Source: an uncultured Chromatiaceae bacterium
Lineage (GTDB): Bacteria; Pseudomonadota; Gammaproteobacteria; Tenderiales; Tenderiaceae
Reading direction: 5' to 3'
DNA length: 64,000 nt
Assembly: GCA_945787785.1 (NCBI GenBank)
Contig: CALZIO010000002.1
Location: 62,001-126,000, forward strand
Position numbers and translations under genes: made by a program
Notes under the pieces: model-generated
The model's database searches: none
What the model was told of the DNA's origin: nothing
What the model saw: the letters and a program-made list of their open reading frames with translations, nothing else
Shown: piece by piece, positions 1 through 64,000 of the stretch
Layout of the letters: each line of letters begins with the position of its first letter
How positions within the stretch are numbered: position 1 is the first letter of the stretch

Positions 1-129
1 AAACCAACCCGACCAGTGCTCATCAACAAATGATAGATCCACATCCTTGTAATCAAGCGCCCCCGCATTACTACCTTCAACAATACAGCGCTTGTTACGA
101 GGTAATCCCACGGCAAATAAATTTGACAT
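1..129 (-). CDS. Unknown protein, N-terminal fragment cut by the window edge
   Basis: An open frame on the minus strand starts with ATG at 129 and runs off the left edge after 43 codons. It begins MSNLFAVGLPRNKRC and contains no motif I recognise. A purine-rich stretch (GAGAGTGAG) lies about 10 bases upstream of the ATG and could serve as a ribosome binding site. The absence of stops and the plausible start support a real gene, but only the first 43 residues are visible, so no function can be given. Confidence 0.5.
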   Translation of the reverse strand, partial: MSNLFAVGLPRNKRCIVEGSNAGALDYKDVDLSFVDEHWSGWF

Positions 130-161
130 GATTTACGCTCACTCTCTTCCTTGAATGCTAA

Positions 162-308
162 GGAGACTCTGATTAATTCGTCATTCCGGGCGAAGCGAAG
201 CGTAGACCCGGAATCCAGTGGTTCTAATTCAATGCCTTAGTAGATTCCGGCCCTTGTGCCCTTTGGGTATGCGCCGGAATGACGAAAAACGAATTACTCA
301 GAGTCTCC
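162..308. repeat. Small inverted-repeat element (MITE-like), copy A
   Basis: A 147-bp palindromic-ended block. Its left end GGAGACTCTGATTAATTCG matches the reverse complement of its right end (GGAGACTCTGAGTAATTCG) with one mismatch. Inside the ends both arms carry CGTCATTCCGG-type sequence. Further copies or pieces occur at 47967-48478 and 54789-54813. It has no coding capacity, so if mobile it would need a transposase in trans. Confidence 0.75.
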
Positions 309-500
309 CTGAATTTTAGTTATTTATTTATTAATATCCAATACTACAAGACATTTATCAATATTTAAATCTTTACTGCTCGTGCAACAGCGGCTTTATA
401 AATACTGAATAATAGATTTTTATAAGACACAGGTTGCGCAGTGTACACCCTCTGCTACATTAAGCCCGCTTCTGTGAAGAATTATTCACTACTAATTTCA

Positions 501-659
501 TATTATCGGTGCAATGGTGGCAAGTGTTACGGCCCGCCCGCTTGGCTTGGAAATTGCATTATTCTATTTTTCAGAGACGATACTAGCATTACTTACTGCG
601 TCTACCGTTGGCAACAGCACACCGAATTCATCATCCCCCAAACACACCCGGACTATCAG
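501..659 (-). pseudogene. Decayed GGDEF-domain remnant
   Basis: Read on the minus strand just past the stop of the last transporter gene, this stretch translates to LGDDEFGVLLPTVDA. That closely resembles the GGDEF signature of diguanylate cyclases (typically GGDEFGVLLP). A TAG then interrupts the frame, and the same frame continues with AISKPSGRAVTLATIAP, which resembles the later part of GGDEF domains. A stop lies directly upstream and there is no start, so only a scrap survives. The call rests on motif recognition by eye. Confidence 0.45.
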
Positions 660-2671
660 TCACCCAAGAGTAAAAAACAGTGCGCGGAATGCCTCTCCGT
701 GTCAGAAAATTCTTCGGGATAGGTTGCGCGGCACTTAGGCATCACGTGCGCACAGCGGGGATGAAAATGGCAACCAGAGGGGGGCTCGATAGGCGATGGA
801 ATATCTCCCTCGACACGCAGCACTTCCTGCCTGGTCTCCGGATCGATCGTCGGCACCGCCGATAACAAAGCTTGGGTATAGGGATGCAAGGGATGCTCAA
901 GCACTTCTGTGACTGTGCCGCGCTCCACTATTCGTCCCAGATACATTACTGCTACCTCATCGGCCAGGTAGGCCACCACGGAAATATTGTGGGTGATAAA
1001 CAGATAGGAAATACCGAATTCTGCCTGCAGTTCTTTCAGCAGATTTAGAATCTGCGCCTGCACCGATACATCCAACGCACTGGTGGGCTCATCGCAAACA
1101 ATCAGTTTAGGCTCCACGGCCAATGCCCGAGCAATACAGACTCGCTGGCGCTGACCACCGGAGAATTCATGCGGATAACGGTTTCGCATGGTCGCTGATA
1201 AGCCGACATGTTCAAGCAGCGTATCGACACGCACACGGCGTTGTTGGGCATTACCGCCGACGCCCTGGGCAAGCATACCCTCTTCAATAATGTCGCTGAT
1301 CATCATGCGAGGATTCATGGATGAGAATGGATCCTGAAAAATAATCTGGAAATCACGCCGCCGTTTTCTCAATTTCTCGCCACTGAGATAGACAAGATCT
1401 TCACCTTCAAACATCACCTGTCCGGCGGTGGGCCGTTCAAGTTGTAACATGGCTTTGCCAGCGGTGGTCTTGCCACACCCCGACTCTCCCACCAGGGCGA
1501 GCGTCTTGCCCTGATCAATTTTCAGATTAATATCATCCACCGCATACACAAACCCGGCGGCACGTTTAAACAAACCCTTGTGAATAGGAAAATGAACTTT
1601 GAGTTGTTTCACTTCAAGTATTGGTCGAGTGGTATTCTGTTTTGTTTTGAGTTTTAATTCTGCCGTGGCGACGACAGCTTGCTCAGGCCACTGTTTAAGC
1701 ATTTCGTCATCCGCCCGGTGACAACGAACCTGATGCCGGGTTGATATTTCATGCCAATCAGGTAGCTGTTCACGGCATGGACGCCAGGCGAAATCACAAC
1801 GACTCTCAAAGCGACACGCCTTGAACTCCTGTGTCAACGCAGGCACTGACCCTTTAATCACCTCCAGTGCGTGGTTGCGCTTATTCATCTCTGGCAACGA
1901 GTCAAACAGTTTGAGGCTATAAGGGTGCTGAGGGTTGGCAAAAAATTCATCACGGCCAGCCGCTTCGACAATATGACCGGCATACATCACCGCCACCCTG
2001 TCAGCCATTTCTGCCACAACACCAAGATCATGGGTAATGAGCAAAATCGCCATACCAGTCTCTTGTTGTAAATCACGCAACAGCTGCAGCACTTGCGCCT
2101 GTATGGTCACATCCAATGCGGTGGTTGGCTCATCGGCGATCAACAAATCAGGTTCACCTGCCAGGGCAATGGCAATCATCACACGTTGTTTCATACCACC
2201 CGAGAGTTGATGTGGATATTCATCAATCCTGCTTTCGGGGGCAGGGATACCGACTGCAGTTAACAGCTCAACACTGCGTTTACGTGCAGTACTTCCCTTA
2301 ATACCTTTATGTTTTAACAACACTTCACCAATCTGTTGCTCGACCGTCAGCACCGGGTTGAGCGAGGTCATGGGCTCCTGGAAGATCATGGCAATGCGGT
2401 TACCGCGTACGTTGCGGATTGCGGCCGGTGGCAGCCTGAGCAGATCCTCGCCTTCGAGTTGGATCTCACCACTAACAATCTCGCCTGGTTGCGGTACCAA
2501 TTGCATAATGGAAAGTGAGGTCATGGACTTGCCACAGCCAGACTCCCCCAACAAGGCAAACGTCTCACCACATGAGATATCGAAACTGACGCCGTCAACC
2601 ACTCGCGCTGTTTGAGCCCCCATAGCAAAGCTGGTCTTGAGATTACGAACACTCAGCAGTGGTTCTGACAT
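656..2671 (-). CDS. Peptide ABC transporter, double ATP-binding protein (second of two)
   Basis: A 671-residue cytoplasmic ATPase with two complete ABC domains in one chain, as in E. coli YejF or a fused DppD-DppF. Walker A motifs lie at about residues 42-49 (GESGCGKS) and 395-402 (GESGCGKT), signature motifs at 156-160 (LSGGM) and 503-507 (FSGGQ), and Walker B with DEPT at about 180 and 527. Cys286, 292, 299 and 317 after the first domain, and a second Cys-rich tail, match the C-terminal extension of oligopeptide/dipeptide transporter ATPases. The start codon overlaps the stop of the upstream paralogue by one base. Together the two genes encode four nucleotide-binding domains, twice what one transporter needs. 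The substrate is inferred to be peptides from family only. Confidence 0.93.
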
Positions 2672-4329
2672 TAATGGTTGAACTCTACTCTAGGCACAGC
2701 AGCCAATAATTTCTGGGTGTAATCATGCTGTGGATTGCGACAGATGCGATCGGTTGGGCCCTGCTCAACAATGCGCCCACCATGCATCACAGCCATCTCG
2801 TCGCTGATGTATTCCACCACGGCAATGTTGTGGGTGATAAATAGCAGGGTCAGGTCACGTTCTTTACGCAACTCCAACAACATCTGCAGAATCTCGGCCT
2901 GCACTGACACATCCAGCGCACTGGTGACCTCATCACACACAATAAAACTGGGACTCAGAGCCAAGGCTCGGGCAATGCCAATGCGTTGCCGTTGACCACC
3001 GGAAAACTCATGTGGATAACGCCAGATAAAATCCCCTTCAAGCTGCACCCGTTCAAGAATCTGTTTGGCCAGCTCCAGTCGCTCCTCTTTTGAATCACCA
3101 ATGCCATGCACCTTCATCGGTTCAGTCAAAGTCGCAGCAATGGTGAGACGAGGATTAAGTGACGACATGGGGTCCTGAAAAATGATCTGCATTTCACGCC
3201 GCAGTGGTTGCAGCTGTTTGCGATGCAAAGCCGTGATATCTGAATCATTAAAGTGAACCTTGCCGGCAGTCGGCTCCGTCAAGCGCAATATCGCTCTGCC
3301 CAAAGTGCTCTTGCCACAACCGGACTCACCCACCAGCGCCAGGATCTGGCCCTTGGGAATTTGCAAGTCGATACCATCTACCGCTTTGACATGATCGACT
3401 GTGCGACGCAGCACACCTTTTTTTATTGGAAAATAGACTTGCACCCCTTTCAAATCCAATAGTGGTGGCGCTGCGTTACTTTTGGTAATGGCAAGCCCGG
3501 GATCGCGCGGCAAATTTTCAGGTAAAGAAGCCAGCAGCTTTTTGCTGTATTCATGTTGTGGATTATTGATGACCTGGTTCAAGGGGCCGGACTCAACGAT
3601 CTTACCCAGGCGCATCACCGCCAACCGGTCGGCCATCTGTGACACCACACCAAAATCATGAGTGATAAACAGAATCGACGTACCCTTGCGTTGTTGTAAT
3701 TCTTTCATCAATCGCAGAATCTCGGCCTGCACGGTCACATCCAGCGCAGTGGTCGGTTCATCGGCAATTAGTAGATCAGGCTCGCAGGCCATTGCCATGG
3801 CGATCATGACACGCTGGCGTTGACCGCCGGAGAGACGATGAGGATATTCGTCGATGCGGTCGGCGGCATTTGGTATCTTGACCTGCTCCAGCGCTTCTAT
3901 GGCACGTTCACGTGCCGCAGCAGAGCTCATCTCCGGATTATGCAGCTGCAATGCTTCAATGATCTGATCACCAATCGTGAAGACAGGATTGAGCGATGTC
4001 ATTGGTTCCTGAAAAATCATGGCGATACGCGAACCGCGAATCATGCGAGTTTTGGCCTCACTCAGATGGAGCATATCCACCTGCTCCCTATGTCCATCGT
4101 TATGGCGATAATCAAACATGATCTTACCGCCCGGGTGTTGGCTGATATCTTGTGGTAATAATTGAATGACTGACAAAGCAGTTACAGACTTGCCACTGCC
4201 CGACTCACCTACCAGACAGAAGGTTTCGCCTTTGTTGATTTCAAAGCTGACATCATCCACCGCCTTAACAGTCTCGTTACCGGCGCGAAGATAGGTCTTC
4301 AGATTTTCAACTTTGAGTAACAGCGACAT
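2671..4329 (-). CDS. Peptide ABC transporter, double ATP-binding protein (first of two)
   Basis: A 552-residue fused ABC ATPase of the YejF type, with Walker A at about residues 41-48 (GESGSGKS) and 334-341 (GESGCGKS). Each half has its own LSGGQ-type signature and DE(P/V)T Walker B; the second half reads DEVT. It energises the two permeases encoded immediately upstream, whose last stop lies 8 bases before this start. It is shorter than its downstream neighbour because the linker between domains lacks the four-cysteine insert. The tail is also short and without the terminal Cys cluster. The two fused proteins may form a heterodimer or serve alternative complexes; the sequence cannot decide. 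Confidence 0.93.
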
Positions 4330-4337
4330 GACCAGTC

Positions 4338-5525
4338 CTAATTCGCCGACTTCTTCAAATGGGGATCGATTGCATCTCGCATCGCTTCACCAATCAGGTT
4401 GTACGCAAACACCGTAAGAAAAATCGCCCCACCGGGAAAGGCCGCCATCCACCAGTTGAAGGTGGCCGCTTGCACCGCCTGATTCAACATCTGCCCCCAG
4501 GAGGGATCATCCACCAAACCTAGACCTAAAAAGCTCAGCGTCGCTTCCGCCAGAATCGCCGAGGCCACACCAAAACTCGCCGCGACCAAAATCGGCGCCA
4601 TGCCGTTGGGCAGGATGTGTCGAAACAGAATCGAGTGGAGCGGCAAGCCACAGGCAATGGCCGACTGAACAAACTCCTGCTGGCGCAGCTTTAAAAACTC
4701 GGCACGTACATAACGGGCATAGCCAGTCCAGCTAGTAATGCCGATGATAATCATCATCACATAAAGATTACGGCCAAAGAAGGCAACAAAGGTCAATAAC
4801 AAAAACAGCACAGGGATTGCTTCGAAGATTTCCACCAGGCGCATACCAATCATGTCGAAGATACCGGAGAAATATCCCATCAAACCACCAATGATGGTAC
4901 CGATTATCATGGCGATGCCTGTGGCGACAAAACCTATGCTCAAGGCGATACGGGATGCATGAACCATACGGCTTAACACATCGGCGCCGTTTTCATCAGT
5001 GCCAAACAAATGGGTGCGCTCATCAGCCGCCAGCGGCGCTTCCAGCCCGGTATCGCCTTCATCACGCAGATAGTCCTTGGCTGAATAAGGTATCGGTGCA
5101 GTAATCAACCAGTCATAAACACCTGCCTGTTGATTGTCTCGATACTGGTCATAGATGCTCAAGCGAGGTGGTGAGATGGTGGCATGACACAGCGCTGCAG
5201 CGACAATTGTAATTAATATAAATATTCCAAATTTGGCGCGAAAACTGATCTTGAAAAAATAGAGTACCGGCACACTGAAGAAGATGATTAACAAGGTGAC
5301 ATCCGCGGCTGTCAGATATTGAATTAGCGGGCTGCTGATTTCACCTTGCTCGCTCAATAACAACGGATGACTATTGGCCAGAAACGGCGCAAACACAGCG
5401 ACGACCACCAACAGTCCAATCCAGAAAACACCAAGACGCGCGCCCCATTGCATGAATACCTCACGCAAAACCTGGGCGGCATAACTGCGTTGCTGGCGCT
5501 GTGCTGGCTTAGTGATCTCACTCAT
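4338..5525 (-). CDS. Peptide ABC transporter inner-membrane permease, DppC/YejE type
   Basis: A binding-protein-dependent transport permease of 395 residues when started at the internal ATG (MSEITKPAQ). That start overlaps the preceding permease by 8 bases, while an earlier in-frame start at 5552 would overlap by 35. After a first membrane segment there is an extra region with further hydrophobic segments and a periplasmic stretch. Then comes the standard DppC-like core, with HLFGTDENGADVLSRM followed by five or six membrane helices and the EAA-type loop (QSAIACGLPLHSILFRHILPN). The family usually has about 300 residues, so roughly 90 are additional, all N-terminal. It pairs with the 460-residue permease. 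Confidence 0.9.
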   Translation of the reverse strand: MSEITKPAQRQQRSYAAQVLREVFMQWGARLGVFWIGLLVVVAVFAPFLANSHPLLLSEQGEISSPLIQYLTAADVTLLIIFFSVPVLYFFKISFRAKFGIFILITIVAAALCHATISPPRLSIYDQYRDNQQAGVYDWLITAPIPYSAKDYLRDEGDTGLEAPLAADERTHLFGTDENGADVLSRMVHASRIALSIGFVATGIAMIIGTIIGGLMGYFSGIFDMIGMRLVEIFEAIPVLFLLLTFVAFFGRNLYVMMIIIGITSWTGYARYVRAEFLKLRQQEFVQSAIACGLPLHSILFRHILPNGMAPILVAASFGVASAILAEATLSFLGLGLVDDPSWGQMLNQAVQAATFNWWMAAFPGGAIFLTVFAYNLIGEAMRDAIDPHLKKSAN

Positions 5526-6900
5526 AACTGACTCGCGGATCAGCAATGGCATAACAAATATCAGCCAACAGATAACCGGCCAATGACAACAAGGTACCGA
5601 TCAAGGTGATCGACAACACCAACTCGCGGTCACGGGTTTGAACTGCTTCAATCGCCAGCTTACCCATACCATCGATACTGAATAATGCTTCCACGATAAT
5701 AGAACCACCCAACAGGCTCGGTAACAATCCGGCGGCCACAGTAATCAAGGGCAATAAGCTATTGCGAAACACATGACGCCACAACACCTGTTGTTCCGGC
5801 ACACCCTTGGCGCGGGCGGTGCGGGCATAATCCGACAACAGGTTTTCCAGTACGGAGCTGCGCGTCAATTTAGCCAAAAAGGCAAAGCCACCGTAGGATA
5901 GGCACAACACCGGCAATAATAGATGCCAGATGCGGTCAAACATAAAGCCGCGTATAAAACCATCCTGCATAAAGCTGAAACCAATACCGACGCCGACACA
6001 TAGACCCACAGCGCCCATCATGCTGGTACGGAAGGCGTTGTATTCGGTGTAGCCAATCAATCCACTACAAAGCGCTAACAACAGCGCCAACACAACATAG
6101 GTGATCATGCCTGTCTCGCCCGGTAACGCACCGGCCATCATCACGCCTAACACCAGGCCGAGCAATGCCATCATAGCTGTGCGCAGACCTTGTCCTGCTT
6201 TTAAACTCACGCTGATAAATAAGGCCACCACAATTGCTATCGACACAAACAACAACAGCACATCCGTTAACGATGCCCAGTGCGGCATAAATTGCATATC
6301 CAGCACTTCACGCCGATTCAAGCCGGCCGTGGGAAACCAGCGCCAATATTGATCACTGGCAAAAAAACCGATCATCAATACCCCTGCCAACATGGTTGGC
6401 ATCGACCATAACGCCAACATCGAAATACCGGAACCGACATCAAAGGTCTTGCCTCGCTGGGTTGCCGCATGCACTCCAATAGCAATAGCAATGACGTAGA
6501 TCAGGGGGATGGAGATGACATTTAATAATAAGGTAATGGGCAGCCGTTCTTCGATCAGGTCCAACACTGGCCGGCCATAGACAAAACTTCTACCCAGTTC
6601 TGATCCCTTGGTAAAAGAAAAACTATCTATATTATTTTGTTCATCAAAGGTAAAACCAATCGGCGAGACATTATTGAGCCAACGCAAGTATTGAACCGGT
6701 GCCGGTTGGTCGAGACCATAGATGCGATTGTAATACTCCTCCATAGACTTCTTGACTTCAGGTTCCAGGTTTTGACCTTCCACCAAACTCTGGGCACTGA
6801 TCCCTCCAGGAGCGGCGGCCATGACGGAAAACACCACAATGGTGATCCCGATCAAGGTCGGAAACATCAGCAACAGACGACGGATGATATAGGTATGCAT
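5518..6900 (-). CDS. Peptide ABC transporter inner-membrane permease, DppB/YejB type
   Basis: This 460-residue permease begins with the typical MHTYIIRRLLLMFPTLIGI membrane segment of DppB/YejB proteins. It ends in a standard core with the EAA loop (ARTARAKGVPEQQVLWRH) and the closing DPRVSYE. Between about residues 205 and 310 it carries an extra set of hydrophobic segments, including small-residue-rich helices (GLVLGVMMAGALPG). This makes it about 100 residues longer than most homologues. It lies 19 bases downstream of the binding-protein gene and overlaps the next permease by 8 bases, so translation is probably coupled. Confidence 0.92.
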   Translation of the reverse strand: MHTYIIRRLLLMFPTLIGITIVVFSVMAAAPGGISAQSLVEGQNLEPEVKKSMEEYYNRIYGLDQPAPVQYLRWLNNVSPIGFTFDEQNNIDSFSFTKGSELGRSFVYGRPVLDLIEERLPITLLLNVISIPLIYVIAIAIGVHAATQRGKTFDVGSGISMLALWSMPTMLAGVLMIGFFASDQYWRWFPTAGLNRREVLDMQFMPHWASLTDVLLLFVSIAIVVALFISVSLKAGQGLRTAMMALLGLVLGVMMAGALPGETGMITYVVLALLLALCSGLIGYTEYNAFRTSMMGAVGLCVGVGIGFSFMQDGFIRGFMFDRIWHLLLPVLCLSYGGFAFLAKLTRSSVLENLLSDYARTARAKGVPEQQVLWRHVFRNSLLPLITVAAGLLPSLLGGSIIVEALFSIDGMGKLAIEAVQTRDRELVLSITLIGTLLSLAGYLLADICYAIADPRVSYE

Positions 6901-6919
6901 CGTGGTTCAGCCGTCGCCT

Positions 6920-8788
6920 TTATTTGGAATATTTGTGTTGATCTCCGGGCACGAAGATCTCCACCGGCACCATTCCCATATTCAGACCAAGATTAGTGAT
7001 TTGCAGGTTTTGAATGCGCTCGTCGATAAACACCAGGGATTTGCGCCGCATCAGGAAAGTGTAAGGCTGGTCTTCAAACATAATTCGCTCAGCCTCTTGC
7101 CACAAGGGCATTCGCTTGACTTCGTCGACACTGCCACGCGCGTCTTCAATCAGCGTATCAAGACGTTCGTTTTTATAACTGACAAAATTATCGCCATTAT
7201 CCTCGATCTGTCGACTATGAAAAATCTGGTAAATATCTGTTTCCACGCCACTGGTCCAACCTAGTGTGATCGCCTCAAAATCACGGTTTGTGATCAACCC
7301 CAGCATCACTGACCATTCGGTGGGTTTCGGTATCATGGAAATGCCGGCACGGGCATAGAGATCTTTGAGGAACAGCACCATGCGCCGGGTATCTTCGTTG
7401 TCCTGGAAAAACACTAGTTCGAATTCGAATGGATTACCATCCGCATCTTCCAGAACGCCATTGCGATCACGGTCCTGATAACCGGCTTCACGCAATAACT
7501 GCACCGCCTTGTCAACACTAAAACTACGTGGCACCAGCGTTTTATCATGCTGCTTACTGCGCGGACTAAAGGGACTGATCGCCACCTCTGCATAGCCAAG
7601 CATAATCTCTTCAATTACTCGATCGCGATCGGTGAGATAAGTCATGGCCTGACGCACACGTTTATCGGCAAAGCGGGTCGGTTTACCATTCAACTGTTGG
7701 TTCCAGCCAATATAGCTATAACCAGCAGTAGGACTCATATATTCAAAGTTCTGAGTGCGAGCATTCAAGTCCTTATCATCTAGCAAGGTTTGGTATTCGC
7801 GTGGACGGGCGCCGTAGACATCAATCTCGCCATTACGAAATGTGGTCAGGCGTGCGGCATCATTTTGAATCACTTTCCATAACAAACGATTAAATGATGG
7901 TTGTACCCCCCAGTAACGTGGATTGCGTTGCAGCTCGACCAAGCCTCGGTCAGGCGTCCAAGCCTTGGGATCGTCAAGACGATAGGGTCCTGAGCCAAGC
8001 AACAGACCTTTTGACTGATTGAAGGTTTCCGGTTCTTTCAAATAGGGTTCATAAAAGTGGCGCGGCATGATGGCCATGCCTCCGGCCAGGGCCAGACTAT
8101 TGAAGTACGGTTCCTTAAACTGAAACACCACTTCATATTGGCCGGTGGCCTTGACGCTTTCTATCTTGTCATAGATGGCACGTTCACGTGGTGCGGCAAT
8201 AACAGGATCCTGAATAAAGTCAAAGCTGAAGACCACATCATCAGCATCCAGTGGCTCTCCATCTGAAAATTTCACATCTTCGCGCAAGCGGAAGGTAAAG
8301 GTCAGACCGTCGTCACTCACCCGCCAGTCGCGAGCAATTAAGCCCATCCATTCAAGCGTTTCAGGATCGCGGGTAAGCAGTGATTCCTGCACATAGGATT
8401 GCACCTCAGCAGCATAGGCATCACTCGACACCAACGGCGTAATTGTCTTCAAGCTGGTACCAAAGGAGTTAACCAGCCAGTCACCACGCTGAAAACCAGG
8501 CATTGCAGCCGCTGCAAGTGCCCGTGAGAAGGCAGGCATGGAGTCATCAATCGCACTACCCTGCTCCGCCCCGGCAACCACATTGCCACTGCGTATTCTT
8601 TGATCCAGGCCATTGACCAGACCACGTAGCGAGCGGATATCTTCGGCCTGCTCTTGCATCACACTTTGTATCTTGGCCATTTCGGCCCACTGCCGATCGA
8701 CCATATACATGGCAAGCAATAAGGTAACAAACAGCAGGGTTAGAAAAGCGAATAAGAAAAAATCTTTGAAGGTAAAACGTTTTTCCAT
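6920..8788 (-). CDS. Peptide ABC transporter substrate-binding protein, family 5, membrane anchored
   Basis: A 622-residue solute-binding protein of family 5 (OppA/DppA/YejA). The main domain has the usual features: LEWMGLIARDWRVSDDGLTF, then a FSDGEPLDADDVVFSF block, then a long C-terminal lobe. The N-terminus is unusual. A single hydrophobic helix at about residues 10-30 has no visible signal-peptidase or lipobox site. It is followed by a charged heptad-like stretch at about 33-67 that looks like a short coiled coil. The protein is therefore probably tethered to the inner membrane rather than free or lipid-anchored. It is the first gene of a five-gene operon, so expression of the whole transporter likely starts upstream of it. 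Confidence 0.9.
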   Translation of the reverse strand: MEKRFTFKDFFLFAFLTLLFVTLLLAMYMVDRQWAEMAKIQSVMQEQAEDIRSLRGLVNGLDQRIRSGNVVAGAEQGSAIDDSMPAFSRALAAAAMPGFQRGDWLVNSFGTSLKTITPLVSSDAYAAEVQSYVQESLLTRDPETLEWMGLIARDWRVSDDGLTFTFRLREDVKFSDGEPLDADDVVFSFDFIQDPVIAAPRERAIYDKIESVKATGQYEVVFQFKEPYFNSLALAGGMAIMPRHFYEPYLKEPETFNQSKGLLLGSGPYRLDDPKAWTPDRGLVELQRNPRYWGVQPSFNRLLWKVIQNDAARLTTFRNGEIDVYGARPREYQTLLDDKDLNARTQNFEYMSPTAGYSYIGWNQQLNGKPTRFADKRVRQAMTYLTDRDRVIEEIMLGYAEVAISPFSPRSKQHDKTLVPRSFSVDKAVQLLREAGYQDRDRNGVLEDADGNPFEFELVFFQDNEDTRRMVLFLKDLYARAGISMIPKPTEWSVMLGLITNRDFEAITLGWTSGVETDIYQIFHSRQIEDNGDNFVSYKNERLDTLIEDARGSVDEVKRMPLWQEAERIMFEDQPYTFLMRRKSLVFIDERIQNLQITNLGLNMGMVPVEIFVPGDQHKYSK

Positions 8789-9016
8789 TTGGATTCCGAT
8801 TCCGCAAGTATGGTTAAACTAATTTTTTCGATGGTACACTATTATCTAGATTCTACGCCTTATTAACCAGAATAACGGGCTTGCCCTCGGCAAACAAGAG
8901 AGCTGTAGATAACTCTTCCACTCAAGGTCGAATTTAGGTACCTTATAACGTATACGGACACCCGTTTAGAGTGTCGGCCAACAGTAAATTCATCAACTCA
9001 AAGCGTAAGGTGAACT

Positions 9017-9802
9017 ATGGGATTTCTAGAAGGGAAACGTGCATTAATCGTCGGCCTGGCCAGTAATCGCTCCATTGCCTGGGGTGTAGCGCAGGCGATG
9101 AAAAACCAGGGAGCGGAACTCGCATTTACCTACCAGAATGATAAATTACAGTCACGCGTGGAAAAAATGGCTGCAGAGGTTGATTCTGACATCTACCTAC
9201 CCTGTGATGTGAGTAGTGACAGAGATATTGAGCGCGTATTCGAGCGCCTGGATGACTACTGGGATCATGTCGATATAATCATTCATTCTGTTGCCTTTGC
9301 CCCGCGTGAAGCGCTTGAGGGCGACTACCTGGATGCAGTCACCCGTGAGAGTTTTAATATCTCTCACGAGATCAGCTCTTACAGTTTTGCCGCGCTGGCC
9401 AAGGCCGGGCGCAACATGATGGAAGGCCGCGATGGTGCGCTACTGACGATGAGCTATCTTGGTGCCGAACGGGCCATGCCCAACTACAATGTCATGGGGC
9501 TGGCGAAAGCCAGCCTGGAAGCCAATGTGCGTTACATGGCCGAGAGCCTGGGGCCAGATGGAATTCGCGTTAATGCTGTCTCAGCAGGCCCGATCAAGAC
9601 CCTGGCCGCCGCTGGAATCAGTGACTTCCGCAAAATGTTGACCCATGTCGAAAACTTCGCACCAATGCGCCGCAACATTACCATTGAGGATGTCGGCAAT
9701 ACGGCAGCCTTCTTGTGCTCAGATCTGGCCATGGGTATCACCGGTGAGATAGTCTATGTTGACTCTGGATACAACATCGTTGGTATGGCGATGGAAGTGT
9801 AA
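9017..9802 (+). CDS. fabI: Enoyl-[acyl-carrier-protein] reductase (NADH)
   Basis: FabI catalyses the last reduction of each fatty-acid elongation cycle in the cytoplasm. The 261-residue protein has the short-chain dehydrogenase fold with the FabI-type cofactor site ([13 protein letters not shown], residues 11-23). Its catalytic residues are Tyr147, Tyr157 and Lys164, one position on from E. coli Tyr146, Tyr156 and Lys163. The length matches the E. coli enzyme (262). It stands alone on the plus strand, diverging from the peptide transporter operon across a 228-bp gap. A GTAAGGTGAAC sequence just before the ATG serves as the ribosome binding site. Confidence 0.97.
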
Positions 9803-9822
9803 GCAGACATGTCATTTAAATC

Positions 9823-9854
9823 AAAAAAGGCGAACCTTATGGCTCACCCTTTTT
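9823..9854 (+). terminator. Imperfect terminator after fabI
   Basis: An A-rich arm (AAAAAAGG), an inner imperfect stem closed by CC TTAT GG, and a CCCTTTTT arm lie 20 bases after the fabI stop. The T-run follows the stem on the plus strand. The stem has a bulge and two mismatches, so its strength is uncertain. The symmetric A and T tracts would also let it work for the convergent gene. Confidence 0.5.
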
Positions 9855-9880
9855 ATACCCTTAAGGAATTAACTTAAGAA

Positions 9881-11173
9881 CTAAGATTTGAGCTGCTGCT
9901 CTTCTTCATCCGTGGTTAATACCCGTTTCTCCCCTTCCAATTTGGCAATTATCACGGCCCCACACGAATCACCGAATACATTGACGCTGGTACGACACAT
10001 ATCCAGAATACGATCAACCGCCAGAATCAAACCAAGCGCTTCTACGGGTAAGCCAATCGTAGTAAGAATAATTGAGATCGCCACCAGACTGGCAGCCGGA
10101 ATCCCCGCCACCCCAATCGAGGTCAACAAGGCCACCACCACAATGGTAAATTGTTGAGCAAAGCTTAGATCTAATCCATAGGCCTGAGCGATAAAGATTG
10201 CCGCGACACACTCATACAGGGCTGTGCCATCCATATTCACTGTAGCCCCTAAGGGCAAGACAAAACTGCTGGTGCGATTTGAAACCTTGGCGTTCTTTTC
10301 AACACAGTCCATGGTCAGTGGCAGAGTCGCCGAAGACGATGCCGTTGAAAAAGCCGTCAACAATGCTGGTGCCATAGCACGATACATACGTAATGGATTG
10401 ACGCCTGCAACCACGCGTAACAACACCGGCATGGTGACTAGGAAATGAAATGCCAGAGCAGATAACACTGCCACCACAAACCAGGCAAGAGGTTCAAAGG
10501 CGGAGAAACCGGTACTGGCAACCACTTTGGCCACCAGGGCAAACACACCAATGGGGGCAAACTTCATCACCCAATCGGTAATCATCATCATGACTTCGAA
10601 CACAGCCTCCCAAAAGGTGTGCAAGGTGGAGGCATAACTGTGCGAAACCCGCGTCATAAAATAGCCAAACAGTAGACTGAAGAAGATCAGGCCAAGCATT
10701 TGACCATCAGCCGCGGCGGCAACGATATTGGTGGGCACCATGCGCAGGAATATTTCAGCGATATCGCCCGCCCCTCTGCCTTCCACTTTCTCTGTGATGG
10801 CCGAGACATCTTCTGACAGACCAATTAAATCCTTGGCCGGTTGACCATCAACAATACCCGGTTGCAGGGCATTTACTATTATCAAACCAATTAGGATGGC
10901 CAATAGGCTGGTTGTGGCGTAATAGAGCAATGTCTTACCGCCCAGGCGCCCAAGGTTGCCACTGGAGCCAATACCAGCAATGCCGACGATGATCGACGAA
11001 ACGATCAGCGGCACGATTAACATCTTCAAGGCATTGAGGAACAGCGTGCCGACAAAGGCAAACATGTCGTAAAAAGTAACACCAAAAATGGCGCTATCTG
11101 TGCCGGTGAGATTACCAACGATGACTGCCAGCACCAAGGCTATCAGTATTTGCCAATGTAGCTTGAGCTTCAT
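9881..11173 (-). CDS. Dicarboxylate/amino-acid:cation symporter (DAACS family)
   Basis: A 430-residue integral membrane carrier of the GltP/DctA family, importing dicarboxylates or acidic amino acids with protons or sodium. Hallmarks include the serine-rich re-entrant hairpin (AFSTASSSATLPLT), the NMDGTA motif (VNMDGTALYE) in the substrate site and the GIPAAS second hairpin. The chain starts with the typical MKLKLHWQILIALVLAVIVG segment and has about eight hydrophobic helices. The ATG at 11173 gives the expected family length. It converges with fabI. The substrate cannot be set from sequence alone. Confidence 0.92.
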   Translation of the reverse strand: MKLKLHWQILIALVLAVIVGNLTGTDSAIFGVTFYDMFAFVGTLFLNALKMLIVPLIVSSIIVGIAGIGSSGNLGRLGGKTLLYYATTSLLAILIGLIIVNALQPGIVDGQPAKDLIGLSEDVSAITEKVEGRGAGDIAEIFLRMVPTNIVAAAADGQMLGLIFFSLLFGYFMTRVSHSYASTLHTFWEAVFEVMMMITDWVMKFAPIGVFALVAKVVASTGFSAFEPLAWFVVAVLSALAFHFLVTMPVLLRVVAGVNPLRMYRAMAPALLTAFSTASSSATLPLTMDCVEKNAKVSNRTSSFVLPLGATVNMDGTALYECVAAIFIAQAYGLDLSFAQQFTIVVVALLTSIGVAGIPAASLVAISIILTTIGLPVEALGLILAVDRILDMCRTSVNVFGDSCGAVIIAKLEGEKRVLTTDEEEQQLKS

Positions 11174-11219
11174 TTGCTTACCTTCCTCGAGTGCTGGCTA
11201 TTTGTGGATTTAGCTGTGT

Positions 11220-13136
11220 CTAGAAGTTTTCCGGGAATTCTTTAATATCAGCTGTTTGACGCATATCAGCCATCGCACCTAATAATTCATTTGCTCCATA
11301 ATAGCGCTCACGTTGGGCCTTCATGGTCTCAGCAATGTTTTCGTCGACTGATTCTTCTGCACTATCAATCTCCCCATAATATGCAATGACAGCATAATCA
11401 CCGGAAGACATTACCAGGCCATCGTAGGTAATCTGCTCATCTTCAGATCCAGACATACGAAATGCCTTTTGCACAATCTGAAGATCGATATCGCGTGCAT
11501 TTCGTTTGATTGGTTCGGGATGAGACCAGCTTATTTCTCTCTCTTTAGCCAGGGACTCGACATCTCCATCAGCAGCTAACGCAGACAAAATGATCTTACC
11601 CTCTTCTTCTGCCTTGGCCTGGGCACGCTCTTGAAGCAATTGATCTGAGATTTGTTGCTTCACTTCGTCGAACGGGCGAGTCATTGATTCATTATGTTCT
11701 TTTATCCGCAACACAAGCACCCGGTCACCACCCAATTCGAGCGGTTGACTGTTAAGGCCTTGCAGTAATACCTCTTCTGAAAAAGCAGTCGAGCGAACGT
11801 TGTTATCCATTGCAATACCGACGCCTTGATCACGACTGAACAAGGGCGAGCTCTTGACGCTTAAGTCTAATTCCTGCGCAGCAATTTCGAGTGTGTCAGG
11901 ATTTTCGAACGTAAGATTCGCCAGAATTTCACCTTGCTCGAAAAATATATCTTCGGCCTGGTTATTGCGATATTCACGTTCCAGCTGTGCACGAACTTCT
12001 TCAAAGGTTTTCTGTTGACCAGTTTTAATGGCTTCAACTTTTATAATATGAAATCCATATGCTGATTTGACTGCATCACTGACCGCGCCTTCCTCCAAAA
12101 CAAAGGCGACGTCTGCAAAAGCTGGATCCATCATCATGTCGCGAGTCATATATCCTAGATCGCCACCATCGTTAGCTGAACCGATATCATCTGAATGCTC
12201 TTTCGCAATATCTTCAAATGAGGCGCCATCGCGAATTTGCTGTGCCAATAATTCCGTTTTCTCTTGCGCCGAATTCAATTCTTCTTCTGATGCATCACCC
12301 GCCACTTCGATCAAAATATGACGTGTACGGCGTTCTTCCGGAACACCAAATTCTGACTGGCGGTCTTGGTAATTCTCTAGTAGTTTCGCTTCATCGATAT
12401 CTACATCCTTGGCCAAATCATCCACTTTCAACTCAAGATATTCGATACTGACTTTTTCCTCAGTCACAAATTGCATTGAATTTTCATCATAGTATTTCTG
12501 GACATCTTCATCAGATACGTTGACCTGTTCCAGATAATTCGCCGCTGAAATGATCATATAACCAACATCACGCTGTTGCTCTTGCAGCTTAACTAATGCG
12601 TTGCGTTCCTGCTCAGTGCTCCAGCCTGTTGCCGCTACTGCCATACGATACTGCTGGATAATCACATCACGACGCAGCATATCCTCAAACATTCCTGGAG
12701 ACATTGAATTCTGCATCAGCCAGCGCTGGTACATTTCCTGGTCAAATTGGCCATCAGTCTGAAACGCGTCAATACTACGAATCTGTTGTGCCAATAGGCC
12801 ATCACTTATACGAAAACCGGCTTCATTCGCAGCCTGTAAGATTAACTCTTCTTCTTCCAGACGCTTTAATACATTCTTTTTAAACTCATCCTCATCTGGA
12901 ATAAACTGACTGATATCTGCGCCGCCCAGCATATTTTGTAGACGCGCTCTTTGCTGTTGATAGGCAAATTGGAATTCATTCGAAGTAATCTTTTCTCCGT
13001 TCACCTTTGCCACCGGCACTTCCGGATCAGGGCTAAAAAAACCATCCCATACCACCGTGGTTAATCCAATGATCAGCATCCCAACAATGGCGAATGCAAT
13101 CCAACTTTGTGCTTTTTCACGAATATGTAGCAGCAT
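11220..13136 (-). CDS. ppiD: Periplasmic folding chaperone, SurA-N/parvulin type
   Basis: PpiD is anchored in the inner membrane and helps newly secreted proteins fold next to the Sec translocon. The 638-residue protein has a single membrane helix at about residues 13-31. A SurA-N-like chaperone region follows, then one parvulin-like domain at about 265-360 (RTRHILIEV to GFHIIKVEAIKTG), then a second degenerate C-terminal region. The length matches E. coli PpiD (623). It lies downstream of hupB and two tRNA genes but behind a strong hairpin terminator, so it probably has its own promoter in 13137-13188. Confidence 0.92.
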   Translation of the reverse strand: MLLHIREKAQSWIAFAIVGMLIIGLTTVVWDGFFSPDPEVPVAKVNGEKITSNEFQFAYQQQRARLQNMLGGADISQFIPDEDEFKKNVLKRLEEEELILQAANEAGFRISDGLLAQQIRSIDAFQTDGQFDQEMYQRWLMQNSMSPGMFEDMLRRDVIIQQYRMAVAATGWSTEQERNALVKLQEQQRDVGYMIISAANYLEQVNVSDEDVQKYYDENSMQFVTEEKVSIEYLELKVDDLAKDVDIDEAKLLENYQDRQSEFGVPEERRTRHILIEVAGDASEEELNSAQEKTELLAQQIRDGASFEDIAKEHSDDIGSANDGGDLGYMTRDMMMDPAFADVAFVLEEGAVSDAVKSAYGFHIIKVEAIKTGQQKTFEEVRAQLEREYRNNQAEDIFFEQGEILANLTFENPDTLEIAAQELDLSVKSSPLFSRDQGVGIAMDNNVRSTAFSEEVLLQGLNSQPLELGGDRVLVLRIKEHNESMTRPFDEVKQQISDQLLQERAQAKAEEEGKIILSALAADGDVESLAKEREISWSHPEPIKRNARDIDLQIVQKAFRMSGSEDEQITYDGLVMSSGDYAVIAYYGEIDSAEESVDENIAETMKAQRERYYGANELLGAMADMRQTADIKEFPENF

Positions 13137-13188
13137 GGCTTTAGCTTTCTGAATTTATCCGACTGAGAACGTTTATGAGATATTAAAT

Positions 13189-13228
13189 AAAAAGGGCGCA
13201 GGCTAAAACAGCTCTGCGCCCTTTTTTT
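13189..13228 (-). terminator. Strong intrinsic terminator, works both ways
   Basis: AAAAAGGGCGCAG and CTGCGCCCTTTTTTT form a 13-bp stem with a 12-base loop. It ends transcription coming from hupB and the two tRNA genes before ppiD. A- and T-tracts on both sides allow function in either direction. Confidence 0.85.
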
Positions 13229-13234
13229 ATCTGT

Positions 13235-13311
13235 TGGCGGAGTGGACGGGACTCGAACCCGCGACCCCCGGCGTGACAGGCCGGTATTCTAACCAACTGA
13301 ACTACCACTCC
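13235..13311 (-). tRNA. tRNA-Asp (GTC)
   Basis: A 77-base cloverleaf on the minus strand with a 7-bp acceptor (GGAGTGG/CCACTCC), the anticodon loop CTGTCAC giving anticodon GTC, the T arm GGGTTCGAGTCCC and an encoded CCA end. It is very close to E. coli tRNA-Asp. It lies 22 bases downstream of tRNA-Val in the same orientation. Confidence 0.97.
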
Positions 13312-13333
13312 ACGCTTTAACTTTTAAAAAGTC

Positions 13334-13409
13334 TGGTGGGTGCTGAGGGACTTGAACCCCCGACATTCGCCTTGTAAGGGCGACGCTCTCCCAACTGAGC
13401 TAAGCACCC
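13334..13409 (-). tRNA. tRNA-Val (TAC)
   Basis: A 76-base cloverleaf with acceptor GGGTGCT/AGCACCC, anticodon TAC in the loop of CCCTTACAAGG, T arm GGGTTCAAGTCCC and an encoded CCA end. Only 14 bases separate its 5' end from the hupB stop. It may be cut from the hupB transcript. Confidence 0.97.
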
Positions 13410-13423
13410 CAGCAAAAGAGCGG

Positions 13424-13696
13424 CTAGTTTACAGCATCTTTTAGAGCTTTGCCAGCCTTAAATGCAGGGACTTTTGCGGCTTTAATTTGAATGGTTTCAC
13501 CAGTTTGCGGGTTGCGACCACTACGTGCAGCACGCTCACGAACAGTAAAAGTACCAAAGCCAATTAGTGAAACATCATCCTGTTTCGTCATTGCATCAGT
13601 AATAGTAGTTACGATGGCTTCAACAGCACGCCCTGCATCTGCTTTGCTCATATCAGTCTGTTCGGCGACAGCTTCAATCAATTCTGCTTTATTCAC
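13424..13696 (-). CDS. hupB: DNA-binding protein HU-beta
   Basis: HU is a small nucleoid protein that bends and compacts DNA as a dimer. The 90-residue sequence is typical throughout. It has [11 protein letters not shown] at the N-terminus, the conserved GFGTF turn at about 47-51 and the DNA-intercalating arm with RSGRNPQTG containing the proline at the arm tip. The start codon is GTG, preceded by AAGGAG seven bases upstream, which fixes it. It follows lon, the usual gammaproteobacterial order, and has its own strong promoter upstream. Confidence 0.97.
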
Positions 13697-13931
13697 TAAA
13701 TAACTCCTTATGTAATAATTATTATCCGCACGCTCATAAAAACGTACAGACCTAAAATCTCTCTCTTAACCGCCCCGCCTACCGCATAAAAATATTTATG
13801 GTTAAAACACCCTTAGCGCGCGGCACCAATTGAACGCTAAACCTAAACTTTAGTATTTATGGCAGATTCAGGAATGTGTATTTCTAGTTATAATTTGCCT
13901 GATCACCCAGGATCAGATCAGTAGTGCGAAT

Positions 13932-13960
13932 TTTATACTTTTGCCCCTACCTTATGTCAA
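13932..13960 (-). promoter_or_regulatory. Sigma-70 promoter for hupB
   Basis: On the minus strand a perfect -35 TTGACA and a -10 TATAAA are separated by 17 bases. The predicted transcript start lies near 13925, so the hupB leader would be about 225 nucleotides. That leader contains a CTGATC/GATCAG hairpin near 13898-13915. Confidence 0.8.
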
Positions 13961-13987
13961 GTGAAACAAGCATCTGATATTTTATTT

Positions 13988-16432
13988 TCAATGATGCCTA
14001 ACGCGCTCCTGCTTAGTTTTTTTCCTTTTTGTAACCACCTTGTTAGCAACATTTTCTTCCTTGCCAGAAACTGAATCGGATTCTGGCACATGCTGTAATG
14101 CGAGTTGCAAAACCTCATCTATCCACTTAACCGGTTGAATATCAAGTTGATCCTTAATATTTTTTGGTATTTCAGAAAGGTCTCTTTCGTTTTCTTGCGG
14201 AATCAAAACAGTTTTTATTCCACCGCGATGAGCGGCTAAAAGTTTTTCTTTCAAACCGCCAATCGGTAACACTTCTCCACGTAAGGTAATTTCGCCCGTC
14301 ATGGCAACACTGGCTTTAACCGGAATATTAGTCAACACTGACACCAGGCTGGTACACATGCCAATACCTGCGCTGGGACCATCTTTTGGAATAGCACCCT
14401 CTGGCACGTGAATGTGAATGTCCTGTTTTTGATAAAAGTCTTCATCAAGGCCAAAGAGATCTGCACGACTTCTAACGACTGTCATAGCCGCCTGAACTGA
14501 TTCCTGCATTACATCTCCCAACTGTCCGGTGATAGTGAGTTTGCCCTTACCAGGGACAAGCGCAGCCTCTATAGTCAGCAGGTCACCGCCCACCTCGGTC
14601 CATGCCAAACCCGTTACCTGACCGACCTGATCGTCCTGTTCTGCCTCACCAAAGCGGAATCGTTTAACACCAAGATATTTTTCTATATTTCGTGGCGTAA
14701 CAGACACCTTTCTCTTGGCTTTTTCCTTGCCTTGCAGCAAAACATTTTTCACGACCTTACGACAAATCTTGGAGAGTTCACGCTCGAGACCACGCACACC
14801 AGCCTCGCGAGTATAGTAACGAATCAAATCCCTGATTGCAGTCTCACTAATACCAATTTCACTTGCTTCAAGGCCGTTAGCCTCAATCTGCTTTGGCACC
14901 AGGTAACGCTGGGCGATATTGACCTTTTCGTCTTCTGTATAACCCGCCAGACGGATGACTTCCATCCGGTCCAGTAACGGCCCAGGAATATTTAAACTGT
15001 TTGCCGTGGCTACGAACATTACATCTGAGAGATCATAATCCACTTCCAAGTAGTGATCATTGAAGCTGTTATTTTGCTCCGGATCCAACACTTCAAGCAT
15101 AGCTGATGAGGGATCACCACGAAAATCCATAGACATCTTGTCCACTTCATCCAGTAGAAATAGCGGGTTGCGTACACCGACCTTGGACATATTCTGTACG
15201 ATTTTCCCAGGCATCGATCCTATGTATGTACGTCGATGACCACGGATTTCTGCCTCATCACGCACACCACCGAGCGACATGCGTACAAACTCACGCCCGG
15301 TTGCACGCGCAATAGATCGACCTAATGATGTCTTACCTACACCGGGCGGACCTACCAGACACAAAACAGGGCCCTTTAATTTACTAACGCGTTGCTGCAC
15401 AGCAAGGTATTCCAGAATACGTTCCTTGACCTTTTCCAAGCCATAATGATCGGCTTCCAACACTGCTTCTGCTTTGGCCAGGTCATTACAAATCTTGCTG
15501 CGCTTTTTCCATGGCACATTGACCATCCAGTCAATATAGTTACGCACCACGGTTGCCTCTGCAGACATGGGTGACATCATCTTAAGCTTATTGAGTTCAG
15601 ACTTGGCTTTTGTCTTGGCCTCTTTCGACATGCCGGCCTTTTCAATCTTATTCGAGTACTCCTCAATTTCATTTGGAGCCTCATCCATATCACCAAGCTC
15701 TTTCTGAATGGCCTTCATTTGTTCATTCAGATAATACTCGCGCTGACTCTTTTCCATTTGTCTTTTGACTCGGCCGCGAATACGTTTCTCAACTTGTAGT
15801 AGATCAATTTCGGATTCCAGCAGACTCATCATTCTTTCAAGACGATCACGGACATTAATTTGTTCAAGCACACTCTGTTTTTCTTCTATTTTTAGCGACA
15901 TGTGTGCAGCAATGGTGTCAACCAATCGACCACCATCATCAATGCCGGATAAGGAAGACAATATCTCCGGCGGAACCTTGTTATTAAGTTTCACATACTG
16001 ATCAAATTGGTTTAACAGTGACCTCACCAACACATCCGATTCGCGTTCTTCCAGTGATTCACATTCAATAACTTCTATTTGCGCAGTGAAATAGTCCTTT
16101 CCAGATACATATTCACGCAATTTTGCCCGCTCAATACCTTCGACGAGGACCTTAATGGTCCCATCAGGTAGCTTCAATAACTGCAGAATATTAGAGAGTG
16201 TACCTATGTTGTAGATATCGTCAGGTTGAGGATCATCCAAAGAAGCGCTTTGTTGGGCGACGAGTAAAATCTGCTTATCCTGCTCCATAGCAGATTCCAG
16301 CGCTTTGATTGATTTTTCTCTACCGACAAACAGTGGAATAACCATGTGTGGATAAACAACCACATCACGTAACGGCAAAACTGGCAGCAGCTTGCTTACT
16401 ATCACTGTGTCTTTTTTGTCATTCGCACTCAT
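13988..16432 (-). CDS. lon: ATP-dependent protease La (Lon)
   Basis: Lon is a cytoplasmic AAA+ serine protease that degrades damaged and short-lived regulatory proteins. The protein has an N-terminal substrate-binding LON domain ([15 protein letters not shown]), a AAA+ module with Walker A GPPGVGKT and Walker B FLLDEVDK, and a C-terminal Ser-Lys protease domain with the catalytic DGPSAG serine. I chose the ATG at 16432, giving 814 residues. It is preceded by GAGGTT, and homologues start with the same LPVLPLRDV region shortly after. An upstream in-frame GTG at 16525 would add 31 poorly conserved residues. It sits between clpX and hupB. Confidence 0.97.
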
Positions 16433-16555
16433 ATTAATAACCTCAACTACAATTACTGCGGCAGAAAAAGGACACCATTTGCCCATATAAAAAAGGGATG
16501 AAGACCCAGACCGCGCCTCATCCACAAATGAACTCTATATGAAATTACTATGGAG

Positions 16556-16582
16556 GCCGGGCTTGAGAAAATCAAGCCCGGC
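16556..16582 (-). promoter_or_regulatory. Perfect hairpin between clpX and lon
   Basis: GCCGGGCTTGA and TCAAGCCCGGC form an 11-bp stem with a short A-rich loop, 13 bases after the clpX stop. No T-run follows on the minus strand, so it is not a standard intrinsic terminator. It may stabilise the clpX mRNA end or modulate read-through into lon. Confidence 0.6.
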
Positions 16583-16594
16583 TATAGATATTTA

Positions 16595-17884
<1,290 letters not shown>

Positions 17885-17948
17885 ACACCCACCTCAGTGT
17901 GATCTAATATCCAGATATTCCAGCAAGAATCATTCCCACTTGCGGCTA

Positions 17949-18581
17949 TTAGCCCCTTTCTTCAAGTACTTGATCAATCAGACCATATTCAACAGCTTCC
18001 TGTCCGCTCAGAAAGTTATCACGATCCGTGTCTTTCTGTACCATTTCGATAGATTGCCCTGTATGTTTGGCCAAAATCTTATTTAATCGTTCCCTTACCA
18101 ACAGTATTTCCTTGGCATGGATATCAATATCGGAAGCTTGCCCTTGAAATCCACCTAAAGGTTGGTGAATCATGATGCGGGAATGGGGTAAACAGTACCT
18201 TTTCCCTGCTGCACCACCTGCAAGCAGCAGCGCACCCATACTGGCTGCTTGCCCCATACACATCGTACTAACATCCGGCTTAATGAACTGCATGGTGTCA
18301 TATATTGCCAGTCCTGCCGTCACTACACCACCAGGTGAATTAATATATAAATGTATATCTTTATCAGGGTTTTCTGATTCTAAAAACAGCAATTGGGCAA
18401 CAACCAGGTTTGCCATGTGGTCCTCAACCGGCCCTGTCAAGAATATGACCCGCTCTTTGAGAAGCCGCGAAAAAATGTCATAAGCACGCTCGCCACGCGC
18501 AGTCTGCTCCACCACCATCGGCACCAAACCTTGTGCCAAGGTATCCGTATTACGTCCTGTCTCAAAATTAGTATCGGCCAT
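17949..18581 (-). CDS. clpP: ClpXP protease proteolytic subunit
   Basis: ClpP forms the double-heptamer serine peptidase chamber of ClpXP. With the ATG at 18581 the protein has 210 residues. The catalytic triad is visible: Ser114 in GQAASMGA, His139 in IMIHQPLGG and an Asp near 188 in KDTDRDNF, matching E. coli Ser111, His136 and Asp185. An adjacent TTG one codon earlier could also initiate. A tig terminator lies just upstream, so clpP is probably expressed from its own promoter in the 18582-18656 gap together with clpX. Confidence 0.97.
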
Positions 18582-18656
18582 CAAATATTATCCCTTTACC
18601 GCGAAATACCAACCAAAATCATCAAGTTCCATATTACACAAAAATAATCCAGACTC

Positions 18657-18680
18657 AAAAAAAGGGGCGATGCCCCCTTA
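18657..18680 (-). terminator. Intrinsic terminator after tig
   Basis: On the minus strand AAGGGG and CCCCTT form a short GC-rich stem followed by seven T residues, immediately past the tig stop. It separates tig from clpP. Confidence 0.75.
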
Positions 18681-18684
18681 AATA

Positions 18685-19983
18685 TTATTGAGACTGCATT
18701 ATGTCATCAAAATTTTTCGCTACTTCCTCAATCTTCAACTCGGATAACAACCAGTCAACGACCTGATCTTCCAAAACTAGGGCCTCGACACCACTTAGTC
18801 TGGACTTATCTTGATAATACCAATTTAGCACAGCCTGAGAATCTTCATAGCTCTGGGCCATTTCCTCAATGCGCGTACGGACTTTATCGGCATCTGCCTG
18901 AAAACCTTTTTCGCGGATTAGCTCACCCACCATCAAGCCCAGCGCAACACGGCGACGGGCACGATCACCCAAGACTTCACGAACCTCGTCTGCTACTTCT
19001 TGCTCACCCTCCAAGCCCATGCTTTGACGTGCCTGGTTAGCCATTTGGCGAAGTTCATCTTCTACAAGCGCAGAAGGCAATTCAATGGGATTGGCATCTA
19101 GTACCTTATCTAATACTTGCTCTTTCACCAGAGCGGTAATTTTCTGACCCAGCTCTCGATCCATGCTTTGACGCACTTCGCTGCGCAGATTATCTACACC
19201 ACCCTCTTCTACACCAAGTGCCTTTAGAAACTCTTCGTCATCCAGATCAGGAAGCTTAGGGCCATTAACTGTTTTTACAGTTACTTCAAACACGACAGCC
19301 TTTCCAGCAAGATCTGCACTCTGATAGTTCTCCGGGAAAGTAACATTCACTTCTTTTACATCACCCGCTGAAACACCAATCAATTGATCTTCAAACCCTT
19401 CAATGAAACGCTTACTGCCTAACTCAAGTGTAAAGTCTTCTGCTTCACCACCTTCGAAGGCTACACCATCTAACTTACCCAGAAAGTCGATGATCACTTG
19501 ATCTCCATCTTCAGCGGCACGCTCAACCTGCTCCCAACCAGCACGTTGCGTACGCAACTTTTCCAACATGTTATCAAGGTCAGCATCTGCAATCTCAACC
19601 GCTGGCTTCTCGATTACCAAGTCCGAAGGCACTGTTACACTTACTTCAGGATAGACTTCAAAGGTTGCTGTGAATGCAAGATTTTCACCTTTTGATGCAT
19701 CCGTTTCGATCTTAGGCGTGCCAGCGGGACGTAGATTCTCCTGCTGAATGGCTTCATAAAAGCTATCGCGTACAAGCTCAGATTCAACCTCTTGGCGCAC
19801 TTGCGGCCCATAGCGTTTTTGAATCACGCTAAATGGGACTTTTCCAGGACGAAAGCCATCGATACGAACTTTTCCTGCCATTCCCTTGAGACGCTGTTGT
19901 ACCTCTTGCTCGATTTTATCGGCGGGTACTTCTACCGTCATACTGCGTTCTAAACCTTCAGTCGATGTAACAGAAACTTGCAT
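18685..19983 (-). CDS. tig: Trigger factor, ribosome-associated chaperone
   Basis: Trigger factor binds the ribosome exit tunnel and shields nascent chains; it also has peptidyl-prolyl isomerase activity. The 432-residue protein shows the ribosome-docking signature (GFRPGKVP, residues about 44-51). A central FKBP-like domain follows (DGDQVIIDFLGKLDGVAFEGG), then the helical C-terminal chaperone arms. The length equals the E. coli protein. It heads the tig-clpP-clpX-lon-hupB block and lies downstream of a tRNA-Leu gene on the same strand. Confidence 0.97.
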   Translation of the reverse strand: MQVSVTSTEGLERSMTVEVPADKIEQEVQQRLKGMAGKVRIDGFRPGKVPFSVIQKRYGPQVRQEVESELVRDSFYEAIQQENLRPAGTPKIETDASKGENLAFTATFEVYPEVSVTVPSDLVIEKPAVEIADADLDNMLEKLRTQRAGWEQVERAAEDGDQVIIDFLGKLDGVAFEGGEAEDFTLELGSKRFIEGFEDQLIGVSAGDVKEVNVTFPENYQSADLAGKAVVFEVTVKTVNGPKLPDLDDEEFLKALGVEEGGVDNLRSEVRQSMDRELGQKITALVKEQVLDKVLDANPIELPSALVEDELRQMANQARQSMGLEGEQEVADEVREVLGDRARRRVALGLMVGELIREKGFQADADKVRTRIEEMAQSYEDSQAVLNWYYQDKSRLSGVEALVLEDQVVDWLLSELKIEEVAKNFDDIMQSQ

Positions 19984-20094
19984 AACTCAATTTCCTTAAG
20001 GACGCTGGACGTCACTTTATTAATCATCACGCCGATGAATCAATTCACCACCGCAACCTTCATCACAGACCATAAAGTCAGGAGATAATCAAAA

Positions 20095-20180
<86 letters not shown>

Positions 20181-20185
20181 ACAAG

Positions 20186-20206
20186 AAAAAAACGGCCCTA
20201 AGGCCA
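20186..20206 (-). terminator. Probable terminator after the diguanylate cyclase gene
   Basis: On the minus strand a short GGCC-TTAG-GGCC stem is followed by G and seven T residues, about 80 bases after the stop of the GGDEF gene and before tRNA-Leu. The stem is only 4 bp, so this is tentative. Confidence 0.4.
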
Positions 20207-20287
20207 AGAATGGGCACATTATACAGACACTTGCCCGTTTCAGTCACCCCAGAATTAGATTTTTCAGATGCCTGGGTATAACCAGGC

Positions 20288-21316
20288 TCAATCGTCCACT
20301 TTAGCCAACCATACACAACCTCTACCAGCGCGTTTTGCCTGATATAGGGCTTGATCAGAGCGAGATATCCAGTCATTCGCCTTATCATTAGCCAGCAAAG
20401 CTGACACCCCGATCGATAACGAGATTTCCAGCCGTTCACCATTCTCGGCTACAAAAGTAAGGCCATGCATATCCCCAAGCAAGCGCTTGGCCAACATTGC
20501 CCCATCGCGCGCCTCCGTCTCCTGCAGAATAACCGCGAATTCGTCGCCGCCATAACGCGCGACAAAGTCCGTCTTACGCGGAAAAGCTTTACTAAGAACT
20601 TGGGCCACATGCAACACAGCACGGTCACCGCTGATATGTCCGTATTTATCATTAATGTCTTTAAAATGGTCAATATCGACCATCAACAGGGACGAGGGCT
20701 GACCCGAAAAAAGGCTCAATTCAATTGTCTTCTCCAGCAATTGATCGAATGATGCGCGATTGTACAACCGCGTCATCGGGTCCAAGGCCAATTCTTTTTG
20801 CGCTATAAGCAGATCATGGCGCATTTTGTTGAGTTGCTCTCCCAACTCTTCCAGCTGCACCCTCTGGCGGTTTTTTCTATCTTCAATGGCACGATTAATT
20901 AACACGATTGCAGCCACAATTTCCGTGCGCATCTCGTCAATCGAATCGCTATGAACCGCTTTATTCAAACTCGACAGGTGTTGAATGACTTCATTATCAG
21001 CACTCTGCTCATCTCGAAAAGCCTCACGCAACCCTTGTATGACAACCCAGATCATTTGCCGAAAATCATCGATGCGAGTTATGGCAAAATCACGCTCGCG
21101 TTTTACTAATTTGAGGGCCAGTTGAAGTGCCTCGTCCCAATCGCTCACACTCTGATTATCCAAAGCCGCGTTTGAAATGCGTTCACCTAAAAGCAGGCAC
21201 TGTTGACTAATTTCCTCGGCATCACTGTCGTTTAATTCAGTAGCCGTTTCCGTCAAGGCAGTCAACACTTCAACAAAAGCATTCACAGCAGGATGCGGGG
21301 AGTTTATAAAATCCAT
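20288..21316 (-). CDS. Diguanylate cyclase (GGDEF domain)
   Basis: A 342-residue cytoplasmic enzyme predicted to make cyclic di-GMP from two GTP. The C-terminal GGDEF domain begins near residue 178 (DPMTRLYNR). It has the intact GGDEF active site at residues 256-260. An inhibitory RxxD site (RKTD, 247-250) lies five residues before it, so product inhibition is likely. The N-terminal 175 residues are helical and hydrophilic with no membrane segment; I do not recognise a named sensor domain. It lies 107 bases downstream of tRNA-Lys on the same strand and may be read from the tRNA promoter. Confidence 0.93.
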   Translation of the reverse strand: MDFINSPHPAVNAFVEVLTALTETATELNDSDAEEISQQCLLLGERISNAALDNQSVSDWDEALQLALKLVKRERDFAITRIDDFRQMIWVVIQGLREAFRDEQSADNEVIQHLSSLNKAVHSDSIDEMRTEIVAAIVLINRAIEDRKNRQRVQLEELGEQLNKMRHDLLIAQKELALDPMTRLYNRASFDQLLEKTIELSLFSGQPSSLLMVDIDHFKDINDKYGHISGDRAVLHVAQVLSKAFPRKTDFVARYGGDEFAVILQETEARDGAMLAKRLLGDMHGLTFVAENGERLEISLSIGVSALLANDKANDWISRSDQALYQAKRAGRGCVWLAKVDD

Positions 21317-21422
21317 TTTTTATTGAGGCACCATATAGACCTATTCCAAGCATCAAAGGATAGCACCAAACAACATTTGAAAAACAACGCGGATAACTTA
21401 AGAAGTGGGGAAACAAGAAAAA

Positions 21423-21498
21423 TGGTGGGCCGTGAAGGACTCGAACCTTCGACCAAGTGATTAAGAGTCACCTGCTCTACCAACTGAGCTAACGGCCC
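21423..21498 (-). tRNA. tRNA-Lys (CTT)
   Basis: A 76-base cloverleaf with acceptor GGGCCGT/ACGGCCC, the 7-base loop CTCTTAA giving anticodon CTT, T arm AGGTTCGAGTCCT and an encoded CCA. It is last in the four-gene tRNA operon. The CTT isoacceptor is absent from E. coli, which uses only TTT for lysine. Confidence 0.95.
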
Positions 21499-21516
21499 CA
21501 ACACGATACTAGAAAA

Positions 21517-21593
21517 TGGGGTGAACGATGGGGCTCGAACCCACGACCACCGGAATCACAATCCGGGGCTCTACCAACTGAGCTACGCTCACC
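21517..21593 (-). tRNA. tRNA-His (GTG)
   Basis: The acceptor is GTGAGCG/CGTTCAC with one G-U pair and the extra 5' G (G-1) paired with the discriminator C, as expected for tRNA-His. The anticodon is GTG in GGATTGTGATTCC, the T arm GGGTTCGAGCCCC, and CCA is encoded. Confidence 0.95.
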
Positions 21594-21632
21594 AGAAACC
21601 GTTTTGTTATTTTTCGATCTGCGGGCTAAAGC

Positions 21633-21709
21633 TGGCGCGCCCGGCAGGACTCGAACCTGCTACCCTCGGCTTAGAAGGCCGATGCTCTATCCAGATGAGC
21701 TACGGGCGC
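21633..21709 (-). tRNA. tRNA-Arg (TCT)
   Basis: A 77-base cloverleaf with acceptor GCGCCCG/CGGGCGC, anticodon TCT in GGCCTTCTAAGCC, T arm AGGTTCGAGTCCT and an encoded CCA. Second gene of the tRNA operon. Confidence 0.95.
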
Positions 21710-21753
21710 ACATTAAAAACTAATTATTACCGACGCCGCCCGTTCGGTTAATT

Positions 21754-21830
21754 TGGTCGGGGTAGAGAGATTCGAACTCCCGACATCCTGCTCCCAAAGC
21801 AGGCGCGCTACCAGACTGCGCTATACCCCG
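21754..21830 (-). tRNA. tRNA-Pro (TGG)
   Basis: A 77-base cloverleaf with acceptor CGGGGTA/TACCCCG, anticodon TGG in GCTTTGGGAGC, T arm GAGTTCGAATCTC and an encoded CCA. First gene of the tRNA operon, about 45 bases after the predicted transcript start. Confidence 0.95.
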
Positions 21831-21880
21831 ATTTAATCTCGCCATCACCCAGTCAAAACCGGGCCACGTAAGGAGGGCAA

Positions 21881-21909
21881 ATAATACTAGCGGTAATTCA
21901 CCTCGTCAA
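21881..21909 (-). promoter_or_regulatory. Sigma-70 promoter of the Pro-Arg-His-Lys tRNA operon
   Basis: On the minus strand a -35 TTGACG and a -10 TATTAT are spaced by 17 bases. They are followed by a GC-rich start region (GCCCTCC), a discriminator typical of stringently controlled stable-RNA promoters. Confidence 0.8.
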
Positions 21910-21937
21910 TGTGTAATCTGCAATGTTTTCAACAAAC

Positions 21938-23074
21938 TTACCAATTTTCTGAACGAATCCCACGCCAGGCCAGGAAAAATGCCAGACCGCTCAGAATTGC
22001 CGCTGCTATATATGTGGCGCTGGCACCTGCCCCACTCCACAAATACCCGCTCATTAAACTGCCAACTGCGCCCCCGGCACCAAAGCTGAGGCTGCTATAA
22101 AGCGCTTGCCCCCTACCCTGATGGCGGCCAATAAAAATTTTGTGGATTAGATAAATGGCCACCGCATGATAGATTCCAAAACTGGCGGCATGCAGCAGCT
22201 GGGCAGCTATCATCACACTAAGCCAATCAACAAACCAGGCAACCAGCAACCAGCGCAGTGTTGTCAGCCCCAAACTGACCAATAACAGTGCCTTGGCGCC
22301 ATACCGCGGTAACAAACGGTGCATGACTAAAAACACGCCAATTTCGGCCACCACACCCAGCGCCCAAAGCTGCCCTATCAAGCTGCGGCTGTAGTCGTGA
22401 TCTTCCAGATAAATAGTGTAAAAGGTGTAATAAGGTCCATGACTTGCCTGCAATAAAAAACACACCACAAATACAATGATGACCTGCGGCTGCGCCAACA
22501 CCCGCCAAATCGAACCTGAATGATGTTCGGACTGAATACTAATTTCCGCTGGTACCAACCAGGTAGACATCGCTAAGCCAGCCAGCAACAACATGATCAC
22601 CACTGGAATCACACTGGTCCCGACCGAGTCCAATACGGGCCCAACTGCAACCACCGCTAGAATAAATCCAACGGACCCCCATAGACGAATACTGCTATAG
22701 CGATGTGTCTGTTCACCCAACATAGTCATCGTGGCTGCCTCGAACTGCGGTAAGGCAGCGTTCCAGAAAAAACTGAACAAACACATCACCAACACCATCC
22801 ACCAATAACTCTGGCCGAGAAATACACCTGCAAATGCAATGAGTGCCACCAGCGTTGCCACACGAATAATCTGCACACGGCGGCCACTGTGATCGGCAAT
22901 CCAGCCCCAGATATTGGGCGCCACAATCTTAGTAGCCATAATCACCGCCATCAGTTCGCCAATTTCTGCTGGACTAAAACCAAGCGACTTGAGATAAAGC
23001 GACCAATACGGAATCAACACCCCAAGCGAGGCGAAGAAAAACAGATAGAAGTTTGAAAAACGCCAGTAAGGCAT
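21938..23074 (-). CDS. MFS transporter of the phenylpropionate-permease (HcaT-like) group
   Basis: A 378-residue membrane protein with about twelve hydrophobic helices. The N-terminus (MPYWRFSNFYLFFFASLGVLIPYW) and the loop motif GWIADHSGRR are typical of MFS_1-like proteins related to HcaT and YajR-type carriers. Substrates of this group are mostly unproven, and the proposed phenylpropionate specificity should not be transferred. It lies 26 bases downstream of aroC on the same strand, so the two are probably co-transcribed. Confidence 0.85.
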   Translation of the reverse strand: MPYWRFSNFYLFFFASLGVLIPYWSLYLKSLGFSPAEIGELMAVIMATKIVAPNIWGWIADHSGRRVQIIRVATLVALIAFAGVFLGQSYWWMVLVMCLFSFFWNAALPQFEAATMTMLGEQTHRYSSIRLWGSVGFILAVVAVGPVLDSVGTSVIPVVIMLLLAGLAMSTWLVPAEISIQSEHHSGSIWRVLAQPQVIIVFVVCFLLQASHGPYYTFYTIYLEDHDYSRSLIGQLWALGVVAEIGVFLVMHRLLPRYGAKALLLVSLGLTTLRWLLVAWFVDWLSVMIAAQLLHAASFGIYHAVAIYLIHKIFIGRHQGRGQALYSSLSFGAGGAVGSLMSGYLWSGAGASATYIAAAILSGLAFFLAWRGIRSENW

Positions 23075-23100
23075 AAAGCCTTAGCCTACGGAGCCTCTGA

Positions 23101-24201
23101 TCAAGACTTGCTCGCCGGGATCACCGGCGTTTGTGAATTCACATCAAGATTTTGAGCACGATGACGCAACAGATGATCCATCAATACAATGGCCAGCATC
23201 GCCTCGGCAATTGGTGTGGCGCGAATACCAACACAGGGATCATGCCGCCCTTCAGTAACCACCTCAATCGGATTACCATTTAGATCAACGCTCTGCCCAG
23301 GCAAACGCAAGCTCGAAGTCGGTTTCAGCGCCATGCTGACAACCACATCCTGACCGGATGAAATCCCCCCCAGCACGCCACCGGCATTATTGCTCAAAAA
23401 ACCTTCAGGCGTAATTTCGTCGCGGTGTTCGGTGCCCTTCTGCTCCACACAATCAAAACCGGCGCCGACCTCCACGCCCTTCACCGCATTGATGCTCATC
23501 ATGGCATGCGCAATATCCGCCTCCAAACGATCGAAGATTGGCTCGCCCAAGCCGGGCATCATGCCGCTGGCCACTACATTGATGCGCGCACCAATGGAGT
23601 TACCTTCCTTACGCAAGGCATCCATGTACGTTTCCATTTCAGCCACCTTGTCGGCATCCGGACAAAAGAAGGGATTCTGCGTCACCTGATCCCAATCGAG
23701 TTTTTCCGCCTTGATCGGACCCAACTGGGCCAGATAACCACGAATCTCGATACCGCATTTTTCTTTCAGATATTTCTTGGCAATAGCCCCGGCCGCTACC
23801 CGCATGGCTGTTTCACGCGCAGAAGAGCGACCGCCGCCACGATAATCACGCAGACCATACTTCTGTTGGTAGGTGTAGTCGGCATGGCCGGGTCGAAAGC
23901 TATTGGCAATATTGGAATAATCTTTTGAACGCTGATCGGTGTTGTGAATGATCAAGCCAATAGGTGTGCCTGTGGTCATACCCTCAAATACACCGGAAAG
24001 GATCTGCACCTCATCCGCCTCACGCCGTTGAGTGGTATGACGCGAGGTGCCAGGCTTGCGCCGGTCGAGGTCACGCTGCAAATCAGCCTCAGTCAGCGCC
24101 AACCCAGGCGGACAACCATCGACAATACAACCCAGCGCCAGGCCATGACTTTCGCCGAAAGTGGTGACTGTGAAGAGTTTTCCAAGTGAATTTCCGGACA
24201 T
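23101..24201 (-). CDS. aroC: Chorismate synthase
   Basis: Chorismate synthase converts 5-enolpyruvylshikimate-3-phosphate to chorismate with reduced FMN, the last shared step of aromatic biosynthesis. Signatures present are [14 protein letters not shown] near the start, the RRGG-like region [18 protein letters not shown] and the late [16 protein letters not shown] block. Starting at the ATG at 24201 gives 366 residues, close to the E. coli enzyme (361). An in-frame TTG four codons earlier is less likely. prmB lies upstream beyond hemN, a variant of the usual prmB-aroC pairing. Confidence 0.96.
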
Positions 24202-24274
24202 AATCCCATCCAACAGATATTAATATAAATTATTGATTATCTTCATAACCTATTGAAGATACGATAGAAAGCGA

Positions 24275-25657
24275 TTATATCACCTTGGAAAAGCGCTGCT
24301 CGCTCGTCTGGCGGAAATATTTATCAAACACCATACAGACGTTACGAATCAGAAAGCGACCCGCCGGTTGCACTTCAATATGCTGGCCCTCAAGCTTGAT
24401 CAAGCCATCCTGTTGCAACTGTGCAATGTCATTTTGTTCTGACGTAAAGTAATCATCAAAACTGATTGAATATTTGGCTTCAATTGCCTGCTTGTCGAGA
24501 TCGAAATTACACATCAGCTCGGTGATGACTTCACGCCTTAGCAGGTCATCCTTGTCCAGTTCTATCCCTCGAAATACAGGCAATTGATTGGCATCGATGC
24601 GTTCGCAATATTCATCCATAGTGCGCATATTCTGGCTATAACTATTGCCGACCTTGCCAATAGAAGTCACACCCAAGCCAATCAAATCACATTCCGCATG
24701 GGTAGAGTAGCCCTGAAAATTACGATAGAGATGACCTTCGCGTTGCGCCACTGCCAACTCGTCATCCGGCTTGGCGAAATGATCCATACCAATGTAGACA
24801 TAACCCGCCTTCTCAAGGCGCTCGTTGGTCATCATCAGGATATCGAGCTTCTCAGCCGGTGCCGGTAACTCATCTTCATTGATGCGGCGCTGGGGCGGGA
24901 ACATCTCAGGCAAGTGGGCGTAGTTGAATACCGAGAGCCGATCGGGATCCACCGCCAAGATGCGATCCAGTGTCTTGCTGAAACTTTCAACCGACTGGAA
25001 CGGCAGGCCATAGATCAAGTCAATGCTGATGGATTTAAAACCCTGTTTGCGGGCATTATCCAGCGCCGCCATGGTCTCTGCTTCGCTCTGGATACGATTG
25101 ACAGCTTTTTGTACCCGCTCGTCGAAATCCTGCACCCCCAGACTCATGCGATTGAAACCCAACTCACGCAAGATAGTAATGGTTTCTGCCGTGACTTCCC
25201 GTGGATCAATCTCGATGGAATATTCACCGCTGTCATCATCACGCAGCTTGAAATGTTTGCGGGTCACGGCCATCAGCTCGCGCATCTGCTCATGACTAAT
25301 GAAAGTCGGCGTGCCGCCGCCCCAGTGAAGCTGGTCTACAACGCGATCGGAGTCAAACAGCTCGGCCTGCATAGCCATCTCTTTATAAACCCGATCAAGA
25401 TAAGGTTGAGCCTTGCTGCGGTCCTTGGTGGCAATCTTGTTACAACCACAATAGAAACAAACGGTATCGCAGAATGGAATGTGGAAATAGAGCGACAGAG
25501 GCTGTTTGGCCGCATTTGTCTGCGCAGCAATGCGGCGGTATTCCTCTTCGCCAAACTTATCGTGAAACTGCACAGCAGTGGGATACGAGGTATAACGCGG
25601 CCCCGACTTGTCATAACGTTTGATCAGTTCCAGATCAAATACCAGGGATTGGTCCAC
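24275..25657 (-). CDS. hemN: Oxygen-independent coproporphyrinogen III oxidase
   Basis: HemN is a radical-SAM enzyme that decarboxylates coproporphyrinogen III during haem synthesis without oxygen. The 460-residue protein has the cluster cysteines C63, C67 and C70 (CDTVCFYC) plus the HemN-specific following Cys72. It also has the HWGGGTPTF motif and the HemN-type C-terminal domain. The start is GTG at 25657 with AGGAG six bases upstream. It implies that the organism can make haem under low oxygen. Confidence 0.95.
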   Translation of the reverse strand: MDQSLVFDLELIKRYDKSGPRYTSYPTAVQFHDKFGEEEYRRIAAQTNAAKQPLSLYFHIPFCDTVCFYCGCNKIATKDRSKAQPYLDRVYKEMAMQAELFDSDRVVDQLHWGGGTPTFISHEQMRELMAVTRKHFKLRDDDSGEYSIEIDPREVTAETITILRELGFNRMSLGVQDFDERVQKAVNRIQSEAETMAALDNARKQGFKSISIDLIYGLPFQSVESFSKTLDRILAVDPDRLSVFNYAHLPEMFPPQRRINEDELPAPAEKLDILMMTNERLEKAGYVYIGMDHFAKPDDELAVAQREGHLYRNFQGYSTHAECDLIGLGVTSIGKVGNSYSQNMRTMDEYCERIDANQLPVFRGIELDKDDLLRREVITELMCNFDLDKQAIEAKYSISFDDYFTSEQNDIAQLQQDGLIKLEGQHIEVQPAGRFLIRNVCMVFDKYFRQTSEQRFSKVI

Positions 25658-25717
25658 ATTCCACTCCTAAGAAAACTACAATTGAGCAGTTGATTATAGG
25701 GGAAATTGATCCAGGAT

Positions 25718-26653
25718 TTAAGCTTTGCAGGCCTGCACGAACAAATCGTGATATTCGCGCAGGATCTCGGCTTGCAGCAGAAACACACCATGACCGCCAT
25801 GTTCAAACTCAAGCCAGACAAACGGGACTTCAGGAAAATGGTTCACCAGGGCTTCTTCACTATTGCCAACTTCAACCACCAACACGCCATTTTTGGTCAA
25901 ATGATTAGCTGCCTGACTCAGGATTTGCAGCACAACCGCCAGACCATCCTCACCAGCAGTCAGCCCCAATACCGGTTCACGTTTGAACTCCTCCGGCATT
26001 GAATCCATATCCTCAGCATCCACATAGGGTGGATTGGAGACAATCAGCTCATAGCGCTTGCCATCAAGCCCGGCAAACAGATCAGACTGAATCGCACGCA
26101 CTTGATGTTGTAATTGATGGCGCTCGATATTAATTCGGGTGACCTCCAGCGCCTCAGCCGAAATATCCACTGCATCCACCTCAGCCCAAGGAAACGCGGC
26201 AGCACAAGCAATGGCGATACAAGCACTACCACAACAAAGGTCGAGAATCTTCTCAGTGGCATCTTCATCCAGCCACGGGGCAAACTGTTGCTCGATCGCC
26301 TCAGCAATGGGTGAACGTGGCACCAGAACGCGCTCATCGACATAAAAACTCAAACCGCCAAACCAAGCCTCATGGGTCAAATAGGGCGCTGGCACTCGTT
26401 CATCAATGCGGCGTTGAAACAGCGTCAACACCGTCTCTTTTTCTGAATCAGTCAGGCGCGCATGGTACAGCTCAGGCGCCAGGCCGGGTTGAAGATGTAA
26501 TGCCTGCAGCACCAGAAATAAGGCTTCATCTACGGCATTGTCGGTGCCGTGACCAAAATAGAGTTTGGCTTCATTAAAACGGCTCGCTCCCCAACGAACA
26601 AAATCAACAATGGTGTCGAGCTGCGTCGCAGCTTCTTTCACATCCGTGTTCAA
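25718..26653 (-). CDS. prmB: Ribosomal protein uL3 N5-glutamine methyltransferase
   Basis: PrmB methylates a glutamine of ribosomal protein L3 using S-adenosylmethionine. The 311-residue protein has an N-terminal helical domain and a Rossmann methyltransferase domain (ILDLCCGSACIAIACA). The NPPY motif (IVSNPPYVDAEDM) is diagnostic of N5-glutamine methyltransferases. The N-terminal sequence (TIVDFVRWGASRF) and the neighbourhood point to PrmB rather than PrmC. The start appears to be TTG at 26653 with GGGA upstream; a GTG four codons later is possible. Confidence 0.9.
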   Translation of the reverse strand: MNTDVKEAATQLDTIVDFVRWGASRFNEAKLYFGHGTDNAVDEALFLVLQALHLQPGLAPELYHARLTDSEKETVLTLFQRRIDERVPAPYLTHEAWFGGLSFYVDERVLVPRSPIAEAIEQQFAPWLDEDATEKILDLCCGSACIAIACAAAFPWAEVDAVDISAEALEVTRINIERHQLQHQVRAIQSDLFAGLDGKRYELIVSNPPYVDAEDMDSMPEEFKREPVLGLTAGEDGLAVVLQILSQAANHLTKNGVLVVEVGNSEEALVNHFPEVPFVWLEFEHGGHGVFLLQAEILREYHDLFVQACKA

Positions 26654-26679
26654 AATGAATTCCCAGCTAAAAGGTTAAT

Positions 26680-27378
26680 TTAGTCGTACAGATAGGCGGA
26701 AAACAGCGGCCGCATCTTTTCCATCACCTCTTCTGCACGCATGGGAAACATACCAGAAAACACGTCCCATTCCATCAGGCTTTTTGCAATTGCACCATCC
26801 AAGCCCGCTGTTTTTAAGCGTGTTGCGAGGCCAGTGTTGACTGTCTCCAGGTTCTTGTAGATATCAATCAAGCCCTCCAGATCAACCGCCCCCTCCTTAC
26901 CTGCCTGGCGGCGGACGAATTGTGCCATGGCATAGGCTGTGACAGCACGGTAGACTGTTTCCGCCTCATTTGCCAGTGGTAAGTGGAAACGTGCGACGGG
27001 CCGGAAATAAGAGGCTCGTGGACAATCACTGGTCGCCATTAACAGGCCAATAAATGATCCAATCGCCTTTTGCACGGTGGCTGAAACAACAACAGCACGA
27101 TCAGGCGATTTCACTACCAGCTTTACCGTATCCAGCAAATCTAGTTCATTACATTCTTCAACCAGCTTGACCAGGTTCAGTGACGCAGGACAGTAGGCAT
27201 GTTTCTCAGGTTTGAGCGGACAATTACTGCATTTGTGATTTTCAAGCGTAGCCCACTCGGGCGGCTTGGCCGGCACCCAGGCGATCGGGGTCAGATTGTC
27301 GGTGCGCAGACGCAGCTCCAGCACTTTCTCTGTAGCATCAGCAAAAACCATTTGATACTGAATCTTGGTTATATCCAA
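26680..27378 (-). CDS. Conserved hypothetical protein with a CxxC...C cluster (DUF6901-like)
   Basis: A soluble 232-residue protein of unknown function. A short N-terminal beta-rich part is followed by Cys50, Cys53 and Cys63 in HKCSNCPLKPEKHAYCP, which could bind metal. A helical C-terminal region follows. The overall pattern resembles what I recall of DUF6901; this is from memory, not a search. The start is TTG at 27378, supported by AAAGAGGA seven bases upstream. It sits between ald and prmB on the minus strand, 26 bases from the prmB start, and could be co-transcribed with it. Confidence 0.75.
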   Translation of the reverse strand: MDITKIQYQMVFADATEKVLELRLRTDNLTPIAWVPAKPPEWATLENHKCSNCPLKPEKHAYCPASLNLVKLVEECNELDLLDTVKLVVKSPDRAVVVSATVQKAIGSFIGLLMATSDCPRASYFRPVARFHLPLANEAETVYRAVTAYAMAQFVRRQAGKEGAVDLEGLIDIYKNLETVNTGLATRLKTAGLDGAIAKSLMEWDVFSGMFPMRAEEVMEKMRPLFSAYLYD

Positions 27379-27413
27379 TCAGCAATCCTCTTTAAACATG
27401 ATTATTTCCCACA

Positions 27414-28520
27414 TCATAACAACTCGCTTGTAGCTTTATATTCATAGCCTAAATCCTGTGCTACTGCACGATTGGTAACTTGCCCTTTATAGACATTCAG
27501 CCCTTCCCGCAGGCCAGGATTTTGTCGCAGTGCATCTTCACCATGCTCAGCCAGCTGCAATGCATAGGGCAATGTGGCATTGGTCAATGCCATGGTTGCA
27601 GTGCGGGCACATGCCCCAGGCATATTGGTAACACAATAATGCACCACGCCTTCCTCCACATACATGGAATCCGAATGGGTAGTGGGACGGGCAGTTTCGA
27701 CGCATCCACCCTGGTCAATCGCCACATCCACAATCACTGCACCAGGACGCATTTTTTTAACTAACGCACGACTGATCAGTTTCGGCGCAGCATGACCTGG
27801 CAATAACACGGCGCCAACCACCAGGTCGGCCTCGCTGACCAGCTCTTCGATGGCATGGGACTCTGAAAATCGCGTTCTTAGTGCTGGCCCAAACAGGTCA
27901 TCCAGCTGACGTAGACGAGCGAGGTTGCTATCCAGAATAGTGACATGCGCCCCCAGACCAAGGGCCATCTTGGCTGCTTCGGTGCCAACCACGCCACCAC
28001 CAATTATCACCACATTACCGCGCTGCACTCCCGGCACACCGCCCAACAGAACACCGCGGCCACCATTGATCATCTGCAGGCCAAAGGCACCGGCCTGGAT
28101 AGCGATACGGCCAGCCACTTCACTCATTGGCACCAACAAAGGCAAACGGCCCTGTGCATCCGTCACAGTCTCATAAGCTACGCCAATCACCTTTTGTGCC
28201 AGCAGCTGCTTGGTCTGTTCCGGATCAGGGGCAAGATGCAAATAGGTGAAAAGGATCTGACACTCCCATAACAAAGGAAACTCACTCGTCTGTGGCTCCT
28301 TGACCTTGACCACCATTGGGCACTGGTAGACTTCTTTGGGACTGGGCACAATCTGTGCACCCACAGCTTGATACATCTCATCGTGGAACCCGATAGCATC
28401 ACCGGCAAGTGTCTGAACCAACACCTCATGCCCGGCGTCGATCAGGACCTTGGCGCCTGCCGGGGTTACACCAACTCTAAACTCGTGGTCTTTAATTTCC
28501 TTCGGAACACCGATCTTCAT
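27414..28520 (-). CDS. ald: Alanine dehydrogenase
   Basis: Ald interconverts L-alanine and pyruvate plus ammonia using NAD. The 368-residue protein matches the family length of about 370. It opens with MKIGVPKEIKDHEFRVG, contains the catalytic lysine region MVVKVKEPQ and the ATYLHL-like FTYLHLAPD histidine, and has the NAD-binding GGGVVGTEAAKMA motif. The ATG at 28520 follows AGGAA closely. It may support alanine use or redox balance under low oxygen, in line with hemN nearby; this is inference. Confidence 0.95.
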   Translation of the reverse strand: MKIGVPKEIKDHEFRVGVTPAGAKVLIDAGHEVLVQTLAGDAIGFHDEMYQAVGAQIVPSPKEVYQCPMVVKVKEPQTSEFPLLWECQILFTYLHLAPDPEQTKQLLAQKVIGVAYETVTDAQGRLPLLVPMSEVAGRIAIQAGAFGLQMINGGRGVLLGGVPGVQRGNVVIIGGGVVGTEAAKMALGLGAHVTILDSNLARLRQLDDLFGPALRTRFSESHAIEELVSEADLVVGAVLLPGHAAPKLISRALVKKMRPGAVIVDVAIDQGGCVETARPTTHSDSMYVEEGVVHYCVTNMPGACARTATMALTNATLPYALQLAEHGEDALRQNPGLREGLNVYKGQVTNRAVAQDLGYEYKATSELL

Positions 28521-28580
28521 TTCCTGTACTCCTTACCAGCAACAGCATTTGTATTAATTAGCTGTAGGCACTCCTTGCCA

Positions 28581-28976
28581 TTAAGCAGACCCCTGATTCT
28601 CACTCCACACTTTACGCACGTTATCAGCAAGTGTCATGGGATCAAAGGGCTTGGCGATCACTTCAATCACACCAAGCGATTTGAAATGCTCAACCTCTTG
28701 TGGTTGTACCTTAGCCGTCATAAAAATTGCGGGAACATTTTCTATGCCTGGTAGCTTACGCAATTCAGACAATGTCGTTGGACCATCCATGCCTGGCATC
28801 ATCACATCTAGCAACAGCAGATCTGGATAAAACTCACTCGCTGCGGCAATCGCCTCCTCACCACCGCTACAGACCTTCAATTCAAACCCCCCTACCGCCT
28901 CAAGGGCGATCTTGGCCACCGCTTGAATATCCGGCTCATCTTCGACATATAAGATCTTATTCAATTCGCTTGTCAT
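28581..28976 (-). CDS. Single-domain response regulator (CheY-like receiver)
   Basis: A 131-residue receiver domain with no output domain. It shows the acidic pair (VEDEPD), the phospho-acceptor Asp in LLLLDVMMPGMDG, the threonine in FMTAK and the lysine in AKPFD, so phosphotransfer chemistry looks intact. I chose the ATG at 28976 because GGAG lies six bases before it; an ATG four codons upstream also exists. There is no kinase gene beside it, so the partner is unknown. It may act by protein contact, as CheY or Spo0F do. Confidence 0.9.
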   Translation of the reverse strand: MTSELNKILYVEDEPDIQAVAKIALEAVGGFELKVCSGGEEAIAAASEFYPDLLLLDVMMPGMDGPTTLSELRKLPGIENVPAIFMTAKVQPQEVEHFKSLGVIEVIAKPFDPMTLADNVRKVWSENQGSA

Positions 28977-29159
28977 TGTGTTCTCCATTGGTCCACACCT
29001 AGTCCTTATATATAATCAGGCGCGATGAGTATTTCTTTAGCTCTAACCACTCTATCTAGTAACATAGAATTAACCAGCCAAAAAAGGTATTCTAAGGCGC
29101 TTGAATTTTTGCCTACAATTGGCTGAAATGTATTTGCTACGGATCGATGTAATTTTCCC

Positions 29160-30020
29160 ATGACACCACGAATTATTCTTGGGTTCCTTTTAGTGCTTTG
29201 CTCCTTTCCGGGTGTGTGCTCAATTACCCCCCCTCTGCCTCTGGCAGACACCGCTGAGTATCCAAAACTGGGGCTTAATCATGAGTACCTCCAGCTAGCC
29301 GCTGCTGAGGAACATGACCCGGCGGACTCTTCACCAGCTAAAACCATAGCCTACGATCCAGAGTTCCCCTACCTGCAAATACCCGCAGAACCGGACAGAC
29401 CTGGACTCGTCAGAGACACCAAGATGTTTCTTATCTACCAGGTAATGATAGTAGGCGTGCTCTACATAATGCCAGAGAGCGTGTCACAGTGGAGTGACGA
29501 TGACAAAGGCGGCAATCCATTTGACCAATGGAAAGAAAACGTCACCAGCACACGCAAGGACCAGGACGACTGGGGCATTAACTATATCGGCCATCCCTAT
29601 TTTGGTGCAGTCTATTATGTACGTGCTCGCCATCGTGGTTATGATCGCAAAGGCTCATTCTGGTATGCCGTGATTATGTCGACCATTTATGAATTTGGTA
29701 TTGAAGCACTGTTTGAACCCGTTTCGATTCAGGATTTGATCTTCACGCCCATCGGAGGGGCGATAGTCGGTGAATACTTTATGATTGCACGTGAAAACAT
29801 GAAGAGAAATATCGCTGGCAGAGGTTACGCCAGAACATCAGACAAAGTGTTCCTGTTTCTGACCGATCCATTGGGATCGATTAACAATGCCGTCAATCGC
29901 GCCTTTGGCAAGGACAAGAATAAAAAGGACGAAGCACGTCTTGAACTTTATCCCATGCTGGCAATCAGAAACTCCAGCGCCATCGATATCAAAGGCATTC
30001 AAGCTTCCTACCGCTGGTAA
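29160..30020 (+). CDS. DUF3943-type exported protein
   Basis: A 286-residue protein with a signal peptide (hydrophobic MTPRIILGFLLVLCSFPGVC). The conserved core has INYIGHPYFGAVYYVRAR and, later, YEFGIEALFEPVSIQDL, the pattern I associate with DUF3943. A hydrophobic segment near residues 90-105 and the amphipathic C-terminal half suggest association with a membrane. The function is unknown. It is followed after 12 bases by a second exported DUF gene, so the two are probably expressed together. Confidence 0.75.
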   Translation: MTPRIILGFLLVLCSFPGVCSITPPLPLADTAEYPKLGLNHEYLQLAAAEEHDPADSSPAKTIAYDPEFPYLQIPAEPDRPGLVRDTKMFLIYQVMIVGVLYIMPESVSQWSDDDKGGNPFDQWKENVTSTRKDQDDWGINYIGHPYFGAVYYVRARHRGYDRKGSFWYAVIMSTIYEFGIEALFEPVSIQDLIFTPIGGAIVGEYFMIARENMKRNIAGRGYARTSDKVFLFLTDPLGSINNAVNRAFGKDKNKKDEARLELYPMLAIRNSSAIDIKGIQASYRW

Positions 30021-30032
30021 CCCAGACTTGTA

Positions 30033-31025
30033 ATGGTAAAAAAGTTAAGTTTATTCATTATTACCCTGGGCACTCTTACTTACTTGACGAGTGCAAATGC
30101 ACTATCTCCAACACCATTTTCAATCAAAAATCTAAATCCATTCATCCATGTTTACGGGATTCCGCCAACACAACCCGCCGAACTAAAAACGGATAAAAGC
30201 TGGGCCGGCGCCATCTCTTTCGATCTCGCTAATAATTCGGTGTTTACTAACAAAGGAAGCGAGGAGATTATCCTCGATGGTGAGACTTATCGCCTTGCCG
30301 CCACATTTCGTCATGGACTTGGCCATAACAGTGAGATTGGTTTTGAGATCCCATTGATTGCCCACAGTAACGGCTTTTTAGATAACTTCATTGAAGGCTG
30401 GCATGATTTTTTCGGCTTCAGCAATTCTCAACGTAACAAGACGCCGAGTAACATGCTGCACTATGAATATGCAGCAAACAACATCACGCAAATGGGATTT
30501 GACACGCCAAATGAAGGTATCGGTGACATTCGCATATTCGCCGCTAAACAACTTAACAAAACTTCTGATAGCGCATTAAGTCTGCATGCCAGCCTTGAAC
30601 TGCCTACGGGTGATGCACAACTATTGCACGGCAGTGGAGCAATTGATGTCTCCGTGTCAGTGGCCCACATCAAACGACACTGGCTCACTTCACTAAACCT
30701 GACCACCTTTGTAAATGGCGGCCTGTCGTTTCTGGGCAACGGCGATGTGCTCCCCGACATACAAAAAAACGTAGTGGGTTTCGGCAGCGCCGGCCTAATC
30801 TGGGACAACAGAAAAAAAATCGATTTCAAGATTCAATTTGATTTTCACAGCAGCGTTTATAACAGCAACCTGAATCAGCTCGGCAACAATACGCTTCAGC
30901 TGACCGTAGGCGGCTCAGTGCACTTTAACCCTAGAGCCCGTTTGGATATTGGGGTTGGTGAAAATTTACTCACCGATACCACACCTGATTTTCTGGTTAA
31001 TCTGGCATTGAAATACAATTATTAA
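30033..31025 (+). CDS. DUF3187-type outer-membrane protein
   Basis: A 330-residue protein with a clear signal peptide (cleavage probably after SANA near residue 24). Alternating hydrophobic and polar strands run to a C-terminal aromatic-containing strand (LVNLALKYNY), typical of outer-membrane beta-barrels. The PFSIKNLNPFIHVYGIP opening and GLGHNSEIGFEIPLIAHSNG match what I recall of DUF3187. It probably forms an operon with the preceding DUF3943 gene. No substrate or partner is evident. Confidence 0.75.
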   Translation: MVKKLSLFIITLGTLTYLTSANALSPTPFSIKNLNPFIHVYGIPPTQPAELKTDKSWAGAISFDLANNSVFTNKGSEEIILDGETYRLAATFRHGLGHNSEIGFEIPLIAHSNGFLDNFIEGWHDFFGFSNSQRNKTPSNMLHYEYAANNITQMGFDTPNEGIGDIRIFAAKQLNKTSDSALSLHASLELPTGDAQLLHGSGAIDVSVSVAHIKRHWLTSLNLTTFVNGGLSFLGNGDVLPDIQKNVVGFGSAGLIWDNRKKIDFKIQFDFHSSVYNSNLNQLGNNTLQLTVGGSVHFNPRARLDIGVGENLLTDTTPDFLVNLALKYNY

Positions 31026-31096
31026 ACGCTTGCCATTAATTCGCACTATAGTGGTATGATAGTATAATTAACTAACAACGTGGGAGGAAGCAGGTG

Positions 31097-31216
31097 ATGA
31101 CGGAAGAAATCATTACCAACATGGTAATCGGTGTTTCAGTGGTTGTAATTGCCATGATGATCTTGTTGGTTTTTAAGATCTACAAAGGTGACAATGATAA
31201 CGACTCAAAATCTTAA
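31097..31216 (+). CDS. 39-residue single-span membrane peptide
   Basis: A short open frame encodes a 39-residue peptide with a short acidic N-terminus, one strongly hydrophobic helix at about residues 9-26 (MVIGVSVVVIAMMILLVF) and a charged tail (KIYKGDNDND). A strong ribosome binding site (GGGAGG) lies about ten bases before the ATG. A perfect terminator hairpin follows the stop by 17 bases. These signals support a real small gene. The function is unknown. Confidence 0.7.
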   Translation: MTEEIITNMVIGVSVVVIAMMILLVFKIYKGDNDNDSKS

Positions 31217-31233
31217 TTGATTTTCAGGATTCG

Positions 31234-31266
31234 ACAAAGAAGGCGGGGGATCCCCGCCTTCTTTGT
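31234..31266. terminator. Perfect bidirectional terminator hairpin
   Basis: ACAAAGAAGGCGGGG and its exact reverse complement form a 15-bp stem around a GAT loop, between the small plus-strand gene and the convergent HIT gene. GC-rich core and T-rich outer arms on both strands fit a shared terminator. Confidence 0.85.
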
Positions 31267-31284
31267 ATATAAAAAGCAATAGAA

Positions 31285-31629
31285 CTAACCCGGCGGCCAC
31301 CGCATAGCCCGCCCACCCAGCACATGCAGATGAATATGAAATACGCTCTGCCCCGCACCGGCGTTACAATTCATCACGGTCCGATAACCCACCTCTTCAA
31401 TACCATCCTGCTGCGCCACTTGCTTGGCCGCCAGAAACAGCTTGCCAACTAAAACCGCGTCATCTCCCGTTAGGTCATTGATGGTCGAAATATGACGTTT
31501 AGGAATAACCAACACATGGGTAGGCGCTTGTGGGTGGAGATCACGAAAGGCCAATACATCATCATCCTCATAAACAGTATCAGGCGTGATCTCTCCTGAG
31601 ATCATTTTACAAAACAAGCAATCACTCAT
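31285..31629 (-). CDS. HIT-family nucleotide hydrolase (HinT-like)
   Basis: A 114-residue histidine-triad protein. The HIT motif HIHLHVLGG is complete near residues 98-106. The N-terminal CLFCKMISGEI has the two cysteines of the HinT group. HinT proteins hydrolyse purine nucleoside phosphoramidates and some acyl-adenylates. The start at 31629 is preceded by GAGGAG; nine upstream codons in the open frame are unlikely to be translated. It diverges from the monooxygenase-like gene. Confidence 0.93.
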   Translation of the reverse strand: MSDCLFCKMISGEITPDTVYEDDDVLAFRDLHPQAPTHVLVIPKRHISTINDLTGDDAVLVGKLFLAAKQVAQQDGIEEVGYRTVMNCNAGAGQSVFHIHLHVLGGRAMRWPPG

Positions 31630-31730
31630 AACGCTCTCCTCTCCATTGATCTGCAATAATTTTGATCTATGTTATAAATCAGTTCTACAAAGTACTATAA
31701 CTGAAATACATCATAGGGGAGGAAACTGCA

Positions 31731-32027
31731 ATGCACGTTACGCTGGTCAATGTTCACGTTAAGAAAGAACATATCGATGACTTCATTGAAGCCACCCGGC
31801 TCAACCATGAAGCCTCGACCAGGGAAAGCGGAAATCGGCGCTTCGACATACTGCAATCAAGTGAAGATCCTGCACGTTTTGTATTGTACGAAGCCTATAC
31901 CTCAGCGGACGATGCCTTAGCCCACAAGGACACGGCCCACTATTTAGCCTGGCGTGAAGCCGTCGCTGACTGGATGGCTGAACCACGCCAGGGCGTGTGC
32001 TATCAAGGACTATTTCCAAAGGGATAA
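31731..32027 (+). CDS. Antibiotic-biosynthesis-monooxygenase-fold protein (LsrG/YgiN-like)
   Basis: A 98-residue dimeric ferredoxin-like alpha/beta-barrel protein. The pattern HVTLVNVHVKKEHIDDFI, the NHEAS...GNRRFDILQ block and FVLYEAYTSADDALAHKDT are typical of the ABM family that includes LsrG and quinol monooxygenases. It begins after GGGGAGGAAA. It is followed after three bases by an iron alcohol dehydrogenase gene. The pairing suggests a role in handling a small aldehyde, quinone or lactone-like compound, but the reaction cannot be assigned. Confidence 0.85.
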   Translation: MHVTLVNVHVKKEHIDDFIEATRLNHEASTRESGNRRFDILQSSEDPARFVLYEAYTSADDALAHKDTAHYLAWREAVADWMAEPRQGVCYQGLFPKG

Positions 32028-32030
32028 ATC

Positions 32031-33224
32031 ATGCAGTGGAATAACTTCAACATTTCGCGACTGCCGCGTGTTTTGTTTGGTGCGGGACGCATTAATGAGC
32101 TTTCTGACCTGATTCTGCACTATGGCAATCAACTGTTGCTGGTCACTGGTAAAAGCTCGTTTCATCATAGCCCCAATTGGGAGCAGCTGATTGTGTCGCT
32201 GGACGAAAGGGAAATTCATTGGCACCACGTGATTGTTTCCGGCGAACCTTCGCCGGCCCTGGTTGATGACGTAGTGCAAAAATACTCGGATAAAAACATT
32301 GAAGTCGTCGCTGCCATTGGCGGAGGCAGTGTGCTCGATGCCGCCAAGGCGTTTGCCGGATTACTGCCACACAGCAATTCGGTATTGGATCACCTTGAAG
32401 GGGTCGGCAAGGGCATTGAATATCATGGCCCTGCGCTGCCATTCATTGCTGTGCCGACGACTGCAGGCACCGGCAGCGAGGCCACCAAAAATGCCGTGCT
32501 GAGCACTCAAGGCACGGATGGTTATAAAAAATCTTTTCGTCATGAATGCCTGGTGCCGGAGTATGCCCTGATCGATCCAGACCTCCTCAGCACCTGCCCG
32601 TCCGACTTAATTGCGGCAGATGGTATGGATGCCTTCACCCAATTGCTGGAATCGTATGTTTCAATTAAGGCCAATCCGATGATCGATGCCTTGGCCTGGA
32701 GCGGTATCAGCGCAGTCAAACAGGGCTTTTTTGCTGCCTGGCGTGGTCAGGAGCCCAGCGCCACTGAAGGCAGAGCGGCCATGGTGTATGCCGCTCTGTT
32801 ATCAGGCATTTCCCTGGCCCAGGTTGGATTGGGATCAGTGCATGGCCTGGCCTCTCCGCTGGGCGCCTTTTTCCCTATTCCTCATGGCGTCGTTTGCGGC
32901 ACCCTGGTGGCCACTGCGACTGAAATTAACATTCGCGCCTTGCAACAGCGGGCACCGAACAATCTAGCTTTGGCGAAATATGCTCAAGCTGGACGCTTTC
33001 TCGCCGACCAACCTGAAGCCACAGATGAACAGGCCTGGCTCGAACTGGTCAATACACTGAATAATTGGACCAATGAGCTTGGTCTACCTCGCCTAAGCAC
33101 TTATGGCATCAAACAATCTGATTTTGACCATATTGTCGCCAATAGCCGTGGCAGCAGCATGACCACTAACCCAATCGTATTGGCTGATAATGAAATATAC
33201 GAGATTCTGCAAAAACGCCTCTAA
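32031..33224 (+). CDS. Iron-containing alcohol dehydrogenase
   Basis: A 397-residue group III alcohol dehydrogenase acting in the cytoplasm with NAD(P). Features are the nucleotide-binding GGGSVLDAAKA and the PTTAGTGSEAT motif. The metal-ligand region has DGMDAFTQLLES and later GSVHGLASPLGAFF...PHG with conserved histidines. It lies three bases after the ABM-type gene and overlaps the start of the MipA-type gene by 35 bases. The substrate is not predictable. Confidence 0.92.
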   Translation: MQWNNFNISRLPRVLFGAGRINELSDLILHYGNQLLLVTGKSSFHHSPNWEQLIVSLDEREIHWHHVIVSGEPSPALVDDVVQKYSDKNIEVVAAIGGGSVLDAAKAFAGLLPHSNSVLDHLEGVGKGIEYHGPALPFIAVPTTAGTGSEATKNAVLSTQGTDGYKKSFRHECLVPEYALIDPDLLSTCPSDLIAADGMDAFTQLLESYVSIKANPMIDALAWSGISAVKQGFFAAWRGQEPSATEGRAAMVYAALLSGISLAQVGLGSVHGLASPLGAFFPIPHGVVCGTLVATATEINIRALQQRAPNNLALAKYAQAGRFLADQPEATDEQAWLELVNTLNNWTNELGLPRLSTYGIKQSDFDHIVANSRGSSMTTNPIVLADNEIYEILQKRL

Positions 33225-34056
33225 TCCACACGTTTTAGTGACAGTTTGCCTGATTATAAGCAGTCTTATTCCAAATTTATCATCGGCACAACAACGCCCC
33301 CGCTGGGAGCTGGGCATCGGTGTCGCAGCCTTTCAACTGCCCTATTACCGCGGCAGCAAGGTTGGCAGAGCCTATGCGTTGCCCTTTCCTTACATTGTCT
33401 ATCGCGGCGAACACTTCAAAATCGATGATGAGGAGATCAGTGGTGAGATGTATAACAGTGAAAAGGTCGTTCTTGATCTCAGCCTGGGTGGAGGCGTGCC
33501 AGTCCCCAAAGTTGATGAGGGACCACGCCAGGGCATGCCCGGCCTGGATGTGACATTTGAAATTGGGCCCTCACCGGAATTTCGCCTCTGGCAGGGTCGT
33601 CAAAACAAGAACAAAAACATTTGGCTGCATTTACCGGTGCGGGCCGCTTTTTCGATTGGCAGTGACGGCATAAATCATCAGGGCTGGGTCTTTTCCCCGT
33701 TTATCGAATATACCAAAAAGAAGTTTAATGCCAGTGACTTAGAACACTTTATTGCGTTTGGTCCACTCTTCGCCAATGACAGATACCATGATTATTTCTA
33801 TGGTGTGGACCCGATCTATGCCACCTCTACCCGCCCTGCCTACCAGGGTCGTGGTGGTTACAGTGGCAGCCGGATCACCCTCAGGACCGAGAAACGCTAC
33901 GAAAATATGGCCCTATCTGTGTTTTTACGTCTGGATACGCTCAACAACGCGGTATTTTTGGATAGCCCCCTGGTCGAAACCAAGGATTACTATATGCTCG
34001 GTTTCACGGTGAGCTGGATTTTTAATCGCTCAGACGAGCTGGTGTATTCCCCTTGA
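33190..34056 (+). CDS. MipA/OmpV family outer-membrane protein
   Basis: A 288-residue protein with a probable signal peptide ending near residue 34 (SLIPNLSSA). The MipA/OmpV barrel pattern follows: WELGIGVAAFQLPYYRGS, then ALPFPYIVYRGEHFKID, and a final aromatic strand (YMLGFTVSWIFNR). The family includes scaffolds for murein synthesis and outer-membrane pores. The chosen ATG lies inside the end of the upstream dehydrogenase gene. That gives an unusually long signal region, and a slightly later non-ATG start is possible. Confidence 0.85.
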   Translation: MKYTRFCKNASNPHVLVTVCLIISSLIPNLSSAQQRPRWELGIGVAAFQLPYYRGSKVGRAYALPFPYIVYRGEHFKIDDEEISGEMYNSEKVVLDLSLGGGVPVPKVDEGPRQGMPGLDVTFEIGPSPEFRLWQGRQNKNKNIWLHLPVRAAFSIGSDGINHQGWVFSPFIEYTKKKFNASDLEHFIAFGPLFANDRYHDYFYGVDPIYATSTRPAYQGRGGYSGSRITLRTEKRYENMALSVFLRLDTLNNAVFLDSPLVETKDYYMLGFTVSWIFNRSDELVYSP

Positions 34057-34062
34057 AATATT

Positions 34063-34080
34063 TTGTCATAATTCTGTAAC
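34063..34080 (+). promoter_or_regulatory. Pho box upstream of phoB
   Basis: TTGTCAT and CTGTAAC are separated by AATT, matching the two 7-bp half-sites of a PhoB site (CTGTCAT-like). Ten bases later TCTAAT matches the -10 consensus at five of six positions. The site implies autoregulation of phoBR. Confidence 0.8.
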
Positions 34081-34128
34081 GCAGCTGTTTTCTAATGCAC
34101 ACTTTGCAATTAGGCTAATGTGAATCCT

Positions 34129-34818
34129 ATGTCAGTAAATATATTAATTGTTGATGATGAGTCAGACGTACGTGAAATGGTGGCGTTCACTCTGAAACGC
34201 CAGGGTTTCCGCATTCTTGCTGCGGAAGACAGCAAGTCTGCGCTGGAAAAACTGGGTGAAATATTGCCGGACCTGATCCTGCTGGACTGGATGCTGCCCG
34301 ACATCAGCGGCGTTGACCTGGCCAGGCGGCTAAAAGGCGATGAACGCTACGAGGACATCCCTATCATCATGCTGACTGCCCGCAGTGAGGAAGATGACAA
34401 GATCCGCGGCCTGGACGCCGGCGCCGACGATTACATTACCAAGCCCTTCTCCCCCCGCGAACTGGGCGCCAGAATCAATGCCGTGTTGCGCCGCAGCGCG
34501 CCCAATCTGGGCAAAGATATTATTAATGTCAATGGCTTAGCCCTTGATCAAAAGGGACACCGGGTACGTACTCATGATGCTGAAATTAATCTCGGCCCAA
34601 CTGAATTCAAGCTGCTACAGTTCCTGATGGCGCATCCGGACCGGGTATTCAGCCGCACCCAGCTGCTTGATCGTATTTGGGGTAGTAACGTGTACATAGA
34701 AGAACGCACTGTAGATGTCCACATTCGCCGCTTAAGAAAAGCACTTGAACCCGTCGAATATGACCGTATGATACAAACAGTACGTGGCGCCGGTTACCGG
34801 TTATCAGCTGAGGAGTAA
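34129..34818 (+). CDS. phoB: Phosphate regulon response regulator PhoB
   Basis: PhoB is an OmpR-type DNA-binding regulator activated by PhoR under phosphate limitation. With the ATG at 34129 it has 229 residues, the same as E. coli PhoB. The receiver domain has VDDE, the phospho-acceptor Asp53 in LLLDWMLPD, and Lys near 105 in ITKPFSP. The C-terminal winged helix has FKLLQFLMAHPDRVFSR and RTVDVHIRRLRKAL. An in-frame GTG three codons earlier is an alternative start. A Pho box lies upstream. Confidence 0.96.
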   Translation: MSVNILIVDDESDVREMVAFTLKRQGFRILAAEDSKSALEKLGEILPDLILLDWMLPDISGVDLARRLKGDERYEDIPIIMLTARSEEDDKIRGLDAGADDYITKPFSPRELGARINAVLRRSAPNLGKDIINVNGLALDQKGHRVRTHDAEINLGPTEFKLLQFLMAHPDRVFSRTQLLDRIWGSNVYIEERTVDVHIRRLRKALEPVEYDRMIQTVRGAGYRLSAEE

Positions 34819-34821
34819 TCA

Positions 34822-36141
34822 TTGTCTCCATTGAGTAAAGAAATCTGGCGATTAATTGGACTGCTCAGTCTGGCCTTCATCATAGGTTTCGTCAGCGGAC
34901 AGATTCTCGCCAGTTTGCTCGTTGCCCTCTCCATCTATCTCGTCTGGCATCTTCACAATATAAACAGGCTGGCTAAATGGCTCAGTAAACCTGGGAAATT
35001 TCATCCTCCAGAAGGCCAGGGAATCTGGTCTGAAATATTCGATCGAATTTATCACCTACAAAAGAAAAACCGCGATCGTAAAAAAAAGCTGGCGAAATAT
35101 ATCACTCGCTTCAAGGAATCCACCGCGGCAATGCCCGACGCCACTGTGGTCATCAACCGCTACGACCAAATTGAGTGGATTAACAAAGCAGCTCAGGAAA
35201 ACCTTGGTCTGCAACCAAGCAAGGATGTTGGCCAACACCTTAGCAACCTGATTCGGCACCCTGCGTTCATTCGCTATCTAACCGTCAAGGATTATCAAAC
35301 ACCGATTGAAATTCCATCACCCGTGGATAAACTACAGCAATTAAATATTCGCATCATTCCGTATGGTCAGCATCAACGCCTGTTAATTGCACGGGATATC
35401 ACCCGCTTGAAGCGACTTGAAGAAATGCGGCGCGATTTTGTCTCAAACATCTCACACGAGCTACGCACACCACTGACTGTTATTCACGGTTACCTTGAAA
35501 GCATGCAGGATGATGGCAGCGGTAATCTGTCAGACTGGCATAACAACATCAACATGATGTTAAGCCAATCAAACCGTATGCAAAACATCGTCAATGACCT
35601 GCTCATGCTGTCGCGACTGGAAAATGAAGAAGTGAAAAGAGGCACACGTGATGAGGTGCCGGTGCCCAGTCTCCTTTACACAATAAAAGAAGAGGCGATC
35701 GCCCTCAGTGCCGACAAGCAGCACCGTATCACTCTTGAATGTGACAACGAACTTGGCCTGTATGGTGTGCAAAATGAGCTATACAGCGTTTTCTCTAATC
35801 TAGTATTCAATGCTGTGCGTTACACTCCTAAAGGAGGCGAGATCAGCATACGCTGGTATCAGGATAAAAATGGCGCCCACTTGGAAGTAAAAGACACAGG
35901 CATAGGCATACCCACCCAGCATATTCCCCGTCTCACAGAACGCTTTTTCCGCGTCGATGTAGGCCGTTCCCGTGAAATTGGCGGCACCGGCCTTGGCCTC
36001 GCCATAGTCAAACATATTCTCGAACGCCATCAGGCCACGCTTCGAATCAAAAGTCAGGTAAACCGGGGGAGCACCTTTATCTGTGACTTTCCTGCCGAAG
36101 CCATCATATTATTCCCGCAACAATCTGTCATGAAAGTGTAA
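34822..36141 (+). CDS. phoR: Phosphate regulon sensor histidine kinase PhoR
   Basis: PhoR is an inner-membrane kinase that phosphorylates PhoB when phosphate is scarce. The 439-residue protein has two N-terminal membrane helices with almost no periplasmic loop and a PAS domain at about 100-190. The His phosphorylation site lies in SNISHELRTPL, and the ATP-binding domain has NAVRYTP, DTGIGIP and GGTGLGLAIV motifs. It starts with TTG; GAGGAG six bases upstream fixes it. The gene lies three bases after phoB, and its last codons contain the Pho box of pstS. Confidence 0.95.
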   Translation: MSPLSKEIWRLIGLLSLAFIIGFVSGQILASLLVALSIYLVWHLHNINRLAKWLSKPGKFHPPEGQGIWSEIFDRIYHLQKKNRDRKKKLAKYITRFKESTAAMPDATVVINRYDQIEWINKAAQENLGLQPSKDVGQHLSNLIRHPAFIRYLTVKDYQTPIEIPSPVDKLQQLNIRIIPYGQHQRLLIARDITRLKRLEEMRRDFVSNISHELRTPLTVIHGYLESMQDDGSGNLSDWHNNINMMLSQSNRMQNIVNDLLMLSRLENEEVKRGTRDEVPVPSLLYTIKEEAIALSADKQHRITLECDNELGLYGVQNELYSVFSNLVFNAVRYTPKGGEISIRWYQDKNGAHLEVKDTGIGIPTQHIPRLTERFFRVDVGRSREIGGTGLGLAIVKHILERHQATLRIKSQVNRGSTFICDFPAEAIILFPQQSVMKV

Positions 36142-36142
36142 C
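36125..36142 (+). promoter_or_regulatory. Pho box of pstS, inside the phoR stop region
   Basis: CTGTCAT and GTGTAAC are separated by GAAA, and a CATACT -10-like hexamer begins exactly 10 bases after the box. The site overlaps the last five codons and the stop of phoR. It would give pstS its own high-level phosphate-controlled transcription. Confidence 0.8.
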
Positions 36143-36225
36143 AATACGGCTTCATACTTCGCTTCAAGTCGACCAGTAACAGTCGATAGCATATTTTTTC
36201 AAAACGATTGCAGGAGCAATATTTA

Positions 36226-37197
36226 ATGAAACTTCGTAACATTCTGATCTCAATGGCTGCTGGCCTGACATTGGTTTCCGGCACTGCCATGGCAGAAGCA
36301 AAGGTTGACCCCAAGCTGCCTGACTACACCAAAGCCAGCGGTATCTCCGGCAACCTCTCCAGCGTCGGCTCAGACACCCTGGCCAACATGATGACCCTAT
36401 GGGCTGAAGAATTTAAACGCGAATATCCCAATGTGAATATTCAGATCCAGGCTGCCGGATCCTCTACTGCACCACCAGGCCTGACTGAAGGCACCTCAAA
36501 CATTGGCCCCATGAGCCGTAAGATGAAGGACAAAGAGATCGAGGCATTTGAAAAGCGTTACGGTTACAAACCTACCGCAATCCCTGTCGCTATCGATGCC
36601 TTGGCGGTTTATGTTCACAAAGACAACCCGGTTAAGGGTATGACCATCGGTGAAGTGGATGCCATCTTCTCTGTCACACGTAAATGTAAGCATGACAACG
36701 ACATTACAAAATGGGGTGGCCTGGGAATGATAGGCAGCTGGACTAATCAGGATATCCAGTTGTATGGCCGTAACTCTGTTTCAGGCACATATGGTTACTT
36801 TAAGAAAAAAGCGCTGTGTAAGGGTGACTTCAAGAATACTGTGAATGAGCAACCTGGTTCAGCCTCTGTGGTTCAATCAGTCTCTGCCTCAATCAACGGC
36901 ATAGGCTATTCAGGCATCGGTTACAAAACATCAGGTGTAAAAGCAGTACCGTTATCAAAGAAGGCTGGTGGGGATTTTGTTGAAGCAACTCCAGCTAACG
37001 CCATCACAGGTGATTACCCGCTGTCTCGCTTCCTCTATGTTTATGTTAACAAGCACCCGAACAAGCCACTGGCACCGCTAGATCGTGAGTTCATCAAGAT
37101 GGTTCTATCAAAGAGCGGCCAGGAAGTGGTCGTCAAGGATGGTTACATCCCTCTACCTGCCAAAGTGGCTGGCAAAGTTTTAAGTAGCCTTGAATAA
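36226..37197 (+). CDS. pstS: Phosphate ABC transporter, periplasmic phosphate-binding protein
   Basis: PstS captures phosphate in the periplasm and delivers it to PstCA. From the ATG at 36226 it has 323 residues with a signal peptide ([19 protein letters not shown], cleavage near AMA-EA). Phosphate-contacting motifs are visible: [20 protein letters not shown], and [11 protein letters not shown]. It belongs to the PstS group common in aquatic gammaproteobacteria. AGGAG lies nine bases before the start. It ends in a strong terminator and is separated from pstCAB by about 3.3 kb. Confidence 0.95.
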
Positions 37198-37220
37198 CAC
37201 CAAAGGTAAAAACTAGCACT

Positions 37221-37249
37221 AAAAAAGCCCCGCACTGCGGGGCTTTTTT
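37221..37249 (+). terminator. Strong terminator after pstS
   Basis: A 13-bp perfect stem (AAAAAAGCCCCGC, loop ACT, GCGGGGCTTTTTT) lies 24 bases after the pstS stop, with a T-run at the end. Confidence 0.9.
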
Positions 37250-37322
37250 ATTTGATTAGATTGCATGCCATACTACTCTTATGACAAGGTAAGCAGTATT
37301 AACCTGCTATAGGAGCAATGGA

Positions 37323-37706
37323 ATGAACTTTGAAAAGGTTGTGTTCGGATTCTTTATCGTTCTGGCTTTAACCTTAAACTTTGGATTTTTCATCGGCGAA
37401 ATCCATAACCCAGACCACCACAACGTCTACGAGCTGTTTGCCGCCATCGTGGTTAGCCTGATCGCCACGGTCCTCAAACTAGGCGAACGCACCCAGATCG
37501 GAGCAGTGCTACTCGCCACCAGTCTGGTGGCTGACCTGCAATTAATCGCTGCGGCAATACTCTGGGGTAGCGCACTGTATATTACTGAAACTGGCCTGAC
37601 TCCCAGTGTAACCAGTTCTATTGTGTCTCTCTCCGGTGGTGCCCTGCTCGCCAACTTTACCTCGGTAGTGTTGCTGATAATCGAAACTGTCACCATGCGG
37701 CGCTAA
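37323..37706 (+). CDS. Small four-helix membrane protein (DUF6394-like)
   Basis: A 127-residue protein with about four hydrophobic helices and few charged residues. The start MNFEKVVFGFFIVLALTLNF and the HNPDHHNVYELFAA loop, rich in histidine, match what I recall of DUF6394. Its stop overlaps the ATG of the K+ channel gene by one base (TAATG), so the two are translationally coupled and probably work together. It may be a channel subunit or regulator; that is inference from coupling. Confidence 0.8.
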   Translation: MNFEKVVFGFFIVLALTLNFGFFIGEIHNPDHHNVYELFAAIVVSLIATVLKLGERTQIGAVLLATSLVADLQLIAAAILWGSALYITETGLTPSVTSSIVSLSGGALLANFTSVVLLIIETVTMRR

Positions 37707-39418
37707 TGCTAAAAAGACCGCAAAAATCTATTCATAAAGTTTTTTCGCTGGTACTGCGGCGCTTTCGTGCGCCCTTGATTGCCTTGATCATGGTCTATGC
37801 GATTTCAGTTTTGGGAATGGTGTTAATCCCTGGCGTTGATGATGATGGCAATACCTGGCATATGGGCTTTTTCCATGCCTTTTATTTTGTCAGCTACATG
37901 GCCACAACTATTGGTTTTGGTGAAATTCCCTACGCATTTACCGATGCTCAACGCCTGTGGACGACCCTCACTCTCTATCTGACTGTCACCGCCTGGTTGT
38001 ATGCAATAGGTACGATACTTTCGCTAGTACAAGACTCAGCATTACAACGGGCTATGACAGAAAACCGATTTTTTCGCAATGTGCGCCAGATTCATGAGCC
38101 CTTCTATCTGATTTGCGGCTATGGCGACACCGGTAGCCTAATAACCAAGGCATTGACACAACGCGGCTTACGCGCTGTCGCCATCGATATCAGACAGGAC
38201 AGGATAAATGAACTGCTACTCACAGATCTGGAGGTCTTTGTTCCTGGGCTTAGTGCTGATGCGGGCGATCCAAGTAATCTGCAAACCGCCGGTCTCAAGT
38301 CGCCATTTTGTGTTGGTGTTATTGCGCTGACGAATAGCGATCATACCAACCTCGAAATCGCTATTGCTGCTAGATTGCTGCATCCTTCCGCACGGGTAAT
38401 CTGTCGTGCCGAAACGGAATCAACACAGGCCAATATGGCTTCATTTGGCACTGATCATGTTATCAATCCATTTGAAGCCTTTGCCGAGGAAATTGCAATC
38501 TCACTGCACTCCCCCGAGTTGCACTTGATATTCGACTGGCTAACCCAGCTGCCTCACAGCCCGTTATCCATATATGACGCGCCGCCTCAAGGACGCTGGA
38601 TTGTTTGCGGTTATGGACGCTTTGGCAGATCCATTGATAAACATCTGAAACGCCTCGGGGTATCAACCACTATCATTGAAGCAGACCCTAGCGGCACTGA
38701 TTGTAAAGGGGCATGTATTGTTGGCAAGGGCACTGAAGCAGTTACCCTGCTAGCCGCCGATGTAAAAAATGCGGTCGGGATAGTCGCCGGCACTAATGAT
38801 GATGCAGATAACCTTTCCATCCTCATGACCGCCAAGGAAATCAATCCGGAACTTTATACGGTGGCACGACAAAATCGACGCAGCAATGATGTAATCTTTG
38901 AAGCGATCAAAAGTAATCACGTGATGCAGCACAGTGAAGTTGTCACCCTTAAAGTACTCTCACTGGTCACCACACCGCTGCTATACGTATTTCTTAAGCA
39001 GATAAAGCAACAAGGCAATGATATGGCGATAGAGTTATTGCCGAAAATAGAGAATGTCTGTGACAAGGTCGTCCCGGATATCTGGACGATCCAGATCAAC
39101 TACAAATCAGCCCTCGCTGTCACTCATGCCATTGAGCAAGACCGTACTATCCAGCTTGGCCACCTCACTAGTGATCCACGTGACCGGGAACAACAACTGC
39201 TTTGTCTGCCGCTACTGATCAAGCGCAAAGATGAAATAATCCTGTTACCCGAAGTAAACGAAAAAATTGAAGTTGGCGACCAGATACTGCTGTGCGGCCA
39301 ATATGGTGTTAGTGACTTGATGGGCTGGACCTTACAAAACCACAATACCTTGCGTTATATCGAAACAGGTGAAACACGGCCCGATGGATTTATCTGGCGC
39401 AAATTGGCCAATCGCTAA
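37706..39418 (+). CDS. Potassium channel with two RCK (TrkA-type) regions
   Basis: A 570-residue channel protein. It has an N-terminal two-helix pore with the selectivity-filter sequence TTIGFGE (residues about 72-78). Two cytoplasmic Rossmann domains of the TrkA-N type follow (YLICGYGDTGSLI and WIVCGYGRFGRSI). A C-terminal TrkA-C-like region ends the chain (EKIEVGDQILLCGQYG). RCK domains gate such channels in response to nucleotides or ions. It is coupled to the DUF6394-like gene and followed 17 bases later by nfi. Confidence 0.92.
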   Translation: MLKRPQKSIHKVFSLVLRRFRAPLIALIMVYAISVLGMVLIPGVDDDGNTWHMGFFHAFYFVSYMATTIGFGEIPYAFTDAQRLWTTLTLYLTVTAWLYAIGTILSLVQDSALQRAMTENRFFRNVRQIHEPFYLICGYGDTGSLITKALTQRGLRAVAIDIRQDRINELLLTDLEVFVPGLSADAGDPSNLQTAGLKSPFCVGVIALTNSDHTNLEIAIAARLLHPSARVICRAETESTQANMASFGTDHVINPFEAFAEEIAISLHSPELHLIFDWLTQLPHSPLSIYDAPPQGRWIVCGYGRFGRSIDKHLKRLGVSTTIIEADPSGTDCKGACIVGKGTEAVTLLAADVKNAVGIVAGTNDDADNLSILMTAKEINPELYTVARQNRRSNDVIFEAIKSNHVMQHSEVVTLKVLSLVTTPLLYVFLKQIKQQGNDMAIELLPKIENVCDKVVPDIWTIQINYKSALAVTHAIEQDRTIQLGHLTSDPRDREQQLLCLPLLIKRKDEIILLPEVNEKIEVGDQILLCGQYGVSDLMGWTLQNHNTLRYIETGETRPDGFIWRKLANR

Positions 39419-39438
39419 TATCCATTATTTAATCTGTG

Positions 39439-40122
39439 ATGCAATACCGTGCCCCCCATGCCTGGAACCTCAGCCCCAGTGACGCAATTCAATTACAAAA
39501 AAATCTTGCCGCCCAGGTTATCAGGCAGGATCAACTCAACACGATTAACTCTGTTGCCGGAGTAGATGTCGGTTTCGAAGAAAATAATCGCATTACCCGT
39601 GCGGCAGTGGTTGTGCTCGATTTCCCGAGTCTGGAATTGGTGGAATACAGTATCGCGCGACGGCCGACCGAGTTTGCCTACATCCCGGGTCTGCTCTCTT
39701 TCCGTGAAATTCCAGCGGTGCTGGATGCCCTAAATAAACTAAATCAGCCGCCCGGTTTAATTTTGTGTGATGGTCAGGGCTTAGCTCATCCACGCCGTCT
39801 CGGTATCGCCTGTCATCTGGGCATCATAACCAAGCTGCCTACAATTGGTGTTGGTAAAACCCGCCTCACCGGCAAACATGGCCCTGTCCCGGAAATTAAG
39901 GGTGAATGGACGGCCCTGAAAGACCGCGATGAAACGATTGGGGCTGTATTACGATCACGCCAGGGAGTAAAACCCATCTATGTTTCCGTGGGACATATGA
40001 TTAGTCTTGAAACCGCGATTAGCTATGTGATGAGGTGCATAACACGTTACAAATTGCCAGAGACCACCCGCTGGGCACATCGCCTGGCATCGGGGCCTGA
40101 TGTTCAAGCAATCAGTCGATAG
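39439..40122 (+). CDS. nfi: Endonuclease V (deoxyinosine 3' endonuclease)
   Basis: Endonuclease V nicks DNA next to deoxyinosine to start repair of deaminated adenine. The 227-residue protein has the family core AGVDVGFEE with the catalytic Asp, the wedge motif [37 protein letters not shown] with a second metal-binding Asp, and GVGKTRL. The ATG at 39439 is preferred over the adjacent GTG. It lies 20 bases after the K+ channel gene. Confidence 0.95.
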
Positions 40123-40430
40123 GATTGAGGATTACCAAGGTTAGCCAGCTTTGTCTTCCGAATTTTTGCTCAAATCCAACCGACATGAATTTCGACCAAC
40201 AACACACTTGAATCAAGCAAAAACAACTTAATAATAATTGATATTGCGCGATTTGCTTTCGACACATCCAATACAGCATTAAAGTCTTCTTCTAACTGAA
40301 TATTAATCGTGTCATTATAGAGGTCCATGTTCTTCTCAGCCAAAATAAAACGAGAGAATAAGCACCAAAAATACTAATTGTTTTTTATAATTATCAATCA
40401 ATTACAATAATAGTCATACGCATAAAAGGG
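40123..40430. other. Intergenic region between nfi and pstC
   Basis: An AT-rich 308-base gap up to the pstC Pho box. It holds one short minus-strand open frame (40170-40328, listed separately). I see no hairpin terminator with a T-run after nfi and no RNA gene. Confidence 0.5.
40170..40328 (-). CDS. Possible 52-residue hypothetical protein
   Basis: A short minus-strand frame starts with ATG at 40328 (MDLYNDTINIQLEEDFNAVL) and ends with TGA. A weak AGAAG lies four bases before the start. The first half looks like an acidic beta-alpha unit and the second half is hydrophobic (SIIIKLFLLDSSVLLVEI). There is no homologue I recognise. It may be chance or the remnant of a longer gene. Confidence 0.25.
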   Translation of the reverse strand: MDLYNDTINIQLEEDFNAVLDVSKANRAISIIIKLFLLDSSVLLVEIHVGWI

Positions 40431-40448
40431 CTGTAACAAAACTGTCAT
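40431..40448 (+). promoter_or_regulatory. Pho box upstream of pstC
   Basis: CTGTAAC and CTGTCAT are separated by AAAA, a near-ideal PhoB site. Ten bases later TATGAT forms the -10 element (40459-40464). The predicted start lies about 25 bases before the pstC ATG. Confidence 0.85.
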
Positions 40449-40495
40449 AATTGCAAAGTATGATGCGCGGCAATCTAAAGGATAATTAACGATAC

Positions 40496-42757
40496 ATGGC
40501 CAATACCCTGCCACCGATTGACTCTCCTGCCAGTCAACGTCACCGCCGGATGCGTCGGTTAAAAGACATCCTGGCAAAATATATGATCGGTATTGGTGGC
40601 CTTGGCGTTATCGCCGCCGTCGCACTCATTTTCATCTACCTGGTTTATGTGGTTTTTCCTCTGTTTCTATCAGGAAGCCTTGAAGTTGAATCCAGTTATC
40701 AAACGCCCAACTCAACTGAAACAGAGTCTCTGTATTTTGCCATGGAAGAACAGGCCAGGATTGCGGTCCGTTTTGACAACGCCGGTAACGCCACCTTCTT
40801 CAATACTCAGGATGGCTCCCGCATCGAAACGGTTGAGGCCGAATTACCCTTAGGTGTTGAAATTACCAGCTTCGCTATCGCCGACCCCGCTACTCGTATT
40901 GTTGCTTATGGTCTTAGTGATGGTAGCGCTGTAGTTTTGCGGCATAACTACCAAATCAGCTATCCAAATGATCTACTGACGATCACTCCGTTTATTGATT
41001 ATCCTCTGGGCACTGAACCACTGATCATTGATGAGGAAGAGCGCGCATTAAGTAAAATTTCCGTCCAGGATGATGAAGAGCAGGCAATGATTATTGCCAT
41101 TACGGATGATGGTGAACTGTTGCTCACCGACATCCAGAAAGAGGTCTCATTTATGAGCGATGAGGTCGAGGTTGAAACAGAAACCACATCCATAACCGAA
41201 GACCTGTCTAACGTAGACCATATGTTGTTAGATAAAATGATGGATACGCTTTATCTGGCAAAAGCCAGCGGTGAAGTTCACGCCTATGATGTTTACGACC
41301 CCGAAGAACCCGAGTTAATCGAGAATATAAATCTCACCAATCAAGAATCAGACATCATCAGCGTTGAGTTTCTCACTGGTGATATCTCACTGCTGGTTGG
41401 TGATAACCAGGGTAATATCAGCCAATGGTTTCCAGTCAAAAATGAACAGGGCAAACCAGAATTAACCAAGATTAGGGAATTCACTCTTGGCACAGCGGCC
41501 GTGACCGGCATTGTATCCGAACACGCCCGTAAAGGTTTCCTGGCCGTGGATGAAAATGGCCAGCTCGGTGTTTTTCATACCACCGCAGAAAGTACCATTC
41601 TCAAACAACAGCTCATGGATGGGGTCGCACAACATGTCACCATTTCTCCGCGTGCCAATGCAGCTTTGATAGAAGATGACAGAGGCAACATGAGCTTTGT
41701 TCGCCTGCATAATGAGCATCCTGAAGTCTCTATGACATCGCTATGGGGTGAAGTCTGGTATGAAAGTTACGAGGAGCCTTCTTATGTGTGGCAGTCCTCT
41801 TCCGCCAGTAACGACTTCGAACCCAAATTCAGCCTGGTACCAATCTCGTTTGGTACTATCAAGGCAGCCTTTTATGCCATGTTATTCGCCGTTCCACTGG
41901 CAATCTTTGGCGCTATATACACGGCCTATTTCATGACTCCCAAAATGCGTTCGATGGTGAAGCCCACCATCGAAATTATGGAGGCTCTGCCGACGGTTAT
42001 TCTCGGCTTCCTGGCCGGCTTATGGTTAGCCCCCATGTTGGAACAATACTTACCCGCAGTGATAGTGCTACTGTTGCTGTTACCCCTTTCTGTGATTGCT
42101 GCCAGTTATATCTGGCAAAGAATGCCATCTTATATACAGAACACGGTTTCAGAGGGCTGGTTGGCGGCACTGCTAATTCCACTTATCCTGTTCACTGGCT
42201 GGATTGCTTTTGCCCTTAACCATCCCATGGAGGCATGGCTGTTTGGCGGCAATACCCAACAATGGTTGGACCGTGAACTGGGCGTCAGCTTCGACCAACG
42301 CAATTCCCTGGTGGTGGGTGTTGCGATGGGCTTTGCCGTCATCCCGACAATTTTCTCCATCACAGAAGATGCCATTTTTGGTGTGCCAAAACATTTGACC
42401 AATGGCTCACTGGCCTTGGGTGCTACCCCATGGCAAACACTTGTTCGGGTTGTCATACTCACCGCCAGTCCCGGTATTTTCTCCGCTGTCATGATTGGTT
42501 TTGGCCGAGCCGTGGGGGAAACGATGATTGTATTGATGGCGACGGGAAACACACCGGTAATGGATTTCAGTATCTTCCAGGGCATGAGGACACTATCTGC
42601 CAACATTGCCGTGGAAATGCCCGAATCCGAGGTTGACAGCACTCACTATCGGGTACTCTTCCTGGCTGCGCTGGTACTGTTTATGTTTACATTTTTCTTT
42701 AACACCATCGCTGAAGTCGTTCGCCAGCGGTTACGTAAAAAATACAGTTCACTTTAG
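40496..42757 (+). CDS. pstC: Phosphate ABC transporter permease PstC, long form
   Basis: PstC forms half of the phosphate channel in the inner membrane. This form has 753 residues against about 320 in E. coli. The first membrane helix (about 30-60) is followed by a periplasmic insert of about 380 residues made of WD40- or beta-propeller-like repeats (for example SGEVHAYDVYDPEEPEL and LLVGDNQGNISQWFP). The usual permease core begins near residue 455 and has the EAA loop (GSLALGATPWQTLVR). Long PstC proteins are known in several gammaproteobacteria, and the insert's role is not known to me. First gene of the pstC-pstA-pstB-phoU operon. Confidence 0.94.
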   Translation: MANTLPPIDSPASQRHRRMRRLKDILAKYMIGIGGLGVIAAVALIFIYLVYVVFPLFLSGSLEVESSYQTPNSTETESLYFAMEEQARIAVRFDNAGNATFFNTQDGSRIETVEAELPLGVEITSFAIADPATRIVAYGLSDGSAVVLRHNYQISYPNDLLTITPFIDYPLGTEPLIIDEEERALSKISVQDDEEQAMIIAITDDGELLLTDIQKEVSFMSDEVEVETETTSITEDLSNVDHMLLDKMMDTLYLAKASGEVHAYDVYDPEEPELIENINLTNQESDIISVEFLTGDISLLVGDNQGNISQWFPVKNEQGKPELTKIREFTLGTAAVTGIVSEHARKGFLAVDENGQLGVFHTTAESTILKQQLMDGVAQHVTISPRANAALIEDDRGNMSFVRLHNEHPEVSMTSLWGEVWYESYEEPSYVWQSSSASNDFEPKFSLVPISFGTIKAAFYAMLFAVPLAIFGAIYTAYFMTPKMRSMVKPTIEIMEALPTVILGFLAGLWLAPMLEQYLPAVIVLLLLLPLSVIAASYIWQRMPSYIQNTVSEGWLAALLIPLILFTGWIAFALNHPMEAWLFGGNTQQWLDRELGVSFDQRNSLVVGVAMGFAVIPTIFSITEDAIFGVPKHLTNGSLALGATPWQTLVRVVILTASPGIFSAVMIGFGRAVGETMIVLMATGNTPVMDFSIFQGMRTLSANIAVEMPESEVDSTHYRVLFLAALVLFMFTFFFNTIAEVVRQRLRKKYSSL

Positions 42758-42773
42758 GGAGTAGCCATCGATC

Positions 42774-44423
42774 ATGCGCAAATGGATTGACAGTGGTTCA
42801 CCCTGGGTCTGGCTAACAGCAGCATCAGTCAGCATCAGTATCATTATGGTAGTGGGGCTACTGCTTCTGATTGCAGCCAGAGGCCTGGGCCATTTCTGGC
42901 CTGCGGATGTAGTTACTTTTGAGTATCAGAACAACAATCAAATTGTAAAAGTTGCAGGTGAAATCCGTGACACAGAGGAAGTCCCAGCTCAACGTATCAT
43001 TGACAGCGGCGTCAAGCTGGACACTAATGAAGAGTTAATTTCGCGCCACCTGATTAAAACCGGTAACCGCGACCTGTATGGCATTGACTTCCGCTGGCTG
43101 ATCGACCCATTCATTCTGACACGTGCCACCCCAGAAGAGTTGATGGTGATAGAACGGCGTGAATGGGGCAATTTTTATGGCTTCCTGGGCCAGGTTAAAG
43201 TCGATGGTCAGGTAATCGCCGAGGGTGCTGAAAGCTGGGATGTTTTACAACAGCAAATAGAAAAAACCGGCGATACGTTTTCTGTTATCCGCGGCATAGA
43301 GCATGGGGATATTGGCGCCATTAACTATAGTCTCGAACGCTTACGTCTGAAACAGCGCGGACTCGAACTCAAGGGGGAAGATACTCCTCAAGCTCTGGGT
43401 AAACTCGAAGAAGAGCGTCAATCGCTACAAGCGGAATATGAAGGACTGCAAAGCGAGCTGCAAACTCACTATCGCGAACTAAACCGCGCCTCACTGGTAG
43501 CCGAAACTTTCGATGGCAAAATTCTCGAAATTCCGATTTCCAAGACAGTCCAGGCCTACCGCCCCAATAGCATGTCAGTATTTGGCAAGGTTGGTTTCTA
43601 TCTGGGCAAGGTGTGGGAATTTGTCAGCGACGAACCGCGTGAAGCAAATACCGAAGGCGGAATCTTCCCCGCCATTTTCGGTACGGTGATGATGGTCATT
43701 ATCATGGCAATATTGGTCACGCCATTTGGTGTGGTAGCTGCCATCTACCTGCGCGAATACGCCAAGCAGGGCCCGATCATTCGCATGGTCAGGATCGCTG
43801 TAAACAACCTGGCAGGCGTACCTTCTATTGTTTATGGTGTGTTCGGACTTGGATTTTTTGTCTATTTTCTCGGCGGCAATATTGACGCGCTGTTTTTCCC
43901 CGAATCAGCCCCCGCACCGACTTTCGGCACCCCGGGCCTGTTGTGGGCATCCATCACCCTGGCCTTGCTAACCGTGCCTGTTGTGATTGTTGCCACTGAA
44001 GAAGGACTATCACGTATTCCAAAATCCATTCGCGAAGGCAGTCTGGCATTGGGAGCCACCAAGGCTGAAACCCTGTGGCGCACCATTATCCCGATGACAA
44101 GCCCGGCTATAATGACAGGCCTGATCCTGGCGGTGGCGCGTGCCGCAGGTGAAGTAGCCCCACTGATGCTGGTCGGCGTGGTGAAACTGGCGCCTACCCT
44201 GCCTCTGGATGGCAACTTTCCATTCCTGCATCTGGATAGGAAATTTATGCACCTGGGTTTTCACATCTATGACGTTGGCTTTCAGAGCCCCAACGTTGAG
44301 GCGGCGCGGCCGCTGGTTTACGCCACGGCATTACTGCTGGTCTTGGTAATAATCGCGTTAAATCTGGCTGCGATTGCAATTCGTAACCGCCTGCGCGAAA
44401 AGTATAAATCACTAGAACAATAA
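42774..44423 (+). CDS. pstA: Phosphate ABC transporter permease PstA, long form
   Basis: PstA is the partner permease of PstC. It has 549 residues, about 250 more than E. coli PstA. An N-terminal membrane helix is followed by a long periplasmic insert. The insert includes a PDZ-like or unassigned segment (GFLGQVKVDGQVIAEGAESW) and a coiled-coil stretch at about 195-245 (LEEERQSLQAEYEGLQSELQ). The permease core starts near residue 300 with the EAA loop GSLALGATKAETLWR. Spacing to pstC is 16 bases. The matching inserts in PstC and PstA probably interact outside the membrane. Confidence 0.94.
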   Translation: MRKWIDSGSPWVWLTAASVSISIIMVVGLLLLIAARGLGHFWPADVVTFEYQNNNQIVKVAGEIRDTEEVPAQRIIDSGVKLDTNEELISRHLIKTGNRDLYGIDFRWLIDPFILTRATPEELMVIERREWGNFYGFLGQVKVDGQVIAEGAESWDVLQQQIEKTGDTFSVIRGIEHGDIGAINYSLERLRLKQRGLELKGEDTPQALGKLEEERQSLQAEYEGLQSELQTHYRELNRASLVAETFDGKILEIPISKTVQAYRPNSMSVFGKVGFYLGKVWEFVSDEPREANTEGGIFPAIFGTVMMVIIMAILVTPFGVVAAIYLREYAKQGPIIRMVRIAVNNLAGVPSIVYGVFGLGFFVYFLGGNIDALFFPESAPAPTFGTPGLLWASITLALLTVPVVIVATEEGLSRIPKSIREGSLALGATKAETLWRTIIPMTSPAIMTGLILAVARAAGEVAPLMLVGVVKLAPTLPLDGNFPFLHLDRKFMHLGFHIYDVGFQSPNVEAARPLVYATALLLVLVIIALNLAAIAIRNRLREKYKSLEQ

Positions 44424-44442
44424 GATTAATTAATGAGAGACA

Positions 44443-45288
44443 ATGAACATGAGTGATTCAACCGCCCCAATGACCCACGGCGTGAATATTGATGCCATCA
44501 AGTTGAAAAAGGCACCAGCGGCTTCTGGAGCAACTGAAACCGCCCTGACTGTCAAAGACCTGAAACTGTTCTATAGTGACAAAGAGGCACTAAAAGGCAT
44601 CAACATGACCATTCCGAAAGAGCGGGTCACCGCGTTTATCGGACCCAGTGGTTGTGGAAAGTCCACCCTGTTGCGCTGTTTTAATCGCATGAATGACCTG
44701 GTGGATGGTGTCAGAATTGAAGGTCAGATATTGCTGCATGACAAGGATATACATCATCGTGATATCGACATTGCCGCATTGCGCAGACAGGTGGGGATGG
44801 TATTCCAGAAACCCAATCCATTTCCCAAATCCATTTATGAAAATGTCGCCTATGGCCTGCGCCTGTTAGGGGTCAAAGACCGGCGCACCCTGGATGAAGT
44901 GGTTGAACGCTCACTGCGAAGTTCAGCTTTATGGGATGAAGTGAAAGACCGCCTGCATGACAGCGCTTTTGGACTATCCGGCGGCCAGCAGCAGCGTCTG
45001 GTGATTGCACGAGCCATTGCCATCGAACCAGAAGTACTGCTACTTGATGAGCCTGCTTCTGCCCTTGATCCGATCTCCACGCTTAAGATCGAGGAACTAA
45101 TTTACGAATTGAAATCTAAATATACTATTGTGATAGTCACCCATAACATGCAACAGGCTGCACGTGTTTCTGACTATACTGCTTTTATGTATATGGGTGA
45201 ACTGATCGAACTCGCAGATACCGACATGCTGTTTACTAATCCCAAGAAAAAGCAGACCGAAGATTACATCACCGGCCGCTACGGTTAG
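44443..45288 (+). CDS. pstB: Phosphate ABC transporter ATP-binding protein
   Basis: PstB powers phosphate import. The 281-residue ATPase has Walker [10 protein letters not shown], the PstB-typical [10 protein letters not shown] and [13 protein letters not shown] segments, the signature [16 protein letters not shown] and Walker [13 protein letters not shown]. It has a 20-residue N-terminal extension before the ABC domain ([18 protein letters not shown]). It is 19 bases after pstA and 29 bases before phoU. Confidence 0.97.
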
Positions 45289-45317
45289 TCTCAGCGATAT
45301 AAGAAACGGAGCCAAAC

Positions 45318-46031
45318 ATGGACACCAATTTACCTCATCATATTTCACACCAGTTTGATGCTGAACTCGAAAATTTGCGCAACCGCGTCTTTGCCATGGG
45401 CGGCCTGGTTGAACAACAAGTGAAAAAAGCACTTACGGCGTTAACTGAAGGCGATACTGAGCTCGCAGAAGAAGTTAAAACCGGCGACCTCCAGGTCAAC
45501 TCCATGGAAGTGCAGATTGATGAAGAGTGCACGCACATCATTGCACGACGCCAACCCACCGCCAGTGACCTGCGTCTGGTCATCGCAGTTATCAAAACCA
45601 TTACCGATCTGGAGCGTATGGGCGATCAGGCAGAAAAAGTCGCTCGCATTGGGCTTGAACTTGCCGATATGGAACGGCCACGCAATGGTTATATGGAGAT
45701 CCAATCCCTTGGCACTCATGTTCAAGCCATGATCAGTGGCGCCCTGGATGCCTTCGTGCGTATGGATGCTGAAGCGGCGGTTGAGATCGCCAAGATGGAC
45801 CTGCAAGCCGACCACGAGTACGAAGCGATAATGCGCCAGAACATGACCTTTATGATGGAAGATCCTCGCACAATTAAACGTGTATTAGGGGCAACCTGGG
45901 CCGCGCGTGCGTTGGAACGCATCGGTGACCATGCCACAAATATTTGCGAATACGTGATCTATCTGGTCAAGGGTAAAGATGTACGTCACACCACCCTGGA
46001 ACAACTGGAAAAAGAAGCTAGGAAGAATTAA
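45318..46031 (+). CDS. phoU: Phosphate signalling protein PhoU
   Basis: PhoU links the Pst transporter to PhoR and keeps the Pho regulon off when phosphate is plentiful. The 237-residue protein is all helical, with two three-helix repeats. The metal-cluster motifs are present: DxxVNxxE-like (DLQVNSMEVQID) in the first repeat and the ERIGDHATNICEYVIY block in the second. The gene closes the pst operon and overlaps the stop of the convergent cpdA gene by four bases. Confidence 0.96.
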   Translation: MDTNLPHHISHQFDAELENLRNRVFAMGGLVEQQVKKALTALTEGDTELAEEVKTGDLQVNSMEVQIDEECTHIIARRQPTASDLRLVIAVIKTITDLERMGDQAEKVARIGLELADMERPRNGYMEIQSLGTHVQAMISGALDAFVRMDAEAAVEIAKMDLQADHEYEAIMRQNMTFMMEDPRTIKRVLGATWAARALERIGDHATNICEYVIYLVKGKDVRHTTLEQLEKEARKN

Positions 46032-46831
46032 ATCCCGTAGCCACTAGCATCGGCATCAAGCCCCTCTGGCAAGCTGGCCAGACGCTTGATGCCAGATTCA
46101 AGATTCCCATCTGCATGCAATCGAAACCAACGATAACCTGCGGGTAATAAGTCCAACTCAAAATCGTCTACCCTGGGCTTGAACTGAATACAGGTAGACG
46201 GTGTACTTAACAATTGCACACCCGCCCGCTGCTCGACAAACTCCTGATGAACATGGCCCCAGACAAGCGCTTTTACTTCTGAGTTTGCAGCGATCAATTC
46301 AAACAGTTTATCCGCATTATCAAGGCCAAGAGGATCCAGCCATTTGCAACCGACAGGAACAGGATTGTGGTGCAGAAAAACAATGCTATACGGAACAGAT
46401 TTATTAGATAGACATTGTTCTAACCAAAGCAGCTCTTTTTCATTCAGATGTCCAGGTACCTGACCCGGCAGTTGTGAATTGAGCAGTATCACCTGCCAAT
46501 TACCAACTACTACTCTTTTGTCACAGCTAATCATGCCGTGCTTAAACTCGGAACGCATTAATGTCAGGTCATCATGGTTGCCGGGAATGAGATGTGTCGG
46601 AACGTTCAACCGTTGCAAACACAGACGCAGATGTTTATAACCCTGTTCGCTTTCATCGTGAACCAGATCACCCGTTACTAAAGCAAGGTCAATCGACTGC
46701 ATGTTGGCCTCGGCGACAACGGCCTCAAAACAGTTATAACTGTTCACACCATACAGTCCAGTTGACTTATCCGCATAGAGATGTGGATCAGTCAACTGAA
46801 CCAGTTCAATTACTTTATCTTGATTCGCCAC
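46028..46831 (-). CDS. cpdA: 3',5'-cyclic-AMP phosphodiesterase (metallophosphoesterase)
   Basis: CpdA hydrolyses cAMP and so tunes CRP-type control. The 267-residue protein carries the full metallophosphoesterase set: TDPHLY, VTGDLVHD, PGNHDD, a FLHHNP histidine and WGHVHQE. The length matches E. coli CpdA (275). The start appears to be GTG at 46831, without a strong ribosome binding site. tsaB lies 15 bases upstream on the same strand, so the two are likely co-transcribed. Confidence 0.92.
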   Translation of the reverse strand: MANQDKVIELVQLTDPHLYADKSTGLYGVNSYNCFEAVVAEANMQSIDLALVTGDLVHDESEQGYKHLRLCLQRLNVPTHLIPGNHDDLTLMRSEFKHGMISCDKRVVVGNWQVILLNSQLPGQVPGHLNEKELLWLEQCLSNKSVPYSIVFLHHNPVPVGCKWLDPLGLDNADKLFELIAANSEVKALVWGHVHQEFVEQRAGVQLLSTPSTCIQFKPRVDDFELDLLPAGYRWFRLHADGNLESGIKRLASLPEGLDADASGYGI

Positions 46832-46846
46832 GATAAGGATTTATGA

Positions 46847-47527
46847 CTATTTTTGACTTTTCTTGGCCACGTTATCACGAAGATAGATAGGAAGTGCATC
46901 TTGCGGCGCAACCGTTTGACCATTTTCAACCGCATGCTGTGCCAACAATGCCACCTCCTCGGCTCTGGGTAATAAATGAGCATCTTTCTCTTCCAGCTGC
47001 ACCGGAAACCTGCTCCGCAAGGCGTCGGCAAAAATTGCCCAACCACTGCCAATACCGTGCCACTCACCCGTTTCCGGCTGCGGCACCGCTTCAGGCTTAC
47101 AGACAAGCTCATCAGACAGCAACGATACCATCCCTTGCTCTATCTGATAAGTACCCCAATACACTTCCCCCATGCGCGCATCCATGGCACATAGCATTGA
47201 TTCATAACCGTTATGACGATAGCCAGCTTGCGCCAGTGCAGCAAGGGTAGAAACAGGCACGACCGGAAGATCCGCGCCAAAGGCAATCCCTTGTGCCACA
47301 CTGGTAGCAATTCGCACCCCGGTAAATGCCCCCGGCCCACGGCCAAATGCAACCGCACTTAACTGGGCAGGCGTTAGACCCGCCTCCTGCATCAGTTCAT
47401 CGACCATAGTCAATATCAAATCACCATGACCTTGTGGGGATATCTGAAAACGGTGCTGGAGTTGTCCATGAGATAACAGTGCGGCTGAACAGGCCTGGGT
47501 CGATGTCTCAATTGCCAGAATATTCAA
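46847..47527 (-). CDS. tsaB: tRNA threonylcarbamoyladenosine biosynthesis protein TsaB
   Basis: TsaB, with TsaD and TsaE, makes the t6A modification in tRNAs that read ANN codons. The protein has the ASKHA-fold start NILAIETSTQACSAAL and the conserved FGRGPGAFTGVRIA segment. I set the start at the TTG at 47527 (226 residues, near the E. coli 231), because homologues begin right at the ILAIETS strand. The open frame extends 23 codons further upstream without similarity. Confidence 0.92.
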   Translation of the reverse strand: MNILAIETSTQACSAALLSHGQLQHRFQISPQGHGDLILTMVDELMQEAGLTPAQLSAVAFGRGPGAFTGVRIATSVAQGIAFGADLPVVPVSTLAALAQAGYRHNGYESMLCAMDARMGEVYWGTYQIEQGMVSLLSDELVCKPEAVPQPETGEWHGIGSGWAIFADALRSRFPVQLEEKDAHLLPRAEEVALLAQHAVENGQTVAPQDALPIYLRDNVAKKSQK

Positions 47528-47681
47528 ATGGGATTTCCACTCTCTGTGTCTACGATTTCTTTTCCTGCTACATGATAGATGGAAAAAAAGCCTCAATAAA
47601 GTGGAGATTTAGAATAGTAGGAATAAAAAACTGTGCCGGTAAACGCTAATTTACCGGCAATATAAACTAATAGTTTCGATA

Positions 47682-47831
47682 CTATTCTGTGGAACGCTGA
47701 GTCCGAGGTTTGCATTGGGTTTGAACTACAGCTGTTTTTGAATTGTGCTGTAAGTGCATTGTAAGTACAGCGCCGACTGCACCACCAATGCAAAAGGAAA
47801 TTAATACTGCTTCTACAATTAAGCTCATCAT
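47682..47831 (-). CDS. 49-residue single-span membrane peptide
   Basis: A short frame encodes MMSLIVEAVLISFCIGGAVG followed by a positively charged, glutamine-rich tail. One hydrophobic helix covers about residues 3-26. AGGAG lies seven bases before the first ATG. No homologue is recognised. The good ribosome binding site and hydrophobic-then-basic layout make a real small membrane protein plausible. Confidence 0.55.
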   Translation of the reverse strand: MMSLIVEAVLISFCIGGAVGAVLTMHLQHNSKTAVVQTQCKPRTQRSTE

Positions 47832-48131
47832 GGCAATTCTCCTGTGCCGCTCCGCATGTCGGAATTACAAAGTCCTTCTATCACTCTAGCGGCTATGCTC
47901 AGAAAAGCTTAATTTGGGGAATACTATTTTTAAATTGTTAACAATTCATGAAACATATAAAATTTAGGGATACTCTGATTACTTCATCATTCACCCAAAG
48001 AACGGGCACAAGCCGGGCGAAGCGTAGCGTACGAACCCACGGATGGGTGAGGTAGACACTGTCAGGAACATAGGGTCGAGACCCGGAATCCAGTGCCTCT
48101 AATTCAATGCCTTAATGGATTCCGGCCTACG

Positions 48132-48437
48132 CCCATTACTGTCCGGAATAATTAGAGCAGCTATGACCAGAAGTTATAATCACGACAACATGCTCAAAAT
48201 AACAGCAAATATTGAAAAAATACTCGTCATTCCGGCGAATACCCAAAGGGCACAAGGGCCGGAATCTATTTAACTGCGGAGACCCTGGATGCCCGCCTAC
48301 GCGAGCATGACGAGTATTAGTTTAGTCTCTTGCCAAAATTTAAATAGTTAAGTCTCAAACACGACTCTTCTTCCTCACACCTGTGTCGTACCTTGCTTAT
48401 ACTAGATTTCTATTAATTTATTCCGGACAGTAATGGG
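48132..48437. mobile_element. 306-bp MITE-like insertion with 20-bp perfect terminal inverted repeats
   Basis: The ends CCCATTACTGTCCGGAATAA and its exact reverse complement bound an insert that carries no transposase. CCTACG occurs directly on both sides (48126-48131 and 48438-48443), consistent with a 6-bp target duplication. If the terminal repeat is one base longer, the duplication would be CTAC. It interrupts repeat copy B and is itself interrupted at 48220-48317. Confidence 0.75.
48220..48317. repeat. 98-bp innermost inverted-repeat element
   Basis: ATACTCGTCAT and its exact complement ATGACGAGTAT bound a 98-bp block. Its inner sequence (CATTCCGGCG, GGGCCGGAATC, GGATGCCCGCCTACGCG) resembles the same general CGTCATTCCGG repeat class. 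It lies inside the 306-bp insertion. Confidence 0.65.
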
Positions 48438-48513
48438 CCTACGCCGGAATGACGAAAAACGAATTAATCAGAGTGTCCGTTTAATTTGTTACCAATTTAT
48501 AAAAATTTTAAAG

Positions 48514-50457
48514 CTAGGCAGTTTCGCTGACTTGCTGCTTAGATTCTGCGGCAAAAAAACGCTGTACCAGTTCCAGTTTGCGTGTTCTTAACATGGGCGG
48601 CAAGCTGTTGAGAAACACCTTACCATAGGGTTTGCTAATCAAACGCGGATCACACAACACCATGACACCACGATCATTCACGTCTCGAATCAAACGCCCC
48701 ACCCCTTGTTTCAGTGCAATCACCGCCTGAGGTACTTGATAGTCCATAAAGGGATTACCGCCTTTGGCACGCAAGGCATCCGCCCTAGCTTGCAACACCG
48801 GATCATCCGGCGCAGCGAACGGCAGTTTATCGATAATCACGCACGATAATGCTTCACCGCGCACATCCACACCTTCCCAAAAACTGCCGGTACCCAGTAA
48901 CACCGCATTGCCCAGCTCACGAAAGCGGCGCAACAATTCATTGCGAGGGTATTCACCTTGCACCAACATTGGATAATCGATCCGCCCTTGCAGCAGCTCG
49001 GCCGCCTGTTTCAAAGCACGATGGCTGGTAAACAAAATAAACGCCCGGCCTCGTGATGCCGCCAACACAGGCAGGGCTGCTTCAACCACCGCTTCGACAT
49101 ATGATGGATTATTTGGCTCTGGCATCGCTAGCGGCGCATAAAACAGGGCGTTGCTACGAAAATCAAACGGGCTATCCCACAAGGCCGTTTCAGCCTCATT
49201 CAAGCCGAGTTGATCAGCATAGTGACCAAAACGACCATTCACTGCCAGAGTGGCCGAGGTGAATATCCATGCGGCCTTGTGTTCCTGCATCCGTTTTTGA
49301 AATGCTTCAGCCACATTCAAGGGGGTACAACACAGCACAAAACTGCGGCTATAGATATCCACCCAATAGACCTGATCATCAGCCTCATCTTCGGTGAAAA
49401 GCCCGAGGCGGGCATGATGTGCCTCACAGCGTTCAAAACAGTTTTCCAGCCCTTTACTACGGGAAGCCAAATCTTCAAGTTGTTCGCGCAGCGCTTCAAT
49501 TGATTCTTTCAAGGTTTGCAGCTGTTCAGCGACTTTCTTGTGATTACGAACCTTGGCCCAGGGTTTTCGCTGACCATCATTTCCCAGTGCCAACCTGAAG
49601 TCACGTACGGCGTATTCCAGCTTCTCCGCACACTTCAATAACTCTTTGCTGTCTGCGGCACTGCTATGAAATTCAGCTATCGTATCTTTAGCCAATTCAA
49701 ATAGCTGACGTCCACTCACATTCTGGCCAAAAAAGTTGGTGGCGATCTCGGGCAATTGATGGGCCTCATCGATGATATAGGCATTGGCACTGGGCAGTAA
49801 CTCACCAAAACCATCTTCACGCAGCACCATATCTGCCATTAACAGATGATGGTTTATCACAACCACATCAGCAGCGGCAGCATCCCGCCTCGCCTTCATC
49901 ACATGGCAGTCATTGAAATCAGGGCACTCAGAACCGAGGCAGTTATCCACCGTGGATGTCACCATCGGCCATAATGGCGACTCTTCACCAATATCCATAA
50001 ACTCGGTGATATCTCCACTGTCGGTGCGCCCGGTCCACTCACGCACCATGCGTAGCTGATGCACCATCTCTCGCGAGGTCAAACGGCCCTCTTCTTCTGT
50101 CATGCGCAACCGGTAAAGACAGAGATAATTACTGCGGCCTTTAAGCAATGCAGTTTGCACAGGCACTTCCAGGGCTTTGCGCACCAGAGGCAAATCTTTT
50201 TGATAGAGTTGGTCCTGCAGATTTTTGGTGCCGGTGGAAACAATTACTTTTTGGCCAGACAACAAGGCCGGCACCAGATAGGCAAAGGTTTTACCCGTGC
50301 CGGTACCCGCCTCGCACACCAGACTTTGATAGTCATTGATGGCCCTCTCCACGGCAGATGCCATTTCTTGCTGTTGCTGCCGAGGTGAGAACCCATCAAT
50401 GCAGCGCGCCATAGCACCTTCGAGCCCCAGAACCTCAGCCGATGAATGAAATGACAT
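48514..50457 (-). CDS. ATP-dependent DNA helicase of the DinG/YoaA (XPD-like) family
   Basis: A 647-residue superfamily 2 helicase, close in length to E. coli YoaA (636). Walker A is at about residues 51-57 (GTGTGKT) and the DEAH box is in YIIDEAHQLPE. Four cysteines in the first domain (RSNYLCLYR and NCLGSECPDFNDCH) fit the iron-sulfur cluster of this family. Later motifs include GTGSFWEGVDVRG and QGVGRLIRD. These helicases unwind 5'-to-3' in repair of replication damage. YoaA is the more likely orthologue, but I leave the symbol blank. Confidence 0.93.
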   Translation of the reverse strand: MSFHSSAEVLGLEGAMARCIDGFSPRQQQQEMASAVERAINDYQSLVCEAGTGTGKTFAYLVPALLSGQKVIVSTGTKNLQDQLYQKDLPLVRKALEVPVQTALLKGRSNYLCLYRLRMTEEEGRLTSREMVHQLRMVREWTGRTDSGDITEFMDIGEESPLWPMVTSTVDNCLGSECPDFNDCHVMKARRDAAAADVVVINHHLLMADMVLREDGFGELLPSANAYIIDEAHQLPEIATNFFGQNVSGRQLFELAKDTIAEFHSSAADSKELLKCAEKLEYAVRDFRLALGNDGQRKPWAKVRNHKKVAEQLQTLKESIEALREQLEDLASRSKGLENCFERCEAHHARLGLFTEDEADDQVYWVDIYSRSFVLCCTPLNVAEAFQKRMQEHKAAWIFTSATLAVNGRFGHYADQLGLNEAETALWDSPFDFRSNALFYAPLAMPEPNNPSYVEAVVEAALPVLAASRGRAFILFTSHRALKQAAELLQGRIDYPMLVQGEYPRNELLRRFRELGNAVLLGTGSFWEGVDVRGEALSCVIIDKLPFAAPDDPVLQARADALRAKGGNPFMDYQVPQAVIALKQGVGRLIRDVNDRGVMVLCDPRLISKPYGKVFLNSLPPMLRTRKLELVQRFFAAESKQQVSETA

Positions 50458-50489
50458 AATATGGAATCAGTACGGACTTAATTTTATGA

Positions 50490-51059
50490 TCAGGACTGGT
50501 TATCCCAGGCCTCGTCTTCTTCGCCAAACTCACGTGTCCAGACCAATTGACTGATGGCCTTGAACTTTGCCACCGACATGGCGCCGCGTTTGGCGCGTTT
50601 ACTTTGACTCGACTCCTGTGCTTCGACGATCTCATCGCGGTCGGCTTCGTAAATCTCGAATGGTTCGAAATTTTCATCCATCAACACCAGGACAACGCTG
50701 TCCCACTCTTGTTCGAGTTTAAGTTGTCCGATGCGCTGGCCTGATTTTTCTTCATCGAAAATGACCCGGCCCTTAATCTGGACCTTTTTACCTTCGCGAT
50801 TGCCCTTCCCGACGGCGTCATAGCCACCTTGCGTGCCTGGTGGAACAGGCTCAAGATTCAACTCCTTGCAGGCATCAAATTGGGCAATCTCACCACTCAC
50901 ACCCCCCAAGGGTTTACCAGTGGCATTGCGGTAATCCCGCGCAATGCGGCGGGTTTCTGAGATCAGTTTTTCAAGAGAATATATAGACACTGCATTAACC
51001 TGAATACGTTTGCCCAATATAGTGCCAGAACAACTAATAAAATTCAGCTTTTTTGACAT
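50490..51059 (-). CDS. Hypothetical protein, possibly nuclease-like (DUF6998-like)
   Basis: A soluble 189-residue protein. The core SETRRIARDYRNATGKPLGG, GEIAQFDACKELNLEPVPPGTQGGYDAVGKG and KKVQIKGR has a Glu, Asp and QxK arrangement like that of PD-(D/E)XK-fold nucleases. The resemblance to DUF6998 is from memory. The first 25 residues look unlike the rest and no good ribosome binding site precedes the ATG, so a later start is possible. It lies upstream of the helicase gene on the same strand, 32 bases apart, suggesting a shared transcript and a role in DNA handling. Confidence 0.65.
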   Translation of the reverse strand: MSKKLNFISCSGTILGKRIQVNAVSIYSLEKLISETRRIARDYRNATGKPLGGVSGEIAQFDACKELNLEPVPPGTQGGYDAVGKGNREGKKVQIKGRVIFDEEKSGQRIGQLKLEQEWDSVVLVLMDENFEPFEIYEADRDEIVEAQESSQSKRAKRGAMSVAKFKAISQLVWTREFGEEDEAWDNQS

Positions 51060-51141
51060 CTTACGGATCGAGCCGTGAATCTCTCATTGCCAGCCCGTTA
51101 TTGTTTGCCATAATGATAGATAATCAAGGTAGAAAGCGAAT

Positions 51142-52707
51142 ATGTCTGATAATCCGCTCATCAACGCCCTGCTTAACCCGGAGGTCTATGATCATCCGGT
51201 GGGCGAAATCAGGCTATTCGAAACCCATATCTCCTGGGTAATCCTGACAGGTGACTATGCTTATAAAATTAAAAAACCTGTGGATCTCGGCTTTCTCGAT
51301 TTTTCATCCCTGCAACAGAGAAAATACTACTGCGAACAGGAACTGCTGCTCAACCGGCGTCTGGCACCGGAATTATATCTGGGAGTAATCAGGTTAACCG
51401 GCACACCTGAACGACCTGGCATTAATGGTGATGGTGAAATTTTTGAATATGCAGTCAAGATGCGTCAGTTCGATCCTGAACAACAGCTGGACAGGCTGCT
51501 TAGCCAGAACAAATTGACAGCGGCACACATCGACCAGCTGGCAGACAGCATTGCAAACTTTCATCAACAAATCGAAATTGCCAGCGCAGATACGCCATTT
51601 GGCATGCCAGAATCCGCCTGGCTCCCGATCGAAGAAAACTTCCAGCAAATACGCCCGCGCTTGCTGGACGCCACTGAAATGGCACGCCTCGATCGTTTGT
51701 ATCAATGGAGCCGGGAACAATTCAAGCAACTCTCTCAGACCCTGGAACAACGAAAAATAGATGGCTTTATTCGCAACTGTCACGGCGATATGCACCTGGC
51801 CAATATGACCTTGATAGATGACAAGGTAACCATTTTTGATTGCATTGAATTTAACGACAATTTCCGCTGGATCGATGTCATCAGTGAAATCGCCTTTACC
51901 ACCATGGACCTGATTGACCGCAAGCAGGCTGGCTTTGCTACGCGTTTATTAAACCGTTACCTGCAACACACCGGAGATTATCAGGGTCTGGCCCTTTTGC
52001 AGTTTTATCATGTCTATCGCGCCCTGGTACGCGCCAAGGTAGCTATCATCAGAAGCAAACAGCCAGAAATATCCAGGCAGGAATTGCATCAATCACTACA
52101 GGATTATCGTGATTACAGCCTGCTGGCAGAAACATTCACTCAATCAGAGAAACCAATGTTATTCATTGCGCATGGTGTATCCGGCTCAGGCAAAACCACT
52201 TTGTCTCAACCATTGTTAGAGTGGTATGGCATGATTCGCATACGCTCGGACATTGAACGCAAGCGCCTGTTTGGTCTGACAGAAACAATGCACAGCGGCT
52301 CAAGCACTGGCTCAGGAATCTATACGGCAGACGCGAGCAAACAGACCTATACCAAGCTGGTCTCGCTCACCGAAGATGTCATCAATGCCGGCTACTCAGC
52401 TATTGTCGATGCCACTTTTCTCAAACGCGAACAACGACAACTGTTTCATGAATTGGCACAACAATCAGGCGTCCGCTTCGTTATCCTGCATTTTCACGCC
52501 GACGAATCGCTGTTACGCCAGTGGATCAGCGAGCGTCTCAAAAGTGGTAGGGATGCCTCGGAAGCAACGATAGAAGTACTCGAGCATCAACTCAAGACGG
52601 AACAGACATTAACCAATGACGAGGCCGATCATATTATTAACATTGATAGTGGTCAGGATAATGCGGCTGAATTATTGATTGCTGCGGTGGATGAAATAGA
52701 TCAATGA
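51142..52707 (+). CDS. Fusion of aminoglycoside-phosphotransferase-like kinase and P-loop ATPase
   Basis: A 521-residue two-domain protein. Residues 1-330 form a kinase-like fold (COG2187 type) with GDYAYKIKKPV near the start, the Brenner-type RNCHGDMHLANM catalytic loop and the IFDCIEFND metal motif. Residues 335-521 form a P-loop kinase domain with GVSGSGKTTLS and RSDIERKRLFG. The fusion is widespread and its substrate is unknown. It stands alone on the plus strand and starts with an ATG at 51142 in SD context AGAAAG. Confidence 0.9.
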   Translation: MSDNPLINALLNPEVYDHPVGEIRLFETHISWVILTGDYAYKIKKPVDLGFLDFSSLQQRKYYCEQELLLNRRLAPELYLGVIRLTGTPERPGINGDGEIFEYAVKMRQFDPEQQLDRLLSQNKLTAAHIDQLADSIANFHQQIEIASADTPFGMPESAWLPIEENFQQIRPRLLDATEMARLDRLYQWSREQFKQLSQTLEQRKIDGFIRNCHGDMHLANMTLIDDKVTIFDCIEFNDNFRWIDVISEIAFTTMDLIDRKQAGFATRLLNRYLQHTGDYQGLALLQFYHVYRALVRAKVAIIRSKQPEISRQELHQSLQDYRDYSLLAETFTQSEKPMLFIAHGVSGSGKTTLSQPLLEWYGMIRIRSDIERKRLFGLTETMHSGSSTGSGIYTADASKQTYTKLVSLTEDVINAGYSAIVDATFLKREQRQLFHELAQQSGVRFVILHFHADESLLRQWISERLKSGRDASEATIEVLEHQLKTEQTLTNDEADHIINIDSGQDNAAELLIAAVDEIDQ

Positions 52708-52725
52708 TGCCAAGGCATATAGGCC

Positions 52726-53169
52726 CTATAGAAACCTGTCCTGATCTTGCTTGCCAGGAAGGTAACAGGCTTCACCACGGCCGAACCATTTGTAACGACT
52801 CCGCCCGATAAAATTGTAAATCCTGTCCCTGATAAAGCTCGGCACGACTCTAAATCCATACAAAAGCGGCCAAGGCATCGGCAGTTTTTTTAAAATACGA
52901 AGTATGGCTGAGGATTTTATAAAGACACCCTGATCATCCACTAGAACAACTGTGGTTAAGTCAGCAACATGCAGCTTGTTCTCACCTATGATGTTTTTTG
53001 CTGTTTCAGATTGCAACGGCACAAAGTAAAAGATGCGCTTTTTGTCACGCTTCAGAATAAATTGCACCCAGAACCAACACAGATTACAAACTCCATCGTA
53101 AAGAATCACATTTTCTTGCGATTCGTTTTGGTTGTCTGAAGACAAATGACTTGCTTCTGCCCGATTCAT
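52726..53169 (-). CDS. DCC-family thiol-disulfide oxidoreductase-like protein (DUF393)
   Basis: A 147-residue thioredoxin-fold-like protein with the DCC signature ILYDGVCNLCWFWVQF (CxxC). An arginine/tyrosine-rich C-terminus (RSRYKWFGRGEACYLP) with a further cysteine is typical of the family. It lies 31 bases downstream of the large membrane protein gene on the same strand. DCC proteins are often coupled to HTTM/gamma-carboxylase-like membrane proteins, so the two probably work together. Confidence 0.88.
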   Translation of the reverse strand: MNRAEASHLSSDNQNESQENVILYDGVCNLCWFWVQFILKRDKKRIFYFVPLQSETAKNIIGENKLHVADLTTVVLVDDQGVFIKSSAILRILKKLPMPWPLLYGFRVVPSFIRDRIYNFIGRSRYKWFGRGEACYLPGKQDQDRFL

Positions 53170-53200
53170 ATCCTATTACATCTCGCCATCAACTCTTCTA

Positions 53201-54667
53201 TCAATCTTTATCAATTGCATCTCTGTTTTCTGGCATCCTATGACCATTACATTGCTGAGGATGTTTCGTCGTCACGTATCTGAAGTGAAACCAGTCTACA
53301 AGCCAAGGAGATAGGGGCTCAAACACACCCGGATCCGTTATTTTTTCTGGCGTAATCAATTCAACCTTGCCATTCCTGTCGTACATCAGCGCCAGATATT
53401 TTCTGTGTTCCTCAGGCGTCTGACTCAACATCCTGCGAAACTCAACATAAGGAATCAATAAACCTTCATCACGCAAACGCCGGAAATATGGCTCATTGGA
53501 CCGTAAAATTCGCACAATATCATTCTGATAGTCAAAAAGATAAGGCGGCGTTGTCAACAGAATATGATTTGTCTGGCCCCGTTCAGTATAGAGATTACTG
53601 AACATATTCAAGTTTTGCTGCGTCTTCAGCCCAATATAGGGCATAGCGCAGTTAATAAAATACACTACTGACAAGATATACAATACCTTATTAGGCGCAA
53701 GCAAACCCCGCCACGTATTGTCGGGGCTCACAACACCATCTCTTGCATATATAGCCACAGCAGCAATAATGCAAATAGACACGATAATAAACATAGTCAA
53801 CGTGGCGTAATAAAAGCTCATCAGATCAAGGGCAAGAATGCCGCCATATAGCACCAGCATCCCTAACGCAAGAACGGGATAATTCCAGTTGTTTTTGGAT
53901 AAAAAGATACCCACCCGCCCTGTTTGGAAGCGTGAAACAAAATCCGCCGACAGGAAAAGAAAATGAAGTGAAAATGTCATACTGGAAAAGGCTACAAAAA
54001 AGCGGTAGCCGTTTATTCCCAGGATAAAATGAAATACTAATCCGAGCAGCAGGCCAACGTATTTCAGCCGCGGGATAAACAGCATAATAATGATCGCTGT
54101 CTCAATAACTAATGCAGCATAGATGGCAATGTAATGCGTCCACAAGGCATCTGCCAGACCAAAAGGTAGCGGGTATAACTCCCACAGTTTGACGGCACAG
54201 CTTGTTTCAGGATTAAGAAAATCAGTATTCAGTTTATGAAATACGCCGTAAAAATACATAATAGCCAACATCGCCTTGCCATAAGGGGCAAAGGGTGCAT
54301 AGAAATCACCAGTTGTAATACGTGTAATATTTCTTTGCTGCACGAACACATACAGAAATGAGATCAACATCCCGGTCATCAGAAATATGCGCATCAGAGT
54401 ATGGTTCGAAACGATCGGCATTGTTTGCAAGGTAGCGGCAAATCCAAGCAAAACAGAAATAATGAAAGGTAGAATCAGGCGGGGTTTCAGTATGGCGACC
54501 AAACTGAAAAGCGTCGCCAATATGTATAAGGTTCCGGGATTACTCATGCCGGTTTCAGATATGCGCCGTGCGAGATGAAACAGGCAGAATACTGACCACA
54601 TCCAGATAAAGGCTGTGCCCTGGTCATTGTATTGGCTGTTATCCACCTGACTACGCTGGAACATCAT
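53201..54667 (-). CDS. Polytopic membrane protein, probably HTTM/vitamin-K-carboxylase-like
   Basis: A 488-residue protein with ten or more hydrophobic helices and a soluble C-terminal tail of about 130 residues. The layout (helices containing YFYGVFHKLNTDFLNPETSC and LVFHFILGINGYRFF) resembles the HTTM domain family related to gamma-glutamyl carboxylase. The conserved pairing with a DCC-type gene supports this. The assignment is by pattern; the enzymatic residues of true carboxylases cannot be confirmed here. Confidence 0.7.
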   Translation of the reverse strand: MMFQRSQVDNSQYNDQGTAFIWMWSVFCLFHLARRISETGMSNPGTLYILATLFSLVAILKPRLILPFIISVLLGFAATLQTMPIVSNHTLMRIFLMTGMLISFLYVFVQQRNITRITTGDFYAPFAPYGKAMLAIMYFYGVFHKLNTDFLNPETSCAVKLWELYPLPFGLADALWTHYIAIYAALVIETAIIIMLFIPRLKYVGLLLGLVFHFILGINGYRFFVAFSSMTFSLHFLFLSADFVSRFQTGRVGIFLSKNNWNYPVLALGMLVLYGGILALDLMSFYYATLTMFIIVSICIIAAVAIYARDGVVSPDNTWRGLLAPNKVLYILSVVYFINCAMPYIGLKTQQNLNMFSNLYTERGQTNHILLTTPPYLFDYQNDIVRILRSNEPYFRRLRDEGLLIPYVEFRRMLSQTPEEHRKYLALMYDRNGKVELITPEKITDPGVFEPLSPWLVDWFHFRYVTTKHPQQCNGHRMPENRDAIDKD

Positions 54668-54788
54668 TTACATCCCTTGAGATCTTAATTTATTGGCTGA
54701 AAGAATGCTAGCATGGTGAACATAACTTCAGAAACTGCTGTGCTAAATACAAAATCTCTCGACATATCTCAAACACCTGCTCATCGAT

Positions 54789-54813
54789 CCGGAATGACGA
54801 ATTAATCAGAGTC
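54789..54813. repeat. Half copy of the small inverted-repeat element
   Basis: The right-hand end of the family seen at 162-308 and 47967-48478 (CCGGAATGACG, AATTAATCAGAGTC), without a left half. It overlaps the last codons of the antiporter gene, and the TGA stop of that gene lies within the repeat's CTCTGATTAATTCG end. Confidence 0.65.
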
Positions 54814-56818
54814 TTTTTAATCTTGATCCGGCATCTGCTCCTAATCCGGCAATAAGACTTTTTTCAGCCAAGTCCAAAGACGAGGGGATCCCACTAAGAA
54901 TCAGGGTATCTCCGGCACATAATAGTAAATCTTCATCTTGCCGAGAAATACGATTGCCATAGCGCAATAACGCCACTAATACAACATCATATTGATGCAA
55001 ATCAAATTCGCTAATCTTGTGACCGGTCGCCCAGCTGGCATCGGTCAACCCAATGGCGCGCAAGTGTTCTTCTCTATCCAGCCAGGGAGATGTCGCCACG
55101 CCACCACCTGGAATCAAACGACGGAAATTCTGATAACTCTCTTGGCGCACATCACGGATTTTACGAATTATCCGGGAGCCGGGCACACCAAGCATAAACA
55201 GAAGGTTGGACGCCATCATCAGGCTTGCCTCAAGTGTTTCCGGTACAACCTCGGTCGCACCTGCCTTGATCAATTCCTGCATATGTATATCATCCGAGGT
55301 ACGGACTAACACAGGGATATCCGAATTTGAATGGCGCACCTGCTTTAATATTTTTATAGCAGTGGCAGGATCACCCACGCTCACTACCAATGCTGCGGCA
55401 CGGTTCAGACCTGCTGCTTTCAACAATTCAAAACTAGTGGAATCGCCATAGCTAACTGGCTCGTGTGCTCGCACCGCATTCTGAACCAGTACAGGATCAA
55501 GCTCCATGGCAATATACTCGAATCCCTCCTCTTTGAGCAGATGGGCAATGTTCTGACCAACCCGGCCGTATCCACACATGATCACGTGATTTTCTTTGTC
55601 ATGGGCTATGTCCGCCATATGCTTGCGAATAGCCTGACTGTCAAGACGGACGCTCTTTGGAATTAACCAGTCAACCAAACGACCATTATAACGAATCAAT
55701 ATCGGAGCCAATCCCATGCTGATCAACAGTGCGGCCAGCATCACCTGGCTCACTGGCCTGCTGAGTATTTCTCCATCAAATGCCAGGGTCAGAACGGCCA
55801 ACCCAAACTCTCCCCCTTGCGCAAGCACCAGGCCGGTGCGTAATGATACGGAAAAATCCCACGAAGCCATACGACATAACAAGGTTATAAATAACATTTT
55901 AAACAGAACTAGAACTGCAAGTATTGACAGTACTGACAACCAGATATCAGGCAACAGCTTAATGTTAAGGACCATACCAACAGTTATAAAAAACAGTCCT
56001 AACAGAACATCACGAAAGGGGCGTATCTCTGCTTCAATCTGATGACGAAATTCTGTTTCACCCAGCATCATACCTGCAACAAAGGCACCGAGAGCAAACG
56101 AAAGACCGAGTTGATGGGTGATCCAGGCAGCACCAAGGCTAATCATCAGGGCAGTCAGTGTAAACAACTCCATCGACCTATATCTGGCCACTAGTTGAAA
56201 TATAGGCCGCAATACCCAGCGACCTAATATGAAAATTAAAATTAGCGCAAAGATGCCTTCAATGAAGGCAAGAAATATCGAAAGCCCGGCACCAATTTCT
56301 CGTGATTCTGCTGGAGCTGAAACCAGAATCAGAAAAGGAATAACCATTAAGTCCTGAAATAACAGAATGCCTACTGCATTACGTCCATGACGTGAATGCA
56401 GTTCAACTTGATCTGTCATTTGTTTAATGACAAGGGCGGTGGATGACATGGCCATAATGCCACCCAGCACCAGTGCCGCCTCCAGACTAAACCCCATAGC
56501 GATGGCAATTAGCGTAACAATGGCGGTAGTACCAATGACTTGGGCACCACCAAGACCCAACACCGCCCACTTGATATTAATCAGATGCGACAGCGAAAAC
56601 TCAAGCCCAATGGTAAACAGTAGAAAGACGACTCCGAACTCTGCCAGGGCACGGGTATGTTCGATATTGGAAACGAAACCTAAGCCATAGGGGCCAACCA
56701 AAACACCGATAACGAGATAACCAAATATGGGAGGTAGTTTGACGTGCAAACAGACTCCTACAACCACAACCGCGACTGTAAATAGAATCAATATCTCATT
56801 TAGATAGCTGCTAGCCAT
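54806..56818 (-). CDS. CPA2-family cation:proton antiporter with RCK domain (KefB/YbaL-like)
   Basis: A 670-residue protein with about twelve N-terminal membrane helices of the Na+/H+ exchanger fold (LAEFGVVFLLFTIGLEFS, SFALGAFVAGMMLGET). A cytoplasmic TrkA-N domain follows (VIMCGYGRVGQNIAHLL), then a TrkA-C-like end (LLLCAGDTLILSGIPSSLDL). It likely exports potassium or sodium in exchange for protons, under nucleotide or thiol control. No KefF/KefG-like ancillary gene is adjacent. The last residues are encoded by a small repeat. Confidence 0.92.
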   Translation of the reverse strand: MASSYLNEILILFTVAVVVVGVCLHVKLPPIFGYLVIGVLVGPYGLGFVSNIEHTRALAEFGVVFLLFTIGLEFSLSHLINIKWAVLGLGGAQVIGTTAIVTLIAIAMGFSLEAALVLGGIMAMSSTALVIKQMTDQVELHSRHGRNAVGILLFQDLMVIPFLILVSAPAESREIGAGLSIFLAFIEGIFALILIFILGRWVLRPIFQLVARYRSMELFTLTALMISLGAAWITHQLGLSFALGAFVAGMMLGETEFRHQIEAEIRPFRDVLLGLFFITVGMVLNIKLLPDIWLSVLSILAVLVLFKMLFITLLCRMASWDFSVSLRTGLVLAQGGEFGLAVLTLAFDGEILSRPVSQVMLAALLISMGLAPILIRYNGRLVDWLIPKSVRLDSQAIRKHMADIAHDKENHVIMCGYGRVGQNIAHLLKEEGFEYIAMELDPVLVQNAVRAHEPVSYGDSTSFELLKAAGLNRAAALVVSVGDPATAIKILKQVRHSNSDIPVLVRTSDDIHMQELIKAGATEVVPETLEASLMMASNLLFMLGVPGSRIIRKIRDVRQESYQNFRRLIPGGGVATSPWLDREEHLRAIGLTDASWATGHKISEFDLHQYDVVLVALLRYGNRISRQDEDLLLCAGDTLILSGIPSSLDLAEKSLIAGLGADAGSRLKRL

Positions 56819-56942
56819 GCCTTAGAGATTGCACTTTGTATTTATTGTCACTCTAATGACTTGGCAGATAAATTCCAAGCAATATTAGCCAGCAAAAGGC
56901 TGAATGATTATTACTAGAATTTAGAATTGTTGATGATATTAC

Positions 56943-57431
<489 letters not shown>

Positions 57432-57442
57432 CTAAGATAAAT

Positions 57443-57459
57443 TATTCCCACTCGATTGT
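57443..57459 (-). other. Attachment-site repeat, displaced guaA end (left junction)
   Basis: On the minus strand ACAATCGAGTGGGAATA encodes T-I-E-W-E and part of a stop, identical at the protein level to the last five residues of GuaA. It matches 63388-63404 at 15 of 17 positions. It is most simply explained as the original 3' end of guaA, pushed away by insertion of the island. Confidence 0.75.
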
Positions 57460-57855
57460 AAACAAGCCTGAAAAGTCCTTTATTTTCAATGCTGTTTTTG
57501 CTTGTGTATGTGCCAATACCATGAAAAATACCATGTTCAATAATGTGTTGTCAGCCTCATAGTACTTGAGTCCAGGCAATAGACTAGACCCGAGAACGGA
57601 CTGGCACTCATTCTATAAACGACTGGGAACTGCTAGTGAACAGCGATACCAAAGGTTTGGGAAATCCCTGATTAAACCTCCACAAGCACGGGCATAGTCC
57701 AATTTGTATGAGGTGACAGGACAAAGCGCTCCTGCAAATTCGAGTCTTAGCGGCCTGGCTATAATTTCCATACTTGTTGGCATGATCCAGGCATCTATCA
57801 GACGAACCATCACATATCAAAGACCTGACCCCGCTGCCGGTGACTATTATGCGAC
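57460..57855. other. Left end of the island, no intact gene
   Basis: About 400 bases with only short frames. It includes a transposase scrap at 57712-57774. It also includes a minus-strand frame (57442-57615) that reads without stop into the displaced TIEWE codons. I see no promoter or RNA gene. Confidence 0.5.
57712..57774 (-). pseudogene. Fragment of a REP-associated (Y1/IS200-like) transposase N-terminus
   Basis: The translated residues IARPLRLEFAGALCPVTS closely follow the N-terminal signature of REP-associated tyrosine transposases, which usually reads ARPLRxEFxGALYHVTSRG. The usual HVTSRG continuation is lost right after, so only about 20 codons remain. Confidence 0.55.
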
Positions 57856-58827
57856 TCAATACGGAATCAGATAGTTGAGCCAGGCCTGCATGCGCAGCAT
57901 CACTTTGCGGATGATGTGGGTCGCCTTGGCGCTGTCAGTGTACACCGCTCCCGTGCCGACGGCCCCGCCTGGAACACTGGCGATGTTCATAGTAGTCAGG
58001 CCGGCTTCCTCAAAACTCTCATCAAGTTCCAGAACAATGCCGTAAGGCTGCGGAAGGGTCTGGGCACCCGGTGCGGGCGGGACGTTTCCACTCGGCGCAA
58101 GCTGACCTCCGGGGGTGATGGGCGCGCCATTAAGCACCCGGGCATTGAAGACCGTACCGGGAAGGATCTTGAAAGTGACCTCCGTCGGCATTCCAGGTCT
58201 CAAATGGCGCAGCTGATTCTGATGGATGCCCATCGTAATCTTGTTCAGATCCGTGTGGACGAAGGTCATCCAGGAGCGCAGCGGCAGGTTGGCAACCCGC
58301 TGTCCCGGCTTGAGCGTAACCCCCAGCACGAATCCCGTAGCGGGAGCCCGTACCACGGTTTGCTCCAGGTCGTATTGTGCCTGGTCCAATTGGGCGGTCA
58401 GTTGCTCTACCTCCGCCGTATAGCGGTCCACATCAATTTGGGCGGCAGCGTTCTTGCTCAACAGCTCTTGCGCACGTTTCAGGTTTATTGTTGCGAGATT
58501 GAGTTGCGCACCGAGACTGTCCACCTGGTTCTGGAACGGGCGCGGATCGATGCGGAACAGCACGTCACCCTCCTTGAGTGGGGACAGCGGCTCGACAGGA
58601 ACCTCGACGACCTTTCCCGAAACTTCAGGAATGACCTCCACGACGTACTGATACACCTGTACCGTCCCTGTAGGCGCGCCCCACTGCATGGGAATAAAAA
58701 GGGCCACCAGAAGGACAAGGATCCAGATCAGCGGAGAGATCTTCCACCAGAGGTTGAGCCGGATGACCCCGAGCTTGATCAGGAGGGCGAGGACAGCGAC
58801 ATAGCAAATCGTAAGGAAAACAATCAT
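57856..58827 (-). CDS. HlyD-family membrane fusion protein (YibH/YiaV-like)
   Basis: A 323-residue inner-membrane protein with two N-terminal helices (about 3-20 and 32-48). A periplasmic adaptor part follows: a lipoyl-like half EVIPEVSGKVVEVPV, a coiled hairpin at about 115-165 and the second half TVVRAPATGFVLGV. Adaptor proteins of this group pair with DUF3302 proteins, as YiaV-YiaW do in E. coli. The ATG overlaps the DUF3302 stop (ATGA), so they are translated together. Its DNA is clearly GC-richer than the window average, and no export pump or outer-membrane factor is nearby. Confidence 0.9.
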   Translation of the reverse strand: MIVFLTICYVAVLALLIKLGVIRLNLWWKISPLIWILVLLVALFIPMQWGAPTGTVQVYQYVVEVIPEVSGKVVEVPVEPLSPLKEGDVLFRIDPRPFQNQVDSLGAQLNLATINLKRAQELLSKNAAAQIDVDRYTAEVEQLTAQLDQAQYDLEQTVVRAPATGFVLGVTLKPGQRVANLPLRSWMTFVHTDLNKITMGIHQNQLRHLRPGMPTEVTFKILPGTVFNARVLNGAPITPGGQLAPSGNVPPAPGAQTLPQPYGIVLELDESFEEAGLTTMNIASVPGGAVGTGAVYTDSAKATHIIRKVMLRMQAWLNYLIPY

Positions 58828-59123
58828 GAATTTGCGCCTTCATCGTCCCTTGCGCCCCGGGCGGCGCTGCCGGTATCGCTCGCCTCTGCGCGCGGGCCGG
58901 AGTCGGCCGCGGGTTTGGTGTAGGCCCAGATCCACGCGATCGGCAACAACAGGCCGAAGGTGATCACACCCCACCACCCGCACACCGCGATGGCCTCGGC
59001 CTGCGGGTGATTTCGTTCCCGCGCGATCTTTCCAGGATACATGCCGAGGATCAACCAGACCGCGACTGCTGTGACCAGAAGCACAAGCAGTATGATGAGG
59101 GCGAAAATATCGATGCCTGTCAT
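58824..59123 (-). CDS. DUF3302 membrane protein (YiaW/YibI-like)
   Basis: A 99-residue protein with two hydrophobic helices (about 5-28 and 46-68) and a hydrophilic tail. The core YPGKIARERNHPQAEAIAVCGWWGVITFG is typical of DUF3302. It is followed by an overlapping HlyD-type gene, the standard partner. GGGGGAT lies a few bases before the ATG. The family's function is not known. Confidence 0.9.
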   Translation of the reverse strand: MTGIDIFALIILLVLLVTAVAVWLILGMYPGKIARERNHPQAEAIAVCGWWGVITFGLLLPIAWIWAYTKPAADSGPRAEASDTGSAARGARDDEGANS

Positions 59124-59144
59124 TCTTATCCCCCGGATGTATCC

Positions 59145-60320
59145 TTATTTCGAGCTAAACTGGCCAGTTGAGGTGATATCCATGAAATTTAACGTTGACG
59201 GATGGAACACATCTTTTATCTTAAGTTTTTTCCTGGACAGACCTTGCTCGTAGGAATACTGGAACAATGTTTCCAGTGCCTCCCGATTAGCCTCCACACC
59301 ATAGGGCCAGAAGTTCTCGCCCATCAGCGCACGTGTTTCTTCCAGCTCTTTAGCGGCCCACGGCAACGAGATCGTTGCCCACCCCATTCTTCTCAAGTCG
59401 GTATACATCATCTGCTTGGTTTGCGAATAGGCATCGAACACTGCTTCAGGCAGCCAGGGATGTTTATCTGCCAGAGAGTTGCGTATCGCGACTGCATGCA
59501 TGATGGGGAAGATGCCGGTCTTTTTATAATAGTCACGCTCGGTCTGACGGTAATCAGAGAACAGTCGGGCAACATTTGGGTGCCCCTGGACATAGGCGCG
59601 TGGCTCGGCAGCGTGGAACAGGGCGTCTACATCACCATCGACCAACAGATCAGACTCGTCTTTACCTTCAGGCCCATTTGTAACTTTCAAACCTTCAGGT
59701 ATCATCGATTCCTGCTTTGAAACCTTGCCTGCAACTTCTGCTGACGAGTCTTTAGATGACACCACCCACTCGATCTCTTCAGGTCTGACGCCATATTCAT
59801 GTTGCACGATACCTCGCAGCCATGTCAGAGACGTCGAAGAGAAACCTGGCGTCGCAACTTTTCTGCCACGCAGGTCTTCCGGTTTTTCTATGCCGCTGGC
59901 GGTATTAATAAAAATGCTTTTATGTCTGAAGACACGTATTGGGAACACGGGGATCAAACTATAGTCGCGAAAACCTTCATTGGCATAAGCAAGCATATAA
60001 GGGTGTAGTCCGATCTCTGTAACATCTCTCGTTTGAGCCCCGCTGAAAACATCGGTGTTCATATCACCAACACCTGCAACCTCGAAAGTGACATCGCAAC
60101 CTGCAACTTTCACGCGCCCATCGATCAAGCCAGCAACACGATCTAGCGCATACCCCGATAGTTTCAAAGGCAACTTCTCTGGCTTGTCGTTATTGCCTGT
60201 AGACCCGGCATAACCCGGCGCCACGTAGGCTGTACAGGCAGTTACAAGCGTGTTTCTAATAAAAGCTCGACGTGAAACATCAATAATATTTTTTTTACTG
60301 CTACCGATAGAACCTGACAT
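59145..60320 (-). CDS. Tat-exported substrate-binding-like protein (NMT1/4,5-dihydroxyphthalate decarboxylase-like)
   Basis: A 391-residue protein with a twin-arginine signal (SRRAFIR, residues 16-22) followed by a weakly hydrophobic stretch ending near GYAG. The mature part opens with LSGYALDRVAGLIDGRVKVAG and contains PVFPIRVFRHKSIFIN and LTWLRGIVQHEYGVRPEEIEW. This is the pattern of periplasmic binding-fold proteins annotated as 4,5-dihydroxyphthalate decarboxylase or NMT1-like ABC binding proteins. No permease or ATPase is nearby. It may bind a sulfated or aromatic ligand for the adjacent sulfatase; this is inference. Confidence 0.8.
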   Translation of the reverse strand: MSGSIGSSKKNIIDVSRRAFIRNTLVTACTAYVAPGYAGSTGNNDKPEKLPLKLSGYALDRVAGLIDGRVKVAGCDVTFEVAGVGDMNTDVFSGAQTRDVTEIGLHPYMLAYANEGFRDYSLIPVFPIRVFRHKSIFINTASGIEKPEDLRGRKVATPGFSSTSLTWLRGIVQHEYGVRPEEIEWVVSSKDSSAEVAGKVSKQESMIPEGLKVTNGPEGKDESDLLVDGDVDALFHAAEPRAYVQGHPNVARLFSDYRQTERDYYKKTGIFPIMHAVAIRNSLADKHPWLPEAVFDAYSQTKQMMYTDLRRMGWATISLPWAAKELEETRALMGENFWPYGVEANREALETLFQYSYEQGLSRKKLKIKDVFHPSTLNFMDITSTGQFSSK

Positions 60321-60360
60321 TTGTATCCACCTTTCACTGACGCTCTATACAACAATAAGA

Positions 60361-60396
60361 ACAAAACCACCTGCCAAACTAACGAGGTGGTTTTGT
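60361..60396. terminator. Hairpin between the sulfatase and binding-protein genes
   Basis: ACAAAACCACCT and its exact complement form a 12-bp stem around a 12-base loop, 24 bases after the sulfatase stop. T-rich arms suggest a terminator, so the binding-protein gene may have its own promoter. Confidence 0.65.
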
Positions 60397-60420
60397 TTTC
60401 TATCATATGTCCAGAGTTAT

Positions 60421-62067
60421 CTATTGAGTGGCATAAGGTGTTACCACTTCTCTCTCCTGATTAGGCAAGAGCTCGATACCCTCAAATGGTTTGCCTCGAG
60501 TTACAGGCTTGTTAGGGTACTCCTTCATCAGTTCCTGGTGTCTTGCCTTCATAGAGTCAAACGGTTCCCATGCCCACAGGAACTGCGCCATCATCGGCTG
60601 CTCTTCTTTAGGGTCACGATAGAGGTCAAAGAAACCTTTGCCCGCAAGTCCAGGGCGGTCACCTACCCAGTGACGTTTGAACTGCTGTTTCACCGTCGCC
60701 GCTAACAGAGGACCGGTGTAGATATGCACATAGTCACGACGGCCTTTGGTGTCACCGTTTAGAAACAGGGCAGTCTGGTCGACACCATCGATAACGCGGT
60801 CAGTAGGAATATGCTTCTTGGCCCCGCCGAGGTTTGCAAAGGTAGTATAAAGATCGGTCACGTGAATAATATCACCAGCAACAGATCCGGCTTCGATGGT
60901 ACCTGGCCACCTGACGAAAGCAGGCACACGCACACCGCCTTCGGTGAATGCGCCTTTGCCGCCGGTGTACAGTCCAAATGTTGACATGTGCGGGAAGAAC
61001 TCGAGCATCGGACCGTTGTCGGCCATCACGATAACGATGGTATTTTCATCGATACCTTCATCCTTCAGCAGCTGGAACATCTCGCCAAGACGCTTATCCA
61101 TGTACTCCAGGCCATCACCATCACCACCGCCTGATGAGATACTGTCACGTCCCAGTCGATGTGTTCCTGCAACGTTTGGGCCATGCCACCAGTAGTTCAA
61201 CATGAAAGGAGCATCACCTTTGGCATTGGCCTTGATGAAGTCCATCGAACGTTTATGCACCTCTTCAACGAAACGTAACTGCTCTTCATAGGAGTAATCC
61301 TTGTTGAACTGCTTCGCTTTACCGCCAGCTTTCGCCTCGGCTGCCCAGGGGATAGTGGCCGGATTTCGGAACTCTTTATCCACTGTATATGACTGGTCCT
61401 GCTGATCTTCCATCAGACCGATCGTCGCCAGGATGTCCTGACCATCCTTGTTAAAGAACTGTGAACCAAACTGGTTGTAGATGGTGAACAGGGTCTCATC
61501 ATAACCATTTTGATGTGGGTAGGAGCCATCGATATCACCAACATGGTACTTACCGAAGAACGCGGTTTTATAGCCCTCCTTCTTCAGAACTTCCGCGATG
61601 GTGACCTCATCGTTAGGCATGCCGATCGCGTGTACCGGGAACACGACCTGGGTCAGACCAGAGCGCACAGGATGTCTGCCGGTCAACGTGGCAACACGTG
61701 TCGGTGTACAGGATGGCTCGGTATACATACGGGTTAATGCCATACCTTCCTGGGCCATCTTGTCAATATTCGGGGTATCGATACCGGTCAGCTTGCTCAA
61801 CATCGGGTGGCCGACACGACCATAGGCGGCATCGTCCCACATGAAATAGATAATATTCGGACTCTTGCCATGCTTGGCTTTTAACTCGGCCAGGCGTTTG
61901 TTCAGCTGTTTATCCTCTTCTGCCCATGCAGCGCCATGTTGCTTTTGCACTTTCTGGTACTCTGCATCAAATACTATTTCTTTTGCCGAGACCGACGCTG
62001 TAAATACCGTCAGCAAGATCAACAAGATAGGGGCGCCAATGATCATACGGTTTAACATTTCATACAT
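60421..62067 (-). CDS. Periplasmic sulfatase (arylsulfatase-type, formylglycine dependent)
   Basis: A 548-residue sulfatase with an N-terminal signal peptide (MIIGAPILLILLTVFTASVSA). The catalytic site C-T-P-T-R at residues 120-124 is followed by VATLTGRHPVRSG. This is the sulfatase signature whose cysteine is converted to formylglycine. Metal ligands are visible in FMWDDAAYG and MADNGPM. The substrate class cannot be read from sequence. A formylglycine-generating enzyme is required and is not in this window. The gene diverges from the AraC-type regulator, which probably controls it. Confidence 0.92.
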   Translation of the reverse strand: MYEMLNRMIIGAPILLILLTVFTASVSAKEIVFDAEYQKVQKQHGAAWAEEDKQLNKRLAELKAKHGKSPNIIYFMWDDAAYGRVGHPMLSKLTGIDTPNIDKMAQEGMALTRMYTEPSCTPTRVATLTGRHPVRSGLTQVVFPVHAIGMPNDEVTIAEVLKKEGYKTAFFGKYHVGDIDGSYPHQNGYDETLFTIYNQFGSQFFNKDGQDILATIGLMEDQQDQSYTVDKEFRNPATIPWAAEAKAGGKAKQFNKDYSYEEQLRFVEEVHKRSMDFIKANAKGDAPFMLNYWWHGPNVAGTHRLGRDSISSGGGDGDGLEYMDKRLGEMFQLLKDEGIDENTIVIVMADNGPMLEFFPHMSTFGLYTGGKGAFTEGGVRVPAFVRWPGTIEAGSVAGDIIHVTDLYTTFANLGGAKKHIPTDRVIDGVDQTALFLNGDTKGRRDYVHIYTGPLLAATVKQQFKRHWVGDRPGLAGKGFFDLYRDPKEEQPMMAQFLWAWEPFDSMKARHQELMKEYPNKPVTRGKPFEGIELLPNQEREVVTPYATQ

Positions 62068-62248
62068 CCTCTCGGTGAATTAGTAATCTGTAATATTCGC
62101 CGATCTGCACAACTCGATCTGGCAATGAGGCCCAAGGATCGCCTAGAATTAATATTTAGCACATCAAAAATCCGAAAAATAAGCCTGTGATCCGAGTGGT
62201 CATAGGGTGATACCGATTGCTTGATGCCAAATATCGAGAGGAGTGGTA

Positions 62249-63190
62249 ATGACGCAGCATGTGTTTACAGACTTCGAGGTATTCTCCGAAACGGTGCGAG
62301 GATACGATCTCGAATGTCGGCAACTCGCGCAAGGCAGGTTCTCGGCTACCGCCTTGCAAGTCGCAACCGGCAATGTTTTGCTGAGCCGTCTAACGGCGAA
62401 CCTGGTACTGGAGGCAGAAGGCAACCCTCCTCCTGGCATGATCACTGTGGGTATTCCAACGGCGAAATGCAGGCCTTTCGTTTGGCGGCATCAGCAGACC
62501 AACGCGAAAACGCTGCAACTTTACCGGCCCGAGACAGAGCTGCTCGTCAATACCAGCGGGGCATTCGATGCTATCGACCTCTCCTTCACCGAAACCCACT
62601 TGCTGGAGGTTGCTGAGACACTTAAATTGTATGATGCATATAAGAGTCTCAAGCATGGACGCATGGTGGAGATGACGAACGATGACCTGGAAGAATTACG
62701 CCAAATGTCACAATGGCTGGTCGGACTCGCACTGACCAGACATTCCGCTGGAAACGAATCCCGCATGGCACACATCATGGAATTCACACTGCCGGGAACG
62801 CTGCTACGAATAATGGATAAACCGGCTACCACTGCTCGTGGTGGCCGTCATTCAAATAGCCTGGACGCATTCAAGCGAGCCAGGTCTTATATTCATAGCC
62901 ACGATGATGCAAACATTACCGTGAGTGATTTGTGTAATCTAACCCATATGAGCGATCGGACTTTACAGAAGGTTTTTGTCGCTCAGTGTGGCGTGACACC
63001 TAAAGCCTACATTCGCGCAGTTCGTCTCAGCCGGGCTCATGCGGCATTGCTTGAAAATTGTGCCGAAACTACGAGCGTGACTGACGTCGCTAATTACTTT
63101 GGATTCTGGCATATCGGCCAGTTTGCTGCAGATTATCGAGCACTCTTTAGTGAACTGCCTTCAGAAACATTAGCGAGAGCTATATCATAG
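62249..63190 (+). CDS. AraC-family transcriptional regulator
   Basis: A 313-residue regulator (ATG at 62249, preceded by GAGAGGAG) with an unassigned N-terminal ligand domain. A C-terminal AraC double helix-turn-helix has VSDLCNLTHMSDRTLQKVFVAQCGVTPKAYIRAVRLS and a second half (VTDVANYFGFWHIGQFAADYR). It is transcribed away from the sulfatase gene across a 181-bp gap, the usual layout for a regulator of its divergent neighbour. The second half has FWHIGQFAADYR where many family members read FSHLGRFS. Confidence 0.92.
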   Translation: MTQHVFTDFEVFSETVRGYDLECRQLAQGRFSATALQVATGNVLLSRLTANLVLEAEGNPPPGMITVGIPTAKCRPFVWRHQQTNAKTLQLYRPETELLVNTSGAFDAIDLSFTETHLLEVAETLKLYDAYKSLKHGRMVEMTNDDLEELRQMSQWLVGLALTRHSAGNESRMAHIMEFTLPGTLLRIMDKPATTARGGRHSNSLDAFKRARSYIHSHDDANITVSDLCNLTHMSDRTLQKVFVAQCGVTPKAYIRAVRLSRAHAALLENCAETTSVTDVANYFGFWHIGQFAADYRALFSELPSETLARAIS

Positions 63191-63386
63191 CGGTTTTGTC
63201 ATAGACCGCATTGGCTCGCTGATCGTTTGCGGACTTCCTTGTGTGGAGACCAACACTTCATTTTGGTAGGAATAAACGCCCCGCTACCCGACTATCAAGC
63301 GTTGCGTATAACAGTGTTCGGCATGATTGCGCAGCAGTTTGTTTGATGAGTGACGTTAACAATGTGTAGTAGCAGGACTGTGCCGC
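63191..63386. other. Right end of the island, no gene
   Basis: About 195 bases between the AraC gene and guaA. I see no open frame of note, no terminator with a T-run and no RNA gene. Confidence 0.4.
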
Positions 63387-64000
63387 CTACTCCCACTCAA
63401 TTGTTCCTGGCGGCTTACCGGTGATGTCATACACAACACGGGAAATGCCGGACACTTCATTCACGATGCGACGTGAGACGTGATCAAGAAACTCATAAGG
63501 CAGATGGGCCCAGCGTGCTGTCATGAAGTCGATGGTCTCAACCGCTCGCAGCGCAATCACATATTCATAACGACGACCATCACCTGTGACGCCGACAGAT
63601 TTGACGGGAAGAAACACAGCAAAGGCCTGCGACGTTTTGTTATAAAGATCATGCTTGCGCAGTTCTTCGATAAAGATGTGATCCGCCAAGCGCAATTCAT
63701 CGGCGAATTCTTTTTTCACCTCACCAAGGATACGCACCCCCAGGCCCGGGCCAGGGAACGGATGACGATACACCATGTCATAGGGCAACCCCAGTTCAAC
63801 ACCCAGCTTGCGCACTTCATCCTTGAACAGCTCACGCAAAGGTTCCAGCAATTCAAGTTTCATATCTTCAGGCAGTCCACCCACGTTGTGATGCGATTTA
63901 ATCACATGGGCCTTACCCGTCTTGGAGCCTGCCGACTCAATCACATCTGGATAGATCGTGCCCTGGGCCAACCATTTGGCAGCGGCAAGATTGTTGGATT
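63387..64000 (-). CDS. guaA: GMP synthase [glutamine-hydrolysing], C-terminal part
   Basis: GuaA converts XMP to GMP. The visible 204 codons cover the end of the ATP-pyrophosphatase domain ([31 protein letters not shown]) and the GuaA dimerisation domain ([17 protein letters not shown]) to the terminal KPPGTIEWE. The gene runs off the right edge. The last codons overlap the attachment repeat and are intact, so the island restored the coding end. Confidence 0.97.
63388..63404 (-). other. Attachment-site repeat, functional guaA end (right junction)
   Basis: On the minus strand ACAATTGAGTGGGAGTA covers the codons for T-I-E-W-E and the first two bases of the TAG stop of guaA. It is the second copy of the 17-bp repeat at 57443-57459, with two third-position differences. 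Confidence 0.75.

Follow-up and report, generated by a model that had tools for sequence, protein, structure and literature searches.

The 64,000-nucleotide stretch of DNA analysed here, hereafter the window, carries beside guaA an AraC-type regulator, an exported sulfatase, a protein with a twin-arginine (Tat) leader and a DUF3302-HlyD pair, raising the question of whether these five genes form one system and what such a neighbourhood might do. An earlier note on this DNA had proposed that they travel together on one island and could sense, cleave and handle a sulfated aromatic or sugar compound. All five open reading frames are present, and Pfam and NCBIfam support their assignments. They are listed below with the signals between them and the flanking repeats; the export signals (Sec-type leader, Tat motif) are motifs read directly from the sequence, without a signal-peptide predictor.

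57440..57459, minus strand: attachment site copy 2, tadA side; repeated guaA 3′ end (ACAATCGAGTGGGAATAATT) with a letter-by-letter fit to ACAATNGAGTGGGAATNNTT
57856..58827, minus strand: periplasmic adaptor of the HlyD type, its N-terminus carrying two hydrophobic segments (HlyD_D23 5e-7, slightly below the Pfam cut-off; NCBIfam match broad)
58824..59123, minus strand: DUF3302 small inner-membrane protein (PF11742 2e-20; 73.3 bits, cut-off 32)
59145..60320, minus strand: Tat-exported 4,5-dihydroxyphthalate decarboxylase relative, called the Tat protein below (leader motif SRRAFIR; NMT1-like PF09084 6e-5)
60360..60397, minus strand: perfect 13-bp inverted repeat in the gap between the sulfatase and Tat genes (folding z-score -4.96); possible terminator or attenuator
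60421..62067, minus strand: exported S1 sulfatase with a Sec-type leader (PF00884 6e-38; C120-T-P-T-R124; D78, D79, D350, N351)
62068..62242, no strand: AraC-sulfatase intergenic region, presumed from its position to be the control region
62243..63190, plus strand: transcription regulator of the AraC type, transcribed divergently to the sulfatase (Pfam HTH_18 2e-20)
63387..63404, minus strand: attachment site copy 1, guaA side; 3′ end of guaA (ACAATTGAGTGGGAGTAG), core GAGTGGGA

A small island at the 3′ end of guaA

An island of 5.9 kb lies at the guaA 3′ end, and its payload consists of the five genes alone. The guaA 3′ end at 63387-63404 recurs at 57442-57459. Two guaA-end copies bracket them exactly, the second of which (57459-57440) lies ~25 bp ahead of tadA, and three relatives have an empty site in which guaA is followed by tadA ~25 bp on (G001 and G002 of the same genus, G007 of the same family). 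When the 17-nt repeat core was searched with up to 3 mismatches, the window matched at the two ends only, and the same search of five shuffled windows gave 0, 0, 1, 0 and 0 matches. The duplicated guaA 3′ end and the empty site in relatives thus bear out the discrete island of the earlier note. Its description of the content also holds, in that a regulator and an exported sulfatase are present without a pump, and neither a permease nor a formylglycine-generating enzyme (FGE) is encoded inside the island.

Islands at guaA such as GIsul2 carry the repeat core GAGTGGGA (PMC9376610; core also PMC7775301), and the direct repeat of ICERspD18B is ACAATNGAGTGGGAATNNTT (PMC7775301). Like these, the window island is inserted into the guaA 3′ end and has a repeat with the GAGTGGGA core; unlike them, it measures 5.9 kb only, has no recognised integrase or transfer gene and carries a catabolic-type cassette as its payload. 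Among the ORFs between the two guaA-end repeats, no integrase was recognised, and none was recognised as a P4-type integrase or as AlpA.

Other guaA inserts with the same type of repeat were found in G005 and G004, at ~4.5 and 1.3 kb, respectively. That of G005, a member of the same genus, lies between guaA-end copies (L143:14900-19390) and carries LysR, DoxX-like, GST-like and LigB ring-opening dioxygenase-like genes; given this distinct insert, guaA seems to be an insertion hotspot within the genus. Beyond the second guaA-end copy of G005, downstream of guaA, there is a Gabija-like pair (L143:8187-14214) of a UvrD-type helicase, GajB (2e-176), and an OLD-type nuclease, GajA (5e-171; both PADLOC models), adjoined by an XRE-type antitoxin-like gene. 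The 1.3-kb insert of G004 (L145), also between guaA-end copies, resembles on direct reading a HigBA-type toxin-antitoxin pair.

Within the island, the AraC gene adjoining the divergent sulfatase gene suggests substrate induction, and the same divergent order occurs in L006, L008, L073, L038 and L090. The regulator partly resembles AndR, the anthranilate dioxygenase regulator, at a score under that model's cut-off, a sequence likeness that we take as a lead only. Scanning the region for promoters and terminators gave a result not above chance, with no significant promoter excess, and the inverted repeat at 60360-60397 was missed by the simple terminator scan. Because of this repeat between the sulfatase and Tat genes, one uninterrupted transcript should not be assumed. 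Further along, the DUF3302 and HlyD genes overlap by 4 bp.

A recurrent pair of sulfatase and exported decarboxylase relative

What had earlier been read as a Tat-exported protein with a binding fold is exported as proposed, but 4,5-dihydroxyphthalate decarboxylase is far nearer to it than any solute-binding protein. The top solved match by both sequence and fold is PDB 9jp7, the decarboxylase of Comamonas testosteroni KF-1. By sequence the match reaches 1e-68, with the next solved protein at 0.024; by fold it reaches 7e-31 (TM 0.86 by target length) versus 4e-11 for the sulfonate-binding SsuA, the fold comparison using a moderately confident AlphaFold2 model built from a five-row alignment (mean pLDDT 69.8). 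The two proteins share their fold and ~35% identity across nearly the whole domain, and 37 positions are identical throughout an alignment of eight exported members with five rows of the decarboxylase type (four plasmid proteins plus 9jp7), including D99, E102, R129, R132, H133, T163, W167, R169, T268, H275, Y340 and R346. Three of the four plasmid genes lie within Rieske oxygenase clusters, L099 being outside such a cluster, and plasmid records often label members of the decarboxylase family "ABC transporter substrate-binding protein."

Neither leaderless nor placed in a phthalate/Rieske cluster, the Tat protein differs from the 9jp7-type decarboxylases, which are leaderless, in being exported, and from those encoded beside Rieske oxygenase and dihydrodiol dehydrogenase genes in having a sulfatase as its neighbour. 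A Tat motif is present in the window, L005, L006, L009, L073, L094 and L095, and a lipoprotein-type leader in L008. The protein also has an extra segment and many family-specific substitutions relative to 9jp7, and at many positions where the exported family is invariant, the decarboxylase rows have another residue. These consistent substitutions suggest a different substrate, and the reaction of this putative decarboxylase may likewise differ.

The sulfatase carries the formylglycine motif C/S-x-P-x-R as SCTPTR in addition to its sulfatase domain. Its metal ligands D78, D79, D350 and N351 are invariant in nine aligned sulfatases and match those of PsFucS1 (PDB 7aj0), a fucoidan-active S1_13 sulfatase and the best solved match. 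The two share the S1 sulfatase fold, the Cys and Ca ligands and a similar N-terminal extension, but their identity is much lower than that inside the cassette family, and the correspondences are those of the metal site and the Cys. Sulfatases of two Desulfobacterota MAGs are 84-85% identical to that of the window and one of a Phycisphaerales MAG 74% (genome contig search), versus 42-48% for two full-length copies that its own genome has on contig C18. Since the window's guaA is 64-84% identical to that of other families of its class, the sulfatase has probably crossed phyla fairly recently, to judge from these identities. A very strict search (1e-140) of 398 genomes of the phylum returned the own genome only and missed G058, which was possibly not drawn. 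In the plasmid collection the best match to the sulfatase reached 39% identity and that to the Tat protein 38%, and the pair occurred in none of the regions examined. Contig C18 has a paralogous locus (L038:5297-11317) in which two sulfatases of this family stand in tandem, an AraC gene diverges from them and an Amidohydro_2 gene lies close by.

The neighbourhood search did not return the five genes as one set, as the earlier note had conceived them. What recurs is the sulfatase with the exported decarboxylase-like protein, in eight other loci of which two are near-identical (L008 and L012, Flavobacteriaceae), usually accompanied by an outer-membrane barrel and by a regulator of the AraC (or sigma-54) type. 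The hosts belong to the Gamma- and Betaproteobacteria, the Desulfobacterota and the Flavobacteriaceae. No second locus with all five genes was found among those examined, so that the five as one conserved system are not supported.

Five of the loci (L005, L006, L008, L009 and L012) were found via the sulfatase and are thus no unbiased sample; in them the pair lies within ~5 kb, the Tat gene of L009 standing ~2 kb off on the opposite strand, and L007 (Phycisphaerales), also found in this way, lacks the pair at that distance. Searches with the Tat protein only turned up G058 as the one further genome in 369 of the window's class, G801 and G1023 in 291 of the class of the Desulfobacteraceae MAG, and nothing new in 395 of that of the Flavobacteriaceae MAG (Bacteroidia). 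In all three of these genomes the family sulfatase adjoins, with the ~270-aa barrel nearby (sulfatase and barrel being partly masked in G1023). The gene orders are as follows.

G058: AraC; sulfatase - OMP - Tat protein - tyrosine phosphatase
L006: AraC; sulfatase - Tat protein - OMP start
L008: AraC; sulfatase - lipoprotein version of the Tat protein - OMP
G801: sigma-54 regulator, sulfatase - Tat amidohydrolase - Tat protein - OMP
G1023: sulfatase - Tat protein - phosphodiesterase-like gene - OMP
L005: sulfatase - OMP - DUF3302 - HlyD - OEP - OMP - Tat protein - OMP

The Tat amidohydrolase of G801 has as its closest named solved proteins ACMSD and the uracil-5-carboxylate, 5-carboxyvanillate and gamma-resorcylate decarboxylases, its top match overall being a metal-dependent hydrolase without a name. 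The ~270-aa barrel, which has no family name in Pfam or NCBIfam, is absent from the window island. Elsewhere in the same genome (contig C16, L128:3710-8700), a 43% homologue of the cassette barrel stands beside two DUF3604-type genes.

In the sulfatase tree, one clade unites the window with L005, L006 and L007 (100/100), a second L073 and L095 with the own-genome paralogue (100/100) and a third L008 with L094 (97/94). The Tat protein tree unites L005, L006 and L095 (100/99) without the window. L005/L006 and L095 therefore have Tat proteins of a common clade with sulfatases from two far clades, the L095 sulfatase being a partial row (43% of columns), and from these trees the partnership was apparently assembled more than once. 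Such repeated assembly favours a functional link over hitch-hiking.

Maturation of the sulfatase

The earlier note had made an FGE elsewhere in this genome a point on which its proposal would turn. No canonical FGE was found in this 83% complete MAG. None was recognised among its four PF03781 proteins, whose available sequence lacks the FGE cysteine pair (L003 is truncated by a contig end). The automatic FGE pattern was too strict, missing even the Phycisphaerales protein L043 with its FGE-type stretch CHASYCSSYR, seen by eye, and the other genomes were judged on C-terminal stretches. Wherever such a stretch was readable in the other cassette genomes, the Phycisphaerales one excepted, the FGE-type motif was absent; several PF03781 matches have no usable C-terminal stretch, and the Desulfofustis genome (L006) has none that is usable. 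For anSME, neither the own genome nor any of six others gave a match over the cut-off; the Desulfobacteraceae MAG has one of 236 bits, below the cut-off of 349.

Possible function of the pair and place of the DUF3302-HlyD module

Our preferred reading, to which we assign a probability of about 0.48, is an AraC-regulated periplasmic module in which an aromatic sulfate ester is desulfated and the Tat protein then acts on the product. The regulator would turn on the Sec-exported S1 sulfatase and the Tat-exported, decarboxylase-derived protein; the sulfatase would strip the sulfate off an aromatic ester that is phenolic and probably carboxylated, and the Tat protein would then convert the desulfated product in the periplasm, most likely by decarboxylation. 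DUF3302-HlyD would have joined the cassette as an accessory adaptor module of the inner membrane. Given their repeated pairing in unrelated bacteria, the sulfatase and the Tat protein probably act outside the cytoplasm on sulfated aromatic compounds, and the G801 amidohydrolase, placed between the two and near ACMSD and the 5-carboxyvanillate decarboxylases, points to an aromatic-acid context. With a partner akin to an aromatic-acid decarboxylase, the sulfated aromatic envisaged earlier is thus plausible. Evidence against desulfation followed by decarboxylation comes from the fucoidan-active nearest sulfatase, the lack of a canonical FGE, the missing barrel and the hairpin between the genes. 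Searching the literature for a sulfatase combined with this decarboxylase yielded nothing usable. More tentatively, the exported branch as a whole might represent a periplasmic decarboxylase or related lyase with a dedicated sulfatase, the two making up a mobile, cross-phylum module that first desulfates and then decarboxylates sulfated aromatic acids and is matured without a canonical FGE.

We consider it rather unlikely that the Tat protein instead binds the desulfated product in the periplasm without catalysis, as a scavenger, sensor or delivery protein, with uptake by a transporter encoded elsewhere. It shares its fold with periplasmic binding proteins, SsuA and TauA ranking among the next matches by fold, Pfam names NMT1 only, and its export, via Tat here and as a lipoprotein in the Flavobacteriaceae, would suit such a role. 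However, no binding protein comes nearly as close to it as the decarboxylase does, it keeps the shared Asp/Glu/Arg/His residues, and no ABC permease or ATPase was recognised beside its gene in the loci examined; a plain solute-binding protein is weakened by the fold match and the gene context alike. The fucoidan-active PsFucS1, as the closest solved sulfatase, opens the possibility of a sugar sulfate as substrate, and the cassette might then serve to scavenge the sulfate carried by a sugar or a piece of polysaccharide, with the Tat protein in a side role. This we hold to be improbable, as no glycoside hydrolase or sugar transporter was recognised in the examined cassettes and the recurrent partner comes from an aromatic-acid enzyme family.

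Least probable of all, in our estimate, is that the five genes are one device in which DUF3302-HlyD, a member of the set in the earlier note, is an essential export or envelope part of the sulfatase system. The ~22-bp gap from the end of the Tat gene to the start of DUF3302 speaks for it, as do L005, which clusters sulfatase, DUF3302, HlyD, a TolC-type OEP and the Tat protein, the loci L124 and L125, found via DUF3302 with an S1 sulfatase within ~0.6-4 kb, and an AraC-sulfatase-HlyD-OMP arrangement in Ruegeria AD91A. Yet DUF3302-HlyD occurs with this sulfatase family in the window and one Desulfobacteraceae MAG and is absent from the other core loci. Its nearest relatives (HlyD 58-65%; own contig C66, G058 contig C132 and G293) have no sulfatase of this family adjoining, G058 has its core cassette and the pair on separate contigs, and the GC content of DUF3302-HlyD is near 59% versus ~50% for the remaining genes. 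The pair is a separable module; its mixed neighbourhoods make an occasional association with periplasmic hydrolases likely, a fixed one not.

DUF3302 is present in 11/360 genomes of the class searched. In L125 (499-9828), genes for a LysM-sulfatase, a LysM-DUF1254/DUF1214 protein, a tyrosine phosphatase, DUF3302, HlyD and an OEP stand in a row, and Rhizobium and Microvirga plasmids have the DUF3302-HlyD pair upstream of DUF1254 genes. The phosphatase adjoining the L073 cassette (9173-10063) is of the same family as that of L125. DUF3302 was also found in the E. coli control genome, where we take the counterpart of the pair to be of the YiaW/YiaV type. Like the E. coli pair, that of the window is a two-gene membrane pair without a pump; unlike it, it sits on an island beside a sulfatase cassette. 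Literature searches on DUF3302 and YiaV/YibH yielded nothing usable.

The locus adds a small catabolic-type payload in a guaA-type island without its own integrase, and it raises the question of how such sulfatases mature where the genome has no recognisable FGE or anSME. If the preferred reading of desulfation followed by most likely decarboxylation is true, a module of two enzymes would dismantle aromatic sulfate esters outside the cytoplasm, with one of the enzymes wearing the fold of a transport binding protein.
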